From assembly GCA_017937845.1 (NCBI GenBank), contig JAGBCV010000065.1, forward strand, positions 1 to 64,000: a stretch of 64,000 bases of DNA, read 5' to 3'. The translations under genes were made by a program, and so were the position numbers. This DNA is from Clostridia bacterium. Its GTDB lineage: Bacteria > Bacillota > Clostridia > Oscillospirales > CAG-272. Below the pieces are notes generated by a model. The model was given only the letters and a program-made list of their open reading frames with translations, did not search any database and had not been told where the DNA came from. Of the stretch, positions 1-64,000 are shown one piece after another (within the stretch, counting starts at the first letter, position 1; each line of letters opens with the position of its first letter).

Positions 1-223
1 GCCGGATATTTTGTTTCATCAGTTCGCTGATCAGGCCCATATGATCGGGATGATAGTGCGTTGCCATAACATGGCTGATATCACTTAATCTGATATTTTT
101 TTCCTTGATGGCCCGATAAAATGCCGGTAATGTTCCTGCATAATCGGTATCAATGAGTAAATTACCACCTGTACCACAAACCAAGAATGTGTTCGTATTA
201 CCGTATTTCAATTTGTATACCAC
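1..223 (-). CDS. MBL-fold metallo-hydrolase (N-terminal part, runs off the window)
   Basis: Only the first 74 codons are inside the window. The visible protein carries the metallo-beta-lactamase motif THYHPDH, which supplies the first two-metal ligands in hydrolases of this fold, preceded by the usual N-terminal strands (NTFLV, NLLIDTD). The substrate cannot be told from this part. An in-frame ATG exists at 238, but it has no Shine-Dalgarno sequence. A GGAGG lies inside its first codons, 8 bases before the GTG at 223, so I take GTG as the start. It is last of four same-strand genes, 32 bases after the VOC gene. Base use is AT-rich, like the VOC gene and unlike the hydrolase before it. Confidence 0.75.
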   Translation of the reverse strand, partial: MVYKLKYGNTNTFLVCGTGGNLLIDTDYAGTLPAFYRAIKEKNIRLSDISHVMATHYHPDHMGLISELMKQNIR

Positions 224-255
224 GGATATTTCCTCCATAAATTTGAATTTGTTGA

Positions 256-618
256 TTACATCGGAGTTCCTACTTCGATTAAGTTACCGTCCAAATCGTA
301 GAATCGAATTACTTGTTGCCCCCAACTATGTGTCATAAGACGATTCACATATTCAATCGAGGGATATAGTTTTTCTAATTTGTCAATAAATGCTTCGATA
401 TCTTGCTCCTCAAAATACAATTCGCAAGAGTTGCTTTTGGGAATGATATCTCTATCTAAAAACGATCTCCATATTTTCTCGTCTTGAAGAACAATACCTT
501 CTGTTAAAATCATATTACCGTCATTGTCAAGCACCACGTCTATACTAAACAAATCGTGATAGAATTTTCTCGATTTTTCTATATCTTTAACAACAATTAG
601 AACGTTCTTCAATTTCAT
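256..618 (-). CDS. VOC (glyoxalase/bleomycin-resistance) family protein
   Basis: The 120-residue single-domain protein has the hallmarks of the vicinal oxygen chelate superfamily: an opening strand followed by DIEKSRKFYHDLF, an internal glutamate in a CELYFEEQD strand, and a closing FYDLDGNLIEVG strand that normally carries the last metal-binding glutamate. Members include glyoxalase I, dioxygenases and resistance proteins; the specific reaction is unknown here. The start has GGAG 7 bases upstream. The codons are strongly AT-rich (many AAA, ATA, AGA) compared with the alpha/beta hydrolase just upstream, which may indicate separate acquisition. Confidence 0.85.
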   Translation of the reverse strand: MKLKNVLIVVKDIEKSRKFYHDLFSIDVVLDNDGNMILTEGIVLQDEKIWRSFLDRDIIPKSNSCELYFEEQDIEAFIDKLEKLYPSIEYVNRLMTHSWGQQVIRFYDLDGNLIEVGTPM

Positions 619-652
619 ATCATTTCTCCGTCAAAATCTTATTTATCGTTCT

Positions 653-1570
653 TCAGAACCTTTTCATAAATTTGATTCTCTCTGCAAGTGCTTCCTTTGT
701 GGTCTTCGCTTTCTGCATGATGTCGAAGCCGTGCATCGTCCCTTGGGTCTCGTTGAGCGTGACCTCGACGCCCGCTTCACGGAGCTTCTCGGCGTACAGA
801 ATGCCATCATCGTGTAGGTAATCGAACTCCGCCGTTTCAATGTAGGCGGGAGGTAATCCTTCAAAGCTCTCAGCTTCTACGGGCGAATAATAGATATAGT
901 TTGGATCATTCCTATCGACCTTTGTCATCGGCGCGATTCGGTTTGACAGCGTAGAATTCCACATAGGCGTATCGGTGAATTTCTTACAAGACTCACTGCT
1001 ATTGCGCATATCGAGGAATGGATAGGGAAGCATCTGAAAAGCGAACTTCACGGGATGCTTTCTATCTCTTGCCATCATACAGACACCAACGGCAAGAGTC
1101 GAGCCTGCGCTGTCACCGCCGATACCGATGCGCGAGGTGTCGATGTTGAGCTCTTCTGCATGATCGTAAGCCCAACACATCGCGGCATAACAATCCTCAA
1201 AAAATACGGGATGGGGATTTTGCGGAGCAAGACGATAATTGACAAATACGACCTTGCAACCGACCTCCTGTGCATACCGCATAGCGTTCTTGTAGTGATA
1301 GCCTGCCGCCGCAAGCACGAATCCGCCGCCGTGAATGTAGATGAGACATGGGGTGTTATCTCCCAATGACTTGGGCGACATCAGAAAACACTCGATCTTA
1401 ACACTATCGTAGCTTTCGATTTCGTGACGGCTCACGTCAAGCTCCTTATCTTTGAATATGTATTTCGGCGTTTTCATATGCGGCACAGCCATAGCAAGGA
1501 ATTTCTCGCTGATGGGCGGCGTGAAATGTGAAAACGGAAAGAACTCTCTTTTGATTTGATATTTAGCCAT
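653..1570 (-). CDS. alpha/beta hydrolase of the hormone-sensitive-lipase type
   Basis: The 305-residue protein has the full signature of HSL-family carboxylesterases: oxyanion-hole HGGGF at residues 80-84, nucleophile motif GDSAG at 152-156 (Ser154), an EFDYLHDDG segment around residue 250 supplying the acid, and MHGF with His280. It should hydrolyse short-chain or activated esters in the cytoplasm, since no signal peptide is seen. It starts 6 bases after the TauE-fusion gene and was probably co-transcribed with it. The physiological substrate is unknown. Confidence 0.88.
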   Translation of the reverse strand: MAKYQIKREFFPFSHFTPPISEKFLAMAVPHMKTPKYIFKDKELDVSRHEIESYDSVKIECFLMSPKSLGDNTPCLIYIHGGGFVLAAAGYHYKNAMRYAQEVGCKVVFVNYRLAPQNPHPVFFEDCYAAMCWAYDHAEELNIDTSRIGIGGDSAGSTLAVGVCMMARDRKHPVKFAFQMLPYPFLDMRNSSESCKKFTDTPMWNSTLSNRIAPMTKVDRNDPNYIYYSPVEAESFEGLPPAYIETAEFDYLHDDGILYAEKLREAGVEVTLNETQGTMHGFDIMQKAKTTKEALAERIKFMKRF

Positions 1571-1576
1571 AAATGA

Positions 1577-3100
1577 TTACCCCCATAGCATAGACAAACA
1601 AAGAATCAACGATACCACCACAGGAACGGTGACGGTATCCCATCCACCCTTGGTGAACAGTTCGGTAAGAGATGCGATAGGTGCAATGACGAAAGCAAAG
1701 ATCACCGACACATACCACGGAAGCGCGGACATAAACAAAAGCACAGGCAACTGGCACACAAATGACGTAATTGCCATACCAATACTACCCTCGACAGATT
1801 TTATTCCTTCGATGTGTTTACCTTGAAGCTTATGTTTTCCCCTTTGCTTTCCGACGATAGCGGCAACTGCATCTCCGGGTCCCCACGCCATGATCGCGCC
1901 GATTGCTATATAAAGATGCTCTGCACCGAAGATGCCCCAAAAGATGGCAATCAATACTGTCATCAGCCCAAAGAGTCCAACGAAGCTGAATATCACCTCG
2001 TGCTTGCCCTTTTCTACAAACAGCTTTTTGTAGAATGGGAAATGCTCGAAAAATTGCAGTACGACACTAACGAGTATCAAAAATAACGCTTCGACTGCAA
2101 CCGCTATCCACCAGATATCCGTGGAAAAGACAAGCGGAAGAATAGATGTAAACGCTACAAAATGAAGGAGCTTTCTGAAAATATAGTCAGGAACCTTGGT
2201 GGTAAAGCGAACCACGATCAGTATGGCGGCAAGCGTTATGATATAACCTATGTAAATACCAAGAACTTTCAGGTATTCAAGCAAAAGAACGGTATCGATC
2301 TTATCAAGATTATTGATTACGATCATAGAAAGACCAAGAGTGAGTAAGATCGCACCCGTTACGTAGCCAACGACCTTACCCTTGACTCGATTGGCAAACT
2401 TCGCGCTGACGAGTGAAAAGAAAGTAGCGACCACGATGGCGATTAGCAAGAAATCCCAACATTCCAAAATGATCGTCGGTTCAATGAGAATGTGGCTTAT
2501 CGAAGCAATCAGTGCCGTGAACGTCATAATAAAAGTAGATGTTCCAACAGCGGTCTTTCGGTCATAGCCAAGCATGGCGGTAAATACGATGAGCATCATC
2601 GTACCGCCACCCGTACCAAAAAAGCCTGTACCAAAACCAATGGTAAGACCAAAAAACAAAGACACAGCGATCTCCTTTGTCGTAAGCTTTACCTTACCAT
2701 CCTTTTCGGGACGCTCCTTGGAATCGGGACTGACCAAAAAGCGGATACCGATAGCAACACAAAGAATGAGTGAAAATCCGCCAAGCACGTTTTGATGCGT
2801 AAAGTAAGCGGCGATCGAGCCAACGGTACACATACCGATGATGCAAGCCGCCATCAGCCACCCGTGGAGAAGGTCAATTTTTTTATTTTTTGCATACACG
2901 CCTGTTGTAACTGCTGAGCCGAGAATATCGCTGGCAAGCGCGATCGCTGTCGCCATATACGCTCCATGCTCTCCACCAAATGTGGGGCATAAAACGATCA
3001 TGAGTGGCACCATTGCGGTCGCTGCACTCAGCCCTACAAGACCTGTTCCTATCCCTGCGAGGACAGAGGCGATTACAACTACTATATATTCGTACCCCAT
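1577..3100 (-). CDS. TauE/SafE permease fused to a phytol/dolichol-kinase-like CTP-dependent domain
   Basis: The 507-residue, highly hydrophobic protein appears to join two membrane domains. Residues 1-265 look like the TauE/SafE (sulfite/organosulfonate exporter, former DUF81) family, with about eight helices and the glycine-rich signature GFGTGFFGTGGG at 155-166. Residues 275-507 look like the SEC59/VTE5 polyprenol-kinase and CTP:phosphatidate transferase group: RKLLH at 309-313, GPGDAVAAIVGKQRGKHK at 407-424, KSVEGS at 434-439 and a late Glu480 with DTVTVP. A longer frame begins at 3136, but AGGAG lies 7 bases before the ATG at 3100. It heads a four-gene unit behind a clear promoter. Substrates of both halves are inferred only from family. 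Confidence 0.8.
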   Translation of the reverse strand: MGYEYIVVVIASVLAGIGTGLVGLSAATAMVPLMIVLCPTFGGEHGAYMATAIALASDILGSAVTTGVYAKNKKIDLLHGWLMAACIIGMCTVGSIAAYFTHQNVLGGFSLILCVAIGIRFLVSPDSKERPEKDGKVKLTTKEIAVSLFFGLTIGFGTGFFGTGGGTMMLIVFTAMLGYDRKTAVGTSTFIMTFTALIASISHILIEPTIILECWDFLLIAIVVATFFSLVSAKFANRVKGKVVGYVTGAILLTLGLSMIVINNLDKIDTVLLLEYLKVLGIYIGYIITLAAILIVVRFTTKVPDYIFRKLLHFVAFTSILPLVFSTDIWWIAVAVEALFLILVSVVLQFFEHFPFYKKLFVEKGKHEVIFSFVGLFGLMTVLIAIFWGIFGAEHLYIAIGAIMAWGPGDAVAAIVGKQRGKHKLQGKHIEGIKSVEGSIGMAITSFVCQLPVLLFMSALPWYVSVIFAFVIAPIASLTELFTKGGWDTVTVPVVVSLILCLSMLWG

Positions 3101-3150
3101 TTTGAATCTCCTAAAAATAATATGAAAGAATTTCAAGAAACCTTATTGTA

Positions 3151-3179
3151 ATTATATCATATTTCTATGAACTTTTCAA
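3151..3179 (-). promoter_or_regulatory. sigma-A promoter for the minus-strand unit 3100-1
   Basis: Read on the minus strand, TTGAAA (3179-3174) is followed by a 17-base spacer and a consensus TATAAT (3156-3151), about 50 bases before the ATG of the TauE fusion gene. Confidence 0.8.
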
Positions 3180-3313
3180 CTGATTTGTATCTTCTTTGCT
3201 TTCTGCATTGCCAAACGGAAGAATAATATTTCTGCTCAGGAAATACATTTTTGTGAACATTTTGCTATTGCAATTTGCGAAAAAACAAATCCCCAAAAAT
3301 TCAAAAAATAGAC

Positions 3314-3342
3314 TTGCTTTTTTCTGAAAAAAGTTATATAAT
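3314..3342 (+). promoter_or_regulatory. sigma-A promoter of the thiamin operon
   Basis: TTGCTT at 3314-3319 and TATAAT at 3337-3342 are spaced by 17 bases. Transcription would start close to the first base of the TPP aptamer. Confidence 0.8.
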
Positions 3343-3355
3343 GAATATACAATTA

Positions 3356-3464
3356 AACAGCGGGGAGCTTGATGCGCCTATGAGCGCGGACAGGCTGAGA
3401 GGAAGGTAAGACCTTCGACCCATTAACCTGATTTGGATAATGCCAACGTAGGGATGCCTGAACA
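3356..3464 (+). ncRNA. TPP riboswitch (THI box)
   Basis: The leader contains the diagnostic TPP-aptamer elements in order: CTGAGA at 3395-3400, a short variable hairpin at 3401-3416 (GAAGGT/ACCTTC), ACCTGA at 3426-3431, GGATAATGCC at 3435-3444 and CGTAGGGA at 3447-3454. It lies between a promoter and an intrinsic terminator upstream of thiM, so TPP binding is expected to shut the operon off by premature termination. Confidence 0.95.
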
Positions 3465-3477
3465 TAAGTGTATTCAG

Positions 3478-3514
3478 ATGGAAGTTACCAAAAAAGGTGG
3501 CTTCCATTTTTTTA
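3478..3514 (+). terminator. intrinsic terminator acting as the TPP-riboswitch expression platform
   Basis: ATGGAAG plus TTACC (3478-3489) pairs with GGTGG plus CTTCCAT (3496-3507) with two G-U pairs, and a T-rich tail follows. It lies directly after the TPP aptamer. Confidence 0.88.
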
Positions 3515-3674
3515 TTTTATGGTGAATTGCTCGTCATCGATCTTGCCCTTATGCTGTATCGGGGAAAGCAGAGGGCAAAGGTGGGCGAGTAATAGGGTGC
3601 GGCAATGCCGCCGATGGTTTCCGCTGAATGATTGAATATTTTGATTCCGAACAAATCGGAGAAAGAGGCAAAAA
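3515..3674 (+). other. 160-base spacer between riboswitch terminator and thiM
   Basis: No convincing gene is seen. A 38-codon frame opens at the ATG near 3519 but has no good ribosome-binding site and an unconvincing composition. The stretch holds a small GCGGC/GCCGC hairpin near 3600 and the thiM ribosome-binding site. It could be the remnant of a lost gene. Confidence 0.4.
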
Positions 3675-4496
3675 ATGCTTGGAAACTGTCTTGAAAACGT
3701 AAGAAAGTCCACGCCCTTGGTACATAATATCACAAATTATGTGACCGTTAACGACGTAGCAAACGCGCTTCTCGCCTGTGGCGGTAGCCCCATCATGTCG
3801 GACGAACCCGATGACGTGGCAGATATCACTTCCATTTGCGGAGGTCTGAACATCAATATCGGTACGCTGAATAAGCGTAGCATTGAGGCGATGTTCGTAG
3901 CCGGAGCAAAGGCAAATGAGCTTGGACATCCCGTTTTGCTTGATCCTGTGGGAGCAGGCGCAAGCGCGCTTCGTACGAATACCGCAGTTGAAATTATGAA
4001 AAAGATCAAGCTCGACGTCATTCGCGGTAACATCTCGGAGATCAAAACACTTGCACTCGGTAGCGGAACGACCAAAGGCGTAGATGCGGATGCAGCAGAT
4101 ACCGTGACCGAGGAAAATCTCGATCAGATGGTAGCCTTCGCCAAGAGCTTTGCTGCCAAGACCGGTGCAGTCATTGCGATCACGGGTGCTATCGACCTTG
4201 TAGCAGATGCAGAAAAATGTTATGTCATTCGCAACGGACGTCCCGAAATGAGCCGTATTACAGGCACGGGCTGTCAGCTTTCGGGAATTACGACCGCATA
4301 CGCCGTAGCCAATCCCGATAACAAGACTGAGGCTGTTGCCGCCGCTGTTTGCGTCATGGGTCTTGCGGGTGAGATCGGTGTTGCCAATATGGCGGAGGGC
4401 GAAGGAAATTCCTCGCTCCGTAACCGTATCATCGATGCCATCTATAATATGGATGCAAACATGCTGAATAAGGGAGCAAAATATGAAGTGCGATAA
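3675..4496 (+). CDS. thiM: hydroxyethylthiazole kinase
   Basis: ThiM phosphorylates 4-methyl-5-(2-hydroxyethyl)thiazole so that salvaged thiazole can enter thiamin synthesis. The 273-residue protein has the family length and motifs: VHNITNYV at 16-23, MSDEP at 41-45, DPVGAG at 90-95, RGN at 118-120 and the catalytic ITGTGC with Cys200. The GAGG-containing ribosome-binding site precedes the ATG. It is the first gene after a TPP riboswitch and overlaps thiE by 14 bases. No thiC or thiG is present in the window, so the operon looks built for salvage of precursors. Confidence 0.97.
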   Translation: MLGNCLENVRKSTPLVHNITNYVTVNDVANALLACGGSPIMSDEPDDVADITSICGGLNINIGTLNKRSIEAMFVAGAKANELGHPVLLDPVGAGASALRTNTAVEIMKKIKLDVIRGNISEIKTLALGSGTTKGVDADAADTVTEENLDQMVAFAKSFAAKTGAVIAITGAIDLVADAEKCYVIRNGRPEMSRITGTGCQLSGITTAYAVANPDNKTEAVAAAVCVMGLAGEIGVANMAEGEGNSSLRNRIIDAIYNMDANMLNKGAKYEVR

Positions 4497-5124
4497 AAAA
4501 GATCTGCTTTTGTATGCGGTCACAGACCGCTCTTGGCTTGGCGAACAAACTCTCTGCGAGCAGGTGGAGGAAGCGCTAAAAGGTGGCGCGACCTTCGTTC
4601 AGCTTCGTGAAAAGGAGCTTGACAACGCCACCTTCCTTGCCGAAGCCATTGAAATACAAGAGCTTTGCAAAAGATATAACGTGCCGTTCGTGATCAATGA
4701 CAACGTGGAGATCGCAAGAAAAATGAACGCAGACGGTGTTCACGTGGGACAGAGCGATATGGAGGCAGGTAACGTTCGCGCCCTTCTCGGTGAAGATAAA
4801 ATACTCGGTGTATCGGCGCAGACCGTTGAGCAAGCCATCCTTGCCGAAGCGCGCGGAGCGGATTATCTCGGCGTTGGCGCGGTGTTCCATACAGGGTCAA
4901 AGGCGGATGCCGATGACGTAAGCCACGAAACGCTGAAGGCAATCTGTGAAGCCGTGAGCATTCCCGTAGTCGCAATCGGCGGTATCGGAAAGCACAATGT
5001 GCTTGAACTCAGCGGAAGCGGGATCTGCGGTATCGCGGTGATCAGCGCAATATTTGCCGCCGAGGATATTACGAGTGCGACGGCAGAGCTGAAGGCACTC
5101 ACCGAAAAGGCGGTATCAAAATGA
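4483..5124 (+). CDS. thiE: thiamine-phosphate synthase
   Basis: ThiE joins HMP diphosphate (from ThiD) and thiazole phosphate (from ThiM) to give thiamin monophosphate. The 213-residue TIM-barrel shows the expected landmarks: QLREK at 40-44, INDN at 71-74, GVHVGQSD at 85-92, GVSA at 109-112 and AIGGIG at 164-169. Its start lies inside the end of thiM, and its stop overlaps the HAD gene by 4 bases, implying translational coupling. Confidence 0.97.
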   Translation: MKCDKKDLLLYAVTDRSWLGEQTLCEQVEEALKGGATFVQLREKELDNATFLAEAIEIQELCKRYNVPFVINDNVEIARKMNADGVHVGQSDMEAGNVRALLGEDKILGVSAQTVEQAILAEARGADYLGVGAVFHTGSKADADDVSHETLKAICEAVSIPVVAIGGIGKHNVLELSGSGICGIAVISAIFAAEDITSATAELKALTEKAVSK

Positions 5125-5771
5125 TAAAGGGTGCAATATTTGACCTTGACGGAACGCTCCTTGATTCGATGTCCATATGGGATACCATCGGAGAGGACTA
5201 TCTTCGCTCCCTTGGCATCGAGCCGAGAGAAAACTTAGCCGAAACCTTTAAGACCTTTACCTTGGAGGAATCCGCCGAATATTATCGCGCCCATTACGGT
5301 GTGACCTTATCGGTCAAGGAGATCGTGGATGGCGTAAACGGAATGATCGGGGACTTTTATCGAAACGCAGTGCCTCTCAAAAATGGTGTTTCCGAGTTCC
5401 TTGCGGGGCTGTCGAAGAACGGCGTGAAGATGTGCATTGCCACGGTGACAGATAAATATCTTGCAGAATCCGCCTTGACACGCCTAAATGTCAGACAATA
5501 TTTTGGCGATATCTTTACCACCGCTGAGGTTGGCTTTGGTAAGAATCACCCGACGATTTATCGAATGGCTCTAAACTATCTCGGCACGCCCAAAGATAAA
5601 ACCGTTGTATTCGAGGATACGCTCCACGCTTTGATGACAGCAAAGAACGATGGATTTCCCGTTGCGGCGGTTTACGATGCACACGAACCAAGGCAAAATG
5701 AAATGAAATCCGCGGCGGATCATTATATTACAAGCTTTCAAAATTCCTTGAGGGTTTTTGAAGATACCTAA
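5121..5771 (+). CDS. HAD-superfamily phosphatase inside the thiamin operon
   Basis: The 216-residue protein belongs to the beta-phosphoglucomutase/phosphatase-like HAD group. The nucleophile motif FDLDGTLLDS places Asp8 and Asp10 in the active site, ATVTDK near the middle is motif II, and FEDTLHAL supplies the late acidic pair. A helical cap occupies roughly residues 15-85. Its ATG overlaps the thiE stop, so it is tightly tied to thiamin metabolism. A role in dephosphorylating thiamin monophosphate, or HMP/thiazole phosphates, is a reasonable inference from position, but the family is broad and nothing in the sequence proves it. Confidence 0.85.
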   Translation: MIKGAIFDLDGTLLDSMSIWDTIGEDYLRSLGIEPRENLAETFKTFTLEESAEYYRAHYGVTLSVKEIVDGVNGMIGDFYRNAVPLKNGVSEFLAGLSKNGVKMCIATVTDKYLAESALTRLNVRQYFGDIFTTAEVGFGKNHPTIYRMALNYLGTPKDKTVVFEDTLHALMTAKNDGFPVAAVYDAHEPRQNEMKSAADHYITSFQNSLRVFEDT

Positions 5772-5889
5772 GAGGCTTTTTGCAAAAAGTTTCTTATGCG
5801 GAGCGCGAGGCAGAGCCTCGCAAAAAAGCGGCGGACCGGGGGCACCACTCTCTGTCGCTCAAGAAAAAGTAATGTTTAGGAGATATATT
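5772..5889 (+). repeat. 118-base repeat-like, palindrome-rich insert between the HAD gene and thiD
   Basis: In an operon whose other junctions overlap, this gap holds CTTTTTGCAAAAAG (a 14-base palindrome at 5776-5789), a perfect GCGAGGC/GCCTCGC hairpin at 5805-5821, and a GC-rich tail unlike the coding flanks. The thiD ribosome-binding site AGGAG is at its end. It resembles a small dispersed non-coding repeat, but no second copy was recognised in this window. Confidence 0.4.
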
Positions 5890-6708
5890 ATGAAAACAGC
5901 ATTATCAATCGCGGGAAGTGACTCCTGCGGAGGCGCCGGTATTCAGGCAGATATGAAGACGATGACAATGAACGGTGTTTATGCCATGAGCGCAATTACA
6001 GCACTCACGGCACAGAACACGACCGGCGTAAGATCCATTATGGAGGCAACTCCCGACTTCTTGAAAGATCAGATCGATGCGGTATTCGAGGATATCCGTC
6101 CCGATGCCGTAAAAATAGGAATGGTCAGCTCGGCAGAGCTTATTAAAGTGATTGCCGAAAGACTCGCTTATTATAAAGCAGAAAATATCGTTGTCGATCC
6201 CGTGATGGTCGCAACAAGCGGTTCTGCGCTGATGAAAACCGATGCAGTATCGGTGCTGACAAGAGAGCTTCTTCCTCTCGCTGCTCTTGTTACACCCAAT
6301 ATCCCCGAAGCGGAGGTTTTGTCAGAACAGGACGTTCACACGAAGGAAGATATGGAACGTGTGGCGAAGCTTATCGGCGACACCTACGGTTGCGCTGTGC
6401 TTCTCAAGGGCGGTCACAGCGTAAGCGATGCCAATGATCTTTTATATGTAAACGGTAGCTATAAATGGTTCCACGGTAAGCGTATCAACAATCCCAACAC
6501 ACACGGTACGGGCTGTACGCTCTCGTCCGCCATAGCATCAAATCTTGCTAAAGGATATGACCTTGAAACCTCCATTCAAAGAGCCAAGGACTATATCTCG
6601 GGCGCGCTTGCATCGATGCTTGATCTTGGGCAAGGCTCGGGACCTATGAATCACGCTTTCGATCTGAATGGAAAATATGCGGAGGAAAAGTGCAATGAAA
6701 TTGACTGA
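5890..6708 (+). CDS. thiD: hydroxymethylpyrimidine/phosphomethylpyrimidine kinase
   Basis: ThiD phosphorylates HMP and HMP phosphate to HMP diphosphate, the pyrimidine substrate of ThiE. The 272-residue ribokinase-fold protein begins AGSDSCGGAGIQAD (8-21) and has KIGM near 75, DPVMVATSG at 103-111, LLKGGH near 171 and the catalytic HGTGC at 205-209. The frame is open further upstream to 5758, but AGGAG stands 8 bases before the ATG at 5890 and the family N-terminus begins there. The end overlaps tenA by 14 bases. Confidence 0.96.
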   Translation: MKTALSIAGSDSCGGAGIQADMKTMTMNGVYAMSAITALTAQNTTGVRSIMEATPDFLKDQIDAVFEDIRPDAVKIGMVSSAELIKVIAERLAYYKAENIVVDPVMVATSGSALMKTDAVSVLTRELLPLAALVTPNIPEAEVLSEQDVHTKEDMERVAKLIGDTYGCAVLLKGGHSVSDANDLLYVNGSYKWFHGKRINNPNTHGTGCTLSSAIASNLAKGYDLETSIQRAKDYISGALASMLDLGQGSGPMNHAFDLNGKYAEEKCNEID

Positions 6709-7357
6709 TCAAATGTCGGCAGCCGTAAAAGATATCTGGGCTGAATATTATACGCATCCCTTTGTCAAGGGAATTGAAAACGGTACGCTTGATCAAGAAA
6801 AATTCAGATATTATATCAAGCAGGATTATTTATATCTGATCGAGTACACCAAGGTGTTCGGTGTTGGTATTGCAAAGGCGAAAAGCACAGAGGTGACAAA
6901 ACTGTTTGCATCCTATATACAGCTTCTGACCGATGGCGAAATGGATATTCACAGGGGCTATATGGGAAAGTTCGGCGTTACCGAAAAGGAGCTTGCGGAC
7001 ACACCGCGTGCGCTTGACAACCTCTCCTATACCTCATATATGCTCCGTGTAGCCTATGAGGAAGGAGAAGCGGAGGTATTGGCGGCTATCCTTTCTTGTG
7101 CTTACAGCTATGAGATGATCGCCCATAATATCGTCAAGAACAATCCCGATTCCGTCAATCACGAGTTTTACGGTGAATGGGTCAAGGGCTATGCAAGCGA
7201 CGAGTACAGTAAAGAGAACATCGTACTTTTTGAAATGCTTGAAAAGCTGACCGCGCATTATACCGATAAGCAAAAGCAGCACCTCGTGGATATCTATGTT
7301 GCTTGCTCTCGCTATGAGCTTGCGTTTTGGAATCTTGCGTGGAACATGAGTAATTGA
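6695..7357 (+). CDS. tenA: aminopyrimidine aminohydrolase / thiaminase II
   Basis: TenA hydrolyses amino-pyrimidine breakdown products of thiamin to HMP, feeding ThiD. The 220-residue all-helical protein keeps the active-site residues of the Bacillus TenA family: Asp44 in the IKQDY motif, the nucleophile Cys135 in ILSCAY, and a glutamate in SRYELAFW (Glu208). The start at 6695 is set by GGAGG 9 bases upstream and lies inside the end of thiD. With thiM and thiD it marks the operon as a salvage route. An inverted repeat follows at 7413. Confidence 0.96.
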   Translation: MKLTDQMSAAVKDIWAEYYTHPFVKGIENGTLDQEKFRYYIKQDYLYLIEYTKVFGVGIAKAKSTEVTKLFASYIQLLTDGEMDIHRGYMGKFGVTEKELADTPRALDNLSYTSYMLRVAYEEGEAEVLAAILSCAYSYEMIAHNIVKNNPDSVNHEFYGEWVKGYASDEYSKENIVLFEMLEKLTAHYTDKQKQHLVDIYVACSRYELAFWNLAWNMSN

Positions 7358-7412
7358 AACAGTTTTGAACTGGCAAGAAATTGCTCTTGCTCAATGGTTA
7401 TAAATGAAAACA

Positions 7413-7438
7413 GGGCTGGCAGAAAAAACTGTCAGCCC
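7413..7438 (+). terminator. hairpin after tenA, probable terminator
   Basis: GGGCTGGCAG (7413-7422) pairs with CTGTCAGCCC (7429-7438) with one G-T pair. The following sequence is only moderately T-rich, so termination may be partial. Confidence 0.55.
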
Positions 7439-7525
7439 TTAACGTTTATATTGCAGTAAGTGAAATAAAAATTCTCAAAAACACGGCGCTTTTATAATCG
7501 TTTGCAAATTACTACGCCGACCTCC

Positions 7526-10306
7526 TTATGTGATATTATCATTTTTTAGAGAGTCGATCAAATTGACTTTTTTCAAATTCCCAAGCGCACAGAAAATACC
7601 TGCGGCGGTAATCACAATGATACTGCCAACGGAAAGCAAAAGCATATTCCAAGGCAAGGTAAACGACGTGATTACGGCTTCTTTTTGGATCAGATAAATG
7701 CCAAAATGAATCAAAAGTCCGATCGGAACGCCGATAAGAATCGCTTTCAAACCATGAAACAAATTTTCCAAAATCAAAATATGATAGATCTTTCGCTTTT
7801 CAAAGCCAAGACTGCGAAGCATACCGAAATCTCGGCGGCGCATGACGATGGAAGCGGAAATCGTATTTAACGCACCAGCAAGGGATAAAACGCAGATCAG
7901 CCCGGAAAAGCCATAAGACACAACGTCAAGGAGCATTCGGACGGTGCGCGCATTTTCTTCTTCCTCGCAGTTATCTGTATATCGAACGCCCAATTCATCC
8001 AAAAAGGATTTGAACATCAAATATTGATTGGTATTGACCGCCCAATACGTTGCGCTTTTGCTTGCGGAAAGCGGCAAAATCAGTTCGATTTTTCCACTGA
8101 CAGGTTCGCTGACACCAAAGGGACGCTCTGAAATATACTCGCCGAGCGGGTATTCACGAACAACGTCTTTGCCCTCAAGCACGCACACGGGAGTATTATG
8201 GCGGATATCGTTTTCTTTGTCATATTCATAATACGAAGCGCGGGGAGCACCGTTTGTATTTTCATCCACAACGACCTCAAAATAGATCGCTCGGCTTTCA
8301 TCAAACCCACCCATATGCACAATGCCGTCAACGACGGTGGTCGTATTGGGTATCATTTGGGCGAGAATCTTATCGTTTTCGGATACGTATCCCCACATCC
8401 ATGATTCATCGCTTTTCATATACTGCGATTGAATCTCTTCAGGTACGAAATACGTCAGAAAGAGAACGCTTTTGGTATTCTCGTCAAATGGCATCAGCTG
8501 ATAACTATAATGTACCCACTCTCCGTTTTCATCTTGAAAATGCGGGGTTAAAAGTCTGCTATCGCAAACGAGAGCTATCGGATCATCGGAAGTCAGATAC
8601 GGTTTCGGATCAATACCATGCTCAATGAGATAGCTTTCCAAAACGGCATCTTCTACGTAAATGATCTCGGCGTGCTGAATATTTAAGGCTCTGTCGGTAT
8701 AATAGGCTTGAATATTTTCAAAGGCATCTCGATATTCCTTTGAAAACGCTTCGTTGGGTGCATAGGCATAGTAATTCTCATCCTCATGTATCCATGCGGA
8801 GCGCGTTATAAGACCGCTATCCTTGATCGCCTGTATTTGTTCATCGGAAACCTGATACAGACGAAAATCATGATTTTCTACGCGGATGCTTGCCATCGTT
8901 ACCGTTTCGATCATTCCGCCAAGCGATGTCGCCGTGATAAGCAAAATGATGGAAAGTGTCAGTGCCATCACGATGGGACGAAACTTTTTGCGGCTGACAT
9001 CATGATATTTTTTCGCCATCATGCCTGCAACGCCGAACCTAAGAGATGCTTTTTTCGGTCGCTTCTTCGTTTTTTTATCGGGCTTATATAGTAATATTTG
9101 TCGAATGGCATCCATCGGCACGGCACGGCTTGCACGCATCGCGGGTATCCAAACGGAAAGTAAGACAGTCATGCCCGTTACCAAAAGGACGAAGAGAATG
9201 ACAAGGGGAGAAAGCACCGCGTGAATCTGCACCGCGCTTTCTTCACCTATGGCACTGACGATGAGATTGGCAATGCGTTTGCCAAGCGCGGAAAAAAGAA
9301 GAACATCCATTGCAAAGCCGATCAAAAATCCAATCGGTATGCCCAAGCAAGAAAGAATCCCCGCCTCAAATATAACGGATCTTCGGATTTGTTTTTTTGT
9401 AGCACCGATACTGCAAAGCAAACCGAAATCCTTCGTTCTTTCGGAAACTGATACGGAAAAGGCGTGATAGATGACGCTGACGGCGGCGATCATCACGACG
9501 AAGATCAATGCGAACGCGATCAGCCAAATCACCAAATTATAATTGGCGTATTCCGTAGCACCATAATAGGAAAGAAGTCTTGTATGAACACGCGCGGTTT
9601 CGGGATATGTTTTCAGAAGCGCATAGGCATCGCTCGGATGCTTGGTCGTTACAAATACGTTCTGGTAAAGCACGTCGTCTGCTTCGTCGGTGTATGTCAA
9701 AATCGATTGCAAAACGAGCGCTTCGTCATATGCGTAATCTTCATAAATACCGACGATGGTATAGCTTTTGGAAAAGGACGCTTTTTCTGCATCACCTAAA
9801 ATCGGAGCAAGCTCTGCATAATGGGTAACAGCATCTAATTTTACGGTTTCGCCAACCGCGCAGGGCGAGCCGCAATATGAAAAAACGTCGACGGCTTGCT
9901 TGGGGAGAAGGATTTCGTTTGCATTTTGAGGCATGCGTCCTTCGACCAAGGAAAGCGGCATCATGGAAGAAAAGGCATCGTCGATGCTTGCCAAAAGGAA
10001 GCTGCTCCAATTTGATTCCTCGTCTTCCATCTTTACAAAGCCAAGCACGTCAAAAGAAGAAGCATTTTTTACCGTTTCGTTTTGCGTGATCGTCATCGCC
10101 GTTTTGTCATCCAGATACGAGAATCGAGCGTAATATCCGCCTGCACGGTTTTTTTCACTGCGAATCAAAAAATCAAGAGCGCTTACCGCCATAGTCAGAA
10201 TACTTGTGAAGACCGCGGCGGCAAGTATGATGGCGATGAGCGTAACGAGCGTACGGTTTTTATTTTTCCGCATGGATTTCCATGTGATCGTATTCATGAT
10301 GCTCAT
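7526..10306 (-). CDS. large FtsX/MacB-type ABC transporter permease
   Basis: The 926-residue permease has a duplicated architecture: an N-terminal helix (about 19-45), an extracytoplasmic domain, three helices around 255-390, a second single helix near 455-475, a large extracytoplasmic domain (about 475-785) and three final helices. The cytoplasmic loops DFGLLCSIGATKKQI and DFGMLRSLGFEKRKI are the family's ATPase-coupling segments. Such permeases export or extract lipids, peptides or antibiotics at the membrane. Its start overlaps the ATPase stop by 4 bases, behind GAGGTGA. With the linked two-component system it resembles a bacitracin/peptide-sensing detoxification module, although BceB itself has a different helix arrangement. 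Confidence 0.9.
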   Translation of the reverse strand: MSIMNTITWKSMRKNKNRTLVTLIAIILAAAVFTSILTMAVSALDFLIRSEKNRAGGYYARFSYLDDKTAMTITQNETVKNASSFDVLGFVKMEDEESNWSSFLLASIDDAFSSMMPLSLVEGRMPQNANEILLPKQAVDVFSYCGSPCAVGETVKLDAVTHYAELAPILGDAEKASFSKSYTIVGIYEDYAYDEALVLQSILTYTDEADDVLYQNVFVTTKHPSDAYALLKTYPETARVHTRLLSYYGATEYANYNLVIWLIAFALIFVVMIAAVSVIYHAFSVSVSERTKDFGLLCSIGATKKQIRRSVIFEAGILSCLGIPIGFLIGFAMDVLLFSALGKRIANLIVSAIGEESAVQIHAVLSPLVILFVLLVTGMTVLLSVWIPAMRASRAVPMDAIRQILLYKPDKKTKKRPKKASLRFGVAGMMAKKYHDVSRKKFRPIVMALTLSIILLITATSLGGMIETVTMASIRVENHDFRLYQVSDEQIQAIKDSGLITRSAWIHEDENYYAYAPNEAFSKEYRDAFENIQAYYTDRALNIQHAEIIYVEDAVLESYLIEHGIDPKPYLTSDDPIALVCDSRLLTPHFQDENGEWVHYSYQLMPFDENTKSVLFLTYFVPEEIQSQYMKSDESWMWGYVSENDKILAQMIPNTTTVVDGIVHMGGFDESRAIYFEVVVDENTNGAPRASYYEYDKENDIRHNTPVCVLEGKDVVREYPLGEYISERPFGVSEPVSGKIELILPLSASKSATYWAVNTNQYLMFKSFLDELGVRYTDNCEEEENARTVRMLLDVVSYGFSGLICVLSLAGALNTISASIVMRRRDFGMLRSLGFEKRKIYHILILENLFHGLKAILIGVPIGLLIHFGIYLIQKEAVITSFTLPWNMLLLSVGSIIVITAAGIFCALGNLKKVNLIDSLKNDNIT

Positions 10307-10986
10307 GTTCGGATCACCTCATCCCGTGCGATTTTGCCATCTTCAATGGCGATGATACGGTCAGCGCGAAGCGCGATGTTTTCGTCGTGTGTAATGATGA
10401 TGAGCGTTTGATGATATTTTTCATGCGAAAGCTTCAAAAGCTCGACGATCTCATGGCTGTTTTTGCTGTCGAGATTGCCCGTCGGTTCATCTGCAAGTAC
10501 GATGGCGGGGGCGTTCATCAGCGCTCTGCCGATGGAAACGCGTTGTTGCTGACCGCCCGAAAGCTGACTTGGCAGATGGTGCTCGCGTCCTTGTAATCCA
10601 AGCGTTTGGATCAGCTCCCGAAGTCTTGCCTCGTTGACCTTTCTGCCGTCCATCAATACGGGGAGCGTCATATTTTCCACTACGTTCAAAACGGGAATCA
10701 AATTATAAAATTGATAGATAAGTCCCACTTGTCTGCGGCGAAAGATGGCAAGCTGGTCGTCGTTTTGCTTGTAGATGTCCTGTCCGTCCATATAGACCTT
10801 ACCGCTTGTCGGGCGGTCAACACCGCCGAGAATATGCAAAAGTGTGGATTTTCCCGAGCCCGATGGTCCGATAATGGCAACAAACTCTCCTTTTTTAACA
10901 GAAAATGATACACCATCCAGCGCATGAACGGCATTTTCTCCCTCTCCATAGGTTTTGCGAAGATCTTCAATTCTTAAAATATCCAT
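10303..10986 (-). CDS. ABC transporter ATP-binding protein (LolD/MacB/BceA type)
   Basis: The 227-residue ATPase powers the adjacent permease. Walker A GPSGSGKST is at 40-48, the Q-loop is near Gln92, the signature LSGGQQQR is at 142-149, Walker B with the D-loop reads VLADEPTGNLDS at 163-174, and the switch histidine is His200. The upstream in-frame ATG at 11004 has no ribosome-binding site, while AAAGGA precedes the ATG at 10986, which I choose. A separate promoter with an adjoining palindrome lies upstream, so it can be induced apart from the kinase genes. Confidence 0.94.
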   Translation of the reverse strand: MDILRIEDLRKTYGEGENAVHALDGVSFSVKKGEFVAIIGPSGSGKSTLLHILGGVDRPTSGKVYMDGQDIYKQNDDQLAIFRRRQVGLIYQFYNLIPVLNVVENMTLPVLMDGRKVNEARLRELIQTLGLQGREHHLPSQLSGGQQQRVSIGRALMNAPAIVLADEPTGNLDSKNSHEIVELLKLSHEKYHQTLIIITHDENIALRADRIIAIEDGKIARDEVIRT

Positions 10987-11015
10987 AGTAATCGTTCCTT
11001 TCATATGATTTGGTA

Positions 11016-11043
11016 ATCATAGAATACCATAGGAAAATGACAA
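11016..11043 (-). promoter_or_regulatory. promoter of the ABC transporter pair
   Basis: On the minus strand TTGTCA (11043-11038) and TATGAT (11021-11016) are separated by 16 bases, upstream of the ATPase gene and downstream of the histidine-kinase terminator. Confidence 0.6.
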
Positions 11044-11054
11044 TACGGTGACTT

Positions 11055-11078
11055 GAAAATGACAAAAACGTCATTTTC
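11055..11078 (-). promoter_or_regulatory. 24-base palindrome, likely response-regulator operator
   Basis: GAAAATGAC and GTCATTTTC arms form a near-perfect palindrome ending 11 bases upstream of the -35 box of the transporter promoter. The half-site GAAAATGACAA recurs in direct orientation at 11033-11043, overlapping the -35. This placement suits activation by the linked OmpR-type regulator. Confidence 0.6.
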
Positions 11079-11087
11079 GTGCCATAA

Positions 11088-11117
11088 GATAAGGAAAGAA
11101 CCGCCCTCAGACGGTTC
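11088..11117 (-). terminator. intrinsic terminator at the end of the kinase gene
   Basis: GAACCG (11117-11112) pairs with CGGTTC (11103-11098), followed on the minus strand by TTTCCTT. The kinase stop codon lies in the loop. Confidence 0.7.
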
Positions 11118-12108
11118 CTTTGTAAAAACGTATGGTAAAACGAGCGCCGCGGTCAGGATTGTTTTCTGCCTTCAAGGTGCCGTTTTGGGAAACGATGATC
11201 GTCCTTGCCAAGGAAAGTCCGATACCGATGCTGTTTGCATTGGTATGCTTTCCTTTATAGAAGCGATCAAAAATATGAGGAATATCTTCCTTGGCGATGC
11301 CGCTTCCGTTGTCCGAAATGACAATTTCCGAATATAGTGCCGTTTCGCTCGCATGGATCGAAATATTTCCACCCGTCGGCGTATGCTCCATACAGTTCTT
11401 TACGATATTGCAAATGGCTTCTGCTGTCCATGTCATATCGCAATCCACCTTGCCCTTTGCATTCAAACATAAGGTCTGCTCTCTAAGCTCCATCGGTACG
11501 AGAAGCGGGGCGGTTGCACGTTGTAAAAGCTCGTCAAGTGTCACCGTTTCCTGTTGAAAGATAACGGTCCCCGCATCCAATTTTGATATTTTCAAGAGCG
11601 ACGTTACCAAAGTATCGATGCGGGAAAGGAGCACGTGATATTCCCGAAGAAGCGCTTCGCGCCGTTCATTGGTGATATCAGGCTCACGCAGAAGTGAAGT
11701 AATAAGCGCAAGAGAGGTGAGAGGGGTGCGTATTTGATGAGATACGTCAGCCAAAAAATCCGCAAGAAAGGTCTTGTCCTCCTGCAAGCGTTGCCGTTGC
11801 TCACGCAATCTGACCGTCATTTTATAAATCTCACTATGTAAAACGCCAAGCTCGCCTTCCGCATAGTTTTCAAGAGAGAGCACATCCTCTCCATGTAAGA
11901 TCCTATCGATATCAAAAGACAGCGCTTCCATTTGTTTGTATCTTTGACGTGTGAAAAACAGATGCACGAGTAAAAATGTGAAGCAAAGTAAGAGCGTGAA
12001 TATACCGAACCATGGATGAGCATAAAAGGCGATCGCGCTTGCCAAAGCGGTAAGCACGCAAAAAACGGCAATGCTGACCATGACCTGTTGATTTCGTAAA
12101 AATTTCAT
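11107..12108 (-). CDS. sensor histidine kinase, short-loop intramembrane-sensing type
   Basis: The 333-residue kinase has two N-terminal helices (about 9-29 and 33-53) joined by only a few residues, so it lacks an extracytoplasmic sensor domain. This is typical of kinases that sense through an ABC transporter. The phosphoacceptor motif is ADVSHQIRTPLTS with His124. An N box (NIVKNCMEHTP), a G1 box (ISDNGSGI) and a G2 box (SIGIGLSLAR) follow. It lies 3 bases after the response regulator gene and is followed by the ABC transporter genes, its likely partner. Confidence 0.93.
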   Translation of the reverse strand: MKFLRNQQVMVSIAVFCVLTALASAIAFYAHPWFGIFTLLLCFTFLLVHLFFTRQRYKQMEALSFDIDRILHGEDVLSLENYAEGELGVLHSEIYKMTVRLREQRQRLQEDKTFLADFLADVSHQIRTPLTSLALITSLLREPDITNERREALLREYHVLLSRIDTLVTSLLKISKLDAGTVIFQQETVTLDELLQRATAPLLVPMELREQTLCLNAKGKVDCDMTWTAEAICNIVKNCMEHTPTGGNISIHASETALYSEIVISDNGSGIAKEDIPHIFDRFYKGKHTNANSIGIGLSLARTIIVSQNGTLKAENNPDRGARFTIRFYKGTV

Positions 12109-12111
12109 TGT

Positions 12112-12780
12112 TTAGTCCATTCTGTATCCGATACCGCGAACCGTTTTGATAAGAGTTGGATTTGCGGGCTCGTCCTCCAATTTTTCCCGTAGTCTTTTGA
12201 TATATACGGTGAGGGTATTATCGCTGACGTATTCCCCTGCGATATCCCAAATGGAATCGAGAAGCTTCGTTCTTGTGAGGACGGCACCGCGATTGTTGAT
12301 AAAAATGAGCAAAAGGCGGTATTCGAGCGCGGAAAGAAATATATCTTTTCCGTTTTTCGTTGCCTTACCCTTTTCCGTATCGACCTCGATTGCACCGATG
12401 CTGACTGTTTTTCCCTTGCTTCCCGTAAGACGCAAAACGTTTTTGATACGCATCACAAGCTCTCTCGGACGAAACGGCTTTGAAATATAATCGTCTGCAC
12501 CAAGCTCAAAGCCCGTAACGGTGCTGTATTCATCACCCGACGCCGTCAAGAAGATGACGGGAAGACGGTATTCGGATTTCAGCATGGAGCAAAGCGAAAA
12601 TCCGTTTCCGTCCGGCAACGAAATATCCAGCAGAACCAAATCAAAGGTACGTTGTTCCAATTTTTGAAGCGCTTCATTTTGACCCGATGCACTTGTCACA
12701 AGAAAGCCCTCGCTTACAAGATATTCCGATAAATTTTTCACAATGGAGCTGTCATCCTCCACCAACAACAATTTTATCAT
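12112..12780 (-). CDS. OmpR/PhoB-family response regulator
   Basis: The 222-residue regulator has a receiver domain with the acidic pair Glu8-Asp9-Asp10, the phosphorylated Asp52 in LVLLDISLPDGNG, FLTASG and a conserved lysine in SKPFRPREL. A C-terminal winged-helix domain follows (about 125-222, ending TVRGIGYRMD). It should accept phosphate from the adjacent kinase and activate the transporter promoter at 11016-11043, next to which an operator-like palindrome stands. Confidence 0.95.
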   Translation of the reverse strand: MIKLLLVEDDSSIVKNLSEYLVSEGFLVTSASGQNEALQKLEQRTFDLVLLDISLPDGNGFSLCSMLKSEYRLPVIFLTASGDEYSTVTGFELGADDYISKPFRPRELVMRIKNVLRLTGSKGKTVSIGAIEVDTEKGKATKNGKDIFLSALEYRLLLIFINNRGAVLTRTKLLDSIWDIAGEYVSDNTLTVYIKRLREKLEDEPANPTLIKTVRGIGYRMD

Positions 12781-12812
12781 ACAGCATCGTCCTTTTCATC
12801 GTTATTATGTTT

Positions 12813-12841
12813 ATTATAACATTTGTTCGACATGGTTTCAA
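12813..12841 (-). promoter_or_regulatory. promoter of the response regulator/kinase pair
   Basis: Minus strand TTGAAA (12841-12836), 17-base spacer, TATAAT (12818-12813), about 30 bases before the regulator start. Confidence 0.8.
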
Positions 12842-12884
12842 GGATAATTTGTAAACAAAAAGGGAAGCGAGAAGATATGCAACA

Positions 12885-13724
12885 TCAAATTTGAACGAAA
12901 TTCAAAACAGGATTCAAATATTCGTCTTTCTTTTTGATAAAGGAGATCGTGAGAATCTTATCTTTATATGCCGAAATAGGACAGTTTGGAATGACAACAC
13001 CGAGTAGTTCGAGAAACTCGGTTTTCCCATCGAGAGAAAGCTCGGCAAGATATCCTTTTTTATTTTGGAAATAGGTATAGAAGCGATCGTTTATAATGGC
13101 ATAATCGGTCGTGCCTTTGGTGTTGAGTTCAAATACGACGTTTCCGCTTGCAAGCTCGATGCAGACAAATCTACCACCGTGACCTGCTGTGCCGAACACG
13201 ATATATTGATCATATTTTTCGATTTCGGTGTAGAGATAGCCTTGTCCTTTGTATCGCCAAATTTCGTGTCCGTCCTTTCGGCATAGATATCCGAATGAAC
13301 CGAGATGAGAAATTTCGTATGGCGGGAATGAAAACGTGTCATCGGTTAAATGGTAAGGATTATCCAAATAAAAATCGGTATAGGTTTTTGTAAGTGCGGG
13401 AGTCGGTTTGTCTATGATGACTTTTTCGTTGATGTCAAAATAAGCATGGTCGCTTAACAGAATGGCGGGACGGTTTTCGATAAGTGTGTATTTCCAAAGA
13501 TAGGGAAGAAGATGCTCTTTCGGGAGAGGATAGAGATTGGTTTCTATGATTTTGCCGTCATGAGAAAGGGTGGTTACTTTCAGATGGTCGGTATTTTCGA
13601 CCCCGCTGTAATGATAATAGCGTATCTCTGTTTGTGTGATTTGAAAGACACCGCCGTATGTGCAGGAGGGATCCCAAAAAGGTTGTTCACAGGATGTGAG
13701 GTCACATGACCAAAGAAGCTTCAT
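12885..13724 (-). CDS. uncharacterised protein, probably a beta-propeller
   Basis: This 279-residue protein is not recognised with certainty. It has no signal peptide or membrane helix. Repeating strand patterns rich in aromatic residues (for example FGYLCRKDGHEIWRYKGQGY, then YIVFGTAGHGGRFVCIELASGN, then YAIINDRFYTYFQNKKGYLAEL) suggest PQQ-like propeller blades. The first residues (LLWSCDLTSCEQPFW) contain two cysteines. Its start overlaps the preceding methyltransferase-like gene by 4 bases, so the two are co-translated. Proteins of this look are often linked to toxin-immunity loci in gut Clostridia, but no toxin is present here. Confidence 0.6.
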   Translation of the reverse strand: MKLLWSCDLTSCEQPFWDPSCTYGGVFQITQTEIRYYHYSGVENTDHLKVTTLSHDGKIIETNLYPLPKEHLLPYLWKYTLIENRPAILLSDHAYFDINEKVIIDKPTPALTKTYTDFYLDNPYHLTDDTFSFPPYEISHLGSFGYLCRKDGHEIWRYKGQGYLYTEIEKYDQYIVFGTAGHGGRFVCIELASGNVVFELNTKGTTDYAIINDRFYTYFQNKKGYLAELSLDGKTEFLELLGVVIPNCPISAYKDKILTISFIKKKDEYLNPVLNFVQI

Positions 13725-14287
13725 CCATTATCCTCCTTGCCGAATATTGTTTTTTCTTTTTTGGCATCTAAAATAATGGATACCATTCCAAGTTTCTCTT
13801 CTGAATTTCTGGTATCGAATCGCAAGGAACGACCGATTTTTCCGTCGGCTTCATTCCAATATCGATAATGGAATATACCATTTTCATCGCAGTATTCGAG
13901 AAGCTCCACGTTGAAGCCTGCTTTCTTGAATACATCAGCGAATGTTTGATAATCGTATACGATTTTGTGTGTAAATGCAGGATGCGTAGGATCTCCGTTT
14001 CCGCCGATTTTTACCATGTTTTGATACCACTCGTTACGGAAATTTTTGTCCGGAACAGCGACACGCAAATATCCACCGTCGGCAAGATAATCATAACAAT
14101 TTTTCGCGGCAGTGATACCTTCTTCGAGCGTCATATGTTCCCAAACGTGTTCAGCAAGGAAAGCGGTCGGTTTTTCTTTTGAGAATAAACATTCAAAATC
14201 GGCTCTACTCAGTAGATTCAATTCATTTTCTTGTGTGCTTATCCAACCGTGATAGACGGTTTTGCCTGCTCCGATGATGATTTTCAT
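13721..14287 (-). CDS. small SAM-dependent methyltransferase-like protein
   Basis: The 188-residue protein resembles predicted class I methyltransferases of the COG4627 type. It opens with GAGKTVYHGWIS in place of the usual glycine-rich SAM loop, then has a clear motif AEHVWEHMTLEEG, and GGYLRVAVPD as the strand after it. The terminal third is FNVELLEYCDENG with further strands. It is short for the fold, so the SAM loop may be degenerate. It overlaps both neighbours by 4 bases and belongs to the tagA-led unit. No substrate can be named. Confidence 0.65.
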   Translation of the reverse strand: MKIIIGAGKTVYHGWISTQENELNLLSRADFECLFSKEKPTAFLAEHVWEHMTLEEGITAAKNCYDYLADGGYLRVAVPDKNFRNEWYQNMVKIGGNGDPTHPAFTHKIVYDYQTFADVFKKAGFNVELLEYCDENGIFHYRYWNEADGKIGRSLRFDTRNSEEKLGMVSIILDAKKEKTIFGKEDNG

Positions 14288-14634
14288 ATTACCTCCCGTG
14301 GCAAAAGTTCTTTGATCTCATCCGCGAGCGCGAAAATCTCATGCCACGCCTTTTCGCTCAAAACAGATTCGACGTTCCAAAGAGGCATATCTTCCATTGC
14401 GGCAAACATGGCGGCAAGCTTTAAGGATTTTTGCAGGATTTCTTCGTTGATAAATCCTGCTCTTTGAAGCGCAGAAAGAGTATTCTCATGCAAAAAGGAA
14501 ATGCGGGCGGTGTCAAATTCTTCAAAAAGAAGATATTCGATCTCTTCTTTAGAGCGCTTTAGGAGAAACATTCCGCAAGAATTGAACGCATCGAGAAAAA
14601 ATTCATATTGCTCTTTTGCGGTTATAGCTTTCAT
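14284..14634 (-). CDS. uncharacterised 116-residue helical protein
   Basis: I do not recognise this protein. It is predicted almost entirely helical, acidic, soluble, and contains one cysteine (NSCGMF). The frame extends upstream to 14742 within tagA, but AAGGAG lies 8 bases before the ATG at 14634, fixing the start just 5 bases after the tagA stop. Its size and helical, leucine- and glutamate-rich character recall small immunity or regulatory proteins, a weak resemblance only. It is translationally coupled with the methyltransferase-like gene by a 4-base overlap. Confidence 0.6.
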   Translation of the reverse strand: MKAITAKEQYEFFLDAFNSCGMFLLKRSKEEIEYLLFEEFDTARISFLHENTLSALQRAGFINEEILQKSLKLAAMFAAMEDMPLWNVESVLSEKAWHEIFALADEIKELLPREVI

Positions 14635-14639
14635 GAAAA

Positions 14640-15380
14640 TTACTCCTTTCGCTTCGCCGCCTTTTTGACGTAGCGGAGATATTTCGGAATCTTCATCATG
14701 CGACCAAGGCGTTTTGGCTCGCGCAAGAGTCTGTAAAACCATTCAAGGCGGAGCTTGATGAAGATTTTCGGCGCGCGTTTTGCCGTTCCCGCGTAAATAT
14801 CGAGAGAACCGCCGAGGCAAGCGATAAGGCGTACGGAGGTGAGCCTTTCGCGGTTTTTCATGCTCCATATTTCTTGTGTTGGCGCGCCAAGGCAAACGAA
14901 CAAAATATCCGCGTTTGAAGCGTTGATTTCTTCGATAACGGCGTCGTTTTCTGCTCCTGTTTTTGTAAAATACCCATCGTGTGTGCCTGCGATTTTAAGA
15001 TTTTTATAGCAGACTTTTAGTTTTTCGGCGGCACTTTCGGCAACGCTCGGCTTTCCTCCGAGGAAAAAGAGGGAATACCCATGTTTTTCCGCGTGCCGGA
15101 TAAGCTCCATGCCAAACTCCACGCCCGCGACCTTTTCCTTGAGCGGTGTGCCGAGTATTTCGGCGGCGGTGATGATACCTGCTCCATCGGGAAGAATCAT
15201 TTCCGCACTTACGATGGTTTGATGGATGCTTTCATCTTCCACGCACATTTCAGCGATCTCCGCGTTTGGCGTTACGACGACGGACGCGCCTTTTTTTTGC
15301 AATTCGTTTTCAGCAAGAGTGATGGCTTCCGACATGGTTACGTTATCAAACGGGATACCGCAAATATTGATCTTTTTCAT
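14640..15380 (-). CDS. tagA: WecG/TagA/CpsF-family glycosyltransferase
   Basis: The 246-residue protein matches the GT26 family, whose TagA members add N-acetylmannosamine to lipid-linked GlcNAc in wall teichoic acid synthesis and whose WecG members act in enterobacterial antigen synthesis. Motifs seen are TPNAE at 37-41 (Thr37), LPDGAGI with Asp65, FFLGG near 105-109 and GAPTQEIW at 165-172. The basic, aromatic C-terminal tail (FYRLLREPKRLGRMMKIPKYL) is the membrane-binding appendage of the family. No other wall-polymer gene is nearby, so the polymer is not identified. It leads a four-gene minus-strand unit. Confidence 0.9.
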   Translation of the reverse strand: MKKINICGIPFDNVTMSEAITLAENELQKKGASVVVTPNAEIAEMCVEDESIHQTIVSAEMILPDGAGIITAAEILGTPLKEKVAGVEFGMELIRHAEKHGYSLFFLGGKPSVAESAAEKLKVCYKNLKIAGTHDGYFTKTGAENDAVIEEINASNADILFVCLGAPTQEIWSMKNRERLTSVRLIACLGGSLDIYAGTAKRAPKIFIKLRLEWFYRLLREPKRLGRMMKIPKYLRYVKKAAKRKE

Positions 15381-15504
15381 GTTTTATCGTTCCGTTCTGT
15401 ATATATTTCATTTTTATTTTACCATATCTTGCAGAAAAATACCATACGCGGGCTATAATATTTACAAAAAATGTGAAGATTTCAAAAATTCTCATCGGAA
15501 TTTA

Positions 15505-15533
15505 TAGACATTTACTTTTTGTTGTGGTATAAT
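15505..15533 (+). promoter_or_regulatory. promoter of the MBL-gltX-glnS-suf unit
   Basis: TAGACA (15505-15510), 17-base spacer, consensus TATAAT (15528-15533). Confidence 0.7.
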
Positions 15534-15577
15534 AAAATGATTAAAAATACTATTCTGTATAAAGGAGGATTGCAATA

Positions 15578-16165
15578 TTGAAAATACATTCCATTACGGT
15601 CGGACCTGTTCAGACCAATGTGTATCTCGTTGGAGATGAAAAGACCAAGGAAGCCGTAATCATCGACCCCGCGGACTCGCCCGAGGATATCATGAAGATG
15701 ATTGCGGAAAGCGGTTTTACCGTCACAAAAATTCTCCTGACACATGGACATTTTGATCATATCGCCGCTCTCGGCGAGATTGCCGAGAAAACAGGCGCGG
15801 AGATCTATATCTCCGAAAAGGACGTGGAGCTTCTCCGCGATGAAAATAAAAACGCATCCATGCTCTTTTTCGGGATCGATATCCATTTCGATATGCCTGT
15901 GAAAACCGTGAAAAACGGCGATACCATTACCGTTGGCAAGCTGGAGTTTACCGTGCAGGAAACACCCGGACATACAAAAGGCTCCGTCTGTTATTTTGCG
16001 GAAAAAGCCATTTTTACAGGGGATACCATTTTTGCCACCGGTTACGGCAGAACCGACCTTTACGGCGGTGAATATGCCGCGCTTCGCGTTTCCCTCATGG
16101 AGCTTGCTCCAAAGCTCAAGGGCAAACACATCTATCCCGGTCACGGGGACGCTGCTCGTTTTTGA
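15578..16165 (+). CDS. MBL-fold hydrolase of the glyoxalase II-like type
   Basis: The 195-residue protein has all ligands of the two-metal site: LTHGHFDHIAAL (about 49-60), ETPGHTKGS, IFTGDTIF and YPGHGDA. It resembles the short bacterial hydroxyacylglutathione-hydrolase-like proteins whose true thioester substrate is usually unknown. It ends about ten residues earlier than most relatives, just after the last histidine. The start is a TTG at 15578, decided by AAAGGAGG 9 bases upstream. It is the first gene of a long plus-strand run that continues into gltX. Confidence 0.88.
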   Translation: MKIHSITVGPVQTNVYLVGDEKTKEAVIIDPADSPEDIMKMIAESGFTVTKILLTHGHFDHIAALGEIAEKTGAEIYISEKDVELLRDENKNASMLFFGIDIHFDMPVKTVKNGDTITVGKLEFTVQETPGHTKGSVCYFAEKAIFTGDTIFATGYGRTDLYGGEYAALRVSLMELAPKLKGKHIYPGHGDAARF

Positions 16166-16220
16166 CGGCGATCTATCACGTTAATCAATTTTTCTATATA
16201 TAAAACGGAAGGAAACTACT

Positions 16221-17906
16221 ATGGATTTTAATGCACTTGCGGAAATGCTCTTTCCGCATATTACAGAAACACCTGCGGATGTGGAAGCGAAATATCCTCC
16301 CAGAAATCTTCCCGAAGGCGCAAAGGTAACGCGCTTTGCTCCCAGCCCCACAGGCTTCGTTCATTTCGGCGGACTTTTCCCGTCCACCGTTGCGGAACGC
16401 CTTGCACATCAGTCGGGCGGTGTATTTTATCTCCGCATTGAAGATACCGACGCCAAGCGCGAGGTAGAAGGTGCGGCTGAGGGTCTTATCAAAACACTCG
16501 CAACCTATGGCATCAACTTTGATGAAGGCGCGATCCTTGACGAAAGCGGTAAGGTTGCAGATAAGGGCGCATACGGTCCTTATAAGCAAAGCATGAGAGG
16601 TCCCATCTATCAGACCTTTGCAAAACAGCTCGTTCGTGAAGGTAAGGCGTATCCTTGCTTCACTACTGAGGAAGAGCTCGATGAGCTTCAGCAGGTAAAC
16701 AAAAAAGAAGAGATCAAAAATACAGACTGGCAGGCAGAAGCCGAAAGCCGCCGTGCGGAAATGCTCGCAAGAAGAAGCTTCACAATGGAAGAAGTGAAAG
16801 AGCATCTTGATGCGGGTCATCCGTTCGTCGTTCGTATCCTTGCAAACGGCGATCCCGAAAAGAAAGTGAAATTCACCGACCTTGTCAAGGGCGCTATCGA
16901 ATTTCCCGAAAACGACGAGGATTTCGTTCTTCTCAAATCCGACGGTATCCCGACCTACCACTTTGCTCATGCCGTTGACGATCATTTGATGGGTACGACA
17001 CACGTTATCCGCGGCGAAGAATGGCTTCCCAGCCTTCCCAAACACGTTCAGCTTTTCTCCTATCTTGGCTTCAAGCTTCCCAAATATATGCACATCGCGC
17101 AGATCATGCGCCTTGACGAAAACGGCAACAAGAAAAAGCTTTCCAAGCGCGATATGGGCGCGAATATGGACGATTACACCCGTATGGGCTATTCTCCCGA
17201 AGCGGTCTGCGAATATGTCATGACGCTTCTCAACTCCAACTATGAGGAATGGCACGCGAAAAACCTTGACAAGCCCTACACCGAATTTCCGTTCAACATC
17301 AAAAAGATGTCCGTTTCCGGCTGTCTGTTTGATTTCAATAAACTCAACGACGTTTCCAAAAATATCCTCTCTCGCATGACAGCGGAAGGGGTCTACGAAA
17401 AGCTTACCGTTTGGGCATCCGCATTCGACCCCGATTTTGCGGAAGCGCTCACGTCTGACAAGGAAATGGCTGTGAAGATTCTCTCCATTGGCAGAGGCGG
17501 TAAGAAGCCGAGAAAGGACCTTGCAACTTGGGCAGATGCAAAACCCTATATGGGCTTCTTCTATGACAAGTTCTTTGCCATCGAAGACGAATATCCTGCG
17601 TTTGATCAGGATATCATCAAGGCAACGCTCGAAAAATTCCTTGAAACCTACAACTATGCAGACGAAATGAACGTATGGTTCGATAAGATCAAAGCGATCG
17701 CCGATAGTCTTGGCTTTGCTTCCGATATGAAGGCGTACAAGGCAAATCCCGAAGCGTTCAAGGGCAACGTCGCTGATATTTCCGCATTTATCCGCGTTGC
17801 GGTAACGGGTAAGCAGAATGCCCCCGACCTTTACACCGTGATGCAGATCATCGGCGAAGAAAAGACAAGAGCGAGAATCAGCGCTCAGATCGATACAATG
17901 AAATAA
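16221..17906 (+). CDS. gltX: glutamyl-tRNA synthetase
   Basis: The 561-residue class I synthetase charges tRNA with glutamate. FAPSPTGFVHFGG at 39-51 is the HIGH region, here reading HFGG, IEDTD is at 73-77, and KLSKR at 306-310 is the KMSKS-type loop. It is longer than the roughly 480-residue common bacterial form, with a 35-residue N-terminal extension and inserts around 140-200. This fits a divergent lineage found in some Clostridia. It lies next to a separate GlnRS gene, so a strict glutamate specificity is expected. Confidence 0.95.
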   Translation: MDFNALAEMLFPHITETPADVEAKYPPRNLPEGAKVTRFAPSPTGFVHFGGLFPSTVAERLAHQSGGVFYLRIEDTDAKREVEGAAEGLIKTLATYGINFDEGAILDESGKVADKGAYGPYKQSMRGPIYQTFAKQLVREGKAYPCFTTEEELDELQQVNKKEEIKNTDWQAEAESRRAEMLARRSFTMEEVKEHLDAGHPFVVRILANGDPEKKVKFTDLVKGAIEFPENDEDFVLLKSDGIPTYHFAHAVDDHLMGTTHVIRGEEWLPSLPKHVQLFSYLGFKLPKYMHIAQIMRLDENGNKKKLSKRDMGANMDDYTRMGYSPEAVCEYVMTLLNSNYEEWHAKNLDKPYTEFPFNIKKMSVSGCLFDFNKLNDVSKNILSRMTAEGVYEKLTVWASAFDPDFAEALTSDKEMAVKILSIGRGGKKPRKDLATWADAKPYMGFFYDKFFAIEDEYPAFDQDIIKATLEKFLETYNYADEMNVWFDKIKAIADSLGFASDMKAYKANPEAFKGNVADISAFIRVAVTGKQNAPDLYTVMQIIGEEKTRARISAQIDTMK

Positions 17907-17927
17907 GGATTCAGATATTTTGGTAGG

Positions 17928-17945
17928 GGAGGAGCTTGCTCCTCC
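17928..17945. repeat. perfect GC-rich hairpin between gltX and glnS
   Basis: GGAGGAGC and GCTCCTCC arms are separated by two bases, with no T-run after them, so this is not a standard terminator. It may be a REP-like repeat or a processing/stability element. Confidence 0.55.
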
Positions 17946-17983
17946 AGAAAACAAGAATTTCCGACAAAAGGAGACTTTATATC

Positions 17984-19651
17984 ATGAGTGAAATTTCCAA
18001 CAATTTTTTATATGAAGCGATCGATGAGGATATCGCTTCGGGTAAGGTAAAAGCAGACGAAATCCATACCCGTTTTCCCCCCGAACCCAACGGTTATCTT
18101 CACATCGGTCATTGCAAGGCAATGATCATCGACTTCGGCACTGCGCGCAAATACGGCGGTAAATGCAATCTCCGTATGGACGACACCAACCCTGCAAAGG
18201 AAGATACCGAATACGTTGATGCCATCAAAGAGGATATCAAGTGGCTCGGCTTTGATTGGGAGGACCGTTTCTATTACGGCTCTGACTATTTTGAAAAGGA
18301 CTACGAGCTTGCCGTCGGTCTGATCAAGAAAGGTCTTGCTTACGTTTGCGAGCTGACTCCCGAGCAGTTCCGTACACCCGAATATGCAGGCAACACCACG
18401 ACTCCTGCCGTTTCTCCTTGGAGAGATCGTCCCATAGAGGAAAGTCTTGACCTCTTTGAACGCATGAAAAACGGCGAATTTCCCGAGGGCAAATATACAC
18501 TTCGCGCAAAGATCGACCTTGCTTCCGGCAACTTCTGTATGCGTGACCCCGTTATTTACAGAATCAAATACGTAGAGCATCACAGACAGGGAACCAAATG
18601 GTGCATCTTCCCGATGTACGACTTCGCGCACCCGATCCAGGACGCGCTCGAGGGCATCACACACTCCCTTTGTTCTTTGGAATACGTCATTCACCGTCCG
18701 CTCTATAACTGGGTCATCGAAAACGTTGACCTTGACTATAAACCCTGTCCTCCCCGTCAGATCGAGTTTGCAAGACTCAATATGACACACACCGTCATGT
18801 CGAAGCGTTATCTCCGCGCACTCGTGGAAAACGGCGTCGTTGACGGCTGGGATGACCCCCGTATGCCCACGCTTTGCGGTCTTCGCCGCCGTGGTTATAC
18901 CGCCGCATCCATTCTCGATTTTATCGAAAGAATCGGCGTTTCCACCTCCAATAGCCTTGTTGACATTCGTCTTCTCGAAAGCTGTATTCGTGAAGAGCTT
19001 AATATGAAGGCTGCTCGCCGCATCTGCGTACAGAAGCCCATCAAGGTCGTGATCGACAACTATCCCGAAGACAAGTTGGAATATTTCTCCGTTTCCAATA
19101 ATCCCAACGATCCCGAAGCAGGAACCAGAGAGGTTCCGTTCACCCGTGAGCTTTACATTGATGCCGAGGACTTTGCCGAGGTTCCGCCTCCGAAGTTCTT
19201 CCGCATGAAGCTAGGCGGCGAGGTTCGTCTCATGGGCGCGTATATCGTAAAATGTGTTTCCATCGAAAAGAATGAAGACGGCTCTGTTAAAGAGATCCAC
19301 TGCACAGCAGACCTTGAAGCAGGCAACGGCAATCCTCTTGACGGCAGAAAGATCAAAGGTACGATCCACTGGCTTTCCGCAAAATACGCAGAGGATACCA
19401 CGCTCGTACTTTACAGCCACCTCTTCACGCTCGAAAACGTTGCGGATATCCCCGAAGGCAAGACCTATGAGGATTATATGGATCCGAACTCTGCGCTCCG
19501 CATTGAAGGCGCAAAGATCGAGCCTGCGCTTGCAAATGCAGAAGCAGGCGAACGCTTCCAGTTCGTTCGTTCGGGCTACTTTGTAAAGGATACCAAAAAT
19601 CCCAATACCTTCAATAGAATCGTAAGCCTCAAGGATGGTTTTAAGGCATGA
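17984..19651 (+). CDS. glnS: glutaminyl-tRNA synthetase
   Basis: The 555-residue enzyme charges tRNA-Gln directly. It shows the GlnRS form of the HIGH motif, PPEPNGYLHIGH at 32-43, MDDTNP at 65-70 and the KMSKS-type VMSKR at 271-275, then the two C-terminal beta-barrel anticodon domains. The frame is open from 17936, but AAAAGGAG before the ATG at 17984 and the family N-terminus set the start. Direct glutaminylation is the exception among Gram-positive bacteria, most of which use GatCAB. The LUD gene overlaps its stop by 4 bases. Confidence 0.96.
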   Translation: MSEISNNFLYEAIDEDIASGKVKADEIHTRFPPEPNGYLHIGHCKAMIIDFGTARKYGGKCNLRMDDTNPAKEDTEYVDAIKEDIKWLGFDWEDRFYYGSDYFEKDYELAVGLIKKGLAYVCELTPEQFRTPEYAGNTTTPAVSPWRDRPIEESLDLFERMKNGEFPEGKYTLRAKIDLASGNFCMRDPVIYRIKYVEHHRQGTKWCIFPMYDFAHPIQDALEGITHSLCSLEYVIHRPLYNWVIENVDLDYKPCPPRQIEFARLNMTHTVMSKRYLRALVENGVVDGWDDPRMPTLCGLRRRGYTAASILDFIERIGVSTSNSLVDIRLLESCIREELNMKAARRICVQKPIKVVIDNYPEDKLEYFSVSNNPNDPEAGTREVPFTRELYIDAEDFAEVPPPKFFRMKLGGEVRLMGAYIVKCVSIEKNEDGSVKEIHCTADLEAGNGNPLDGRKIKGTIHWLSAKYAEDTTLVLYSHLFTLENVADIPEGKTYEDYMDPNSALRIEGAKIEPALANAEAGERFQFVRSGYFVKDTKNPNTFNRIVSLKDGFKA

Positions 19652-20292
19652 TGAACATTGTAAAAACACTCGATGCGCTCCGCAAAAATAAAATGGATGC
19701 GTATTTCGTAAATACCAAGGAAGAGGCGAAGGCGCTTGCGCTTTCCCTCATTCCCGAGGGTGCGACTTGCGCTTCCGGCGGTTCTGTAACGCTTGATGAA
19801 ACGGGCATTCTCTCAGAACTGAAAAGCGATAAATACGCTTATATTGACAGAAATATCCCGACGCTCAGTCCCGAGGAAAGAGTGGATGCCATGAAGCGCG
19901 CGCTGACGGCAGATTACTATTTCATGAGCGCAAACGCCATCACCGAAAACGGCGAGCTTTACAACGTGGACGGCAACTCCAACCGCGTGGCGGCTCTCCT
20001 TTACGGAACGGGTACGGTCATCGTTGTGGCAGGGAAGAATAAAATCGTAAAAGATCTTGAAGAAGCGGTTCTCCGTGTCAAAACGGTCACCGCTCCCAAA
20101 AACGCCGCACGTTTGAACTGTGCGACACCCTGTGCGAAAACAGGTCGTTGCATCTCCTTGGAGCGTGGAGGCGATATGGCGGACGGATGCTCTTCTCCCG
20201 CCCGTATCTGCTGTAATTTCGTCGTTTCGGCACAGCAGAGACATCCCTCCAGAATCAAAGTCATTCTGGTTGATGAAGAGCTTGGGTATTGA
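19648..20292 (+). CDS. LUD-domain (LutC/YkgG-like) protein
   Basis: The 214-residue protein has the LUD domain found in lactate-utilisation proteins: an early GATCASGGSVTLDETG, the central FMSANAITENGELYNVDGNSNRV, and GKNKIVKD. The C-terminus adds a cysteine cluster (TPCAKTGRC, then GCSSPARICC) that could bind a metal or Fe-S cluster. The genes for the other Lut subunits are absent, so it is a stand-alone relative of unknown role. It overlaps glnS by 4 bases and lies just before sufC, which makes a link to Fe-S metabolism possible. Confidence 0.85.
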   Translation: MMNIVKTLDALRKNKMDAYFVNTKEEAKALALSLIPEGATCASGGSVTLDETGILSELKSDKYAYIDRNIPTLSPEERVDAMKRALTADYYFMSANAITENGELYNVDGNSNRVAALLYGTGTVIVVAGKNKIVKDLEEAVLRVKTVTAPKNAARLNCATPCAKTGRCISLERGGDMADGCSSPARICCNFVVSAQQRHPSRIKVILVDEELGY

Positions 20293-20313
20293 TTTGAAAG
20301 GAATATCATAAGG

Positions 20314-21045
20314 ATGTTAGAACTTCAGAATATTTCGTTTTCCGCAGAAACGGAAAACGGTACAAAAGAAATTTTGAAAGATATCAGCCTCAAGGTGGAT
20401 GAACGCTTTGTCGCTATCACAGGTCCAAACGGCGGCGGTAAGTCTACGCTTGCCAAGGTCATCGCGGGTCTTATCACCCCGACCGAGGGCAGGATCATCC
20501 TCGACGGCGATGATATCACAGATCTTTCCATTACGGAACGTGCGCGCCGCGGCGTCAGCTTTGCTTTCCAGCAGCCGGTACGCTTTAAGGGCATCACCGT
20601 TCAGGATCTTATCACCATTGCGGCAGGACGTAAGATCGGTGTTTCCGAGGCTTGCGAATATCTTTCCGAGGTTGGACTTTGCGCGAGAGATTATATCAAC
20701 CGCGAGGTCAACGCTTCTCTTTCGGGCGGTGAGCTGAAGCGAATCGAGATTGCGACCGTTCTGGCAAGAGGTACGAAGCTTTCCGTATTTGACGAGCCCG
20801 AAGCAGGTATCGACCTTTGGAGCTTCAATAACCTCATCAAGGTGTTTGAAAATATGCACGAGAAAAAGGGCGGCTCCATTCTCATTATCTCCCATCAGGA
20901 AAGAATCCTCAACATTGCGGATAAGATCATCGTCATTGCAGGCGGTCATCTCAAGCAGATCGGCACAAAAGAAGAGATTCTCCCTGAGCTTCTGAGCGCA
21001 AGCGGCGGTATTGCTTGCCGCACACTTTCCGAAAAAGTGGTTTGA
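20314..21045 (+). CDS. sufC: Fe-S cluster assembly ATPase SufC
   Basis: SufC is the soluble ABC-type ATPase that works with the SufB/D scaffold in building Fe-S clusters. The 243-residue protein has Walker A GPNGGGKST at 37-45, the signature LSGGELKRIEIA, Walker B with the D-loop reading FDEPEAGIDLWS, and the switch histidine in IISHQE. The ELKR signature and the short Q-loop region separate SufC from transport ATPases. It stands 15 bases before its scaffold partner, and no sufS, sufU or sufE is present in the window. Confidence 0.94.
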   Translation: MLELQNISFSAETENGTKEILKDISLKVDERFVAITGPNGGGKSTLAKVIAGLITPTEGRIILDGDDITDLSITERARRGVSFAFQQPVRFKGITVQDLITIAAGRKIGVSEACEYLSEVGLCARDYINREVNASLSGGELKRIEIATVLARGTKLSVFDEPEAGIDLWSFNNLIKVFENMHEKKGGSILIISHQERILNIADKIIVIAGGHLKQIGTKEEILPELLSASGGIACRTLSEKVV

Positions 21046-21060
21046 TAAGGAGGCAAAGCT

Positions 21061-21981
21061 ATGATTGATGAAATTCAGAAAAATTTGCTCCGAGAGGTTG
21101 CCGATCTTGACAACCTGCCCGTGGGCGCATATAATATCCGTGCGAACGGTAAATCCGAAAGCCGCGCAACAACGGCAAATATCGATATCGTAACCAAAGA
21201 AGACGGAAAGGGAATTGATATCTACATCAAGCCCTTCACCAAAAAGGAAAGTCTTCATATTCCCGTTATCATCAGCGAAAGCGGTCTGACCGAGGTCGTT
21301 TATAACGATTTCCATATCGGAGAGGGCGCAGACGTTGTCATCATCGCGGGTTGCGGTATCCATAACTGCGGCACGCAGAAATCTGCACACGACGGCGTTC
21401 ACAGCTTCTATCTCGAAAAGAATGCGCGTGTCCGTTACGTGGAAAAGCACTACGGTGATGGCGACGGCATGGGCGAAAACATCATGAACCCCACGACCGT
21501 TGTTGAACTTGCCGAAGGCGCATATATGGAAATGGAGACCACCCAGATCAAGGGCATTGACTCCACTTCCCGCAAAACGACGGCAAAGGTTGCCGAAGGT
21601 GCAACTCTTATCGTCAAAGAAAAGATCATGACACACGGCAAGCAGTTTGCCGAAACGGATTTCACCGTTGACCTTTACGGTGAAAATTCGCATACGAACG
21701 TCATTTCCCGTTCTGTGGCAAAGGATACCTCCCGTCAGATTTTCCGTTCCAATATTCTCGGTAACGCAAAGTGCCACGGTCATACGGAATGTGATGCCAT
21801 CATCATGGATGATGCGACCGTCAGCGCGATTCCCGAGATCACGGCAAATCACATTGACGCAAGCCTTATTCATGAAGCCGCTATCGGTAAGATCGCAGGC
21901 GAGCAGCTCGCAAAGCTCATGACCCTCGGTCTTGACGAAAAGGAAGCGGAAGAACAGATCATCAGCGGATTTTTGAAATAA
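21061..21981 (+). CDS. SufB/SufD-family Fe-S scaffold protein (short form)
   Basis: The 306-residue protein is a single beta-helix scaffold related to SufB and SufD, shorter than the roughly 470-residue SufB of the full pathway. Recognisable parts are VVIIAGCGIHNCG (two cysteines near 99 and 103), the HSFYLEKNARVRYVEKHYG strand, and the C-terminal MDDATVSAIPEI...HEAAIGKI block. With SufC it makes a two-component unit like the minimal SUF systems known in Archaea and Clostridia. The following eamA start overlaps its stop by one base. Confidence 0.9.
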   Translation: MIDEIQKNLLREVADLDNLPVGAYNIRANGKSESRATTANIDIVTKEDGKGIDIYIKPFTKKESLHIPVIISESGLTEVVYNDFHIGEGADVVIIAGCGIHNCGTQKSAHDGVHSFYLEKNARVRYVEKHYGDGDGMGENIMNPTTVVELAEGAYMEMETTQIKGIDSTSRKTTAKVAEGATLIVKEKIMTHGKQFAETDFTVDLYGENSHTNVISRSVAKDTSRQIFRSNILGNAKCHGHTECDAIIMDDATVSAIPEITANHIDASLIHEAAIGKIAGEQLAKLMTLGLDEKEAEEQIISGFLK

Positions 21982-22910
21982 TGGAAAAGCGCTCACATAA
22001 TATGGCGCGAATCGGTTCGGCGGCGCTCTTTTTGGCGGCTTTTATCTGGGGTACGTCCTTTGTTATGATGAAAGACGTTTCGGAAAAGCTGCCGCCGAGC
22101 CTTCTTTTGGCGCTTCGGTTTACACTTGGCTGTATCTTACTTTCCGTTCTTTTTATCAAGCGCTTCAAAAAGTTAGATAAAACGTATCTTTTGCCCGGTC
22201 TTGTGATTGGCGCGCTTCTTTTCTCAGCGTATCTGGTGCAGACCTATGGACTGATCGGTACGACACCCGGAAAAAACGCCTTTCTGACGGCATCCTACTG
22301 TGTCATCACGCCGTTTTTGTTTTGGTTCATCTCCAAAAGATCTCCCGACCATTATCATATGACGGCGGCGATCGTTTGTCTTATCGGTATCTTTTTTATC
22401 TCTGTGGATTTCGGAGGAGAATCGCTTCTTACGGTCGCGCTTGGTGACGTTTTGACGCTTATCTGTGGATTTTTCTATGCGGCGCATATCGTTGCCATTA
22501 CCACGATGGCAAACGACAAAGACCCCATGCTCATCACCATTTTGCAGTTTGGTGTGGCGGCGGTGCTTTCTTGGTTGACGTATGCGATCTTATCCCCGCT
22601 CGGACTTGCGCCCATTACAGCGACGGTTGATGACGCCTCCGGCATCGCGGTACAGCTCGTATATCTTTCCGTCATGTGTACGGCAGCAGCGCTTGGACTT
22701 CAAAATTTCGGTCAGAAATACGCTCACCCGACAAGCGCCGCGGTCATCTTGACCTTTGAAGCGGTGTTTGGCGCACTTTTTTCTCTTCTTCTCGGAAAGG
22801 AAAGCGGATTTACGGTTTGGCGTGCTCTTGGTTTTGTCTTGATGTTCGTGGCGGTCATCATTTCGGAAACAAAACTCTCATTTTTGAAAAAGAAAAAAGG
22901 TGATACATAA
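21981..22910 (+). CDS. EamA/DMT-superfamily transporter
   Basis: The 309-residue membrane protein has ten predicted helices in two homologous halves. The EamA marks are FIWGTSFVMMKD near the start and PTSAAVILTFEAVFGALFSLLLGKE in the second half. Drug/metabolite transporters of this type export amino acids, nucleosides or other small metabolites, and the substrate here is unknown. It is translationally coupled to the scaffold gene. Confidence 0.92.
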   Translation: MEKRSHNMARIGSAALFLAAFIWGTSFVMMKDVSEKLPPSLLLALRFTLGCILLSVLFIKRFKKLDKTYLLPGLVIGALLFSAYLVQTYGLIGTTPGKNAFLTASYCVITPFLFWFISKRSPDHYHMTAAIVCLIGIFFISVDFGGESLLTVALGDVLTLICGFFYAAHIVAITTMANDKDPMLITILQFGVAAVLSWLTYAILSPLGLAPITATVDDASGIAVQLVYLSVMCTAAALGLQNFGQKYAHPTSAAVILTFEAVFGALFSLLLGKESGFTVWRALGFVLMFVAVIISETKLSFLKKKKGDT

Positions 22911-22911
22911 A

Positions 22912-23460
22912 ATGGAAGAAAAGAAACAATACGATGACGTGAAAGAAAACGCTGCTTTCGTGGCAGAAGGCTCGATGACCCGCGAAATGTTTCTTGATCT
23001 GCAAAAGGCATGGACGGGAAGAAAAACCGTTTTTCTTTGTATTCTGATTCTTTTTTCTGTCATTTTCGTTTGGAATCTCATAACAATGTACTTGGATTTT
23101 TTAGTTACGGTCGTAGCATTCGCGGTCGTAGTCGTGTATGCCTTGGTGCTTTTTTGGTCGCCCCATGCAACTGCCAAGCGTCAATATGAAACGATGCTCA
23201 TTGCAAACGGCGGTGAAACTCGAATAATCCATTGTTTTACGGAAAACGGGATCGAACAATATAATACCAAAACGGGCGCACATATGCATTATGATTATCT
23301 GCGTATCCGTAAAATGAAAAAGACAAAGCTTTGCTATCTTCTTTGGCTTGAAAAGAATGTTGTTTATGTAGTTGCACGTAACACTTTGACGAAAGGCACA
23401 GAAGTAGAGCTTGAAGCGTTTCTTATCACAAAATGTTCCTTGGCGAAAAGAAAATTTTGA
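22912..23460 (+). CDS. YcxB-like membrane protein
   Basis: The 182-residue protein has two adjacent helices (about 33-53 and 56-80) followed by a soluble domain matching the YcxB-like C-terminal pattern: FTENGIEQYNTKTGAHMHYDYLRIRKMKKT, then YVVARNTLTKGTEVELEAFL. The function of the family is unknown. A GTG at 22900 is in frame, but the ATG at 22912, one base after the eamA stop and behind AAAGGTGA, is preferred. It is the last gene before a strong terminator. Confidence 0.8.
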   Translation: MEEKKQYDDVKENAAFVAEGSMTREMFLDLQKAWTGRKTVFLCILILFSVIFVWNLITMYLDFLVTVVAFAVVVVYALVLFWSPHATAKRQYETMLIANGGETRIIHCFTENGIEQYNTKTGAHMHYDYLRIRKMKKTKLCYLLWLEKNVVYVVARNTLTKGTEVELEAFLITKCSLAKRKF

Positions 23461-23467
23461 TATGAAT

Positions 23468-23500
23468 ATAAAAGTCGGCTGAGGCTCAGCCGACTTTTAT
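23468..23500. terminator. strong, nearly perfect palindromic terminator
   Basis: AAAAGTCGGCTGAG pairs with CTCAGCCGACTTTT across a minimal loop, with U-runs possible on both strands. It closes the gltX-to-ycxB unit. Confidence 0.88.
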
Positions 23501-23521
23501 ATTATGGGTTTTGTTCGGATT

Positions 23522-23549
23522 TGTTCAAAAATCTATTGATTTTTGAACA
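23522..23549 (+). promoter_or_regulatory. perfect 12-base inverted repeat overlapping a -35 box (operator candidate)
   Basis: TGTTCAAAAATC (23522-23533) and GATTTTTGAACA (23538-23549) are separated by four bases and cover the -35 box of the promoter for the large secreted protein. The position suits a repressor. Confidence 0.65.
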
Positions 23550-23564
23550 TTTTTTCTTTATAAT
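23536..23564 (+). promoter_or_regulatory. promoter of the large secreted protein
   Basis: TTGATT (23536-23541), 17-base spacer, consensus TATAAT (23559-23564). It is followed by an untranslated leader of roughly 105 bases. Confidence 0.75.
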
Positions 23565-23675
23565 GGTATTGGGACTTGTTTAGAATATGACAATATGCCC
23601 AATATATAGTGCGCTTTCAAACAGGTTCCAAAAGTCGAGTTACAAAAAAACAATAACACAAAGGAGGATTTTTCT

Positions 23676-26600
23676 GTGGCGAATTTCAGAAAAAGTCTAA
23701 AAACGCTCGTTCTGTTCGTTCTTGCCGTGGCGATGATATTCACAAATATGAGTATCGCTTTGCCCGTTGTAAGTGCGGCAGATGACACGAGCAGCGAGAC
23801 CTATGTAACTGAGATCAAGGGCGCAAACATGACCATTGGTCAGGATCTGTCCTTGAATTATTACGCGACGCTTGCGGACGAACACAAAGATGCAACGATG
23901 CATTTCGTAATGTCCAATGGCAAAGAGGTTGATGTGAAAGGCGTATATGATGACAATCAGGGCGTATACAAATTCACATTGAATGCGATCCCTCCCCAAA
24001 CGATGGGAGATACGATCGATGCAACCTTGAAACTGGGTGATGAAGTTCTTGATGAACATATCGGTTATAGCGTCAAGGCGTATGCACAATCTCAGTTTAC
24101 GAAATACCCTAACGATGCAGAACTGAAACAGCTTCTCACCGATATGCTTTATTACGGCGAAGCGGCTCAGCTCTATCGTAATTATGAAACAGATGCCCTT
24201 GTTACAAATGATGTACAGGGTATCGGAACACCCTCTGATGAAAGTATTTTGCCTACCGAAAGCGGTATGCTCAATCAAGTCGACCCGAATACGACGGCAA
24301 GATTCACTTCGGCAGGCGTTTGGTTTGACTACAACAACAGATTGTATATCAAATTCAATGCGACCGAAGGCGTTACCGTAAAGGTAAATGGTGAAGCCGT
24401 TACATTTGATGGCGCAATGTATAATACAAACGGTATTTATGCAGTCGATTTTGACAAAGTATATACGTTTGAGCTTTATGAGGGTGAGACCCTTGCGAAT
24501 CGTATCGAATACAGCATCAAAGCATACGTATACAATACGATGAACAAAAAAGGTGAAGACGGACAGCTTACCAATATGGCAAAGCTCGTGCGTGCACTCT
24601 ATGCTTACGGTAAATCTGCAGAAGCTTACAGAGATGCAAAGCCTGAAAACGTGATCGTAGGGGATAACTCTGCTACGACCATCGTCATTCCGACATTGGA
24701 TAATAAGGTGTCGAGCGCAGTTTCCATGTTTACTGAAAACGGTGCCATTACAGCTTATGTTCCTGCGGGCGTTGCGTTGGCAACAGACACAGATACGTTG
24801 ACCTTGAAAGTAAACGACATGGCTGATAGCAAAGCGGAAATTTCTTTGGAAAAGACGGAATCTGCCTTTTCTATCAACGTACATATCGACGGCATTTCTG
24901 CGAATAATGATGTTGCTACGAAGATCACCATCAAGGAACTTCTTCCTGTCGGTCTTAACATGGGTAACTATCGTTTCTATCACGTTGAAAACGGCGAAAC
25001 GGTTGAAATGATTCTTCTTGCTGACGGTGCAACACCTGTTCATAACAATTTTGAATATGACCCTGCAACAGGTGATGTTGTGCTTTATCTCACTTCTTTC
25101 TCTGAAATCGCACTTGTTGCGGATACCAAAAATGCTTGGAATGGTGAGTACGATTATTCTTGGTATACAAATGCAGTTGCGCCTGTTGATGGAGAATCTG
25201 TAACTGAATATACTATTGCCAACGCCGACCAGCTTGCGGCATTTGGTGCAATCGTTGGTGGTATGAATGGACAGACACAGGATTCTTTTGATGGAAAATA
25301 TGTCAAACTCCTTGCCGACATCAACCTTGGTGATGATGAAGAACATAATAATCCGGATCTTATTTTCTATCCTATTGGTTATTACTACACTGAAAATTAT
25401 GAAAACAAAGGTACGGTCTACAGTACAGTTTACCCCTTCAAAGGAACCTTCGATGGTAACGGCAATACGATTTCTAACTTTTACCAGAATACTTGGGAAA
25501 TGAAGGGAGATTATAATGACGGTTATCCTTCAGGCTCTAACCACTACAAAGATGCTATGGGTCTCTTTGGTTATGTTGTAAACGGAACCATCAAGAACTT
25601 GACGGTTGACAATTTTTCCTCTGACGGTGAATTTACACCCACAGGTGTTATCGCGGCATATGCGGACGGCAATTCTAATTTTGAAAATATCGCGATCACC
25701 AACTGTAATCCTCGTGTATATAACACAGGTAATGGCAGTATCATTGGTATTGCAGGCAGTACAAGCGCAGCAAATGATGATCATATCGTCCTTAAAAACA
25801 TTACGGTTGACAACAGCAACAAGATTTCTGCGCTTTGGGGTTCTTGGGACGTAGCGTGTGGCGGTCTTGTAGGTATGTATCGTGGCAATGTAAATGGCGA
25901 TGGTAATGCAACAGGCGATACAATCAACTTTGAAAATTGCCATGTAGCGGCACAGATTGACGTATATAATGACGTTTGCGCGAACTATCAGTACTATGCA
26001 TACCGTTATGCAGGTATGATGATTGGTTCTATTCGTCATAACAAAACAGAAAATGGATACTCTTATCCCAATATGGAGGGTATCACAGCAAGCGATTGTA
26101 CGGTTCACTTTGGCACATGGAATGACTATTACTATTGTGAATTGGTTGATAATACCATTGCATCTTATACACATGATTATCAGATGAGCCGTTTGGTTGA
26201 AATTAAGGCTATAAACGGCACTACTATTACTTATCTTGATGATACAACAGGTACAGTTCCTGTTTCGGGAAGAGCAAACTATGTTATCGTTGACTATACC
26301 AAGGGACATGGTACAGATAACGCGACCTGCTACCATTTCCTTGACGGTGAAGTTTGGAATCATGAAGATGGTGGCAAAGAACCCACCGATATCAATGGCG
26401 ATGGTAATGTGGATAGTAGCACTCTCAAAGAAGATAAACAGCACATTTATCTTGAATTTAACCAGCTCTTTACAGGTTATGGTTGGGGCATTTCGAGCAA
26501 AGGCTTGACAGATTTTGAAGGTATTGAAAATATGGATATCACAGAGGGCGATCAAGAGGAATCTGTTGAAAAATTTAAATCCAAATTCACAGGCGATTTC

Positions 26601-29330
26601 CTCTATCGTGTAGGTAATCAAAATGCTGTTGCGCTTGGTTCGCTCTTTGGTAGCGCGGATGATGTAACCATTGATATGTCTGGTTTTTATGTATCCATTG
26701 AAAATATTGCAGGCAATGCCGCAGGTGAATTTACTTCTAATGCAACTTGGACAAACGGAACTATCCAGTTCACTGGCACAGGTGTTGTGAAAGTTACCAT
26801 TCAGGACTACAATTATTGTAAGCCCACGGAACTTTATCTTGAAGTTGTGGATGCGACGAATGCCATATCTAAAACAGATGTCACATCTAAAAATGTAGTG
26901 CTTCTTAATGATATTTCTGGTGGCTTTACTGTGTCGAATGGATTCTCTCTCTATGGTAACGGTTTCAAGGCTACTTGTTCAGGAGATGGCTCTTATAGAA
27001 GTGCAGCTTTGTCGTATGGTTTTGTTACCGTAGAAACTGGCGGAACGCTTGACAACTTACAGATTATATGTGATATTTTCCCTGAATCCTATATGTATAC
27101 TAACGAAATGAAAGCTGGTTCTGACGGAAGATATCCATATGGATATTCTGCGGTTGTTATAAATGGCAACAGTACAATTTCTAACTGCTATATTTATGGT
27201 GCAAGAAACAATATTTTGGTTGTAGAGGGCAATGTTACAATCAAAAATACTGTAACAGAATGCGGAAGTCTTTCTAATATTCAGATTAAAAGCACTGATG
27301 CTTGCACTGTAACTCTTGATGATGTAACTACAATACAATATATAACACAATCAAAATATGATACATCAAAAAAAGTCATGGGATTTGGTGTGATTGTTGG
27401 TGATAACGAAAGCGCATCTAACCCGACAATTAAACTGCTTGGAGATTTGAAACAGTATAACTGGGTAACACAGACGGAGGCTGACACGTTAAGCAATTCA
27501 TATGCAAAACAAGCCATTGGTAGCGCATTGAACGTGAACGATTATCAGCATACGATAAATGAGACGGTTACTGTTAATATGGGTATTGCTTATCTTAATG
27601 ACAAGACTGCGACTATTACTGATGAACGAGAAAATAAAGAAACTATTCAGTATAAGCTTTCTAGTATATCTATGTTGGGATACACTGGACAAGTATATTC
27701 AATAACCAGTGAAAGCAGTATAACATTTGAATCGAGATATGATCCGAACACTGATGAAGTTATTCCTTATGCACCGAATGCGAACGGATATATTCTTCCA
27801 ACAATTTCATGGAATGCTACCACAAGTAATGCTATAACAACAACAAATGGCTACAATAAAGACCAAAACCGCCCTTTGTGTGAGATTGTCTTTGATTTAG
27901 ATAATATCGAGGGTGGCAGTTATACCTTTAATTTTAACGATTTGAGTGTGAAAAAGCATGGCGTGGACTTGTCGTTTACGGTAAAAGACAGTAATGGAAA
28001 TTTAGTAGATAAGAACGCCAATATTGTTTTGAATCAGCTGTTTAAGGAAGAATATACATTAGAAATTACCGATAATATGATTTATGGTGCAGGTGCTGTA
28101 AAAGAGGATGCTAAAAATTGTTCGTATCCTGTTGTGCTTCAAGCAACTAAAACCAGCATTGAGCCTCCCAAGTTTACCAATGCGGGAACTGCCACAGCAA
28201 TCAGACTTGTTGAAAAAACAGGTGGTGATTGGCGTCCTGCTTACACTGTTCTGACCGGTGTATCTGTTACCTATTGGAGCGCCTCTGAAAGCAAAGTAAA
28301 AACGGTAGACCTTTCGACCTTGTATAACTCCGGTACTATCAATAGCAATGTGTGGACCTATACTTGTGATGATTATACTTTGACCATCACGGGTGGTGCT
28401 GTTCATAGCGATGGCACAACAATTACTCCCGTAGTGGCTAACGATACGCTTTATTTTGCATCTACAAATAAGGCTTTTGGAACTGGTACGACCAGCAGAT
28501 CTATAATTCTCACCTATGTATTTAGTGATAAGAATGACTCCACTACATGGAATCGCACAGAACCAGTTACATATTCCAACCTTGACGAATATGATTATAA
28601 TAGTTTCAAAAATAATGGGACATTAACCAAACCGAGTAGCAGTAGCGGTTGCATCACCCCCGACACCTTTGTCACCCTCGCAGATGGTACACAGGTTCGT
28701 GTCGATTCCTTGACAGGCAATGAAGAACTCCTCGTTTGGAACATGGAAACAGGTAAACTCGACACAGCTCCTATCATGTTCGTTGATAGCGACCCCGAGG
28801 CGGAATATGAAATCGTTCATCTCTATTTCTCCGACGGAACCGACGTAAAGATTATTTACGAACACGGCTTCTGGGATTATGACCTCAATAAGTACGTTTA
28901 CCTTGATGCAAACGCTTCCGCTTATATTGGTCATACCTTTGCAAAGCAGAATGGCGATACTCTTGAAAAGGTTCAGCTTGTGGATGTTGTCATTGAAAAA
29001 GAAATGACAACCGCATGGAGCCCTGTAACAGCGCATCATCTTTGCTACTTTGTAAACGGTATGCTTTCGATGCCCGGTGGTGTAGGCGGTCTGTTCAATA
29101 TTTTCGATGTTGATGCCGATACCATGACATATGACTACGAAGCAATGCAGAAAGATATTGAAACTTATGGACTTTACACCTACGAAGAATTGAATGCGAT
29201 TTGTCCTCTCTCTGAGGAAATGTTCAATGCCGCAGGCGGTGCATATCTTAAGATTTCGATTGCAAAAGGAAATCTTACCGAAGACGAGTTGATTACGATG
29301 ATTAACCGTTACAGCAAATTCTTTGCATAA
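23676..29330 (+). CDS. giant secreted surface protein with C-terminal Hint autoprocessing domain
   Basis: The 1,884-residue protein starts at a GTG behind AAAGGAGG and has a signal peptide (basic FRKSLK, hydrophobic core, cleavage near VVSAAD at 31-36). Two related domains follow (about 40-175 and 205-325), both ending YS(V/I)KAY... and an LLxxM/LxxxL, YGxxA, YR pattern (Tyr131 and Tyr279 equivalent). A region near 500-850 has GLUG-like turns such as FDGNGNTISNFY at about 591. A dockerin-like DINGDGNVD loop lies near 904. After a Ser-rich linker, residues 1659-1884 look like a Hint domain: block A Cys1659 (GCITPDTFVTLADG), block B His1730 (YEHGFW), and HHLCYFVNG at 1787-1795 like block F. The final intein Asn is not seen. 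No LPXTG or SLH anchor is present. Confidence 0.82.
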   Translation: MANFRKSLKTLVLFVLAVAMIFTNMSIALPVVSAADDTSSETYVTEIKGANMTIGQDLSLNYYATLADEHKDATMHFVMSNGKEVDVKGVYDDNQGVYKFTLNAIPPQTMGDTIDATLKLGDEVLDEHIGYSVKAYAQSQFTKYPNDAELKQLLTDMLYYGEAAQLYRNYETDALVTNDVQGIGTPSDESILPTESGMLNQVDPNTTARFTSAGVWFDYNNRLYIKFNATEGVTVKVNGEAVTFDGAMYNTNGIYAVDFDKVYTFELYEGETLANRIEYSIKAYVYNTMNKKGEDGQLTNMAKLVRALYAYGKSAEAYRDAKPENVIVGDNSATTIVIPTLDNKVSSAVSMFTENGAITAYVPAGVALATDTDTLTLKVNDMADSKAEISLEKTESAFSINVHIDGISANNDVATKITIKELLPVGLNMGNYRFYHVENGETVEMILLADGATPVHNNFEYDPATGDVVLYLTSFSEIALVADTKNAWNGEYDYSWYTNAVAPVDGESVTEYTIANADQLAAFGAIVGGMNGQTQDSFDGKYVKLLADINLGDDEEHNNPDLIFYPIGYYYTENYENKGTVYSTVYPFKGTFDGNGNTISNFYQNTWEMKGDYNDGYPSGSNHYKDAMGLFGYVVNGTIKNLTVDNFSSDGEFTPTGVIAAYADGNSNFENIAITNCNPRVYNTGNGSIIGIAGSTSAANDDHIVLKNITVDNSNKISALWGSWDVACGGLVGMYRGNVNGDGNATGDTINFENCHVAAQIDVYNDVCANYQYYAYRYAGMMIGSIRHNKTENGYSYPNMEGITASDCTVHFGTWNDYYYCELVDNTIASYTHDYQMSRLVEIKAINGTTITYLDDTTGTVPVSGRANYVIVDYTKGHGTDNATCYHFLDGEVWNHEDGGKEPTDINGDGNVDSSTLKEDKQHIYLEFNQLFTGYGWGISSKGLTDFEGIENMDITEGDQEESVEKFKSKFTGDFLYRVGNQNAVALGSLFGSADDVTIDMSGFYVSIENIAGNAAGEFTSNATWTNGTIQFTGTGVVKVTIQDYNYCKPTELYLEVVDATNAISKTDVTSKNVVLLNDISGGFTVSNGFSLYGNGFKATCSGDGSYRSAALSYGFVTVETGGTLDNLQIICDIFPESYMYTNEMKAGSDGRYPYGYSAVVINGNSTISNCYIYGARNNILVVEGNVTIKNTVTECGSLSNIQIKSTDACTVTLDDVTTIQYITQSKYDTSKKVMGFGVIVGDNESASNPTIKLLGDLKQYNWVTQTEADTLSNSYAKQAIGSALNVNDYQHTINETVTVNMGIAYLNDKTATITDERENKETIQYKLSSISMLGYTGQVYSITSESSITFESRYDPNTDEVIPYAPNANGYILPTISWNATTSNAITTTNGYNKDQNRPLCEIVFDLDNIEGGSYTFNFNDLSVKKHGVDLSFTVKDSNGNLVDKNANIVLNQLFKEEYTLEITDNMIYGAGAVKEDAKNCSYPVVLQATKTSIEPPKFTNAGTATAIRLVEKTGGDWRPAYTVLTGVSVTYWSASESKVKTVDLSTLYNSGTINSNVWTYTCDDYTLTITGGAVHSDGTTITPVVANDTLYFASTNKAFGTGTTSRSIILTYVFSDKNDSTTWNRTEPVTYSNLDEYDYNSFKNNGTLTKPSSSSGCITPDTFVTLADGTQVRVDSLTGNEELLVWNMETGKLDTAPIMFVDSDPEAEYEIVHLYFSDGTDVKIIYEHGFWDYDLNKYVYLDANASAYIGHTFAKQNGDTLEKVQLVDVVIEKEMTTAWSPVTAHHLCYFVNGMLSMPGGVGGLFNIFDVDADTMTYDYEAMQKDIETYGLYTYEELNAICPLSEEMFNAAGGAYLKISIAKGNLTEDELITMINRYSKFFA

Positions 29331-29335
29331 TTGAT

Positions 29336-29376
29336 AAAAGCCGTTACATATCCCTCGTGGGTATGTAACGGCTTTT
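29336..29376 (+). terminator. intrinsic terminator of the large secreted protein
   Basis: AAAAGCCGTTACATA (29336-29350) pairs with TATGTAACGGCTTTT (29362-29376) around a short GC-containing loop. Confidence 0.88.
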
Positions 29377-29419
29377 CCATTAAACTTTTATTAAAACGTG
29401 TTTACTTTCAAAAATGTTA

Positions 29420-29448
29420 TTGCCAAAAACAATATGATATGGTATAAT
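29420..29448 (+). promoter_or_regulatory. promoter of the VTT-acyltransferase gene
   Basis: TTGCCA (29420-29425), 17-base spacer, consensus TATAAT (29443-29448), about 50 bases before the start. Confidence 0.8.
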
Positions 29449-29496
29449 GAATCATATTTATTTCTTCCATAAACAATTTGACTTGGAGCTTTGCTT

Positions 29497-31422
29497 ATGA
29501 AATCTAAAATACCATTGAAATATAAAATCATGACGGCAATTTTTCTCGCCGTTTTTCTTTCGCTTCTCCTGTGGTTCTTCCTTTCGGGAGAAAATGCCAT
29601 GCTTTTGAGAAGCATTTTTCTCGAAAAACAAACAGGCGATGAATTGCGTGAATCTCTTTTGGCGCTCGGCTTTCGCGGATATATCACGATTGCCTCACTT
29701 TCTATGTTACAGGTCTTGATGGCGTTCTTGCCTGCGGAGCCTGTACAGGTGATTGCAGGGCTTTCTTTTGGTTTTCCTTTGGGACTTTTGTGTTGCGCGA
29801 TCGGCGTTTTCCTCGGAAATTTGATGATCTATATTTTATATCGTGTATACGGCGAAAAAATTCAAGATTATTTCATCCGAAATATCAATATCGATTTTGA
29901 AAAAGCCGCAACCTCTGAAAAAATCGTTCTCATTATTTTTATCTTGTATTTCTTACCTGCCATTCCATATGGCATGATATGCTTTTTTGCGGCAAGCGTT
30001 GGTATGAAATATCCGCGTTTTGCTTTGGTCACTTTCCTTGGCAGTTTGCCATCTGTTTGTATCGGTGTCGGACTTGGCAATATGGCGATCGAATATGGTT
30101 TTTTGATCTCACTTTCGGTTTTCTTAGTCTTGCTTGCGCTTCTTGCCGTTGCCCTTTGGAATCGAAAAAAACTTTTTGCTAAAGTCAATGACTATATTGC
30201 CCGCATTGCGAAAGAAAAAGGTCATCATGTGAAATTTTATAAGCCCTCTAAGTTAAGATTGCCGTATATCATTTCGCGTATCGTGTTCTTTTTCTGCGGT
30301 ATCCGTGTTCGTTATGTCGACCGCGTGGGTGATACCATGCAAACGCCATGCGTCGTTCTTTGTAATCACGGTTCGTTTATCGATTTTGCTTATGCAGGCT
30401 CATTGCTTCGGAAAAAAAGTCCGAATTTTATCGTGGCCAGACTTTATTTTTATCAAAAACAATTCGGAAAGCTTTTGCGCTCCTTTGGTTGTTTCCCGAA
30501 AAGTATGTTTGCTTTGGACCTTGAAAGCATGAAAAATAGCTTAAAGGTTTTGCATAGCGGAGGGATTCTTGCCATGATGCCCGAAGCAAGACTTTCTACC
30601 GTCGGACGTTTTGAAGATATCCAGCCGGGAACGTACAGCTTTTTGAAAAAAATGAACGTGCCGATCTATTCCATCGTGATTCACGGAGATTATTTGGCTG
30701 ACCCTAAATGGGGAAAAGGACTTCGCCGCGGTTCACTTGTAGAAGCGACGTTGGAGCTTCTGCTCAGTGTCGAAGAATTGCAGACCTTGTCGGTGGAGGA
30801 GATTCAAAAGCGCGTCGAGGAACGCCTTTCTTACGATGAATTTGCATGGCTCAAAACACACCCTGAGATTCGTTACCGTTCAGGAAAAATGGCAAAGGGA
30901 CTTGAAAATATCTTGACCACTTGTCCTGTGTGCGGTCAAAAATATACCTTGAAAACAAAAGGGAAGAGCATCTTCTGTGAAACATGCGGAAAGATTGCAA
31001 CGATAAACGAACGATATGCCTTTGTGGATGAAAAGCCGTTCTCGAATTTTTCCGTATGGTATGAGGAGCAATTCGATGATTTGCGTACCGTTATCGAAAC
31101 AAATGAAGATTATCACTTGACTTCCAAGGTCAAGCTCTATCGCCCCTCTAAGGACGGAAAGAAAATGCTTCGCTTCGTGGGAGATGGCGTTTGCACTTTG
31201 GATGCCAAAGGCTTGATCTATCAAGGAATACAGGATGGAGAGGAGATCACGTTCAATGTTCCCATCAAGCAAATTTATCGTTTGCTTTTTGGGGCGGGAG
31301 AAAATTTCGAGATTTACATCGGAAGTGAGATATACTATTTTGTTCCCGAAGAACGCAGAAGCGCCGTCGAATGGTATATGGCGTCTATGATTCTTTCCGA
31401 CCGAGCAAATGCTTGTCAGTAA
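29497..31422 (+). CDS. VTT (DedA/TVP38-like) membrane domain fused to a PlsC-type acyltransferase and a zinc ribbon
   Basis: The 641-residue protein has three parts. Residues 10-225 are helical with the VTT (SNARE-associated Golgi) signature: FLPAEPVQVIAGLSFGFPLG at 78-97 and YFLPAIPYGMICF at 151-163. Residues 255-450 form a lysophosphatidate-acyltransferase-like domain with NHGSFID (catalytic His291 and Asp296) and MPEARLS at 361-367 in place of the usual EGTR. Residues 476-497 hold a CPVCG...CETCG zinc ribbon, followed by about 140 residues. GGAG 8 bases upstream selects the ATG at 29497 over a TTG at 29491. A role in remodelling membrane glycerolipids, with VTT as a lipid scramblase or flippase partner, is an inference. 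Confidence 0.85.
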   Translation: MKSKIPLKYKIMTAIFLAVFLSLLLWFFLSGENAMLLRSIFLEKQTGDELRESLLALGFRGYITIASLSMLQVLMAFLPAEPVQVIAGLSFGFPLGLLCCAIGVFLGNLMIYILYRVYGEKIQDYFIRNINIDFEKAATSEKIVLIIFILYFLPAIPYGMICFFAASVGMKYPRFALVTFLGSLPSVCIGVGLGNMAIEYGFLISLSVFLVLLALLAVALWNRKKLFAKVNDYIARIAKEKGHHVKFYKPSKLRLPYIISRIVFFFCGIRVRYVDRVGDTMQTPCVVLCNHGSFIDFAYAGSLLRKKSPNFIVARLYFYQKQFGKLLRSFGCFPKSMFALDLESMKNSLKVLHSGGILAMMPEARLSTVGRFEDIQPGTYSFLKKMNVPIYSIVIHGDYLADPKWGKGLRRGSLVEATLELLLSVEELQTLSVEEIQKRVEERLSYDEFAWLKTHPEIRYRSGKMAKGLENILTTCPVCGQKYTLKTKGKSIFCETCGKIATINERYAFVDEKPFSNFSVWYEEQFDDLRTVIETNEDYHLTSKVKLYRPSKDGKKMLRFVGDGVCTLDAKGLIYQGIQDGEEITFNVPIKQIYRLLFGAGENFEIYIGSEIYYFVPEERRSAVEWYMASMILSDRANACQ

Positions 31423-31459
31423 ATGAGATTTGATAAAGACTTTGAAAGGATGCACGACT

Positions 31460-32899
31460 ATGCATAAAACAAAAAATATATCCGAGAATACCGCTTCCGC
31501 CAATATTGGCGTTCGTGTTTTCTTGACCGTCATGGCGGTCTTGATCGCGGTTTTGATCGTTTGCGGTGTCTTATCGTATTTTATCCCACAAGGCTCCTTT
31601 GAACGCGATGAAGCAGGTATTATCATCACCGATACGTATCATGAAGCAGAAATCTCCGGAATTTCGCCTTGGCGTGTATTGACAGCGCCCGTCCGCGTAT
31701 TTGCCTCCGAAGATTCCTTGACCATCATCATGATCAGCATTTTTTTGCTTGTCATGAGCGGCATTTTTAATTTGTTGCAAAAAACAGGCGGTATTCAGAT
31801 CTTCATTGAACGTATCATTCGTAAGCTTGGCACGCGCAGAAAATCGGTCGTCTGCTTGACGGTGCTTATTTTCATGTTGTTCGGTAGCTTTTTCGGTATG
31901 TTTGAAGAATTGGTCGCGCTTCTTCCCATCGTGATTCTCATGATGCTCTCCTTGAAAATGGATACCATGACGGGACTTGGTACTTGTCTTTTGGCGGCGT
32001 GCTTTGGCTTTTCCGCGGCGATCACAAACCCTTTTTCCGTGGGACTTGCCGCGCAGATCGTTGAGCACCCCTTGTCCTCCGGTATTTGGCTCCGCATCGT
32101 ATTTTTTGTGATGACGTATATTACGCTCTGTGCGTTTTTGATCTTGCATCTGAGAAAGATTCGCAAAAATCCAAAAGCCTCTCCCACATATGAAAGCGAC
32201 CTCGCCAAGCAACAGGTCATGGAAGAAGTGCCTGCTCCGACAGAATCTTCGGATAAGATCTTTCGTGTATATGCCGTCTTTTTTTCGATTCAAGCTGTGC
32301 TTCTTCTGTTGATCGCATCCGTGAGAGCCATTTCTGCGCTCGCAATTCCGATCCTAACCATTAGCTTTTTGGTTTGCGGAACCGTTTCCGGCTTGCTTGT
32401 TTGTCAAAAGAAACGCATGGTCGCCTTCCATATCGTTATGGGTGCGGTCTCCATGATTCCCGCGGTCATCATCATTGCCGTTGCGTCCTCGGTAAAGCTC
32501 GTTATGATGGAAAGCGGTATCATGGATACTATTATGTATCGCGTCATCACGGTGCTTGACGGAAAAAATAAATTCTTGGCAATTTTCTTGATTTACTTAT
32601 TGATTTTGTTTTTGCAGGTCTTTATCGGCTCTGCATCGGCAAAGCTCTTGCTCGTTATGCCCATCGTTATGCCCGTTGCCGCGGCAATCGGACTTTCGCC
32701 GTCCATCGTCATTTTGGCGTATTGCAAGGCAGATGGCTTTACTGACGTCATTCTTCCGACAAACCCCGTTCTGTTGATCGGTCTTTCCATGGCGAACGTT
32801 TCCTATGGTAAATGGGTCAAATGGACTTGGAAATTGCAGGCAGTGCTTCTTTTGTTAACAGTCGCAGTGCTGTTTTTCGGTGTTGCCATCGGTTATTGA
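31460..32899 (+). CDS. YfcC/DcuC-type membrane carrier
   Basis: The 479-residue, roughly 12-helix protein resembles the YfcC family (ion-transporter superfamily members proposed to carry basic amino acids or C4-dicarboxylates). Seen are the early SYFIPQGSFERDE loop after helix 1, FGSFFGMFEELVALLPIVI, the re-entrant-like GFSAAITNPFSVGLAAQI, and in the second half SASAKLLLVMPIVMPVA and TNPVLLIGLSMANVSYGKW. AAAGGA selects the ATG at 31460. It lies 37 bases after the acyltransferase gene and is probably co-transcribed. The substrate is unknown. Confidence 0.85.
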   Translation: MHKTKNISENTASANIGVRVFLTVMAVLIAVLIVCGVLSYFIPQGSFERDEAGIIITDTYHEAEISGISPWRVLTAPVRVFASEDSLTIIMISIFLLVMSGIFNLLQKTGGIQIFIERIIRKLGTRRKSVVCLTVLIFMLFGSFFGMFEELVALLPIVILMMLSLKMDTMTGLGTCLLAACFGFSAAITNPFSVGLAAQIVEHPLSSGIWLRIVFFVMTYITLCAFLILHLRKIRKNPKASPTYESDLAKQQVMEEVPAPTESSDKIFRVYAVFFSIQAVLLLLIASVRAISALAIPILTISFLVCGTVSGLLVCQKKRMVAFHIVMGAVSMIPAVIIIAVASSVKLVMMESGIMDTIMYRVITVLDGKNKFLAIFLIYLLILFLQVFIGSASAKLLLVMPIVMPVAAAIGLSPSIVILAYCKADGFTDVILPTNPVLLIGLSMANVSYGKWVKWTWKLQAVLLLLTVAVLFFGVAIGY

Positions 32900-32940
32900 G
32901 TGTTTCCCTAAATAATCCGATTTATTTGAAGATATACATA

Positions 32941-32969
32941 TTGACAAAACTTGATTTATAGGGTATAAT
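32941..32969 (+). promoter_or_regulatory. consensus promoter of the pfl operon
   Basis: Consensus TTGACA (32941-32946), 17-base spacer, consensus TATAAT (32964-32969), just upstream of the ZTP aptamer. Confidence 0.9.
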
Positions 32970-32980
32970 AATAGTACAAA

Positions 32981-33058
32981 GTCTACATGACTGACGGATT
33001 GCGCGGATTACCGCGGTGGAGTGTAGAAATATTATATTTATATGCCGACCGTCTGGGC
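32981..33058 (+). ncRNA. ZTP riboswitch (pfl motif)
   Basis: P1 forms between CTACA (32983-32987) and TGTAG (33022-33026). An inner hairpin pairs CGCGG with CCGCG (33002-33015). The pseudoknot pairs GACGG (32993-32997) with CCGTC (33049-33053), which is part of the hallmark CCGnCTGGGC. The hairpin of the following terminator reuses GGGC of that hallmark, so ligand binding should favour read-through. It controls pflB, the gene class for which the motif was named, tying formate production to one-carbon/purine status. Confidence 0.92.
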
Positions 33059-33103
33059 AATTCAATTTTTTAATTTTTAGAAAGTTGAATTGCCCTTTTT
33101 GTT
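33055..33103 (+). terminator. ZTP-riboswitch-controlled terminator
   Basis: GGGCAATTCAA (33055-33065) pairs with TTGAATTGCCC (33085-33095), followed by TTTTTGTTT. Its 5' arm overlaps the last conserved bases of the aptamer. Confidence 0.9.
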
Positions 33104-33144
33104 TGGAAACAAATGGCGATTCAATGATCAAGGAGGAACAAACA

Positions 33145-35376
33145 ATGGAACACAAGAATTGGAATGGATTTAACAAGGGTGTTTGGCAGGACGAGATCAA
33201 CGTCCGCGACTTTATTCAGCAGAACTACAAGGAATATGACGGTGAAGCGACCTTCCTTGCAGATGCCACCCCTCGTACGAAGACATTGATGGAAAAATTA
33301 CAGCGACTTTTCGCAGTTGAAAGACAGCTTGGCGGTGTATTTGACATCGATACCACGACCGTTACTTCTCTCACACATTATTCCCCCGGTTATCTTGACA
33401 AAGAAAACGAAATTATCGTCGGTTTGCAGACCAACCGTCCGCTCAAGCGCGGTGTTAACCCGTTCGGCGGTATGAGAATGGCGAAGCAGTCTTGCGAAGC
33501 GTACGGATATCAGCTCAGCGAAAAGGTACAGCAGGAGTTCCGCTTCCGTACCACACATAACGACGGTGTATTCCGCGCATATACGGATGAAATGCGCGCC
33601 GCTCGTAAATGCCACGTTATCACAGGTCTTCCCGATGCTTACGGCAGAGGCAGAATCATCGGTGACTATCGCCGTGTTGCGCTTTACGGTGTAGACAAGC
33701 TCATTGCAGAAAAGAAGAAAGATAAAGCCGCTCTCGCAGAAGGCAATTTCAATACCGATCAGGTTCGTTTGGATGAAGAACTCTTCCAGCAGATCACATT
33801 CCTTGGTTATCTCAAGGAAATGGCACAAATGTATGGCTTTGATATCAGCCAGCCTGCTGAAAACGCACGCGAAGCAATCCAGTGGACCTATTTCGCATAT
33901 CTCGGCGCAATCAAGGAACAGAACGGCGCGGCAATGTCCCTCGGACGCGTCAGCACATTCTTTGATATTTATATCGAACGCGATATCGCAAACGGCACGC
34001 TGACAGAAGAAGGCGCACAGGAGCTTATGGACGATTTCGTCATGAAGCTTCGTATGGCGCGCCACCTCAGAACACCCGAATACAACGAGCTCTTCGGCGG
34101 CGACCCGATGTGGATCACAGAAGCGATCGGCGGTATGGGCGAGGATGGCAGAACTCTCGTTACCAAGAATAGCTTCCGCGTTCTCAATACGCTCTATACG
34201 CTCGGTTCTTCTCCCGAACCGAACCTCACCGTCCTTTGGTCCAAGGATCTTCCCGAAAACTTCAAAAAGTTCTGCGCAAAGGTTTCTGCGGACACAGACT
34301 CCATTCAGTATGAAAACGATGACCTCATGCGTCCCATTTACGGTGACGACTATGCGATCGCTTGTTGCGTATCTGCAATGGAGGTCGGCAAGCAGATGCA
34401 GTTCTTCGGCGCACGTTGCAACCTTCCGAAGCTCCTTCTCATTGCCATCAACGGCGGTTATGATACCTCCAGCAAGATGCATATCGGTCCTCAGATGCCC
34501 GTTCTTGACGTCGAAAAGCTCGACTATGACGAGGTTATGGCTCGCTATGAGATCTATATCGAATGGCTCAGCAGACTTTACGTCAATACCATGAACATCA
34601 TTCACTATATGCACGATAAATACGCATATGAAAAGACACAGATGGCGCTCCACGACACCGAGGTTCACAGATTTATGGCGTTTGGTGTAGCAGGTCTTTC
34701 CGTTGTTGCTGACTCTCTCAGCGCGATTAAATATGCAAACGTCGCTCCCGTTAAGGACGAAAACGGCTTTATCGTTGATTTCGTAACCACAGGCGACTTC
34801 CCGAAATTCGGTAACGACGATGACCGCGTTGACCTTATCGCAAAGGATACGGCTCACAAGGTTATCACCGAGCTTCGCAAAACGCCCACGTACAGAAACG
34901 CTGAACACACACTTTCCGTTCTTACCATCACTTCCAACGTCATGTACGGTAAGAATACCGCATCGACTCCCGACGGCAGAAAAGCGGGCGAACCCTTCGC
35001 TCCCGGTGCGAACCCCATGCACAACAGAGAAGAAAACGGTGCTCTTGCATCTCTTAACTCCGTTGCGAAGATCAGCTACGACGATTGCCGCGACGGTATC
35101 TCCAATACCTTCTCCATCACACCCGATGCACTCGGTAAGACGGAGGAAGAACGTATTGACAATCTCGTTTCCATTCTCGACGGTTATTTTGCGAAGAACG
35201 CACACCATATCAACGTAAACGTATTGAACCGCGAAACGTTGATGAAAGCATATGAAAATCCCGATGATTACCCGAATCTCACCATTCGTGTATCCGGTTA
35301 TGCTGTAAACTTCAATAAACTTTCCCGCGAGCATCAGAAAGAAGTTATTAGCCGTACATTCCACGAAACGATGTAA
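33145..35376 (+). CDS. pflB: formate C-acetyltransferase (pyruvate formate-lyase)
   Basis: PflB converts pyruvate and CoA into acetyl-CoA and formate by a glycyl-radical mechanism, so it needs anaerobic conditions. The 743-residue protein has the catalytic cysteine pair in IACCVSAM (Cys407, Cys408) and the C-terminal glycyl-radical motif RVSGYAVNF with Gly718. A longer frame runs back to 33016 through the riboswitch, but AAGGAGG 8 bases before the ATG at 33145 sets the start. The activase follows after 9 bases. Confidence 0.98.
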
Positions 35377-35385
35377 GGAGTATCC

Positions 35386-36090
35386 ATGAACGGACGCATA
35401 CACTCCTTTCAGAGTCTTGGTACGGTCGACGGTCCCGGCGTTCGTTTTGTCGTATTTTTCCAAGGCTGCAATTTGCGTTGCAAATGCTGTCATAATCCCG
35501 ATACTTGGGATCATGCTGGCGGCACCGAGTATGCAGCCTCGGATATCTTAAAAAAGGTAATACGATACCGCGAATATTTCGGAGAAGAGGGAGGGATCAC
35601 GCTTTCCGGCGGGGAACCTCTCTTGCAAGCGGAATTTGCCCATGAGCTTTTCTCGCTTTGTCATGCAGAGGGAATCCACACCTGCTTGGATACGTCCGGC
35701 AGCATCTTGAATGACAAGGCAAAAACGCTCTTAGATGAAACCGACCGTGTTTTGCTGGATATCAAATATACGACCGACGAACAGTACCGTGAAAACGTCG
35801 GATGCGGTATGAAAACACCGCTTGATTTTCTTCATTATCTGAACGAGAAAAAGATTCCCGTAACCATCCGTCAAGTCATCATTCCCACCGTAAACGACGA
35901 TGAAGAAAATATCCTTGCCTTGAAAGAAATCATCAAAAAGTATCCCTGCATCGATAAAGTCGAGCTTCTTCCGTTTCGTAAGATTTGTCAAACCAAATAT
36001 GATAATATGAAGCTTCATTTTCCTTTTGGTGACCGCCCGGAAGGAAAAAAAGATAAAATCGATGCACTTTACAAACTTCTCATAAAATAA
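35386..36090 (+). CDS. pflA: pyruvate formate-lyase activating enzyme
   Basis: PflA is a radical-SAM enzyme that installs the glycyl radical on PflB. The 234-residue protein has the CX3CX2C cluster motif GCNLRCKCCHNPDTW with Cys28, Cys32 and Cys35, and the family marks GGITLSGGEPLLQ and LDTSG. It lies 9 bases downstream of pflB under the same ZTP riboswitch. Confidence 0.97.
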   Translation: MNGRIHSFQSLGTVDGPGVRFVVFFQGCNLRCKCCHNPDTWDHAGGTEYAASDILKKVIRYREYFGEEGGITLSGGEPLLQAEFAHELFSLCHAEGIHTCLDTSGSILNDKAKTLLDETDRVLLDIKYTTDEQYRENVGCGMKTPLDFLHYLNEKKIPVTIRQVIIPTVNDDEENILALKEIIKKYPCIDKVELLPFRKICQTKYDNMKLHFPFGDRPEGKKDKIDALYKLLIK

Positions 36091-36105
36091 TAAGGAGAAA
36101 ATCCC

Positions 36106-36621
36106 ATGAATTTTCTTGAACTTGCAAAAGCGCGTTATTCGGTTCGTTCTTTCAAAAAGGATGATATCGAAGAATCCAAATTGAATGACATTTTGGAGGC
36201 AGGACGTGTCGCGCCTTCCGCTTGTAACAAACAGCCGCAGAAAATTTTCGTCGTGAAAAGCGAAGAAGCACGCGCAAAGCTCGCTTCTGTTTGCCGTTTC
36301 ACATTTGATGCTCCCGTCGTTCTCGTGGTCTGCTACGATAAAGAACGCTCTTGGCAAAACGATTTGATGCCTGGCTACAACTCGGGTGAAACCGATGCGG
36401 CAATCGTTTGCACACATATGATGCTGGAAGCATGGGAACAGGGAATTTCTTCTTGCTGGGTAGGTTGGTTCAATGCAGATGAGATCGCGAAGGCACTTTC
36501 TCTTCCCGAAAATTTCTGTGTTTGCTCACTTTTGCCCATCGGCTATGCAACAGATGATGCCGCTCCGACCAAGCTTCACACAAGAATCCGCGAATTTGAC
36601 GATACGATTGCATTTATGTAA
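36106..36621 (+). CDS. nitroreductase-family flavoprotein
   Basis: The 171-residue protein has the N-terminal ARYSVRSFK motif that binds FMN phosphate in the nitroreductase family, followed by GRVAPSACNKQP and the mid-chain EAWEQGISSCWVGWF. It probably uses NAD(P)H to reduce quinones, flavins or nitro compounds. It lies 15 bases after pflA and ends at a strong terminator, so it may be part of the pfl operon. The substrate is unknown. Confidence 0.9.
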   Translation: MNFLELAKARYSVRSFKKDDIEESKLNDILEAGRVAPSACNKQPQKIFVVKSEEARAKLASVCRFTFDAPVVLVVCYDKERSWQNDLMPGYNSGETDAAIVCTHMMLEAWEQGISSCWVGWFNADEIAKALSLPENFCVCSLLPIGYATDDAAPTKLHTRIREFDDTIAFM

Positions 36622-36662
36622 ATATCAAAAAATCCTCTCGTTTGAGAGGATTTTTTGATATC
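36622..36662. terminator. bidirectional terminator between nitroreductase and P-type ATPase genes
   Basis: A nearly perfect palindrome, with ATATCAAAAAATCCTCTC and its complement around a GTTT loop, gives A/T-flanked hairpins on both strands between convergent genes. Confidence 0.9.
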
Positions 36663-36666
36663 TGAC

Positions 36667-39288
36667 TTATGCACCAAGCGAGAAAATACGATGAAGCATT
36701 TTACGCAAAAGGTCAAACGGAATGACCGTAAGTGCAAGCAGAGCGACTTTTCCGAGCACTTCCCCTGGCAAAGCACAGGTACGAAACATCGTGCCACCAA
36801 AGAAAACGAGGGTGATTTGCACAACGGTTATCAATATCATGATCAGCAAAAAGCCTTTGTTTTTCTCAATATGAGAAAGAAATTTGATACGGCTCGTTCT
36901 GGCGTTGAATGCATTACAAATTCCGCAAAACACAAACAAACAAAAAAATGAGGTCATAAAACCGAGAAAATTCGTTTCAAAGCCAAAGTATTTTTGAAAG
37001 TAGGGAAGACTCAAAAAGGCTGTCAGCAACCCGACGGTATAGCCTCCCGTCAAAAGGATCTGACCGACCATACTACCCGTAATGATGGGTTCTTTGCGGC
37101 TTTTCGGTTTTTCTTCCATATAACTTTTTTGCGGCGCTTCACCTGCAAAAGCAAGACCCGCCAATGTATCCATAATGATATTGATCCAAAGCATTTGCGT
37201 AACGGTAACGGGCATCTCAATGCCTATAAAGGGTCCAATCAAAGACACGCATACTGCACAAAAATTCATAGTTAATTGAAAAACGATAAATTTGCGTATG
37301 CTATGAAATATCGTGCGACCATACAAGACCGCTCTTGTGATCGAAGCAAAATTATTATCCAAAATGACGATATCGCCCGCTTCTTTGGCAATTTCCGTTC
37401 CACTTCCCATAGCAAAACCAACGTCTGCACATTTGAGTGCAGTTGCGTCGTTGACACCGTCACCTGTCATGCCGACAACAAGTCCGCGCTCCTGTGCAAT
37501 ACGAACAAGACGGCTTTTGTCCGTGGGTAATGCTCTCGCAACGACACGGAGCTTGGGTAAAAGCGCAGAGATTTCTTCGTCTTTCATATTCGCAAGCTCG
37601 CTTCCTGTCCAGATAACTTCGTCGGCGCTTCCCGAAAGGATCCCACAGTCCTTTGCGATGGCGATCGCCGTTTCTCGATTGTCGCCCGTGATCATTACGG
37701 TTTGAATCCCCGCTTTTTTCACGATTTGCACCGCAGTCTTGGCTTCAGGTCGTAAAGAATCTCGAATACCAACCAAACCGATCAAGGTAAGCTTGGCGTA
37801 TTTTTCATCAAAATTTCGGTCTGCCGTAGCGATAAGCAGGACACGCATCGCATTTTCTGTCATGGTTTTCAGTTCCTCGTATATTTTTTTCGGGATTCCT
37901 GCGCAGATATTTCCGTTTTTATCGTAATATGAAACGCAACGTGAAAGCAAAATTTCCGGAGCACCTTTGACAAGAACCAAATGTTCTCCTGCAATTCTCG
38001 TCCATGAATATTTTTTCGTGCTATCAAACGGCACGATTTTTTCTTTTTCAAGTCTTTCTACGTCATGGTACATCGAGGACGCAAACTGTACGAGAGCGCG
38101 TTCTGTGCTATGACCGCCGATTGCCGTGCCGTCTGACGAAAGACCAGCCGAGCCGTTACAAATAAAGGATCTTGCAATCAATTTCGCAAGCTTTGGATAT
38201 GCTTGTATATCCTTGAAATCAGAAAAAGAAGCATCTGCGGTCTTGACGGTTTCCACAGTCAAATTTCCTTTGGTAAGCGTACCTGTTTTATCCGTAAACA
38301 AAAGATTGATACTTCCTGCCGTTTCAATGCCAACGAGCTTGCGTACCATAACGCCCGCCTTTTGCATACGGCGCATATTGGAGGAAAGGACGATGGTGAT
38401 CATCATAGGAAGTCCCTCGGGAACTGCCACGACGATAACGGATATCGCAAGCAAGAGCGCATGAACGAGATGATCTGCCATGACGGGAAAATTTTGCAGA
38501 TCGGCTAATATCTCCGATTTGATATAATGATTTTCCATGACAAGCCCATGAAAAAGGTCAGCAAATGCGATCAAAAATGCCGCCGTATATCCCAGCTTAC
38601 TGATTTGACGGGCAAGATGAGCAAGTCTGACCTTCATAGGACTATCCACGGCTTCGGTTTGCAATTCGCCTGCGAGTCTGCCGTAAAGCGTAGCGTCACC
38701 AACGGTTTGCACGAGCATAAAGCCTTCTCCGTCTGTCACGACTGTTCCGCGATATAAGACCGAAGCATTTTCAGAGGTTTTTTGGGATTCCTTACTTTCA
38801 CCATTCAGCGCAGATTCATCGACACGCAAAGAGCCTGATATCAGAATACCATCTGCCGGGATTTTTTCGCCTGCCTCCAAAAGGATAATATCTCCAACGA
38901 CCACATCACCAATCGGTATCTCGCACAACGCTCCCATTCGGCGGACACGGCAAATGAGACGATTGGCTTCTTCCTGCAATTTGATAAAAGCAGTTTCGCT
39001 TCCGTATTCGGAAAGTGTGGAAACGAAGGTTGAAAGAAAAACAGCCAGCGCGATCCCGATCGTTTCAAAATAATCACCAGATTGTATGGCAAAAAACACA
39101 TTGACAAGAAGCGCGATCAGTAATATCTTAATGATAGGATCACCGAAGCTTTCCAAATATTTGCGAAAAAGTGATTTTCGTTTTTGTCCCGTAAAGGTAT
39201 TGGAACCGTTTTTCTTTCTGGAAGCCTCCACCTCAATAGCGGTAAGACCGCGTAAAGAAGTATGAGCCGTATGTTTGGATGAGGTCAT
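36667..39288 (-). CDS. calcium-type (P2) cation-transporting P-type ATPase
   Basis: The 873-residue pump has the complete P-type layout: a cytoplasmic N-terminus, VDESALNGES (157-165) in the actuator domain, the membrane motif VAVPEGLP (287-294) typical of Ca2+/cation P2 pumps, the phosphorylation motif DKTGTLTKG with Asp333, the KGAPE nucleotide-binding element, and TGDGVNDATALK. About ten helices are seen. A longer frame starts at 39342, but AAGGAG 6 bases before the ATG at 39288 decides the start. Calcium export is most likely, though manganese or another cation cannot be excluded. Confidence 0.94.
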   Translation of the reverse strand: MTSSKHTAHTSLRGLTAIEVEASRKKNGSNTFTGQKRKSLFRKYLESFGDPIIKILLIALLVNVFFAIQSGDYFETIGIALAVFLSTFVSTLSEYGSETAFIKLQEEANRLICRVRRMGALCEIPIGDVVVGDIILLEAGEKIPADGILISGSLRVDESALNGESKESQKTSENASVLYRGTVVTDGEGFMLVQTVGDATLYGRLAGELQTEAVDSPMKVRLAHLARQISKLGYTAAFLIAFADLFHGLVMENHYIKSEILADLQNFPVMADHLVHALLLAISVIVVAVPEGLPMMITIVLSSNMRRMQKAGVMVRKLVGIETAGSINLLFTDKTGTLTKGNLTVETVKTADASFSDFKDIQAYPKLAKLIARSFICNGSAGLSSDGTAIGGHSTERALVQFASSMYHDVERLEKEKIVPFDSTKKYSWTRIAGEHLVLVKGAPEILLSRCVSYYDKNGNICAGIPKKIYEELKTMTENAMRVLLIATADRNFDEKYAKLTLIGLVGIRDSLRPEAKTAVQIVKKAGIQTVMITGDNRETAIAIAKDCGILSGSADEVIWTGSELANMKDEEISALLPKLRVVARALPTDKSRLVRIAQERGLVVGMTGDGVNDATALKCADVGFAMGSGTEIAKEAGDIVILDNNFASITRAVLYGRTIFHSIRKFIVFQLTMNFCAVCVSLIGPFIGIEMPVTVTQMLWINIIMDTLAGLAFAGEAPQKSYMEEKPKSRKEPIITGSMVGQILLTGGYTVGLLTAFLSLPYFQKYFGFETNFLGFMTSFFCLFVFCGICNAFNARTSRIKFLSHIEKNKGFLLIMILITVVQITLVFFGGTMFRTCALPGEVLGKVALLALTVIPFDLLRKMLHRIFSLGA

Positions 39289-39409
39289 ACAAATCTCCTT
39301 GTTTTGAAATCTTTTGCTTAAAGCATATTCATGAAAAAGCAAAAATATGACATATCATTATATTACCATATTTTGTTAAAGATTTCGTCATAATCTTTTT
39401 TGGAATCTC

Positions 39410-39438
39410 TTGGTTTTTTATCCGAAATATGATATAAT
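39410..39438 (+). promoter_or_regulatory. promoter of the C_GCAxxG_C_C gene
   Basis: TTGGTT (39410-39415), 17-base spacer, consensus TATAAT (39433-39438), about 30 bases before the start. Confidence 0.75.
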
Positions 39439-39469
39439 GAAAGAAAAAAGTCATAAAGGAGATTTTGAT

Positions 39470-39988
39470 ATGATTGATCGTGGAGCATTAGCAAAAGAAT
39501 ATTTTTTGAAAGGATATAATTGTTCGCAAGCCGTTTTGCTTGCATTTTCCGACATGACAGGACTCGACGAAACCGTAGCGATGAAAATGGCCTCTTCATT
39601 TGGCGGTGGCATGGGACGCTTGCGCGAGGTCTGCGGAACCGTCAGCGCATCGCTGATGGTCCTTGGAATCCTTTACGGCTATGATGCCAAAGCACCAACA
39701 GCCGGCGAAGACAAGCCCGCACATTATGCGCGTGTTCAAGAATATGCAAATCGTTTCCGTACCGAATGTGGTTCGATCATTTGCCGCGAAATTTTAGAAA
39801 ATCACGCAAAGTATTTGGAATCCCAAAAAGAAATTACGAAAAATGACGAACAAATCGCCGCCATGCGTTCCAATTCTTCAGCGCCAACACCAAGAACCGC
39901 TGACTATTATCAAAAGCGTCCATGCGCTGAAATTGCCGCAAAAGCCGCAAATATACTGGATCAATATATCCAAGAACTCAACCAATAA
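39470..39988 (+). CDS. C_GCAxxG_C_C-family (putative redox) protein
   Basis: The 172-residue protein shows the conserved pattern of this widespread anaerobe family: NCSQAV with Cys18, FGGGMGRLREVCGTVSAS with Cys55, and TECGSIICREIL with Cys100 and Cys105. The spaced cysteines suggest metal, Fe-S or redox function, but no activity is established. AAGGAG 8 bases before the ATG at 39470 sets the start. It is a single-gene unit divergent from the P-type ATPase. Confidence 0.9.
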   Translation: MIDRGALAKEYFLKGYNCSQAVLLAFSDMTGLDETVAMKMASSFGGGMGRLREVCGTVSASLMVLGILYGYDAKAPTAGEDKPAHYARVQEYANRFRTECGSIICREILENHAKYLESQKEITKNDEQIAAMRSNSSAPTPRTADYYQKRPCAEIAAKAANILDQYIQELNQ

Positions 39989-39990
39989 TC

Positions 39991-40035
39991 AAAAAAGCCT
40001 TCAATGAGCATTCGCGTACCATTGAGGGCTTTTTG
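39991..40035 (+). terminator. intrinsic terminator of the C_GCAxxG_C_C gene
   Basis: AAAAAGCC and TCAATG arms pair with CATTGA and GGCTTTTT across a 13-base loop. Confidence 0.88.
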
Positions 40036-40117
40036 TGGATATATCGGCTATTTTTTGAAAAATCCATTCCCTTAATTATATAAAATTTTTATTTTATATA
40101 ATTGGCAATATCATAAT

Positions 40118-40152
40118 AAGAGAAAAGAAAAACAGACGGAAAACCCGTCTGT
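40118..40152 (-). terminator. intrinsic terminator of the 95-residue protein gene
   Basis: Minus strand ACAGACGG/CCGTCTGT hairpin followed by TTTTTCTTTTCTC. Confidence 0.88.
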
Positions 40153-40184
40153 CGTTCATCCCTATTATGAAGTATGGTCAAATC

Positions 40185-40472
40185 TTATTCAGCAAGAGCG
40201 CGTTCAAGCCAAATCGTTCCGATGTCAAATGCATCGTAAAGACCGACCTTATTTCCTTGCTTCAAAATTTTGGGGTTCGGACCCGTTGTCAAAACCTGAA
40301 CCAAAATATTGTTCGGCACTTCTTTCTTACCAACGGTTTTTGTGGTCAAGATCAACATAGACAAATAACACTTTTCCGTCATATTTCCATAGCAAATGAG
40401 ATTTTTTTCTCTCACAAGCGGTTTTCCTTTATACATCACATATTTTCCTTCAAGCGGTAATTTCTCACTCAT
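40185..40472 (-). CDS. uncharacterised small conserved protein (95 aa)
   Basis: I cannot assign a function. The small soluble protein contains EGKYVMYKGKPLVREKN, an ICYGNMTEKCYLSMLIL strand pair and VPNNILVQVL, a compact beta-rich pattern I associate with a conserved small protein of Clostridia. It has a good ribosome-binding site (AAAGGAATTTGAATT before ATG), a consensus promoter and its own terminator, all signs of a well-expressed stand-alone gene. It lies just after the sporulation and cell-division cluster. Confidence 0.8.
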   Translation of the reverse strand: MSEKLPLEGKYVMYKGKPLVREKNLICYGNMTEKCYLSMLILTTKTVGKKEVPNNILVQVLTTGPNPKILKQGNKVGLYDAFDIGTIWLERALAE

Positions 40473-40509
40473 AATTCAAATTCCTTTCTCTTAATTACTT
40501 ATCTATATC

Positions 40510-40538
40510 ATTATATCATTCTGTCAAGTTCTTGTCAA
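40510..40538 (-). promoter_or_regulatory. perfect-consensus promoter of the 95-residue protein gene
   Basis: Minus strand TTGACA (40538-40533), 17-base spacer, TATAAT (40515-40510). A second TTGACA-like hexamer lies in the spacer. Confidence 0.9.
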
Positions 40539-40554
40539 GCATTCATATGCCGAT

Positions 40555-40824
40555 TCAATCAGATTCTTCTTTGATGATGGTATCGCTGTATTTATGATAA
40601 CCAAGAACTTCCCTTGCATATTTTTCAATATAATCCTCTCGCGGAAGCTCATAATCATATGCCATTTCTTCCACGGTAATGCGATAATCCTCCACTTCTT
40701 TTTGAAGCAAGGATTTTTCTTCTTCTAACTTCCGAATACGAATTTGCAAAGAAATGATCAAAATGCACATTGCGAGAATGATTGCACCAAATCCAATTTG
40801 CAAAAATATTTTTTTGCTTTTCAT
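40555..40824 (-). CDS. FtsB/DivIC-like septum-formation protein
   Basis: The 89-residue protein has a short cytoplasmic start, one helix (about 7-27), a coiled-coil stretch IRKLEEEKSLLQKEVEDY and a C-terminal YIEKYAREVLGYHK block, which is the DivIC/FtsB pattern. These bitopic proteins join FtsL and FtsQ/DivIB at the division septum. It follows yabQ with a 4-base overlap, the usual gene order in Clostridia. Confidence 0.9.
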   Translation of the reverse strand: MKSKKIFLQIGFGAIILAMCILIISLQIRIRKLEEEKSLLQKEVEDYRITVEEMAYDYELPREDYIEKYAREVLGYHKYSDTIIKEESD

Positions 40825-41339
40825 ATCATTTCTTCATCCTTTTCTTTTTTGTGCTTTTTCTTCAAACGATAAAGTCTTTTTCCGATAAAAACAAGGGGCG
40901 ACAATATCACGCATAGTAAAAAATATAAAATACGCCGAAAAACGTAAATGATATTTTTTGCTAAAAGCATGACCAATCTTCCAAGCGTTATTTTGTATAA
41001 TACAAACCCCAAAACGGAAATAAAAATAGCATATACACGAATCACACCGCCATTCAAATGATAGAAAAGCAAAATTTCCATCAAGGAAGCCATCGTACAA
41101 AAGATGAAATCCTCTAAAAAGACGATGATACGTTCGAGTTTGTTCTTTTTTTGCTCATGTTGCACGTCATACGTTTGCGATAGCTTGAAATGCTTTCTGA
41201 GCATCACGACAATACTTCCCTTTGGATTGCTCCTCGCCATTCGTGATATACGAAAAACGTCATATATCGCACCGAGAATGATCCCGGGAATCAAAAAGAA
41301 CAGAATCAGCCGATAAGAATCGTAAAAAAACGATATCAT
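40821..41339 (-). CDS. yabQ: spore cortex biosynthesis protein YabQ
   Basis: The 172-residue membrane protein has an N-terminal helix with GIILGAIYDVFRISR, the YabQ-family signature, two further helices in the middle (FIFCTMASLMEILLFY and VYAIFISVLGFVLYK) and a basic C-terminus. YabQ is needed for spore cortex formation in Bacillus. It overlaps yabP and the divIC-like gene by 4 bases each. Confidence 0.92.
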   Translation of the reverse strand: MISFFYDSYRLILFFLIPGIILGAIYDVFRISRMARSNPKGSIVVMLRKHFKLSQTYDVQHEQKKNKLERIIVFLEDFIFCTMASLMEILLFYHLNGGVIRVYAIFISVLGFVLYKITLGRLVMLLAKNIIYVFRRILYFLLCVILSPLVFIGKRLYRLKKKHKKEKDEEMI

Positions 41340-41617
41340 TTGAACATTTTTGAAAAGAAACCGCCTTTTGTGGCGTTTTCCTTGTCATGATAGACCATCG
41401 AATTTACGATACCCTCAATGGTCATATTTCCATCTGAAACGTCAAGCGTGGTGATGTGAAGATCAGCGCCCTCCACCAGCAAATTCCCTTCCTTGGTAAC
41501 CAAATATACGCTAAGCTCGTCAAAGCTGATAACGTCCTCAATTCCGCTGAGATTCAATATTTTTCGATTCCAAAGTGACAGATTGGCATCGCTTTTGATC
41601 GTGTTTGATGTTTCCAT
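41336..41617 (-). CDS. yabP: sporulation protein YabP
   Basis: The 93-residue protein matches YabP: RKILNLSGIEDVISFDELSV, then TKEGNLLVEGADLHITTLDVSDGNMTIEG. YabP and YabQ are sigma-E-controlled spore proteins in Bacillus. AAAGGAG precedes the ATG. A sequence resembling a sigma-E promoter lies upstream. Confidence 0.93.
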   Translation of the reverse strand: METSNTIKSDANLSLWNRKILNLSGIEDVISFDELSVYLVTKEGNLLVEGADLHITTLDVSDGNMTIEGIVNSMVYHDKENATKGGFFSKMFK

Positions 41618-41649
41618 ACAGCATCTCCTTTTGCATCGATATCTGCAAC

Positions 41650-41676
41650 AATATATGCAAAAGAAGAGGCGTTTAT
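41650..41676 (-). promoter_or_regulatory. possible sigma-E-type promoter before yabP
   Basis: Minus strand ATAAAC (41676-41671), 13 bases, then CATATATT (41657-41650), resembling the sporulation sigma-E consensus. The match is partial. Confidence 0.25.
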
Positions 41677-41677
41677 G

Positions 41678-41920
41678 TTAATCGATGACCTCGTAAAGCT
41701 CGGAGGCATCATTTTTCAAGGTATGTTCCTTCACGTCTTTTACGCGAACGCGAAGGATTCTTTCGCCAAATGCAATTTCAATGATATCTCCGATCTTCAC
41801 GTCATAGGATGCTTTTGCATCTCTTCCGTTGACCTTAACGTGTTCGGAATCGCAAGCGTTATTGGCAACGGTTCTTCTTTTGATGATTCTGGATACCTTC
41901 AAATATTTATCAAGTCGCAT
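41678..41920 (-). CDS. rqcP: S4-domain RNA-binding protein (RqcP/YabO type)
   Basis: The 80-residue protein is an S4 domain (MRLDKYLKVSRIIKRRTVAN...VKVNGRDAKASYDVKIGDIIEI) of the Hsp15/RqcP group. RqcP binds stalled 50S subunits and helps RqcH add alanine tails in ribosome quality control. Gene position between hup and yabP is the same as for yabO in Bacillus. AAAGGA precedes the ATG. Confidence 0.92.
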   Translation of the reverse strand: MRLDKYLKVSRIIKRRTVANNACDSEHVKVNGRDAKASYDVKIGDIIEIAFGERILRVRVKDVKEHTLKNDASELYEVID

Positions 41921-41954
41921 AATATATTCCTTTCTGATGTTGTGCCAAGATAAA

Positions 41955-41993
41955 GAAAAACTACCGCAATCGAAGTCTTCCTCTTACGGTAGC
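41955..41993 (-). terminator. intrinsic terminator of hup
   Basis: Minus strand CTACCG/CGGTAG stem around a 20-base, partly paired loop, followed by TTTTTCTTT, between hup and the S4 gene. Confidence 0.78.
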
Positions 41994-42008
41994 TTTGTCT
42001 GTTTGCTT

Positions 42009-42284
42009 TTATTGATTTACAGCATCCTTGAGTGTCTTGCTTGCGGAAAAAGCAGGATATTTCGATGCTTCGATGGTGATGGTTTCCTGTGTTTTGGGAT
42101 TTCTGCCGGTTCTTGCCGCTCTGGTCTTCACGTCGAAAGAGCCAAATCCGGAAATCTGAACCTTATCGCCTGCGGCGAGTGCGTCTGTGATGGATTCGAG
42201 TGTTGCAGCAAGGACAGCTTCCGCATCTTTTTTCTTCATACCTGTTTTTGCTACGATAGCATCCAACAACTGTGTCTTGTTCAT
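42009..42284 (-). CDS. hup: HU-type DNA-binding protein
   Basis: The 91-residue histone-like protein begins MNKTQLLDAIVAKTGM and has the DNA-arm segment FGSFDVKTRAARTGRNPKTQETITI, both standard for HU. It bends and compacts DNA as a homodimer. AAGGAAGG precedes the ATG. Its promoter overlaps a long inverted repeat. Confidence 0.97.
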   Translation of the reverse strand: MNKTQLLDAIVAKTGMKKKDAEAVLAATLESITDALAAGDKVQISGFGSFDVKTRAARTGRNPKTQETITIEASKYPAFSASKTLKDAVNQ

Positions 42285-42334
42285 TCCTAAATACCTTCCT
42301 TATAAACAAAAAATATTACGTAATTTTCTATAAT

Positions 42335-42363
42335 AGTATATCACTATTTTTACCAATTTACAA
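42335..42363 (-). promoter_or_regulatory. hup promoter
   Basis: Minus strand TTGTAA (42363-42358), 17-base spacer, TATACT (42340-42335). Confidence 0.7.
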
Positions 42364-42408
42364 GGCTTTTTGCACATTTTTTCATATTTTTCTGCGAAAA
42401 AGCCTTGT
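42360..42408. repeat. 15-base-arm inverted repeat between polC and hup
   Basis: ACAAGGCTTTTTGCA (42360-42374) is matched, with one bulge, by TGCGAAAAAGCCTTGT (42393-42408). The left arm overlaps the hup -35 box. It could end polC transcription or bind a regulator. Confidence 0.6.
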
Positions 42409-42440
42409 GAATTTGTATGATTTTGCAAAAGAATCACGGT

Positions 42441-45400
42441 TCAGAAAAGACGGATCTGGTTGGTTTCGGAAAGTCCGGCAAGCACACCGCCCTCATCTAA
42501 AATTTCGATGACCGCTTTGGATATACCCGTTCGTTGCTTCAGATCTTCAATGGAAAGGTATTCCCCATCCACACGCGCCTCCTGCAATTTCAAAGCCGCG
42601 GCTTCGCCAAGCCCCGGCAAGCTGCCGAACGGCAATCGGATCGCATTGCTTTCGGGAAGAAACATACGCGCATCGGATTTATACAGGTCGACCGAAAGAA
42701 AACGATATCCGCGTCCCAATGCCTCTAATGCGATCTGCATAGCGGCGGCTGTCGCGTCATCCTTTTGCGTGCGGTCTTTTTTATCCTTTTTCTTGATTTC
42801 TTCGATCAGCTTAGCAACGGCACCTTTTCCCTTTGCGGCGACGAACCCGTCAAACCCGTCGGGCGCGGCACTGAAATACGCACAGTAAAAAACGATGGGC
42901 ATATGCACCTTAAACCACCCAAGACGGATCGCACTCATAACGTATGCCGCCGCGTGTGCCTTCGGGAACATATAACGGATCTTTGTCAAGCTGTCGATAT
43001 ACCATTCGTCGACGTTCTTTTCGCGCATCGCTTCCAGCATATTGTCAGGAAGCGGTTTACCTGCTTTGTTTTTACGCACAAATTCCATGATTTTGAACGA
43101 CATACTGTTGTCAAGACCGTAACGAATCAGCGCAAGCATGATACTGTCACGCGTACCAACGACCTTTGAGATATCACAAGTGCCGTTTTTAATAAGGTCC
43201 TGCGCGTTACCGAGCCAAAGACCCGTACCGTGAGTAAGACCCGAGATCTGCAAAAGGTCATTGAAGTTTTTCGGTCTTGCCTCAATGACGACAGGCATAA
43301 CGAAAGCCGTACCAAATTCGGGAAGTCCCAGCGTGCCGATCTTGCAACCGCCGATCTCCTCGGGAGTCGCGCCGAGCGTTTTCGTCGAACGGAAAAGCTC
43401 ATAAACATCCTGGTCGTTCATCGGAAGCTCCATGACGTTCATGCCGGAAAATCGTTCCAAGTATTTATACTTGGTCGGAATATCGTGTCCAAGCTCATCG
43501 AGCTTCAAAAGCGTATCGTGCAGATATTCAAAGGTAAAATGCGTCGTAACGATATCGGAATTGGGGTCATCCGCAGGATGCTGAACGGGACAAAAGTCAT
43601 ATATCTCGTATTCCTTTGGAACGACGACGATACCGCCGGGGTGCTGTCCCGTCGTACGCTTCACACCGATGCACTTCTTCGTCAAGCGGTTGGTTTCCGC
43701 TTTGGAAAGATGAAGTCCGCGTTCCTCTGCGTATTTCATCGCATAACCGTATGCTGTCTTATCCGCGACACCGCCGATCGTACCCGCACGGAAAACGTTT
43801 TCCGCTCCGAAAAGTTCTTCTGTGTATTTATGTACCTTGCCTTGCACTTCGCCCGAAAAGTTGAGGTCGATATCGGGCGATTTATCGCCGTAGAAGCCGA
43901 GGAATGTTTCAAACGGGATGTCATGACCGTCGCCCTTCAGATCTGCACCACAGCAGGGGCATTTCGCATCGGGGAGGTCAAAGCCGGAGCCATACGAGCC
44001 GTCAACGATAAATTTCGTATATTGACAGGACGGGCAATAATAATGAGGAGCGAGCGGATTGACCTCGGAAATACCCGCCATGGAGGCAACGAAGGAAGAA
44101 CCGACAGAGCCTCTCGAACCGACGAGATAACCCTGCTGTTCGCTGTACCAAACGAGCTTTTGTGCGATCATATAGAGAACGGCAAAGCCGTTTTTGATGA
44201 TGGAGGTCAATTCCTTATCCAATCGAACCTCCACGATATCGGGGAGCGGTGAGCCGTAAAGCGAGGTCGCTCTTTCATAGCAGATACGGCGAAGATCCTC
44301 CTCCGCACCTTCCATATTCGGCGTAAATGTGCCATCGGGGAACGGACGGATACCGTCCTCGCACATATCGGCAATCTTATTGGTATTGGTAACGACCAGT
44401 TCATATGCCTTTTCTTTGCCGAGATATTCAAATTCCGAGAGCATTTCGTTTGTCGTGCGGAAATAAAGACCGATATCGCGGTCAGCATCCTCGAATTTCA
44501 TACCCGCAAGCAAAATTTTACGGTAGATTTCATCTGTCTTATCCAAGAAATGCGCGTCGCAGGTCGCAACGACGGGCTTTTCCGTTTCCTCTCCGAGCCT
44601 TACGATGGTCTGATTGATTTTTTTCAGTTCTTCGTCGCCCGAAACCGTTTTGTTGGCAATCAAGAAGCGGTTATTGGAAAGCGGTTGGATCTCCAAATAA
44701 TCATGGAAATTCGCAATGGAAACAAGCTCATCCCAAGGCTTATTTTCGAGAATCGCACGATAAAGCTCGCCCGATTCGCAGGCGGAACCGATGATAAGCC
44801 CCTCTCGGTGCGCCTCCAAAAGAGTTTTGGGAATACGCGGACGCTTTTTGTAATATGCCAGATAACTGCTGGAGATCAGTTTATAAAGATTTTTCAGTCC
44901 CGTCTTATTTTTGACGAGCAAGATCAAATGATACGTATTGAGCTTTAAGGGGTCTGTTCGGTCAGACATCGCCGCAGACATTTCCGCAGGAGTGGAAACG
45001 CCGTCGTTTTGAAGCTTTGCGACCATGCGGTAAAAAATCCTCGCGCACATTTCCGCGTCATCGGATGCTCTGTGATGGTTGAAATCGCCAAGTCCGAAAT
45101 AATCTGCGATCGCATCGAGCTTATGCTTTTTGAGGTCGGGATTGACGAAGCGCGACATGGAAACTGTATCCAGATAAGCATTGTTGAATGTAAGTCCATG
45201 GTCAGTCGCGGCTTTGCGAATGAAGCTGATATCGAAAGATGCGTTATGAGCCACAAGCATCCTATCTCCGATGAAATCCAAAAACATTTTGACGGCTTCT
45301 TCTGTCTTTGGCGCGCCCTCCACCATATCGTCGGTGATGCCCGTCAGCTCCGTGATCTCTGCGGGAATGGGCATTTCGGGGTCGACAAAAGTATTGAATA

Positions 45401-46826
45401 CCGCCAAGACCTCATCGTTTTTGACAAGTACCGCGCCGATTTCCGTAATCTTGCAGGTGATCGGCGAAAGACCCGTCGTTTCGATATCGAAAACGACAAA
45501 TTCATCTTCAAACGTCGTCTTGCTATCTCCGTAAATGGCTTTGGCTTCGTCGTTGACGAAATACGCCTCCATGCCGTAGATGACCTTCATGCCAAGCTTG
45601 CCCGCGGCTTTCATGGCTTCCTGATAGCCTTGTACGTTTCCGTGGTCGGTGATAGCAACGGCGCGATGACCCCAGCGGTGCGCCATTTTGACGGCAACGT
45701 CCGGCGGAATGATGGCGTCCATCTGCGACATATTGGTGTGCAGATGAAGCTCCACGCGTTTTTCGGGTGCATCGTCCTTTCGGTCAATTTTTTTGATCTG
45801 CATGACAGCGTAAGGCTCGATCACGATTTCTCCGTCAAATTCGGAATCGCAATACAAATTGCCGCGAACGGCTACTTGCATACCGTCGGAAAGATTTTGA
45901 TAGAGAGGCAGCTCTTCATCCGTAACACCGGTACGGATCATCACCGTCGCCTCGTAATCGGTGATGCAAAATTCGACCTTATACTTCCCTCTTGTTTTGC
46001 GCTCCGCGATTTCTTTGCCAAGAATCTCACCAACCGCTACGACCGTACCTTGCGGCTTCGTCATGAAAAAGATGGGAGAAGGCGTGATGTCAAAGGGCTC
46101 TCCGATCAGTGGCAGTGCGCCTTCAAAATCGAAAATGCTGTTACCGATATGGCAATGACCGTCTTCATCCGTAAACATGGGGCTTGCCGTTTCGTATACG
46201 CTGGCGCGTTTTTCCACGATCTCCGTTATGGGGGATACGTCCGGTTTTGCCGCGGAGGTGCGTTCGGAAACGACGGGCTTTGCCGACGCCTTGAATCTTT
46301 TGAGCTGTTCCTGCATTGCCGCTTCGCGGTCGAAAACGTAGCCCTCTTTCTTTTTGAAATGAATCTCATATTCCAAGCCAAATTCCCGATGCAAAATATC
46401 CGCGATTTTTTTGCCGATATGATTGTATTCCACGAAATTCACACCGCCGTCGTTAAATGGGATCTCGATCGTGATTTGATATCCGTGAAATTCCGCTCTG
46501 TATTCCTGCAAAAAACTGCGGGAAATAAGATTGGTTCGATACGCCTCGTTCATGATCTCCGAAAAATAGCCCTCTGTAAAAAGTTCTTTCGGATATTTCG
46601 GAAAAAGGCGTACGGAACGAAGCGAATACGCCTTTGCAATATCCGCTTCGAGCTTGTATAATTTTGATTTTGATATAAGCGAGGAGCTTGAAAAATCAAG
46701 CTCCATCATGCGTAAATTTTTATCGACGCGCATATTGCCGACAAGATGAGCAGACTCCATCAAACGACGGTTCTCACCATCCGGCAAATAGCGCGAAAAA
46801 ACTTCCATCAGCGTTTTGGACGCCAT
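42441..46826 (-). CDS. polC: DNA polymerase III PolC-type subunit alpha
   Basis: PolC is the replicative polymerase of low-GC Gram-positive bacteria and carries its own proofreading exonuclease. The 1,461-residue protein has an N-terminal region, an OB-fold (about 230-330), a PHP segment (ELHLHTNMSQMDAI), an inserted DEDD exonuclease (FVVFDIETTGLSP...LVAHNASFDISFIRKAA), a zinc-finger region (CPSCQYTK...CPCCGADL), the catalytic core with DKSPDIDLNFSGE, and helix-hairpin-helix motifs near the end. Length is normal, with no intein. AAGGAG is 6 bases before the ATG. It follows ispG after 18 bases. Confidence 0.98.
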   Translation of the reverse strand: MASKTLMEVFSRYLPDGENRRLMESAHLVGNMRVDKNLRMMELDFSSSSLISKSKLYKLEADIAKAYSLRSVRLFPKYPKELFTEGYFSEIMNEAYRTNLISRSFLQEYRAEFHGYQITIEIPFNDGGVNFVEYNHIGKKIADILHREFGLEYEIHFKKKEGYVFDREAAMQEQLKRFKASAKPVVSERTSAAKPDVSPITEIVEKRASVYETASPMFTDEDGHCHIGNSIFDFEGALPLIGEPFDITPSPIFFMTKPQGTVVAVGEILGKEIAERKTRGKYKVEFCITDYEATVMIRTGVTDEELPLYQNLSDGMQVAVRGNLYCDSEFDGEIVIEPYAVMQIKKIDRKDDAPEKRVELHLHTNMSQMDAIIPPDVAVKMAHRWGHRAVAITDHGNVQGYQEAMKAAGKLGMKVIYGMEAYFVNDEAKAIYGDSKTTFEDEFVVFDIETTGLSPITCKITEIGAVLVKNDEVLAVFNTFVDPEMPIPAEITELTGITDDMVEGAPKTEEAVKMFLDFIGDRMLVAHNASFDISFIRKAATDHGLTFNNAYLDTVSMSRFVNPDLKKHKLDAIADYFGLGDFNHHRASDDAEMCARIFYRMVAKLQNDGVSTPAEMSAAMSDRTDPLKLNTYHLILLVKNKTGLKNLYKLISSSYLAYYKKRPRIPKTLLEAHREGLIIGSACESGELYRAILENKPWDELVSIANFHDYLEIQPLSNNRFLIANKTVSGDEELKKINQTIVRLGEETEKPVVATCDAHFLDKTDEIYRKILLAGMKFEDADRDIGLYFRTTNEMLSEFEYLGKEKAYELVVTNTNKIADMCEDGIRPFPDGTFTPNMEGAEEDLRRICYERATSLYGSPLPDIVEVRLDKELTSIIKNGFAVLYMIAQKLVWYSEQQGYLVGSRGSVGSSFVASMAGISEVNPLAPHYYCPSCQYTKFIVDGSYGSGFDLPDAKCPCCGADLKGDGHDIPFETFLGFYGDKSPDIDLNFSGEVQGKVHKYTEELFGAENVFRAGTIGGVADKTAYGYAMKYAEERGLHLSKAETNRLTKKCIGVKRTTGQHPGGIVVVPKEYEIYDFCPVQHPADDPNSDIVTTHFTFEYLHDTLLKLDELGHDIPTKYKYLERFSGMNVMELPMNDQDVYELFRSTKTLGATPEEIGGCKIGTLGLPEFGTAFVMPVVIEARPKNFNDLLQISGLTHGTGLWLGNAQDLIKNGTCDISKVVGTRDSIMLALIRYGLDNSMSFKIMEFVRKNKAGKPLPDNMLEAMREKNVDEWYIDSLTKIRYMFPKAHAAAYVMSAIRLGWFKVHMPIVFYCAYFSAAPDGFDGFVAAKGKGAVAKLIEEIKKKDKKDRTQKDDATAAAMQIALEALGRGYRFLSVDLYKSDARMFLPESNAIRLPFGSLPGLGEAAALKLQEARVDGEYLSIEDLKQRTGISKAVIEILDEGGVLAGLSETNQIRLF

Positions 46827-46844
46827 TTTGTTCTCCTTAAATGT

Positions 46845-47930
46845 TTAATCCTTTTCAGCAAGTATTCTGACTTCTTTGACAAGCTCGTCTACAAGCTCAT
46901 GCTCGGGAATACGGCGCAAGATCTTGCCGTGAGAAAACAGAACTGCTTCACCGATACCGCCTGCAACGCCGATATCTGCCTCTGCCGCCTCACCGGGGCC
47001 GTTGACAACACAACCCATTACGGCGACCGTCAGCTTGCGGTTGACGGGGATACCTTTCAGCTTAGGCTCCAATTCTTCGCAAATACGAATGAGGTCGATT
47101 TTGGTTCTGCCGCAAGTGGGACAAGAAACGACGTTGATATAATTTTCTTTGGAGCGTCCGCAGGCTCTCAAAATCGCGCGTCCCGCCTCGATTTCTTTTA
47201 CGGGGGAATCGGTCAAGGAAACGCGGATCGTGTCGCCTATGCCTTCGCAAAGAAGCGTGCCGATGCCGATGGCGGATTTGAGCGTACCCGAATCGCCTCT
47301 GCCGGCTTCCGTCACGCCGATATGGAGCGGATAATCGCAAGCCTCTGCAACGATTCTGTTTGCCTCCACCATATTGCGAACGGTGCTGGATTTGATGGAG
47401 ATGGCGATATCCTCAAAATCAAATTTTTCGAGAAGTCTTGCGTGGAAAAGTGCGCTTTCCGCAAGCGCTTCGGGCGTGGGAGAGCCGTATTTTGCAAGAA
47501 TGGATTTTTCAAGCGAACCGCTGTTGATGCCGATACGAATCGGAATGTGATTCGCCTTGCATTTATCTGCGACCGCCTTGACTCGTTCATCCGAGCCGAT
47601 ATTGCCGGGATTGATACGAATCTTATCGATACCTGCATCGGCTACCGCAAGCGCGATGCGATAGTCAAAATGGATATCGGCGACGAGAGGGATCTTCACG
47701 TCGCTCTTTTTGAGCTTCACAATGGTGTCGCAAGCGTCAAGGTCGGGAATCGTCAAGCGCACGATCTCACAGCCTGCTTCTTCAAGCTCCTTAATTTGTT
47801 TATACGTCGCATCAAAATTATGCGTATCGGTATTGGTCATCGATTGGATGGCGATGGGAGCATCGCCGCCGATCTGTACGTCGCCAATACGAAGGATGCG
47901 GGATTTTCTTCTTTCAAATGTATAGCTCAT
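46845..47930 (-). CDS. ispG: 4-hydroxy-3-methylbut-2-enyl diphosphate synthase
   Basis: IspG (GcpE) performs the penultimate reductive step of the MEP isoprenoid pathway with a [4Fe-4S] cluster. The 361-residue protein starts with RRKSRILRIGDVQIGGDAPI, contains PLVADIHFDYRIAL and has cluster cysteines in VSCPTCGRTK and MGCVVNGPGEA. It stands between rseP (19 bases) and polC (18 bases), the usual Clostridia order. Confidence 0.98.
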   Translation of the reverse strand: MSYTFERRKSRILRIGDVQIGGDAPIAIQSMTNTDTHNFDATYKQIKELEEAGCEIVRLTIPDLDACDTIVKLKKSDVKIPLVADIHFDYRIALAVADAGIDKIRINPGNIGSDERVKAVADKCKANHIPIRIGINSGSLEKSILAKYGSPTPEALAESALFHARLLEKFDFEDIAISIKSSTVRNMVEANRIVAEACDYPLHIGVTEAGRGDSGTLKSAIGIGTLLCEGIGDTIRVSLTDSPVKEIEAGRAILRACGRSKENYINVVSCPTCGRTKIDLIRICEELEPKLKGIPVNRKLTVAVMGCVVNGPGEAAEADIGVAGGIGEAVLFSHGKILRRIPEHELVDELVKEVRILAEKD

Positions 47931-47949
47931 TATGATCCGTCCTTTTCAT

Positions 47950-49014
47950 TTATTGAAATAACATAAATATATCCTTAAAAATTACAACGAACATCAAAAG
48001 CATCAAAAGCATCATGCCGATACCGTGAATATATCCCTCGATTTTGGGGTCAAACGGTTTCCGTCTGATACCCTCGATGATAAGAAACACCAATCGACCG
48101 CCGTCAAGCGCAGGAAACGGAATGAGATTCATCGTACCAAGGTTGATGGCAAGCATGATAAAGAGCGACCAAAGCCCCGAGCTGTCCTTTTTCTCTACGG
48201 CAGTTTGTGCTTCATTGGTGATGATCTCCGTAATGCCGACAGGACCCGAGATCTGTTCCAAACCGTATTTTCTGCTGATAAACAAATCGTAAAGAGAGTC
48301 CAAAACCGTCCGCACCGTATAGACCGATTGATAAAACGACGTTTTCAAAACAGAACCGACACTCTTTTCCATTAGTATGATCGAAAAATCCATATTGCCG
48401 AAAAGAACGCCCTGTTGTTCGATCGTCGGGAATACCACGCCGCTCAGTTCGACCTCTTCTCCGTTTCTCAAAACCGTGATGTCAACAGGCTTCGTACCAT
48501 AGCGCATGATCTTATAGCTCATATCGTAATAGACGTGGACCTTCTTGCCGTCGATTCTCAAAATCTCATCTCCGACCATCAGACCATCCTCGTTTTCCGT
48601 TTGGATAGACATTGCTCCCTCTCGGAAACCTCCAACCGTTGTCGAGCCGAGGTATTCCATCGAGGAAACCAAAATGAGCATCACGAGAAAACCTGCGAGC
48701 AGATTCATGACCGAGCCTGCGGCTGTGATGATAAACCTCTGCCAAACAGGCTTTTTGCTAAGCGCGCCCTCGTCATCCGATTCTTCATCCTCGCCCGCCA
48801 TGCTGACAAAGCCACCGATGGGAAGCAGACGGAGCGAATACGCCGTCCCGTCCTTTTTGGAAGTCCAAGAAAGAATCTTCGGACCCATACCGATGGCAAA
48901 TTCATAAATGGTAACGTGAAAAAGTCTTGCCGTCAAAAAGTGACCAAGCTCATGAATGAAGATCAGCGAACCAAACATCAAGATGGCAAGCAGGATATAA
49001 AGTATCATTTGCAT
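47950..49014 (-). CDS. rseP: site-2 intramembrane zinc metalloprotease RseP/RasP
   Basis: The 354-residue protease cleaves membrane-embedded substrates such as anti-sigma factors and remnant signal peptides. The zinc motif HELGH is at 21-25 in the first helix, a PDZ domain occupies the middle (EDGLMVGDEILRIDGKKV), and MNLIPFPALDGGR supplies the third ligand in a later helix. It lies 27 bases after dxr. Confidence 0.96.
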   Translation of the reverse strand: MQMILYILLAILMFGSLIFIHELGHFLTARLFHVTIYEFAIGMGPKILSWTSKKDGTAYSLRLLPIGGFVSMAGEDEESDDEGALSKKPVWQRFIITAAGSVMNLLAGFLVMLILVSSMEYLGSTTVGGFREGAMSIQTENEDGLMVGDEILRIDGKKVHVYYDMSYKIMRYGTKPVDITVLRNGEEVELSGVVFPTIEQQGVLFGNMDFSIILMEKSVGSVLKTSFYQSVYTVRTVLDSLYDLFISRKYGLEQISGPVGITEIITNEAQTAVEKKDSSGLWSLFIMLAINLGTMNLIPFPALDGGRLVFLIIEGIRRKPFDPKIEGYIHGIGMMLLMLLMFVVIFKDIFMLFQ

Positions 49015-49041
49015 GGGATAATGCTCCTTTTGAGAATTTGT

Positions 49042-50193
49042 TTAATAAGCCAAGTTCCGAACAAATGCTCTTGCCTCGATGTTGACGGTTTCGATATCGG
49101 ATAGACTCGGATTTTGAATGGATTCATAGGAATCCACAGTTTTCTGAACCAGATCGGCAATATCGGTAAAGCCGATCTTTTCGTTTAAGAAGAGCGCGAC
49201 GGCTTCTTCATTGGCGGCGTTCATGATGCAAGGAAGCGTACCGCCGACCCTTGCCACTCTTTCCGCGAGAGCGAGAAGCGGAAAAGCTTCTCTGTCAGGC
49301 TCAAAGAACGTGAGCTTGCCAATTCTTGCAAAATCGATGGGCTCGGTGGGGGATTCCATGCGTTCGGGATACGTTACCGCATACTGAATGGGCAAGCGCA
49401 TATCGGAAACGCCAAGCTGGGCAATCACTGCCCTATCATTGTATTCGACCATAGAATGGATTATACTTTCCCTATGAATGACGACTTGGATTTTTTCGGG
49501 CGCCGTATGGAAAAGATGCATCGCTTCGATAAGCTCCAAGCCCTTATTCATCAGCGTCGCGCAGTCGATGGTGATTTTCGCTCCCATCTTCCATGTCGGA
49601 TGACCAAGCGCACGCGCAACGGTCACGTCTTTCAGCTCTTCTTTCTTTTTGCCGAAGAAAGGACCTCCCGAGCAGGTGAGTAAGATCCTGCGAATCTCGG
49701 CGTCGCGGTTGCCCTGCAAGCACTGAAAGATCGCGCTATGCTCGCTGTCAACGGGAATGATCTCGCAACCGTTTTCCTTGGCGCTTTGCATAACGAGCTC
49801 ACCTGCCGCAACGATGGTTTCCTTGTTGGCAAGACCAATGCGCGGGAAACGCTTGATTGCGGCAAGCGTCGGACGAAGTCCCGCAAAGCCGCTGATGGCG
49901 TTGATACAAACGTCAGAGGAAAGCATATCGATCATTTCGGGAACGGCGTCTGCGCCCGTCAAAATTTTCGTATTGGTATCGGCAACGGCAAGTCTTAGCT
50001 CAGAAGCCGTTTTTTCATCGCCGACCGCGGCATATTTCGGTGCATACTTGCGAATCTGCTCCTCGCCGAGCTTTCCGCTCTTGCCGAAGGCAATGGCATC
50101 GACGGTATAGCCGCCAAAGGATGCAACGTCAAGTGCCTGCGTACCGATGGAACCGGTAGAACCAAGCGCCGTGATGTGTTTTCTTTCTGTCAT
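49042..50193 (-). CDS. dxr: 1-deoxy-D-xylulose 5-phosphate reductoisomerase
   Basis: Dxr (IspC) converts DXP to MEP using NADPH. The 383-residue protein has the nucleotide loop GSTGSIGTQ at 11-19, LANKETIVAAG, VDSEHSAIFQC with the substrate-binding acidic residues, HPTWKMGAKI and NAANEEAVALFL near the end. AGAGG precedes the ATG. Confidence 0.98.
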   Translation of the reverse strand: MTERKHITALGSTGSIGTQALDVASFGGYTVDAIAFGKSGKLGEEQIRKYAPKYAAVGDEKTASELRLAVADTNTKILTGADAVPEMIDMLSSDVCINAISGFAGLRPTLAAIKRFPRIGLANKETIVAAGELVMQSAKENGCEIIPVDSEHSAIFQCLQGNRDAEIRRILLTCSGGPFFGKKKEELKDVTVARALGHPTWKMGAKITIDCATLMNKGLELIEAMHLFHTAPEKIQVVIHRESIIHSMVEYNDRAVIAQLGVSDMRLPIQYAVTYPERMESPTEPIDFARIGKLTFFEPDREAFPLLALAERVARVGGTLPCIMNAANEEAVALFLNEKIGFTDIADLVQKTVDSYESIQNPSLSDIETVNIEARAFVRNLAY

Positions 50194-50218
50194 AAAGAAA
50201 TCAACCTCTCTATATTAT

Positions 50219-51070
50219 TTAGGAAAAAATCTGAATACTTGACGGCAAAAGCAAAACAACGCCGTAAATCGTGGGTGCGACCGCGATGATGGAATCGAAA
50301 CGGTCCATGATACCGCCATGTCCGGGGAAGATAAAACCGTAATCCTTGATACCGCGTTCGCGTTTTACATAAGAAGCCACAAGGTCACCGCACTGAGAGA
50401 TCACGGAAATGCCGACCGCGAGCAAAATCAGCGCAATATAATTTACGGTAACGTCAAAGAAGATATCGATGACAACGCCGAAAATCACGTATCCGAGAAT
50501 ACAGCCGAGAACGCCGCCGAAAGCACCTTCGATCGTCTTTTTGGGGCTGACCTCGGGAATGAGCTTGTGCTTGCCGAAGAAAACGCCGACGAAATACGCG
50601 CCCGTATCGGTCATCCACGCGCCAAGGAAAATCAAGAGATACAGATATTGTCCCATGTCAACGTCGCGGCGCAAGAGGACGATGGAAAGGAATCCGATCA
50701 AAACGTATATCGTCAAGGCAACCAATTCTGCTGCCTGCGAAAATTTCACGTCCCCTTTTGAAAACATCGTGATGACGAAAATAAGGAACATATATACGTA
50801 CGATACAGCAAACAAAATCGGAATGAAATTCGGGATCTCAATATAATGCAAGAAATGAACGGTAACGAGGAATAAGATCGCCGCCGAAAAAAGATAGGTC
50901 GGAACAGAGAGCGCCCATTTACGGCGAACATCAACACAGCCCGCAATCTCGAAGACCGCAATCAGCGCGCAGATCGCCGCCGCGATCGGCAAAACGAGCG
51001 TATGAGAGAAGACCAAGATCGGAATCAGAATACCGATGGCAACGATGGCGGTAATAATTCTTGTTTTCAT
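50219..51070 (-). CDS. cdsA: phosphatidate cytidylyltransferase
   Basis: CdsA makes CDP-diacylglycerol, the precursor of phosphatidylglycerol and cardiolipin. The 283-residue protein has about eight helices and the C-terminal signature, split here as SPKKTIEGAFGG and RERGIKDYGFIFPGHGGIMDRFDS. The in-frame TTG at 51076 is only 3 bases from GGAGG, so the ATG at 51070 is chosen. It follows uppS after 2 bases. Confidence 0.97.
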   Translation of the reverse strand: MKTRIITAIVAIGILIPILVFSHTLVLPIAAAICALIAVFEIAGCVDVRRKWALSVPTYLFSAAILFLVTVHFLHYIEIPNFIPILFAVSYVYMFLIFVITMFSKGDVKFSQAAELVALTIYVLIGFLSIVLLRRDVDMGQYLYLLIFLGAWMTDTGAYFVGVFFGKHKLIPEVSPKKTIEGAFGGVLGCILGYVIFGVVIDIFFDVTVNYIALILLAVGISVISQCGDLVASYVKRERGIKDYGFIFPGHGGIMDRFDSIIAVAPTIYGVVLLLPSSIQIFS

Positions 51071-51072
51071 AC

Positions 51073-51771
51073 TCAAACACCTCCGAATCTTCTGTCGCGT
51101 TTTCCGTATGCGTCGATGATACGGTCAAGCTCTTCCGTGGAGAAATCGGGCCAAAGGGTATCGGTAAAGAAAAGCTCGGAATACGCAGATTGCCACATCA
51201 AGAAATTGGAAAGACGGACCTCGCCGCCTGTGCGAACGATCACGTCGGGGGGCGGAACGATGCCGGAATAGATATTGGAGGTGATATCCTCCTCTGTCAC
51301 CGATGTTTTTCCGCTCGCAATGAGCTTGTTGACTGCGTCAACGACCTCTGCTCTGCCTCCGTAGTTGACGGCAACGCAAAGCGTTCTGGAGCAACCGGCG
51401 GAAATACGCTCGATTTCGTCCATTTCGCGTCGGATATCTTCATCAAAAACGTCGCGGTTTCCGATGAACACCAAATGAAAATCATCCTTGATAAAGCTTT
51501 CCTTTGCGTCCTTCATATATTGACGGAAAAGCTTCATAAGGGCAGAAACCTCTGTTTTGGGGCGTTTCCAATTCTCCGTGGAGAACGCATAAACGGTAAT
51601 ACATTTGATACCGCGAACGTCACCGCAATGACGAACGAGTTTTTTGAAATTTTTTGCGCCTTCCACGTGGCCGTATTCTCTCGGCATCAAGCGCTTCTTT
51701 GCCCATCTGCCGTTTCCGTCCATGATGAACGCGATATGACCGATGCTGCAAGGGTTGGTTATTGTAGCCAT
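51073..51771 (-). CDS. uppS: undecaprenyl diphosphate synthase
   Basis: UppS condenses isopentenyl diphosphate into the C55 carrier lipid for peptidoglycan and wall polymers. The 232-residue cis-prenyltransferase has FIMDGNGRWAKKR near the start, a TVYAFSTENW motif, and RTGGEVRLSNFLMWQSAYSELFF. The ATG at 51771 with GGAG 7 bases upstream is preferred to the TTG at 51777. A strong hairpin terminator lies only 20 bases upstream of the start. Confidence 0.97.
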   Translation of the reverse strand: MATITNPCSIGHIAFIMDGNGRWAKKRLMPREYGHVEGAKNFKKLVRHCGDVRGIKCITVYAFSTENWKRPKTEVSALMKLFRQYMKDAKESFIKDDFHLVFIGNRDVFDEDIRREMDEIERISAGCSRTLCVAVNYGGRAEVVDAVNKLIASGKTSVTEEDITSNIYSGIVPPPDVIVRTGGEVRLSNFLMWQSAYSELFFTDTLWPDFSTEELDRIIDAYGKRDRRFGGV

Positions 51772-51790
51772 AAGCAAGCTCCTCTCAAAT

Positions 51791-51824
51791 ACTAAAAAGC
51801 AACCGCCTTGGAAATAAGGCGGTT
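51791..51824 (-). terminator. intrinsic terminator between frr and uppS
   Basis: Minus strand AACCGCCTT/AAGGCGGTT hairpin with a 6-base loop, followed by GCTTTTTAG. Confidence 0.85.
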
Positions 51825-51850
51825 ACTTATGTTTGCTTCAAAGGAAACGA

Positions 51851-52405
51851 TTAGATTTCCATGATTTCTTTTACTTTTGCTGCTGTTACCGCATCCACTT
51901 TTTTAATGTAAGAATCCGTAAGATCCTGAACCTGCTTTTCGGAAGCCTTCTGTTCGTCTTCTGTCATTTCGGAGTTCTTCTTCATCTGCTTGCATTTGTC
52001 GTTCGCATCGCGGCGGATGTTACGAATGGCAACCTTGATCTCTTCGCCCTTCGCTTCCACTTCTTTTTTCTTCTGCTTTCTGGTTTCTTCTGTCATGGGC
52101 GGGAACGCAAGACGGATGACCTTACCGTCGTTCTGAGGATTGATACCGAGGTCGCTTTCGTGGATCGCCTTTTCGATGGAACGGAGCGTGGTGGAGTCCC
52201 AAGGAGTGATGGTGAGGGTTCTGGCGTCAACAGCCTTTACTTCCGCCATCTGCGCGATCTGTGTGGGGCAACCGTAATAATCTACGGTGATCTTGTTAAG
52301 AACATAGGGGTTTGCTCTGCCAAGACGGATAGAATCAAGCTCGGATTCGTATGCGCCGATGGTCTTTTTCATTCTGTTTTCATAATCTTTTACGTCAAGT
52401 TTCAT
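51851..52405 (-). CDS. frr: ribosome recycling factor
   Basis: The 184-residue factor splits post-termination ribosomes together with EF-G. It shows family landmarks [52 protein letters not shown] and the C-terminal helical bundle. Its ATG overlaps the pyrH stop by 4 bases, behind AGGAGG. Confidence 0.98.
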
Positions 52406-53127
52406 TTTTTGGTTCCTCCTACAATGGTACCGATTTTTTCACCGTTTACGGCTCTGATGATATTTTCTGGTTCGTCAAGACCGAAAAGAAGAATCGGAAT
52501 GTGATTTTCCATACTGAACGAGGTTGCTGTGAAGTCAAGCACACGCAAGCCGTCGCGCAAAATATCGATGTATTCGATGCTGTCGATCTTCTTTGCATCG
52601 GGATCGAGCTTGGGGTCGGCGGTATAAACGCCGTCAACGTTCTTCGCAAGAAGAACGATATCTGCACAAATTTCAGCCGCTCTGAGAACTGCCGCTGTAT
52701 CTGTCGAGAAGAAGGGACTGCCGATACCGCAACCGAAGATAACGACACGACCTTTTTCAAGGTGGGAGATCGCCTTGTTGCGAATATAAGGTTCTGCACA
52801 TTCTTTCATTTCGATTGCCGTCATAACGCGGGTCTGAAGTCCGATTCTTTCAAACGTATCCTGCAAAGCAAGACAGTTGATGACCGTTGCCAGCATACCC
52901 ATATGGTCAGCGCGGGTTCTGTCCATATTGACGCCCTGTCTGCCGCGCCAAATGTTGCCTGCGCCGACAACGATGCTCACCTGTGTACCCATATCTACGC
53001 AGGTCTTGATGACGGAGCCGATCTTTTCAAGAAAGTCATAGTTCAAGATACCGTCCTTGCCTGCGGAAAGCGCTTCACCGGAAAGCTTAACAAGAATGCG
53101 TTTGTATTGCGGTTTTACTTCTGCCAT
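52402..53127 (-). CDS. pyrH: UMP kinase
   Basis: PyrH phosphorylates UMP to UDP. The 241-residue protein has the amino-acid-kinase-fold marks KLSGEAL near the N-terminus, [29 protein letters not shown] and the later [15 protein letters not shown]. An ATG at 53139 is also in frame, but GGAGG directly precedes the ATG at 53127. It heads the pyrH-frr-uppS-cdsA-dxr-rseP-ispG-polC run. Confidence 0.97.
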
Positions 53128-53236
53128 AATATCCTCCATAGGTCCTTATTATTTTACACTTATTATATTACCTTAAAAAGCGGAATTTGTAAATATATTT
53201 TCAAAAATTTGGTGATGTTTTTTCTGAAAAAAGTGC

Positions 53237-53968
53237 TCATTTTTCCCGGCAAAGGAGAATTTTTTCCAGTTCCCGTACCGAGTCTGCAAAATATGCGACT
53301 CCTTTTCCGTAAAAAACACCTTCCTTAAGCGTACCTTTCTCGTCCCAAGCGAGATTTGTCAGACCCCACGTATCGAGAAGCACGTCCATATCCCGAAATC
53401 CCCACGTCACGGAAACGCAGTCCATTTCCGCGTTTTTCGCAGTTTCGATATCTACCTCGGAATCTCCGATATAAACGGCATCCTCCTTTGCAATATGCAA
53501 GCGCCGAAGGACCTCGTGGACGGAATCGGGAGCGGGCTTTTTGCGTATGCCCTCTCTGTCACCAATGCAAAGAGTGATGCGATCTCCAAAATATTTTTTG
53601 CATAGAACGGAAACTGCGCTGTCGATTTTATTGGAAACGACGGCGATCGTCTTTCCCTCTGCCAAAAGCGCATCAAGAAGCGCCGTTATGCCCTCGTAAG
53701 GCGCGGTCGTATCCTCACAATGCTCGGCATAGTGCGCTTTGAATATCTTAAGCGTTTCACTTATCGCTTCGGGAGCAGTTCCAAGCGGAACTGCTCGTTC
53801 AATCAGCTTTGCCACGCCGTTTCCAACGAAATTCCGTACCTCCGCAAGCGTGCGTGTCGGAAATCCCATGCAGGAGAGCGCATAATTGGTACTGTTGGCA
53901 AGATCTTGGAGTGTATTGAGAAGTGTGCCGTCAAGATCAAAAATAATCGCTTGATAGAATTTGCTCAT
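53237..53968 (-). CDS. HAD-family phosphatase (phosphoglycolate phosphatase-like)
   Basis: The 243-residue protein has the motif IIFDLDGTLLNTL with the nucleophilic Asp near residue 9, VVSNK for motif II, a lysine in IRKKPAPD, and VYIGDSEVDIETAKNAEM for the acidic pair. This is the Gph/PpaX pattern, acting on phosphoglycolate, pyrophosphate or related phosphates. GGAG 8 bases before the ATG at 53968 decides the start. The upstream cysE stop is 2 bases away. Confidence 0.92.
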   Translation of the reverse strand: MSKFYQAIIFDLDGTLLNTLQDLANSTNYALSCMGFPTRTLAEVRNFVGNGVAKLIERAVPLGTAPEAISETLKIFKAHYAEHCEDTTAPYEGITALLDALLAEGKTIAVVSNKIDSAVSVLCKKYFGDRITLCIGDREGIRKKPAPDSVHEVLRRLHIAKEDAVYIGDSEVDIETAKNAEMDCVSVTWGFRDMDVLLDTWGLTNLAWDEKGTLKEGVFYGKGVAYFADSVRELEKILLCREK

Positions 53969-53970
53969 AT

Positions 53971-54879
53971 TTAGATCTCCCATTTTTCCGTCGGATTTTT
54001 GGGGCTCTTAAAAATCATTTCAGGGGTTTTTACAATAATTTTTGTATGGTCGGGAACAGATTTTGTGATAAATGCGTTACCGCCGATGATAACACCCTTG
54101 CCAATCACAGTTTCGCCACCGAGAACAGTCGAATTGGCATAGATGGTTACGTTATCTCCAATCGTGGGATGACGCTTGACACCCGCAAGATCCTGTCCGC
54201 TTCTGGTGGAAAGCGCGCCGAGCGTAACGCCCTGATAAAGCTTCACGTAATTACCGATGACGGTCGTTTCACCGATAACGACACCCGTACCATGGTCGAT
54301 GAAGAAATACTCTCCGATCACAGCGCCGGCATTGATATCGATACCCGTTTTGCTATGCGCGTATTCCGTCATGATGCGCGGGATCATCGGGATATTCTGC
54401 TCATACAGGATATGCGCGATGCGGTATACGAAAATAGCGAGAAGTCCGGGATAAGAAACGATGATCTCCGCCTTGCTCTTTGCGGCAGGGTCGCCGTTGA
54501 AGCCTGCTTCTACGTCGCAAAGAAGCAATCTGCGGATTTCGGGAACGGCGGAAATGAGCGCCGCAGACGCTTTTTCTGCCGTCGCTTCGGCATCCGCTTC
54601 ACTTTCTTTATCCATACGAAGCGCAATCGCGATCTGCTCCTTTAGGCTTTGATAGATTTGCGTCAGCAGATGTCCTGCATAATATTCTGCTGTTTCGGCA
54701 GATAAGACTTCCCCGCCGAAATAACCGGGGAAAATCACTCTTTTCATTTTGCTCAAGATTTCGATGATGGCATCTCTGCTCGGGAGCTTGCAGGTCTCCG
54801 TCGGCATTGCCACGACGTTTTTGTTGTAGTCCTTCGCAAGCAGACTTGCCGAGGATTGTATCATGGTATCTATATTCAT
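53971..54879 (-). CDS. cysE: serine O-acetyltransferase
   Basis: The 302-residue enzyme makes O-acetylserine for cysteine synthesis. The C-terminal third is a left-handed beta helix of hexapeptide repeats (GIDINAGAVIGEYFFIDHGTGVVIGETTVIGN, then GVTLGALS) with the catalytic DH pair in IDHGTG. The long N-terminal helical region fits the EpsC-type SAT of Firmicutes. It has its own promoter. Confidence 0.95.
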   Translation of the reverse strand: MNIDTMIQSSASLLAKDYNKNVVAMPTETCKLPSRDAIIEILSKMKRVIFPGYFGGEVLSAETAEYYAGHLLTQIYQSLKEQIAIALRMDKESEADAEATAEKASAALISAVPEIRRLLLCDVEAGFNGDPAAKSKAEIIVSYPGLLAIFVYRIAHILYEQNIPMIPRIMTEYAHSKTGIDINAGAVIGEYFFIDHGTGVVIGETTVIGNYVKLYQGVTLGALSTRSGQDLAGVKRHPTIGDNVTIYANSTVLGGETVIGKGVIIGGNAFITKSVPDHTKIIVKTPEMIFKSPKNPTEKWEI

Positions 54880-54913
54880 ATAGTATGACCTCTTTCAAAA
54901 ATAATCTGTTAAT

Positions 54914-54942
54914 ATGATATCACAACGTTGCGCTTTTGTCTA
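54914..54942 (-). promoter_or_regulatory. promoter of cysE
   Basis: Minus strand TAGACA (54942-54937), 17-base spacer, TATCAT (54919-54914). Confidence 0.65.
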
Positions 54943-55024
54943 TCTTTTTTCGAGAAAAATTTTGCAATTCGGAGAAAGAGCGCAAGCGGATCGTTCGGTC
55001 GATTCAAGCGAACGCCGACTGGGT

Positions 55025-55056
55025 AAAGAAAGAGCGTCGGGAAAGCCCCAACGCTC
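55025..55056 (-). terminator. intrinsic terminator of rpe
   Basis: Minus strand GAGCGT/ACGCTC hairpin with a GGGG/CCC inner stem, followed by TTTCTTT. Confidence 0.78.
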
Positions 55057-55072
55057 AAAATGCCGATATGTA

Positions 55073-55741
55073 TTATTCTGTAAATGCCGCTTCTGCCGCT
55101 GCACGGATATCCGCAATGGCTTTCTTGGTATCCTTTGCTTTGAATACCGCAGAGCCTGCCACGAATACGTTCGCGCCTGCTTCTGCCGCGATCGCCGCCG
55201 TTTCGGCATTGATACCGCCGTCAACCTGAATATCGATATGATATCCCGCTTCTTTTATCATAGCGCGGAGCATACGAACGTCTTCCATCGTATCTTCCAT
55301 GAATTTCTGTCCGCCAAAGCCCGGTTCCACAGTCATGACCAAGATCATATCCAAATACGGAAGCAGAGGGTCGAGGACGAACGCAGGGGTCATGGGTTTG
55401 ATGGAGATCGCAGCCTTCTTTTCCGCTTCACGAATCATTTTGAGTACTTCGCGCTGATTTTCACAGCTCTCATAATGGATCGTGATGATATCTGCGCCTG
55501 CTTTGACAAAGGTATCGATATATCTGTCCGGGTTATCTATCATCAAATGCACGTCAAAGCAAAGCTTTGATTGTTCGCGGATAGATTTTATCACATCGGG
55601 ACCAAAGGATATATTGGGCACAAAACTTCCGTCCATAACGTCAAGATGGAGCATATCTGCACCTGCTTCTTCCACCTTTTTTACTTCTTCGCCGAGTTTT
55701 GAAAAATCACAAGCCAGAACCGAAGGAGAAATTTTAATCAC
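55073..55741 (-). CDS. rpe: ribulose-phosphate 3-epimerase
   Basis: Rpe interconverts ribulose 5-phosphate and xylulose 5-phosphate in the pentose phosphate pathway. The 222-residue TIM barrel has SPSVLACDFSKL near the start, MLHLDVMDGSFVPNISFGPDV, DVHLMI, MTVEPGFGGQKF and VDGGIN. The start is a GTG at 55741 behind GGGAGG. The ATG-like frame start at 55771 lacks a site and would add ten residues foreign to the family. Confidence 0.97.
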   Translation of the reverse strand: MIKISPSVLACDFSKLGEEVKKVEEAGADMLHLDVMDGSFVPNISFGPDVIKSIREQSKLCFDVHLMIDNPDRYIDTFVKAGADIITIHYESCENQREVLKMIREAEKKAAISIKPMTPAFVLDPLLPYLDMILVMTVEPGFGGQKFMEDTMEDVRMLRAMIKEAGYHIDIQVDGGINAETAAIAAEAGANVFVAGSAVFKAKDTKKAIADIRAAAEAAFTE

Positions 55742-56086
55742 AGTAACCTCCCGATCGCATAGAGCAATCAAAAAAATTTGAAATCTGATATTTCGGACAA
55801 AATACGAAAAGCCGTCCGCTTTCTCTTGTCAAAGCCGACAAAACCAAGGATTCTCAAGGAGAAGCCAACGCCAAGCAGATCGCGCTTGGGTGTCGGAACG
55901 ATGAAAACGACATATGCTGATATTGACGTTTCGAGAAGAAGCGCAAGGAAGAGCATCAAACCATCAAGACGTGAACAGACAGCCCTTGACGGTTCTTCTC
56001 TTTTCCATAAAATAGGCTCGTTCCGATTGGGCGAGCCTATGATTGTGTCCGATATATTCTTATTATATCCTAAAATTTACGATTTG
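55742..56086 (-). other. 345-base intergenic region before rpe, rich in hairpins
   Basis: It holds the terminator of the histidine kinase at one end and the rpe ribosome-binding site at the other. Between them on the minus strand lie short hairpins in series: CCAAGC/GCTTGG, TTCTC/GAGAA, TTGTC/GACAA. A 63-codon frame (55959-55768) has no ribosome-binding site. No promoter for rpe was recognised. The region may be an untranslated leader or an unrecognised RNA. Confidence 0.4.
56005..56040 (-). terminator. terminator of the second two-component operon
   Basis: Minus strand ATAGGCTCG/CGAGCCTAT hairpin with an 11-base loop, followed by a short TTTAT. Confidence 0.7.
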
Positions 56087-57571
56087 TCAAGAGTCTGGCA
56101 AATTCCGTCTGAAACTATGCTTATCTTCTTTGAATTTTGTCAACGTAATCGTAAATTCACAGTCCTTGCCTTGACGGCTGGCAACAGAAATCGTTTCTTC
56201 CAAGTTATCCATGATCGTTTTACAGATATACAAGCCGAGCCCAACGCCCGTTTTGTCGAGACCGCGGCTCTTATCGCTCTTATAAAAGCGGTCAAATACG
56301 TGAGGAAGATCCTCTTCTGCAATGCCTGCGCCTTCATTGTATACCTTCACCGTGACGTGAGTTTGCGCTTCCGTGATGCAAATACGATATTTGCCACCCT
56401 CTTTTGAAAACTTCACGGCGTTGTCGCACAAATTATAAAGCACTTGATTGATGGCATCCTTGTCGGAATAGACCATCAATCGGTCATCCGGCGCTTCAAA
56501 TTCCACGTCCAAGCGTTTGGCATCGATTTTGGCTTCAAAGGAAAGCAAAATGATACGCGCCATTTCGCAGATATCGAATGGCGTTTTTTCAAATTTGCGG
56601 TTTCCTGCCTCCATGCGGGAAATATCCAACAAAGAAGACACCAAACGGGAAAGGCGCTTTACCTCCTGTCCAATGATCTCAAGATAATACGGGTGCTTTT
56701 CGGGCGGTATCGCGCCCTCCAAAATACCATCGATGAAGCCCGAAATGGACGTCATCGGGGTACGCAGGTCATGCGACACGTTGGCGAGAAAGGAGCTTCT
56801 CGTATATTCATAATTGGCGAGAGAATCCGCCATGGAATTGAACGCGGTAGCAAGCTCGGCGATCTCATCCTCACCGACGACGGGAACCTTGACATCAAAT
56901 TGTCCCTTGGCGAATTTTTTCGTTGCGTAATTCATCTGCTTGATGGGAGAGACGATGCGCTCCGTAATGAAATACACAGCAACGAAGCTGGCGATCATGA
57001 CCCAAAGACTGGCGAGCACGATGGTGCGTACGGTGCTGATCGTTAAGGAATTGAGCGTTCCCGCGCTGTAACACACGATGAGCGCGCCCGCGTATTCACC
57101 GCCGTATTCATACTGAAAGGGCGTGACCAAAACGCCGTACTTCTTATCGAGCATACCGCCCATATCGGTATAGAGCTTGCTTCCCTCCTCCGCCGTCAGA
57201 CGCTTTAAGACGGTCTCGTCCTTGATGTCGCCCGTGTAGGCATCGTTTGTGGAAATCAAGATGCGTCCGCTTGGCGTAGTGATAAGGATCGTCATCTTTT
57301 CCGCGTTTTTGGAGAGGATATCGATCATATTGGAGATATCGTTGTTTTTGAACGCAACGAACTGCTCAAACGTAGTCGGGATCATAAACGATGAAAATTC
57401 CGATACAAGATATTCCGTGATGTACGTTGCCGTATTTTCGGCAATGGATATCTTCTGCATATTTTCAGAGCGAATCGTCATGGAGCTGATGATGAGCGTC
57501 AGCACGAAAAAGCTGATGAAAATAATCAGCAGAAAAGTGGAGATATATTTTGTAAAAATACTCTTTTTCAC
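56087..57571 (-). CDS. sensor histidine kinase with extracytoplasmic domain and HAMP
   Basis: The 494-residue kinase has helices near 11-33 and 183-205 enclosing an extracytoplasmic sensor domain of about 150 residues, a HAMP domain (IVSPIKQMNYATKKFAKGQF), the phosphoacceptor motif NVSHDLRTPMTSISG, N-box YNLCDNAVKFS, and G-boxes YNEGAGIAEED and GLGLYICK. It resembles PhoR/ResE-like kinases of Firmicutes. The start is GTG behind GAGG with an 8-base spacing. The partner regulator precedes it by 27 bases. The signal is unknown. Confidence 0.93.
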   Translation of the reverse strand: MKKSIFTKYISTFLLIIFISFFVLTLIISSMTIRSENMQKISIAENTATYITEYLVSEFSSFMIPTTFEQFVAFKNNDISNMIDILSKNAEKMTILITTPSGRILISTNDAYTGDIKDETVLKRLTAEEGSKLYTDMGGMLDKKYGVLVTPFQYEYGGEYAGALIVCYSAGTLNSLTISTVRTIVLASLWVMIASFVAVYFITERIVSPIKQMNYATKKFAKGQFDVKVPVVGEDEIAELATAFNSMADSLANYEYTRSSFLANVSHDLRTPMTSISGFIDGILEGAIPPEKHPYYLEIIGQEVKRLSRLVSSLLDISRMEAGNRKFEKTPFDICEMARIILLSFEAKIDAKRLDVEFEAPDDRLMVYSDKDAINQVLYNLCDNAVKFSKEGGKYRICITEAQTHVTVKVYNEGAGIAEEDLPHVFDRFYKSDKSRGLDKTGVGLGLYICKTIMDNLEETISVASRQGKDCEFTITLTKFKEDKHSFRRNLPDS

Positions 57572-57598
57572 AGCGATTTCCTCGTAGAATCGCCCGTA

Positions 57599-58291
57599 TT
57601 ACGCGATTACTTCAAATTTATATCCGACACCCCATACGGTCTTGAGATTCCATTTGTCGCTGACACCCTCCAATTTTTCGCGCAGACGCTTGATGTGAAC
57701 GTCAACGGTTCGGGAATCTCCGAGATAATCATAACCCCAGACCTTATCGAGAAGCTGATCTCTCGTGAAAACGTGGTTGTAATTGGCGGCAAGGAAATAC
57801 AAAAGCTCCAATTCCTTCGGAGGAATGTCCAAGACCTTGCCGTTTACCTTGACCTCGTATTTTTGTCTGGAAATTTCAATGTTTTCAAATTTGACACATT
57901 CGTCGTCGCCGTGAATGTCGTTTGTCTGACAGCGGCGGAGAACCGCTTTGATCCTTGCGGAAAGCTCCTTCATATCGACGGGCTTTGCCAAAAAGTCGTC
58001 CGCGCCAAGCTCCAAGCCAAGGACCTTATCAAAAACCTCGCCCTTTGCGGTGAGCATAATGATGGGCTTCGAGGAAATCTCTCGAATCTCACGGCAGACC
58101 TGCCAGCCGTCCTTTCCCGGCATCATGATATCCAAAAGCACCAAGTCGGGGTCAATGGATTTGAACATGGCAACACCGTCCGTTCCGTTATACGCATTGC
58201 GAATCTCGTGGCCTTCCTTTTCCAAATACAGTCTGAGCGCTTCGCTGATATGAGGATCGTCGTCAATAATCAAAATTTTGATATTCATCAT
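57599..58291 (-). CDS. OmpR/PhoB-family response regulator
   Basis: The receiver domain has the acidic pocket IIDDDPH, the phospho-accepting aspartate in LVLLDIMMPGKDGW, IMLTAKG and FLAKPVDMKEL. A winged-helix DNA-binding domain follows (YLGDSRTVDVHIKRLREKLE). Several ATGs compete at the start; the one at 58291 is best spaced from AAAGGA, but 58303 and 58288 remain possible. It is the first gene of the two-component unit and likely controls its own promoter or the adjacent ABC operon. Confidence 0.93.
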   Translation of the reverse strand: MMNIKILIIDDDPHISEALRLYLEKEGHEIRNAYNGTDGVAMFKSIDPDLVLLDIMMPGKDGWQVCREIREISSKPIIMLTAKGEVFDKVLGLELGADDFLAKPVDMKELSARIKAVLRRCQTNDIHGDDECVKFENIEISRQKYEVKVNGKVLDIPPKELELLYFLAANYNHVFTRDQLLDKVWGYDYLGDSRTVDVHIKRLREKLEGVSDKWNLKTVWGVGYKFEVIA

Positions 58292-58353
58292 ACTATTCAT
58301 CATCCTTTCGATTGTAATATCCGTTGTTGTGCGGAGCTTTTATTTTATATCAT

Positions 58354-58382
58354 ATTATAGCATATTCCAAAAGTATTGTAAA
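58354..58382 (-). promoter_or_regulatory. promoter of the second two-component system
   Basis: Minus strand TTTACA (58382-58377), 17-base spacer, consensus TATAAT (58359-58354). Confidence 0.8.
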
Positions 58383-58390
58383 GGAAAATA

Positions 58391-58413
58391 TGAACAAATT
58401 TGCAGTTTGTTCA
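58391..58413 (-). promoter_or_regulatory. inverted repeat upstream of the -35 box (operator candidate)
   Basis: TGAACAAA and TTTGTTCA arms are spaced by 7 bases and end 8 bases upstream of the -35 box. A further TGTTCAAAAAT copy lies at 58430-58440, the same eleven bases as in the operator candidate at 23522. Confidence 0.55.
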
Positions 58414-58483
58414 ATGATTTTTATAAATCTGTTCAAAAATTTGCAAAATAAGACCTCCCCAATATGAGGAGGTCAAGCAGTGT

Positions 58484-59152
58484 TTATCCTTTGGTCAGCA
58501 GAATACCATCGTCCATTTTCAGTACGATATCGGCTCTTTCCGCAACCTCGGCAGCATGCGTGATGATGATGACGCATTTTCCGTATTGATGCGCCAGATC
58601 CACCAAAATCTTGACGACGTTCATGCTGTTCTCGTTGTCAAGGTTTCCCGTCGGTTCATCCGCAAGGATGATATCGGGGTCGGTAGCGATCGCGCGGGCA
58701 ACCGCGATCCTCTGCTGCTCTCCGCCCGAAAACTGTGTACTGCGCTTCTTGAATTGTTCCTTTTTGATGCCAACGAGCGTCAGCATCTCCTCGGCGCGCT
58801 TGCGCTTATTGCCTCTATATTTCGCAAGCTCCAAGGAAAGCTCCACGTTTTCAACGGCGGTAAGCTGCGGAAGAAGATAATAGCTTTGGAAGATCATACC
58901 GATATGCTCACGGCGGAATCGGTCGCGGTCGAACGATCTCAGATCCTCGCTTTGATAGAAGATATCACCTTGCTTCGGTACGTCGAGCCCTGCCATCAAG
59001 GACATGAGCGTGGATTTCCCGCTCCCCGAACGACCGACGATGGCATATACGACTCCCTTTTCAAAGGTCGCCGTTGCTTCCTTGAGCGCGTGGACTGCGC
59101 CCGCCTTTGTTTTATAATCATACGATAAACCACGAAGCTCTAAAATTGACAT
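58484..59152 (-). CDS. ABC transporter ATP-binding protein (LolD/MacB type)
   Basis: The 222-residue ATPase has Walker A GRSGSGKST near 38-46, the signature FSGGEQQR, Walker B with the D-loop reading ILADEPTGNLDN and the switch histidine in IITHAAE. It is encoded after two FtsX-type permeases and should energise both. Two adjacent ATGs (59155 and 59152) are possible; the second is better spaced from GGAGG and overlaps the permease stop by one base. Confidence 0.94.
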   Translation of the reverse strand: MSILELRGLSYDYKTKAGAVHALKEATATFEKGVVYAIVGRSGSGKSTLMSLMAGLDVPKQGDIFYQSEDLRSFDRDRFRREHIGMIFQSYYLLPQLTAVENVELSLELAKYRGNKRKRAEEMLTLVGIKKEQFKKRSTQFSGGEQQRIAVARAIATDPDIILADEPTGNLDNENSMNVVKILVDLAHQYGKCVIIITHAAEVAERADIVLKMDDGILLTKG

Positions 59153-60957
59153 CATTCTGCCTCCTTCAAATTGATTTCATGAATACGCTTGAAGCATTCC
59201 TCCTCTTCGGTTACGGAGAGATGGGAATACAATTTGTGATAATTTTCAAGGCTGACCAAAATATCGTTTCCCGAACAATATTCGTTATCCTTATAAGTGC
59301 CGACGATCTCATATCTTGACATAGCCGGCGGACGTTTATTCGGCGCAAGAACGGCATTCATCCCGGTGTTATTGATCTGCACATACTCATTTCGATTTCG
59401 TGAGCTTAAATAGATCGCTTCCTCATTTGCATACGGAGAATTTTCGCTGACATAGAGTCCGACGATCTCATACGGATATTCACGAATCGTATTCAACTCA
59501 AAAAGCGAAAGATCGCTGACACCGATAACGTCAAATGCCAAAAGTTCTCTTTCATAAAAAATGTAATCATACATTTTTTGTTCCTCTTCCGAAAGTACCT
59601 TGCCGTATTTCATGTAGATATCCGCTTCGGAGTCAGTCATCATGATATATAACGTATGGCGAGAAACACCGATCTCATTTTCCTTGAGCGTATAAAGCTC
59701 ATTCATCTCCACGTCCGTCGTTAAAATACGGTATCCTTTGCTTGAAAAATCCATTTTAATATTTTTTTCAAGCGGCATGGTGATCTCAAAATCTTCCGTC
59801 GATTGCATATTTTGAATTTTTTCGGAGGCATTGGCGCGGGCAAGAACCGTATCGTTTACCGTTTGGCAAATACCGTCTGCCGCAGTTCTTCCGCCGAAAA
59901 AGCCGAGGATAACGGAGAATATCACGATAACGCAAAGCTCGGTCGCTATCATCAGGTTTACCTTTATCTTTTTCATGCCGAGAGAAGTAAGCAGATTTTG
60001 CTCGTCCTTTCGGGACTTCCAAAGATAAACGGTAACAAAAACGATAAGTCCGATACCGATAAACAAAACGAGCATAAAGACGAGAAATGCGATCGTGTGG
60101 ATATTATCCAGCGCGGAAGCAAGCACGTCATAAGTACTGTTATTGAACACGATATTGGTCTTCTTGAAATCGATTCCATTTTCATTTGCGTGGGCTACGA
60201 AATCATCAAAAGCATCACGCGAGCTTAAAACGAAATCCGCGCGTTCGACGGTGGGGATCTCCATTCGGCTTAAAAACGATCCATAGTCGACCTCGGCAAC
60301 GGCAAGCGGAATGTACGCGGGATAGGAGCGGATATCGGTAACATTTTCTCTGCTTTCATAGATACCGACGACGGTGCAAGGCAGATACATATTCTCCGTA
60401 GAGCGGTGATATCGACGGTTGACGGTATCGCCCACATGGATATCGTACCGATCGGCAAGCCACCAAGGAATGACGATCTCGGAGATAAGACCGTTATAGC
60501 CTTCCTTGGTAAGACCCGTTCCCTCTCGTATGGTACATTCTCCCGAAAAGAAAGGATAGGTCAGCGCCAAATTTTCGACCGCCAAAAGATTACAGCCAAA
60601 TTCATCGACCCATACGTCCTTTTTCTCACCCTTGATTTCAATGCTCGGCATTCTGAGCATGGCATCTCCCGAAGGGATCATACCTTCCGCTTCCGACATA
60701 CTGACGTTGAACGCCTTTACCGATTCGTGATCCAAGCATTTGAAGATCTCGGAAAGAGGTATCTCTGTATTTTCGCGCTTGACGAGAGAAGCGACAAAGA
60801 TATAATTTTCATGTAAGCCTTCTTTGGCTTTTGCCGTTGCGCTCCAAACGAACAGAGAAGCGGTGATGGATACGATGATGAAAAATACCATGAATCCATA
60901 AAGCAGCGTTCGCCATGGCAAACGGCGCAAATTACGAAATGCGTATTTGATAATCAC
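59152..60957 (-). CDS. FtsX/MacB-like permease with an atypical C-terminus
   Basis: The 601-residue permease has a first helix at about 18-40, a MacB-like extracytoplasmic domain (about 40-285), then helices near 287-310 and 332-355. No fourth helix is seen. The last 240 residues are hydrophilic, contain a second strand-rich domain (YEIVGLYVSENSPYANEEAIYLSS) and end in LKEAE, so they should lie outside the cell. The coupling loop KSRKDEQNLLTSLGMKKIKV is present. The start is a GTG behind GGAGG. The absence of TM4 is unusual for the family, although no frameshift is apparent. Confidence 0.85.
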   Translation of the reverse strand: MIIKYAFRNLRRLPWRTLLYGFMVFFIIVSITASLFVWSATAKAKEGLHENYIFVASLVKRENTEIPLSEIFKCLDHESVKAFNVSMSEAEGMIPSGDAMLRMPSIEIKGEKKDVWVDEFGCNLLAVENLALTYPFFSGECTIREGTGLTKEGYNGLISEIVIPWWLADRYDIHVGDTVNRRYHRSTENMYLPCTVVGIYESRENVTDIRSYPAYIPLAVAEVDYGSFLSRMEIPTVERADFVLSSRDAFDDFVAHANENGIDFKKTNIVFNNSTYDVLASALDNIHTIAFLVFMLVLFIGIGLIVFVTVYLWKSRKDEQNLLTSLGMKKIKVNLMIATELCVIVIFSVILGFFGGRTAADGICQTVNDTVLARANASEKIQNMQSTEDFEITMPLEKNIKMDFSSKGYRILTTDVEMNELYTLKENEIGVSRHTLYIMMTDSEADIYMKYGKVLSEEEQKMYDYIFYERELLAFDVIGVSDLSLFELNTIREYPYEIVGLYVSENSPYANEEAIYLSSRNRNEYVQINNTGMNAVLAPNKRPPAMSRYEIVGTYKDNEYCSGNDILVSLENYHKLYSHLSVTEEEECFKRIHEINLKEAE

Positions 60958-60968
60958 AAAAATTCCTC

Positions 60969-62453
60969 CTATTCCTTACCGCCGACATCGCAGAGCGGAT
61001 TGATACAAGCGATATAACGATACATCAAAAGATACATCACGGCAAGCAAACAAACACTTGCCACCACCGCAAAGACGATGCTCGGTGTCATATATTCCGC
61101 CATCAGATAACGGAAATCATACCCGCTCGTGAACCCGTTTTCGATCGCAGGCGTTTCCAAGAGCAGGACGTCCGCGGTTTCCGTCTGCATTTGAAACTGT
61201 GAGGCTATCTCTGCGGAATACAGATAGTTGACAAACGAAACCGTGAATACACTGAGGATACACGCAAGAAGTCCCACCGAGGCGGTAAACGCCAAACCCA
61301 TCAAAATCAGATATTCGAGGAAAAAGGACAGCGCGACGGCGTTTCGTTTTTTCCCTAGTGCGGAAAGCACGGCAAGCTCACGGCGGCGCGACCTCATTTG
61401 GAAAAGGACAGAAAGCATGAGAATGACGAATCCGACCGCGATGATGCCGACGAGCATCACGGAAAGAATACTCGAAAAACGGGCAGACGGAGAAGACGAG
61501 GTATCCGAAACGTATTCCGTCAGCTTCACGTTCTTGGTAAAGCCGATCTCATTGATCTCTTTTTCTAAGCGCTCGGCATCAGTCATATCGTAAAGATGGA
61601 AATAAAGCGCATCGGGAATCACCGTTGGATTTTCCTTGATGGGATACATCTTGTCTTCATGGAAAAAGTGCTGTATCGTTTCGCTCATGCTGATATCCTC
61701 CACCGTCGTGATGGGGACGTAAACGACGTTATGATTGAGCTTCCAAGGCTCGGAAACTGCCGCGGTATTATCGATCCGATGCTCATAGATACCACTGACG
61801 ATGTATTCATATTCCAAAGGATACTTAACATACAGCCCGTCTGTGAGCGATAGGCGCGCCGTTTGCAGCTCGTTGTGAAAAAGCGAGGTCATGCTCAGCT
61901 TTACGGCATCTCCTATCGCAAGTTCATTTGCCTCGGCAAGCTCCTTGGATATGACGATCTTATTGCTTCGGCTGCTCGTATCCTCAATGGCGATCATGGA
62001 GCCTTCCAACATTTGAATATCGCCTCCGTAAACGTCTTCGACAATATCCATGGAAGTGACTGCCAAAAGAGAAAATCCTTTCAGATAATTGGCTTTGCCG
62101 TCCTCGGATTTTTCTTCTCCCGAATATCGAGAACGGCGATACGTTCCGTAGCCGACGTATTCCATATCGGGAAACTGTACGATATATTCCTTGAGGGCAG
62201 AAACCTTTTCTATGATGCCTTCCGTATCCTCTGCGATAACGCGGGCGGCATCGTATGTGAGATAGGGGTTCCAATCTTCATCCGTAATATGTACCGAACC
62301 GTCAAGCGTTCCATAAAAACGGTATCTGGCATCCTCGCTTATCGTGCGGGTCAAAAATCCGAACATCGTCAAAAAGAGAATGGCAAAGCAGATCAGAAAA
62401 CTGAGTATACTTTTTGATTTTAATCTGATGATATTTCTGAAAGCGTAACGCAA
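60969..62453 (-). CDS. FtsX/MacB-like permease
   Basis: The 494-residue permease has the standard layout: a helix at about 14-34, a large extracytoplasmic MacB-like domain, then three helices near 330-360, 375-405 and 455-480. The coupling loop reads MRSRRRELAVLSALGKKRNAV. The start is a TTG behind GGAGG. It lies 11 bases before the second permease, so the two probably form a heterodimer with the shared ATPase. Function in export or lipoprotein handling is inferred from family. Confidence 0.9.
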   Translation of the reverse strand: MRYAFRNIIRLKSKSILSFLICFAILFLTMFGFLTRTISEDARYRFYGTLDGSVHITDEDWNPYLTYDAARVIAEDTEGIIEKVSALKEYIVQFPDMEYVGYGTYRRSRYSGEEKSEDGKANYLKGFSLLAVTSMDIVEDVYGGDIQMLEGSMIAIEDTSSRSNKIVISKELAEANELAIGDAVKLSMTSLFHNELQTARLSLTDGLYVKYPLEYEYIVSGIYEHRIDNTAAVSEPWKLNHNVVYVPITTVEDISMSETIQHFFHEDKMYPIKENPTVIPDALYFHLYDMTDAERLEKEINEIGFTKNVKLTEYVSDTSSSPSARFSSILSVMLVGIIAVGFVILMLSVLFQMRSRRRELAVLSALGKKRNAVALSFFLEYLILMGLAFTASVGLLACILSVFTVSFVNYLYSAEIASQFQMQTETADVLLLETPAIENGFTSGYDFRYLMAEYMTPSIVFAVVASVCLLAVMYLLMYRYIACINPLCDVGGKE

Positions 62454-62478
62454 GTTTATCCCTCCTACTGTATGTTTT

Positions 62479-63036
62479 TTAGCCTATGGTGATGTATGGC
62501 GCGTCTTTTACGATGATGGTATACGGCGTATCGCGGAAAAGCGCTTGATAGTCTACGCCCTCACAGCAAGCGGCGGTCGATTGATACGTGTTGCCGTCTT
62601 CCTTTGTAATCGTTCCGCAGGAGGTATCCTGCGTTTGGCAGAGAACGGACAACAGGACCCACGCATTGCAGTCATCGCAATACATACCAAACTCATGATA
62701 GAGATAGCCGTTTTCCTTGTAGATCGCACCGCCTCGAACCGTCGTATCCGTAAAAACGAAGGTATGTGCTTCTTCCTTGGAAACATACTCGCAATTTCCG
62801 AATTTGCATTTTGTAACGTGGTAATATTTCGCTTCCCATGGGTCGGCGTGAGATACCGAAACCTCCACGTGCTCACATGCATCATTTGGAAAAAGGATCT
62901 CGTTTCGAGCCCTGAAATCTTCTCCATAGGTTTCCTTATTCAAAAAGGATTTGTTGAATAAGGGGTGCTCTGCTTCACAGGAAACAAGAAAGAGCAAGAG
63001 CGAAACGGATAAAAGCAAGCTGATGATTTTTTTCAT
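62479..63036 (-). CDS. Cys-rich lipoprotein of unknown function
   Basis: The 185-residue protein begins MKKIISLLLSVSLLLFLVSC, a lipoprotein signal with lipobox LVSC, so it should be lipid-anchored outside the cell. The mature part has paired histidines and cysteines (CEHVEV, CKFGNC, HTFVF, CDDCNAW, CC near the end) that could bind zinc. It is not recognised. The ATG at 63036 has GGAGG 7 bases upstream and overlaps the stop of the preceding gene by 4 bases, so the pair is co-translated. The permeases follow 25 bases downstream. Confidence 0.8.
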   Translation of the reverse strand: MKKIISLLLSVSLLLFLVSCEAEHPLFNKSFLNKETYGEDFRARNEILFPNDACEHVEVSVSHADPWEAKYYHVTKCKFGNCEYVSKEEAHTFVFTDTTVRGGAIYKENGYLYHEFGMYCDDCNAWVLLSVLCQTQDTSCGTITKEDGNTYQSTAACCEGVDYQALFRDTPYTIIVKDAPYITIG

Positions 63037-64000
63037 GGGCATTCCTCCTCTAAATATGATTCCAAATCAAGAGATGGGTAATATGTAGTGGTGAAAAAGC
63101 GTTTTTGATAATGATATTTCTTTGGATATAAATACAGATAAAGTCCGCTTTCTTTCGCTTGTTCATAATCTTCAAACGGAATATGCATCCGATACGTATG
63201 GCGGAACGTAAATATATTCTCCACCTTCATATAGTCACTGTACGTCGTTTCATACGCATACGGATCAAGAAATTGTGTACTGTTTGTCCGGATTTTGTAG
63301 TCTGTTATAAATAAAATCGTAACTCTTTCGTTCTCCTCGTCTACGATCTCAAACGCCACAAGCTTTCTATATCCGCATACCTTGCAGATGCCGTTTTCAT
63401 CAAATTCATGCTTTTCTTTCAGAATCTGCATACAGCTTGCATATGAGGTCGTGCTGTTGCGGCAAATTGAGCAGTGGTAATCCTCGTCGTACGTTCTCCA
63501 ATCGCCGTTGCTGATATGTCCTGCGGAAGTCGACGTATCGATGAACGGATAGCAAGATTTGCAGCAAGCCTCCGCTGTGCAATCGTGATTATAATCCTCT
63601 CCGCTGCGAAGCCATGGCATCTTCGGGCAATTCTCATCATATATTCTTTCTTCCTGAACGCGAACGATGTCATCCTCACCCGCGCTTCCCGAAATGGTAT
63701 ACGTAACCGTAAAGCGATACGCACCCATTTCCGAGAGTGAATACGTTAATTTGTTGGAATGGTAGGCTTCGTCTGTCCGATACGTTCTCGAAACCACGTC
63801 TTCCCAAAAAGAATTGTTCTTTTTTTCGATCTTCAGTGTGATCTCCGCTCCGCTCGTGATATCCTGATAGCCCATATAACGCACGTTGACGATGGCTTGT
63901 CCTTTTGAAAAAACCGAAATATTGGTCGTCGTGGTCGCTACGTTATGCTTCGGACGGAGAACGTCATTTGCCAGCGTCGTAATTTGCAGGACAATAAAAA
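63033..64000 (-). CDS. large Cys/His-rich secreted protein (C-terminal part, runs off the window)
   Basis: The reading frame stays open to the window edge, giving at least 321 residues without its N-terminus. It contains a strand-rich segment (TTTNISVFSKGQAIVNVRY and onward) that looks like an extracellular immunoglobulin-like or cellulosomal domain, and several H/C pairs: CTAEACCKSC, HCSICRNS, CMQILKEKHEFDENGICKVCGYRK. The last type, H-x-C-x-x-C-G, is shared with many secreted Firmicutes proteins and may bind zinc. Function is unknown. It overlaps the lipoprotein gene by 4 bases, making it part of the permease operon. Confidence 0.75.
   Translation of the reverse strand, partial: FIVLQITTLANDVLRPKHNVATTTTNISVFSKGQAIVNVRYMGYQDITSGAEITLKIEKKNNSFWEDVVSRTYRTDEAYHSNKLTYSLSEMGAYRFTVTYTISGSAGEDDIVRVQEERIYDENCPKMPWLRSGEDYNHDCTAEACCKSCYPFIDTSTSAGHISNGDWRTYDEDYHCSICRNSTTSYASCMQILKEKHEFDENGICKVCGYRKLVAFEIVDEENERVTILFITDYKIRTNSTQFLDPYAYETTYSDYMKVENIFTFRHTYRMHIPFEDYEQAKESGLYLYLYPKKYHYQKRFFTTTYYPSLDLESYLEEECP

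Follow-up and report, generated by a model that had tools for sequence, protein, structure and literature searches.

The last 226 residues of a 1,884-residue exported protein of a Clostridia genome are predicted to form a Hint domain followed by a small helical domain, hereafter the C-domain. This tail probably serves exported proteins of gut Clostridia as an interchangeable C-terminal processing tag, and it probably represents an unrecognised self-processing tag, serving either release or attachment of the protein that bears it. The gene lies within a stretch of 64,000 nucleotides, referred to here as the window. The part of the protein that precedes the tail is called the carrier, and tail residues are numbered from Cys1, which is Cys1659 of the whole protein. 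That such a Hog-like module (Hint plus C-domain) passes its carrier to an outside nucleophile has, in our estimation, about an even chance of being correct.

Gene context and fold of the tail

Repeats at both ends of the gene (Table 1) lead to its being read as a single-gene unit, and on the nucleotide sequence it appears to be its own transcription unit. Its neighbours are housekeeping genes, encoding glutamyl-type tRNA synthetases, a SufBD-like protein with its ABC ATPase, pyruvate formate lyase and PolC, and none of the genes around it suggests a partner for the Hint carrier. The synthetase genes (16221-19648 of the window) are a tandem of two class I Glu/Gln-type genes, at 16221-17903 and 17936-19648. 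The earlier note had described a giant secreted protein, and the reading frame indeed encodes a carrier between a hydrophobic N-terminal signal peptide and a C-terminal Hint domain that starts at Cys1659. The Cys, the block-B His and the HHLCYFVNG that it had placed in the last 226 residues are read there as Cys1659, IIYEH (H1730) and HHLCYFVNG, and the final Asn of block G and the C-extein are both missing from the tail, as it had claimed.

Table 1. Features of the Hint-carrier gene and its product, in window positions.
Feature	Position	Strand	Basis and remarks
Terminator-like repeat	23465-23503		upstream of the Hint-carrier gene
Shine-Dalgarno AGGAGG	23662..23667	+	eight bases 5' of the GTG; read from the sequence
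Open reading frame	23676..29330	+	GTG start, 1,884 aa, complete
Sec-type signal peptide, residues 1-35	23676..23780	+	translation; exact cleavage site inferred
Carrier, residues 36-1658	23781..28649	+	mosaic, without a Pfam domain
Hint domain, Hint positions 1-142 (Cys1659 on)	28650..29075	+	sub-threshold PF01079, AlphaFold2, Foldseek
Cys1 (C1659), candidate nucleophile of the N-S acyl shift	28650..28652	+	62/62 homologues
Asp46 (D1704), position of the Hedgehog general base D303/D46	28785..28787	+	32/62 homologues; ungapped against 1at0
Block B Ile69-Tyr-Glu-His72, replacing the canonical Thr-x-x-His	28854..28865	+	H72 in 61/62, I/V69 in 61/62
Block-F-like SPVTAHHLCYFVNGML, Hint positions 124-139	29019..29066	+	no His-Asn after it; compared with Hedgehog
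C-terminal helical domain, Hint positions 143-226	29076..29327	+	candidate acceptor-recognition region; AlphaFold2 pLDDT 89, five helices
Inverted repeat, 15-nt arms	29336..29376	+	directly past the stop; likely terminator

Sequence comparison alone is only suggestive of a Hint domain, because the scores of PF01079 ('Hint module'), the sole Pfam match of the protein, lie below the curated Pfam cut-off of 29.7 bits: 19.8 bits for the whole protein (E 6.6e-4), 23.4 bits for the isolated tail (E 5e-5) and 24.4 bits at most. The same family is matched at E<=0.1 by 15 of 28 homologues. Searching the PDB by sequence produced no convincing relative of the Hint domain; the top match, YopX, had an E-value of 0.038 and was taken as chance.

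A structural prediction, which the earlier note had expected to give a Hint fold, did so. AlphaFold2, supplied with an alignment of 28 tails (that of the window and 27 from other genomes), returned a tail model with a mean pLDDT of 94.1 and a pTM of 0.89. The best PDB match of this model in Foldseek was the Drosophila Hedgehog 17-kDa autoprocessing domain (1at0; E 4.1e-9, TM 0.78 on the target), followed by a D46H mutant of the Hedgehog domain (6tyy) and then by inteins and BIL domains. PDB matches at E<=1e-3 numbered 63, and the 50 listed are all Hedgehog, intein or BIL. Judged by the predicted structure, the Clostridia tail has the Hint fold. Tail residues 1-76 also align with 1at0 free of gaps, with 15 identities (about 20%) and a BLOSUM62 score of 44, a value reached by none of 20,000 shuffles (shuffle maximum 18). 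In this ungapped register, C1, D46 and H72 of the tail carry Hedgehog's own Hint numbers, and an hhalign comparison of 61 aligned homologues with 1at0 (E 1.1e-4) likewise placed Cys1 on Cys1.

Active-site residues and the C-terminal domain

The Hog-like reading describes a short series of steps. The protein would be exported via its signal peptide, for which the sequence offers strong grounds, and the tail would adopt the Hint fold, with an active site that contains C1, D46 and H72, as conservation and the predicted structure indicate. Cys1659 would then attack the preceding peptide bond and leave the 1,658-residue carrier as a thioester. The C-domain would recruit a nucleophile, which D46 would deprotonate as in Hedgehog, so that the carrier would be taken and the 25-kDa tail released; the acceptor may be a hydroxyl or amine of the cell envelope or matrix. 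None of the homologues has the intein His-Asn at the junction or a C-extein, the chain ending with the C-domain, and because these block-G residues and the C-extein are missing, the tail cannot splice or cut its own C-terminus.

Conservation bears first on whether the domain is active. In an alignment of 62 distinct homologues with a mean column identity of 50% and only four invariant columns, Cys1 is kept in all and H72 in 61, the exception (L028) having Gln there and also lacking D46. The Cys1 part is missing only from two degraded copies (L044, L047) and from one truncated at the end of its contig (L011). Both observations argue against a folded but catalytically dead Hint domain that acts as a structural or binding module while the protein stays full length. 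This reading draws on L028 itself and on position 69, which is Ile or Val in 61 of the 62 homologues, Ser in one and Thr in none; on balance it appears unlikely. In Hedgehog, T326A greatly reduces activity in both steps (PMC9163320). The window protein has Ile in place of the Thr of TxxH, which lowers the certainty that it is active.

D46 is more restricted than C1 and H72, being found in 32 of the 62 homologues, most of the rest having His48. In the tree, almost all D46 members fall into one clade, together with a block-F Cys (C132), and homologues outside it mostly combine His48 with Asn132; D46 as a family-wide rule was therefore rejected. The window protein belongs to the clade in which D46 is nearly always kept. 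The joint change of positions 46/48 and 132 between clades, as read from the alignment, is consistent with contact in the active site and is confounded by descent. Hedgehog Cys143 (Drosophila C400) is not kept, a Met being aligned there in the tail as judged by eye. The residue preceding Cys1 is loose (Ser in 23 of 62 and Gly in 17, with Pro in 2 and Val, Ile or Leu in 4 among the others).

In Hedgehog, D303 (Hint D46) is absent from inteins, unique to Hh, and acts as the general base on the sterol hydroxyl (PMC9163320). Cholesterol transfer requires it, whereas cleavage with DTT does not and is more efficient in D303 mutants than in the wild type; H329 (H72) is needed for both steps (PMC9163320). 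These properties also suit a tentative alternative, self-release, in which the thioester would be resolved by water or by small thiols or sulfide, the carrier shed without any covalent attachment, and the tail perhaps left on the cell. Its first step needs the same residues, and release by thiols or water is plausible because the gut is reducing. The lack of D46 in about half of the homologues, mostly with H48, is what would be anticipated if not every member relied on a specific alcohol acceptor; the DTT cleavage of D303 mutants and the loose residue before Cys1 fit simple cleavage as well. However, a conserved and strictly coupled C-domain would be superfluous for pure hydrolysis, D46 persists in nearly all of the clade of the window protein, and no known envelope-binding fold is seen in the C-domain.

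The C-domain also modifies the earlier description of the last 226 residues as a Hint domain. A Hint domain is present, but the tail is not Hint alone, since its last ~84 residues form a separate conserved helical domain. This domain closes every complete homologue, the order in all of them being variable linker, Hint, C-domain and stop. No relative of it was found in Pfam, or in the PDB by sequence or by fold, nor was it found without Hint, a search of 146 genomes matching only those known to bear Hint. It occupies the place of the Hedgehog sterol-recognition region (SRR) and has no sequence or structural match. We know of no solved SRR structure. The C-domain is strictly coupled to Hint, and homology to the SRR is not seen; by analogy with Hog proteins, in which Hint and the SRR/ARR are coupled likewise (PMC2362128), it is a candidate acceptor-recognition region.

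Taken with the occurrence of the module on unrelated exported proteins, D46 at the Hedgehog position strengthens the partly supported interpretation of the earlier note, that cleavage at Cys1659 could transfer the carrier as a thioester to a nucleophile. Counted against Hog-like transfer are the absence of Thr69 and C143, the restriction of D46 to roughly half of the homologues, the loosely conserved residue ahead of Cys1, the lack of SRR homology in the C-domain and the lack of a conserved partner gene. A more specific version, a Hedgehog-like transferase tag in which the Cys1 thioester and a D46-activated acceptor attach diverse exported proteins to the envelope or matrix without sortase, and which may relate to the source of eukaryotic Hog, is possible rather than probable.

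Carriers, distribution and surface anchoring

The Hint module occurs at 29 loci in 28 Clostridia assemblies, mostly metagenome-assembled and from ruminant and other animal guts. Within the window's family, 17 of 295 genomes have it, as does one of seven in the genus, and up to three copies are found per genome (G355, G408). Across the window's class, 391 genomes gave 15 matches, one of them an unrelated intein. The match in G594 (L062, G594:C19), a weak one, was rejected as a relative: it is an ordinary intein that lies inside a UvrD-like helicase and retains VVHN and a C-extein. Contig ends truncate two loci, L011 and L029. The degraded copies (L044:1291-2064 and L047:1441-1800) are apparently frameshifted, with either the half containing Cys1 or the greater part of the domain missing. 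A phage origin was set aside, there being no relative in IMG/VR and no PHROG match.

An N-terminal hydrophobic export segment is present in all 24 complete homologous carriers. None of these has an LPXTG motif, nor is one read in the C-terminus of the window protein, and no further transmembrane segment is convincing in the 24, the single flag (L017) coinciding with that protein's own export segment. Among the N-terminal parts of the carriers are a camelysin/TasA-like start in L003 and a type IV pilin-like one in L010, both matched just under the curated cut-off, as well as BspA leucine-rich repeats accompanied by Listeria-Bacteroides repeats (L012, L018, L021) and an S8 protease (subtilase; L015). 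Carrier similarity is undetectable in 12 of 40 gene pairs whose Hint identity is at least 75%. Two segments of the window carrier, approximately residues 330-1080 and 970-1658, are also found in Hint carriers whose N-termini differ. The carrier region adjoining the window Hint is found in seven of 146 genomes, six of them with Hint; in the seventh (G065), the homologous carrier protein ends without it. Two Hint tails of one locus, L017:10001-10696 (+) and L017:12284-12979 (-), lie on opposite strands, are nearest neighbours in the tree and sit on different carriers, a pattern that likely reflects the recent passage of the module from one gene to another.

Inspection of 30 loci for a conserved partner gene revealed none beyond the carriers. 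Four loci share a neighbour gene with a TasA/camelysin-like start, as judged by eye (L001:12759-13736; also L002, L003 and L027), an arrangement suggesting that fibre-forming gene clusters include some of the carriers; a small protein is shared as a neighbour in four other loci. Such neighbours, and the camelysin/TasA-like or pilin-like N-termini of some carriers as possible fibre formers, would suit capture of the thioester by an amine of a neighbour protein or carrier, cross-linking a surface layer or fibre through an isopeptide-type product. With no acceptor protein conserved across loci and no receptor domain common to the carriers, cross-linking of this kind is quite improbable.

Anchoring without sortase, as proposed in the earlier note, would fit the lack of a sortase match in the genome, and the wider comparison is a weak test of it. 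No sortase match was found in the window's genome or in its six genus relatives, and the relatives without sortase are also without Hint. In the family, sortase is present in 5 of 17 Hint-bearing genomes versus 151 of 278 others (Fisher p=0.077, no phylogenetic correction; p=0.099 among high-quality genomes), an inverse association that is not significant, and Hint as a sortase replacement was rejected on this ground. SLH was matched twice in the window's genome, on two contigs, which shows that another anchoring route is present.

Relation to known Hint systems and significance

The Clostridia module resembles Hedgehog Hog (1AT0) in its Hint fold, its C1/D46/H72 positions, its exported precursor, its place at the extreme C-terminus and the extra helical region past Hint, in the place of the SRR/ARR. 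As with the Hog proteins of nematodes and protists, its N-terminal partners vary (PMC2362128). Unlike Hog, it is bacterial, lacks T69 and C143, and is about 20% identical (15/76). BIL domains A and B (e.g. C. thermocellum 2LWY; Foldseek E 9e-7) share the Hint fold and sit in variable bacterial proteins, Clostridia included, but they keep a C-terminal junction to cleave or splice, which the Clostridia tail lacks. Hint-like C-terminal domains on some secreted bacterial proteins have been described as yet another subgroup (Burglin 2008, PMC2362128). Those of Myxococcus, Stigmatella, Photorhabdus and Serratia (PMC2362128; earlier Dassa and Pietrokovski) are likewise bacterial, very C-terminal and of roughly Hog-like length, some with signal peptides; compared by description, they differ in having one weakly similar N-terminal region and in belonging to proteobacteria and myxobacteria.

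PT-HINT domains (PF07591) share the Hint fold and exported carriers, but a variable toxin follows them and TxxH and VLVHN are kept, whereas the Clostridia tail is constant and lacks HN. A toxin-delivery HINT of this type, or an intein or BIL remnant, would belong to the same superfamily, and the window's genome does hold a separate PT-HINT protein. Such an origin is nevertheless highly improbable for the Clostridia module: block-G His-Asn is missing and no toxin domain lies downstream, a constant C-domain behind varying N-terminal parts is the reverse of polymorphic toxins, and the neighbourhood suggests neither toxicity of the C-domain nor a downstream immunity gene. The PT-HINT member itself (L072:2-625; G000:C56:2-625), whose start is lost at the contig start, carries TTNEHPF and VLVHN ahead of a domain that contains FAHHVFPQQF; it is probably the end of a polymorphic-toxin-like protein unrelated to the Hint carrier.

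If transfer is true, LPXTG/sortase signals provide a further parallel as mobile C-terminal tags on diverse exported carriers that pass through a thioester to a nucleophile, but the Clostridia tail has no separate transpeptidase, LPXTG or C-terminal transmembrane helix. The Clostridia module is thus neither an intein, a BIL domain, a toxin-HINT nor a true Hog, but a variant of Hint autoprocessing. A protein ending in Hint is not unheard of, since C-terminal bacterial Hint domains are already in PMC2362128. No description of the Clostridia family of Hint plus C-domain was found in a search of mostly open-access literature; new relative to the searched papers are the Hedgehog-type D46, the private C-domain and the shuffling over many gut-Clostridia carriers.

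If the module both cleaves and transfers, it would provide uncultured gut bacteria with a sortase-independent form of surface attachment and would be a bacterial equivalent of Hedgehog lipidation that relies on the same general base. If release of its carriers is all that it does, it would still represent a common rule by which many large exported proteins that lack annotation mature, and would offer protein-thioester chemistry a small domain.
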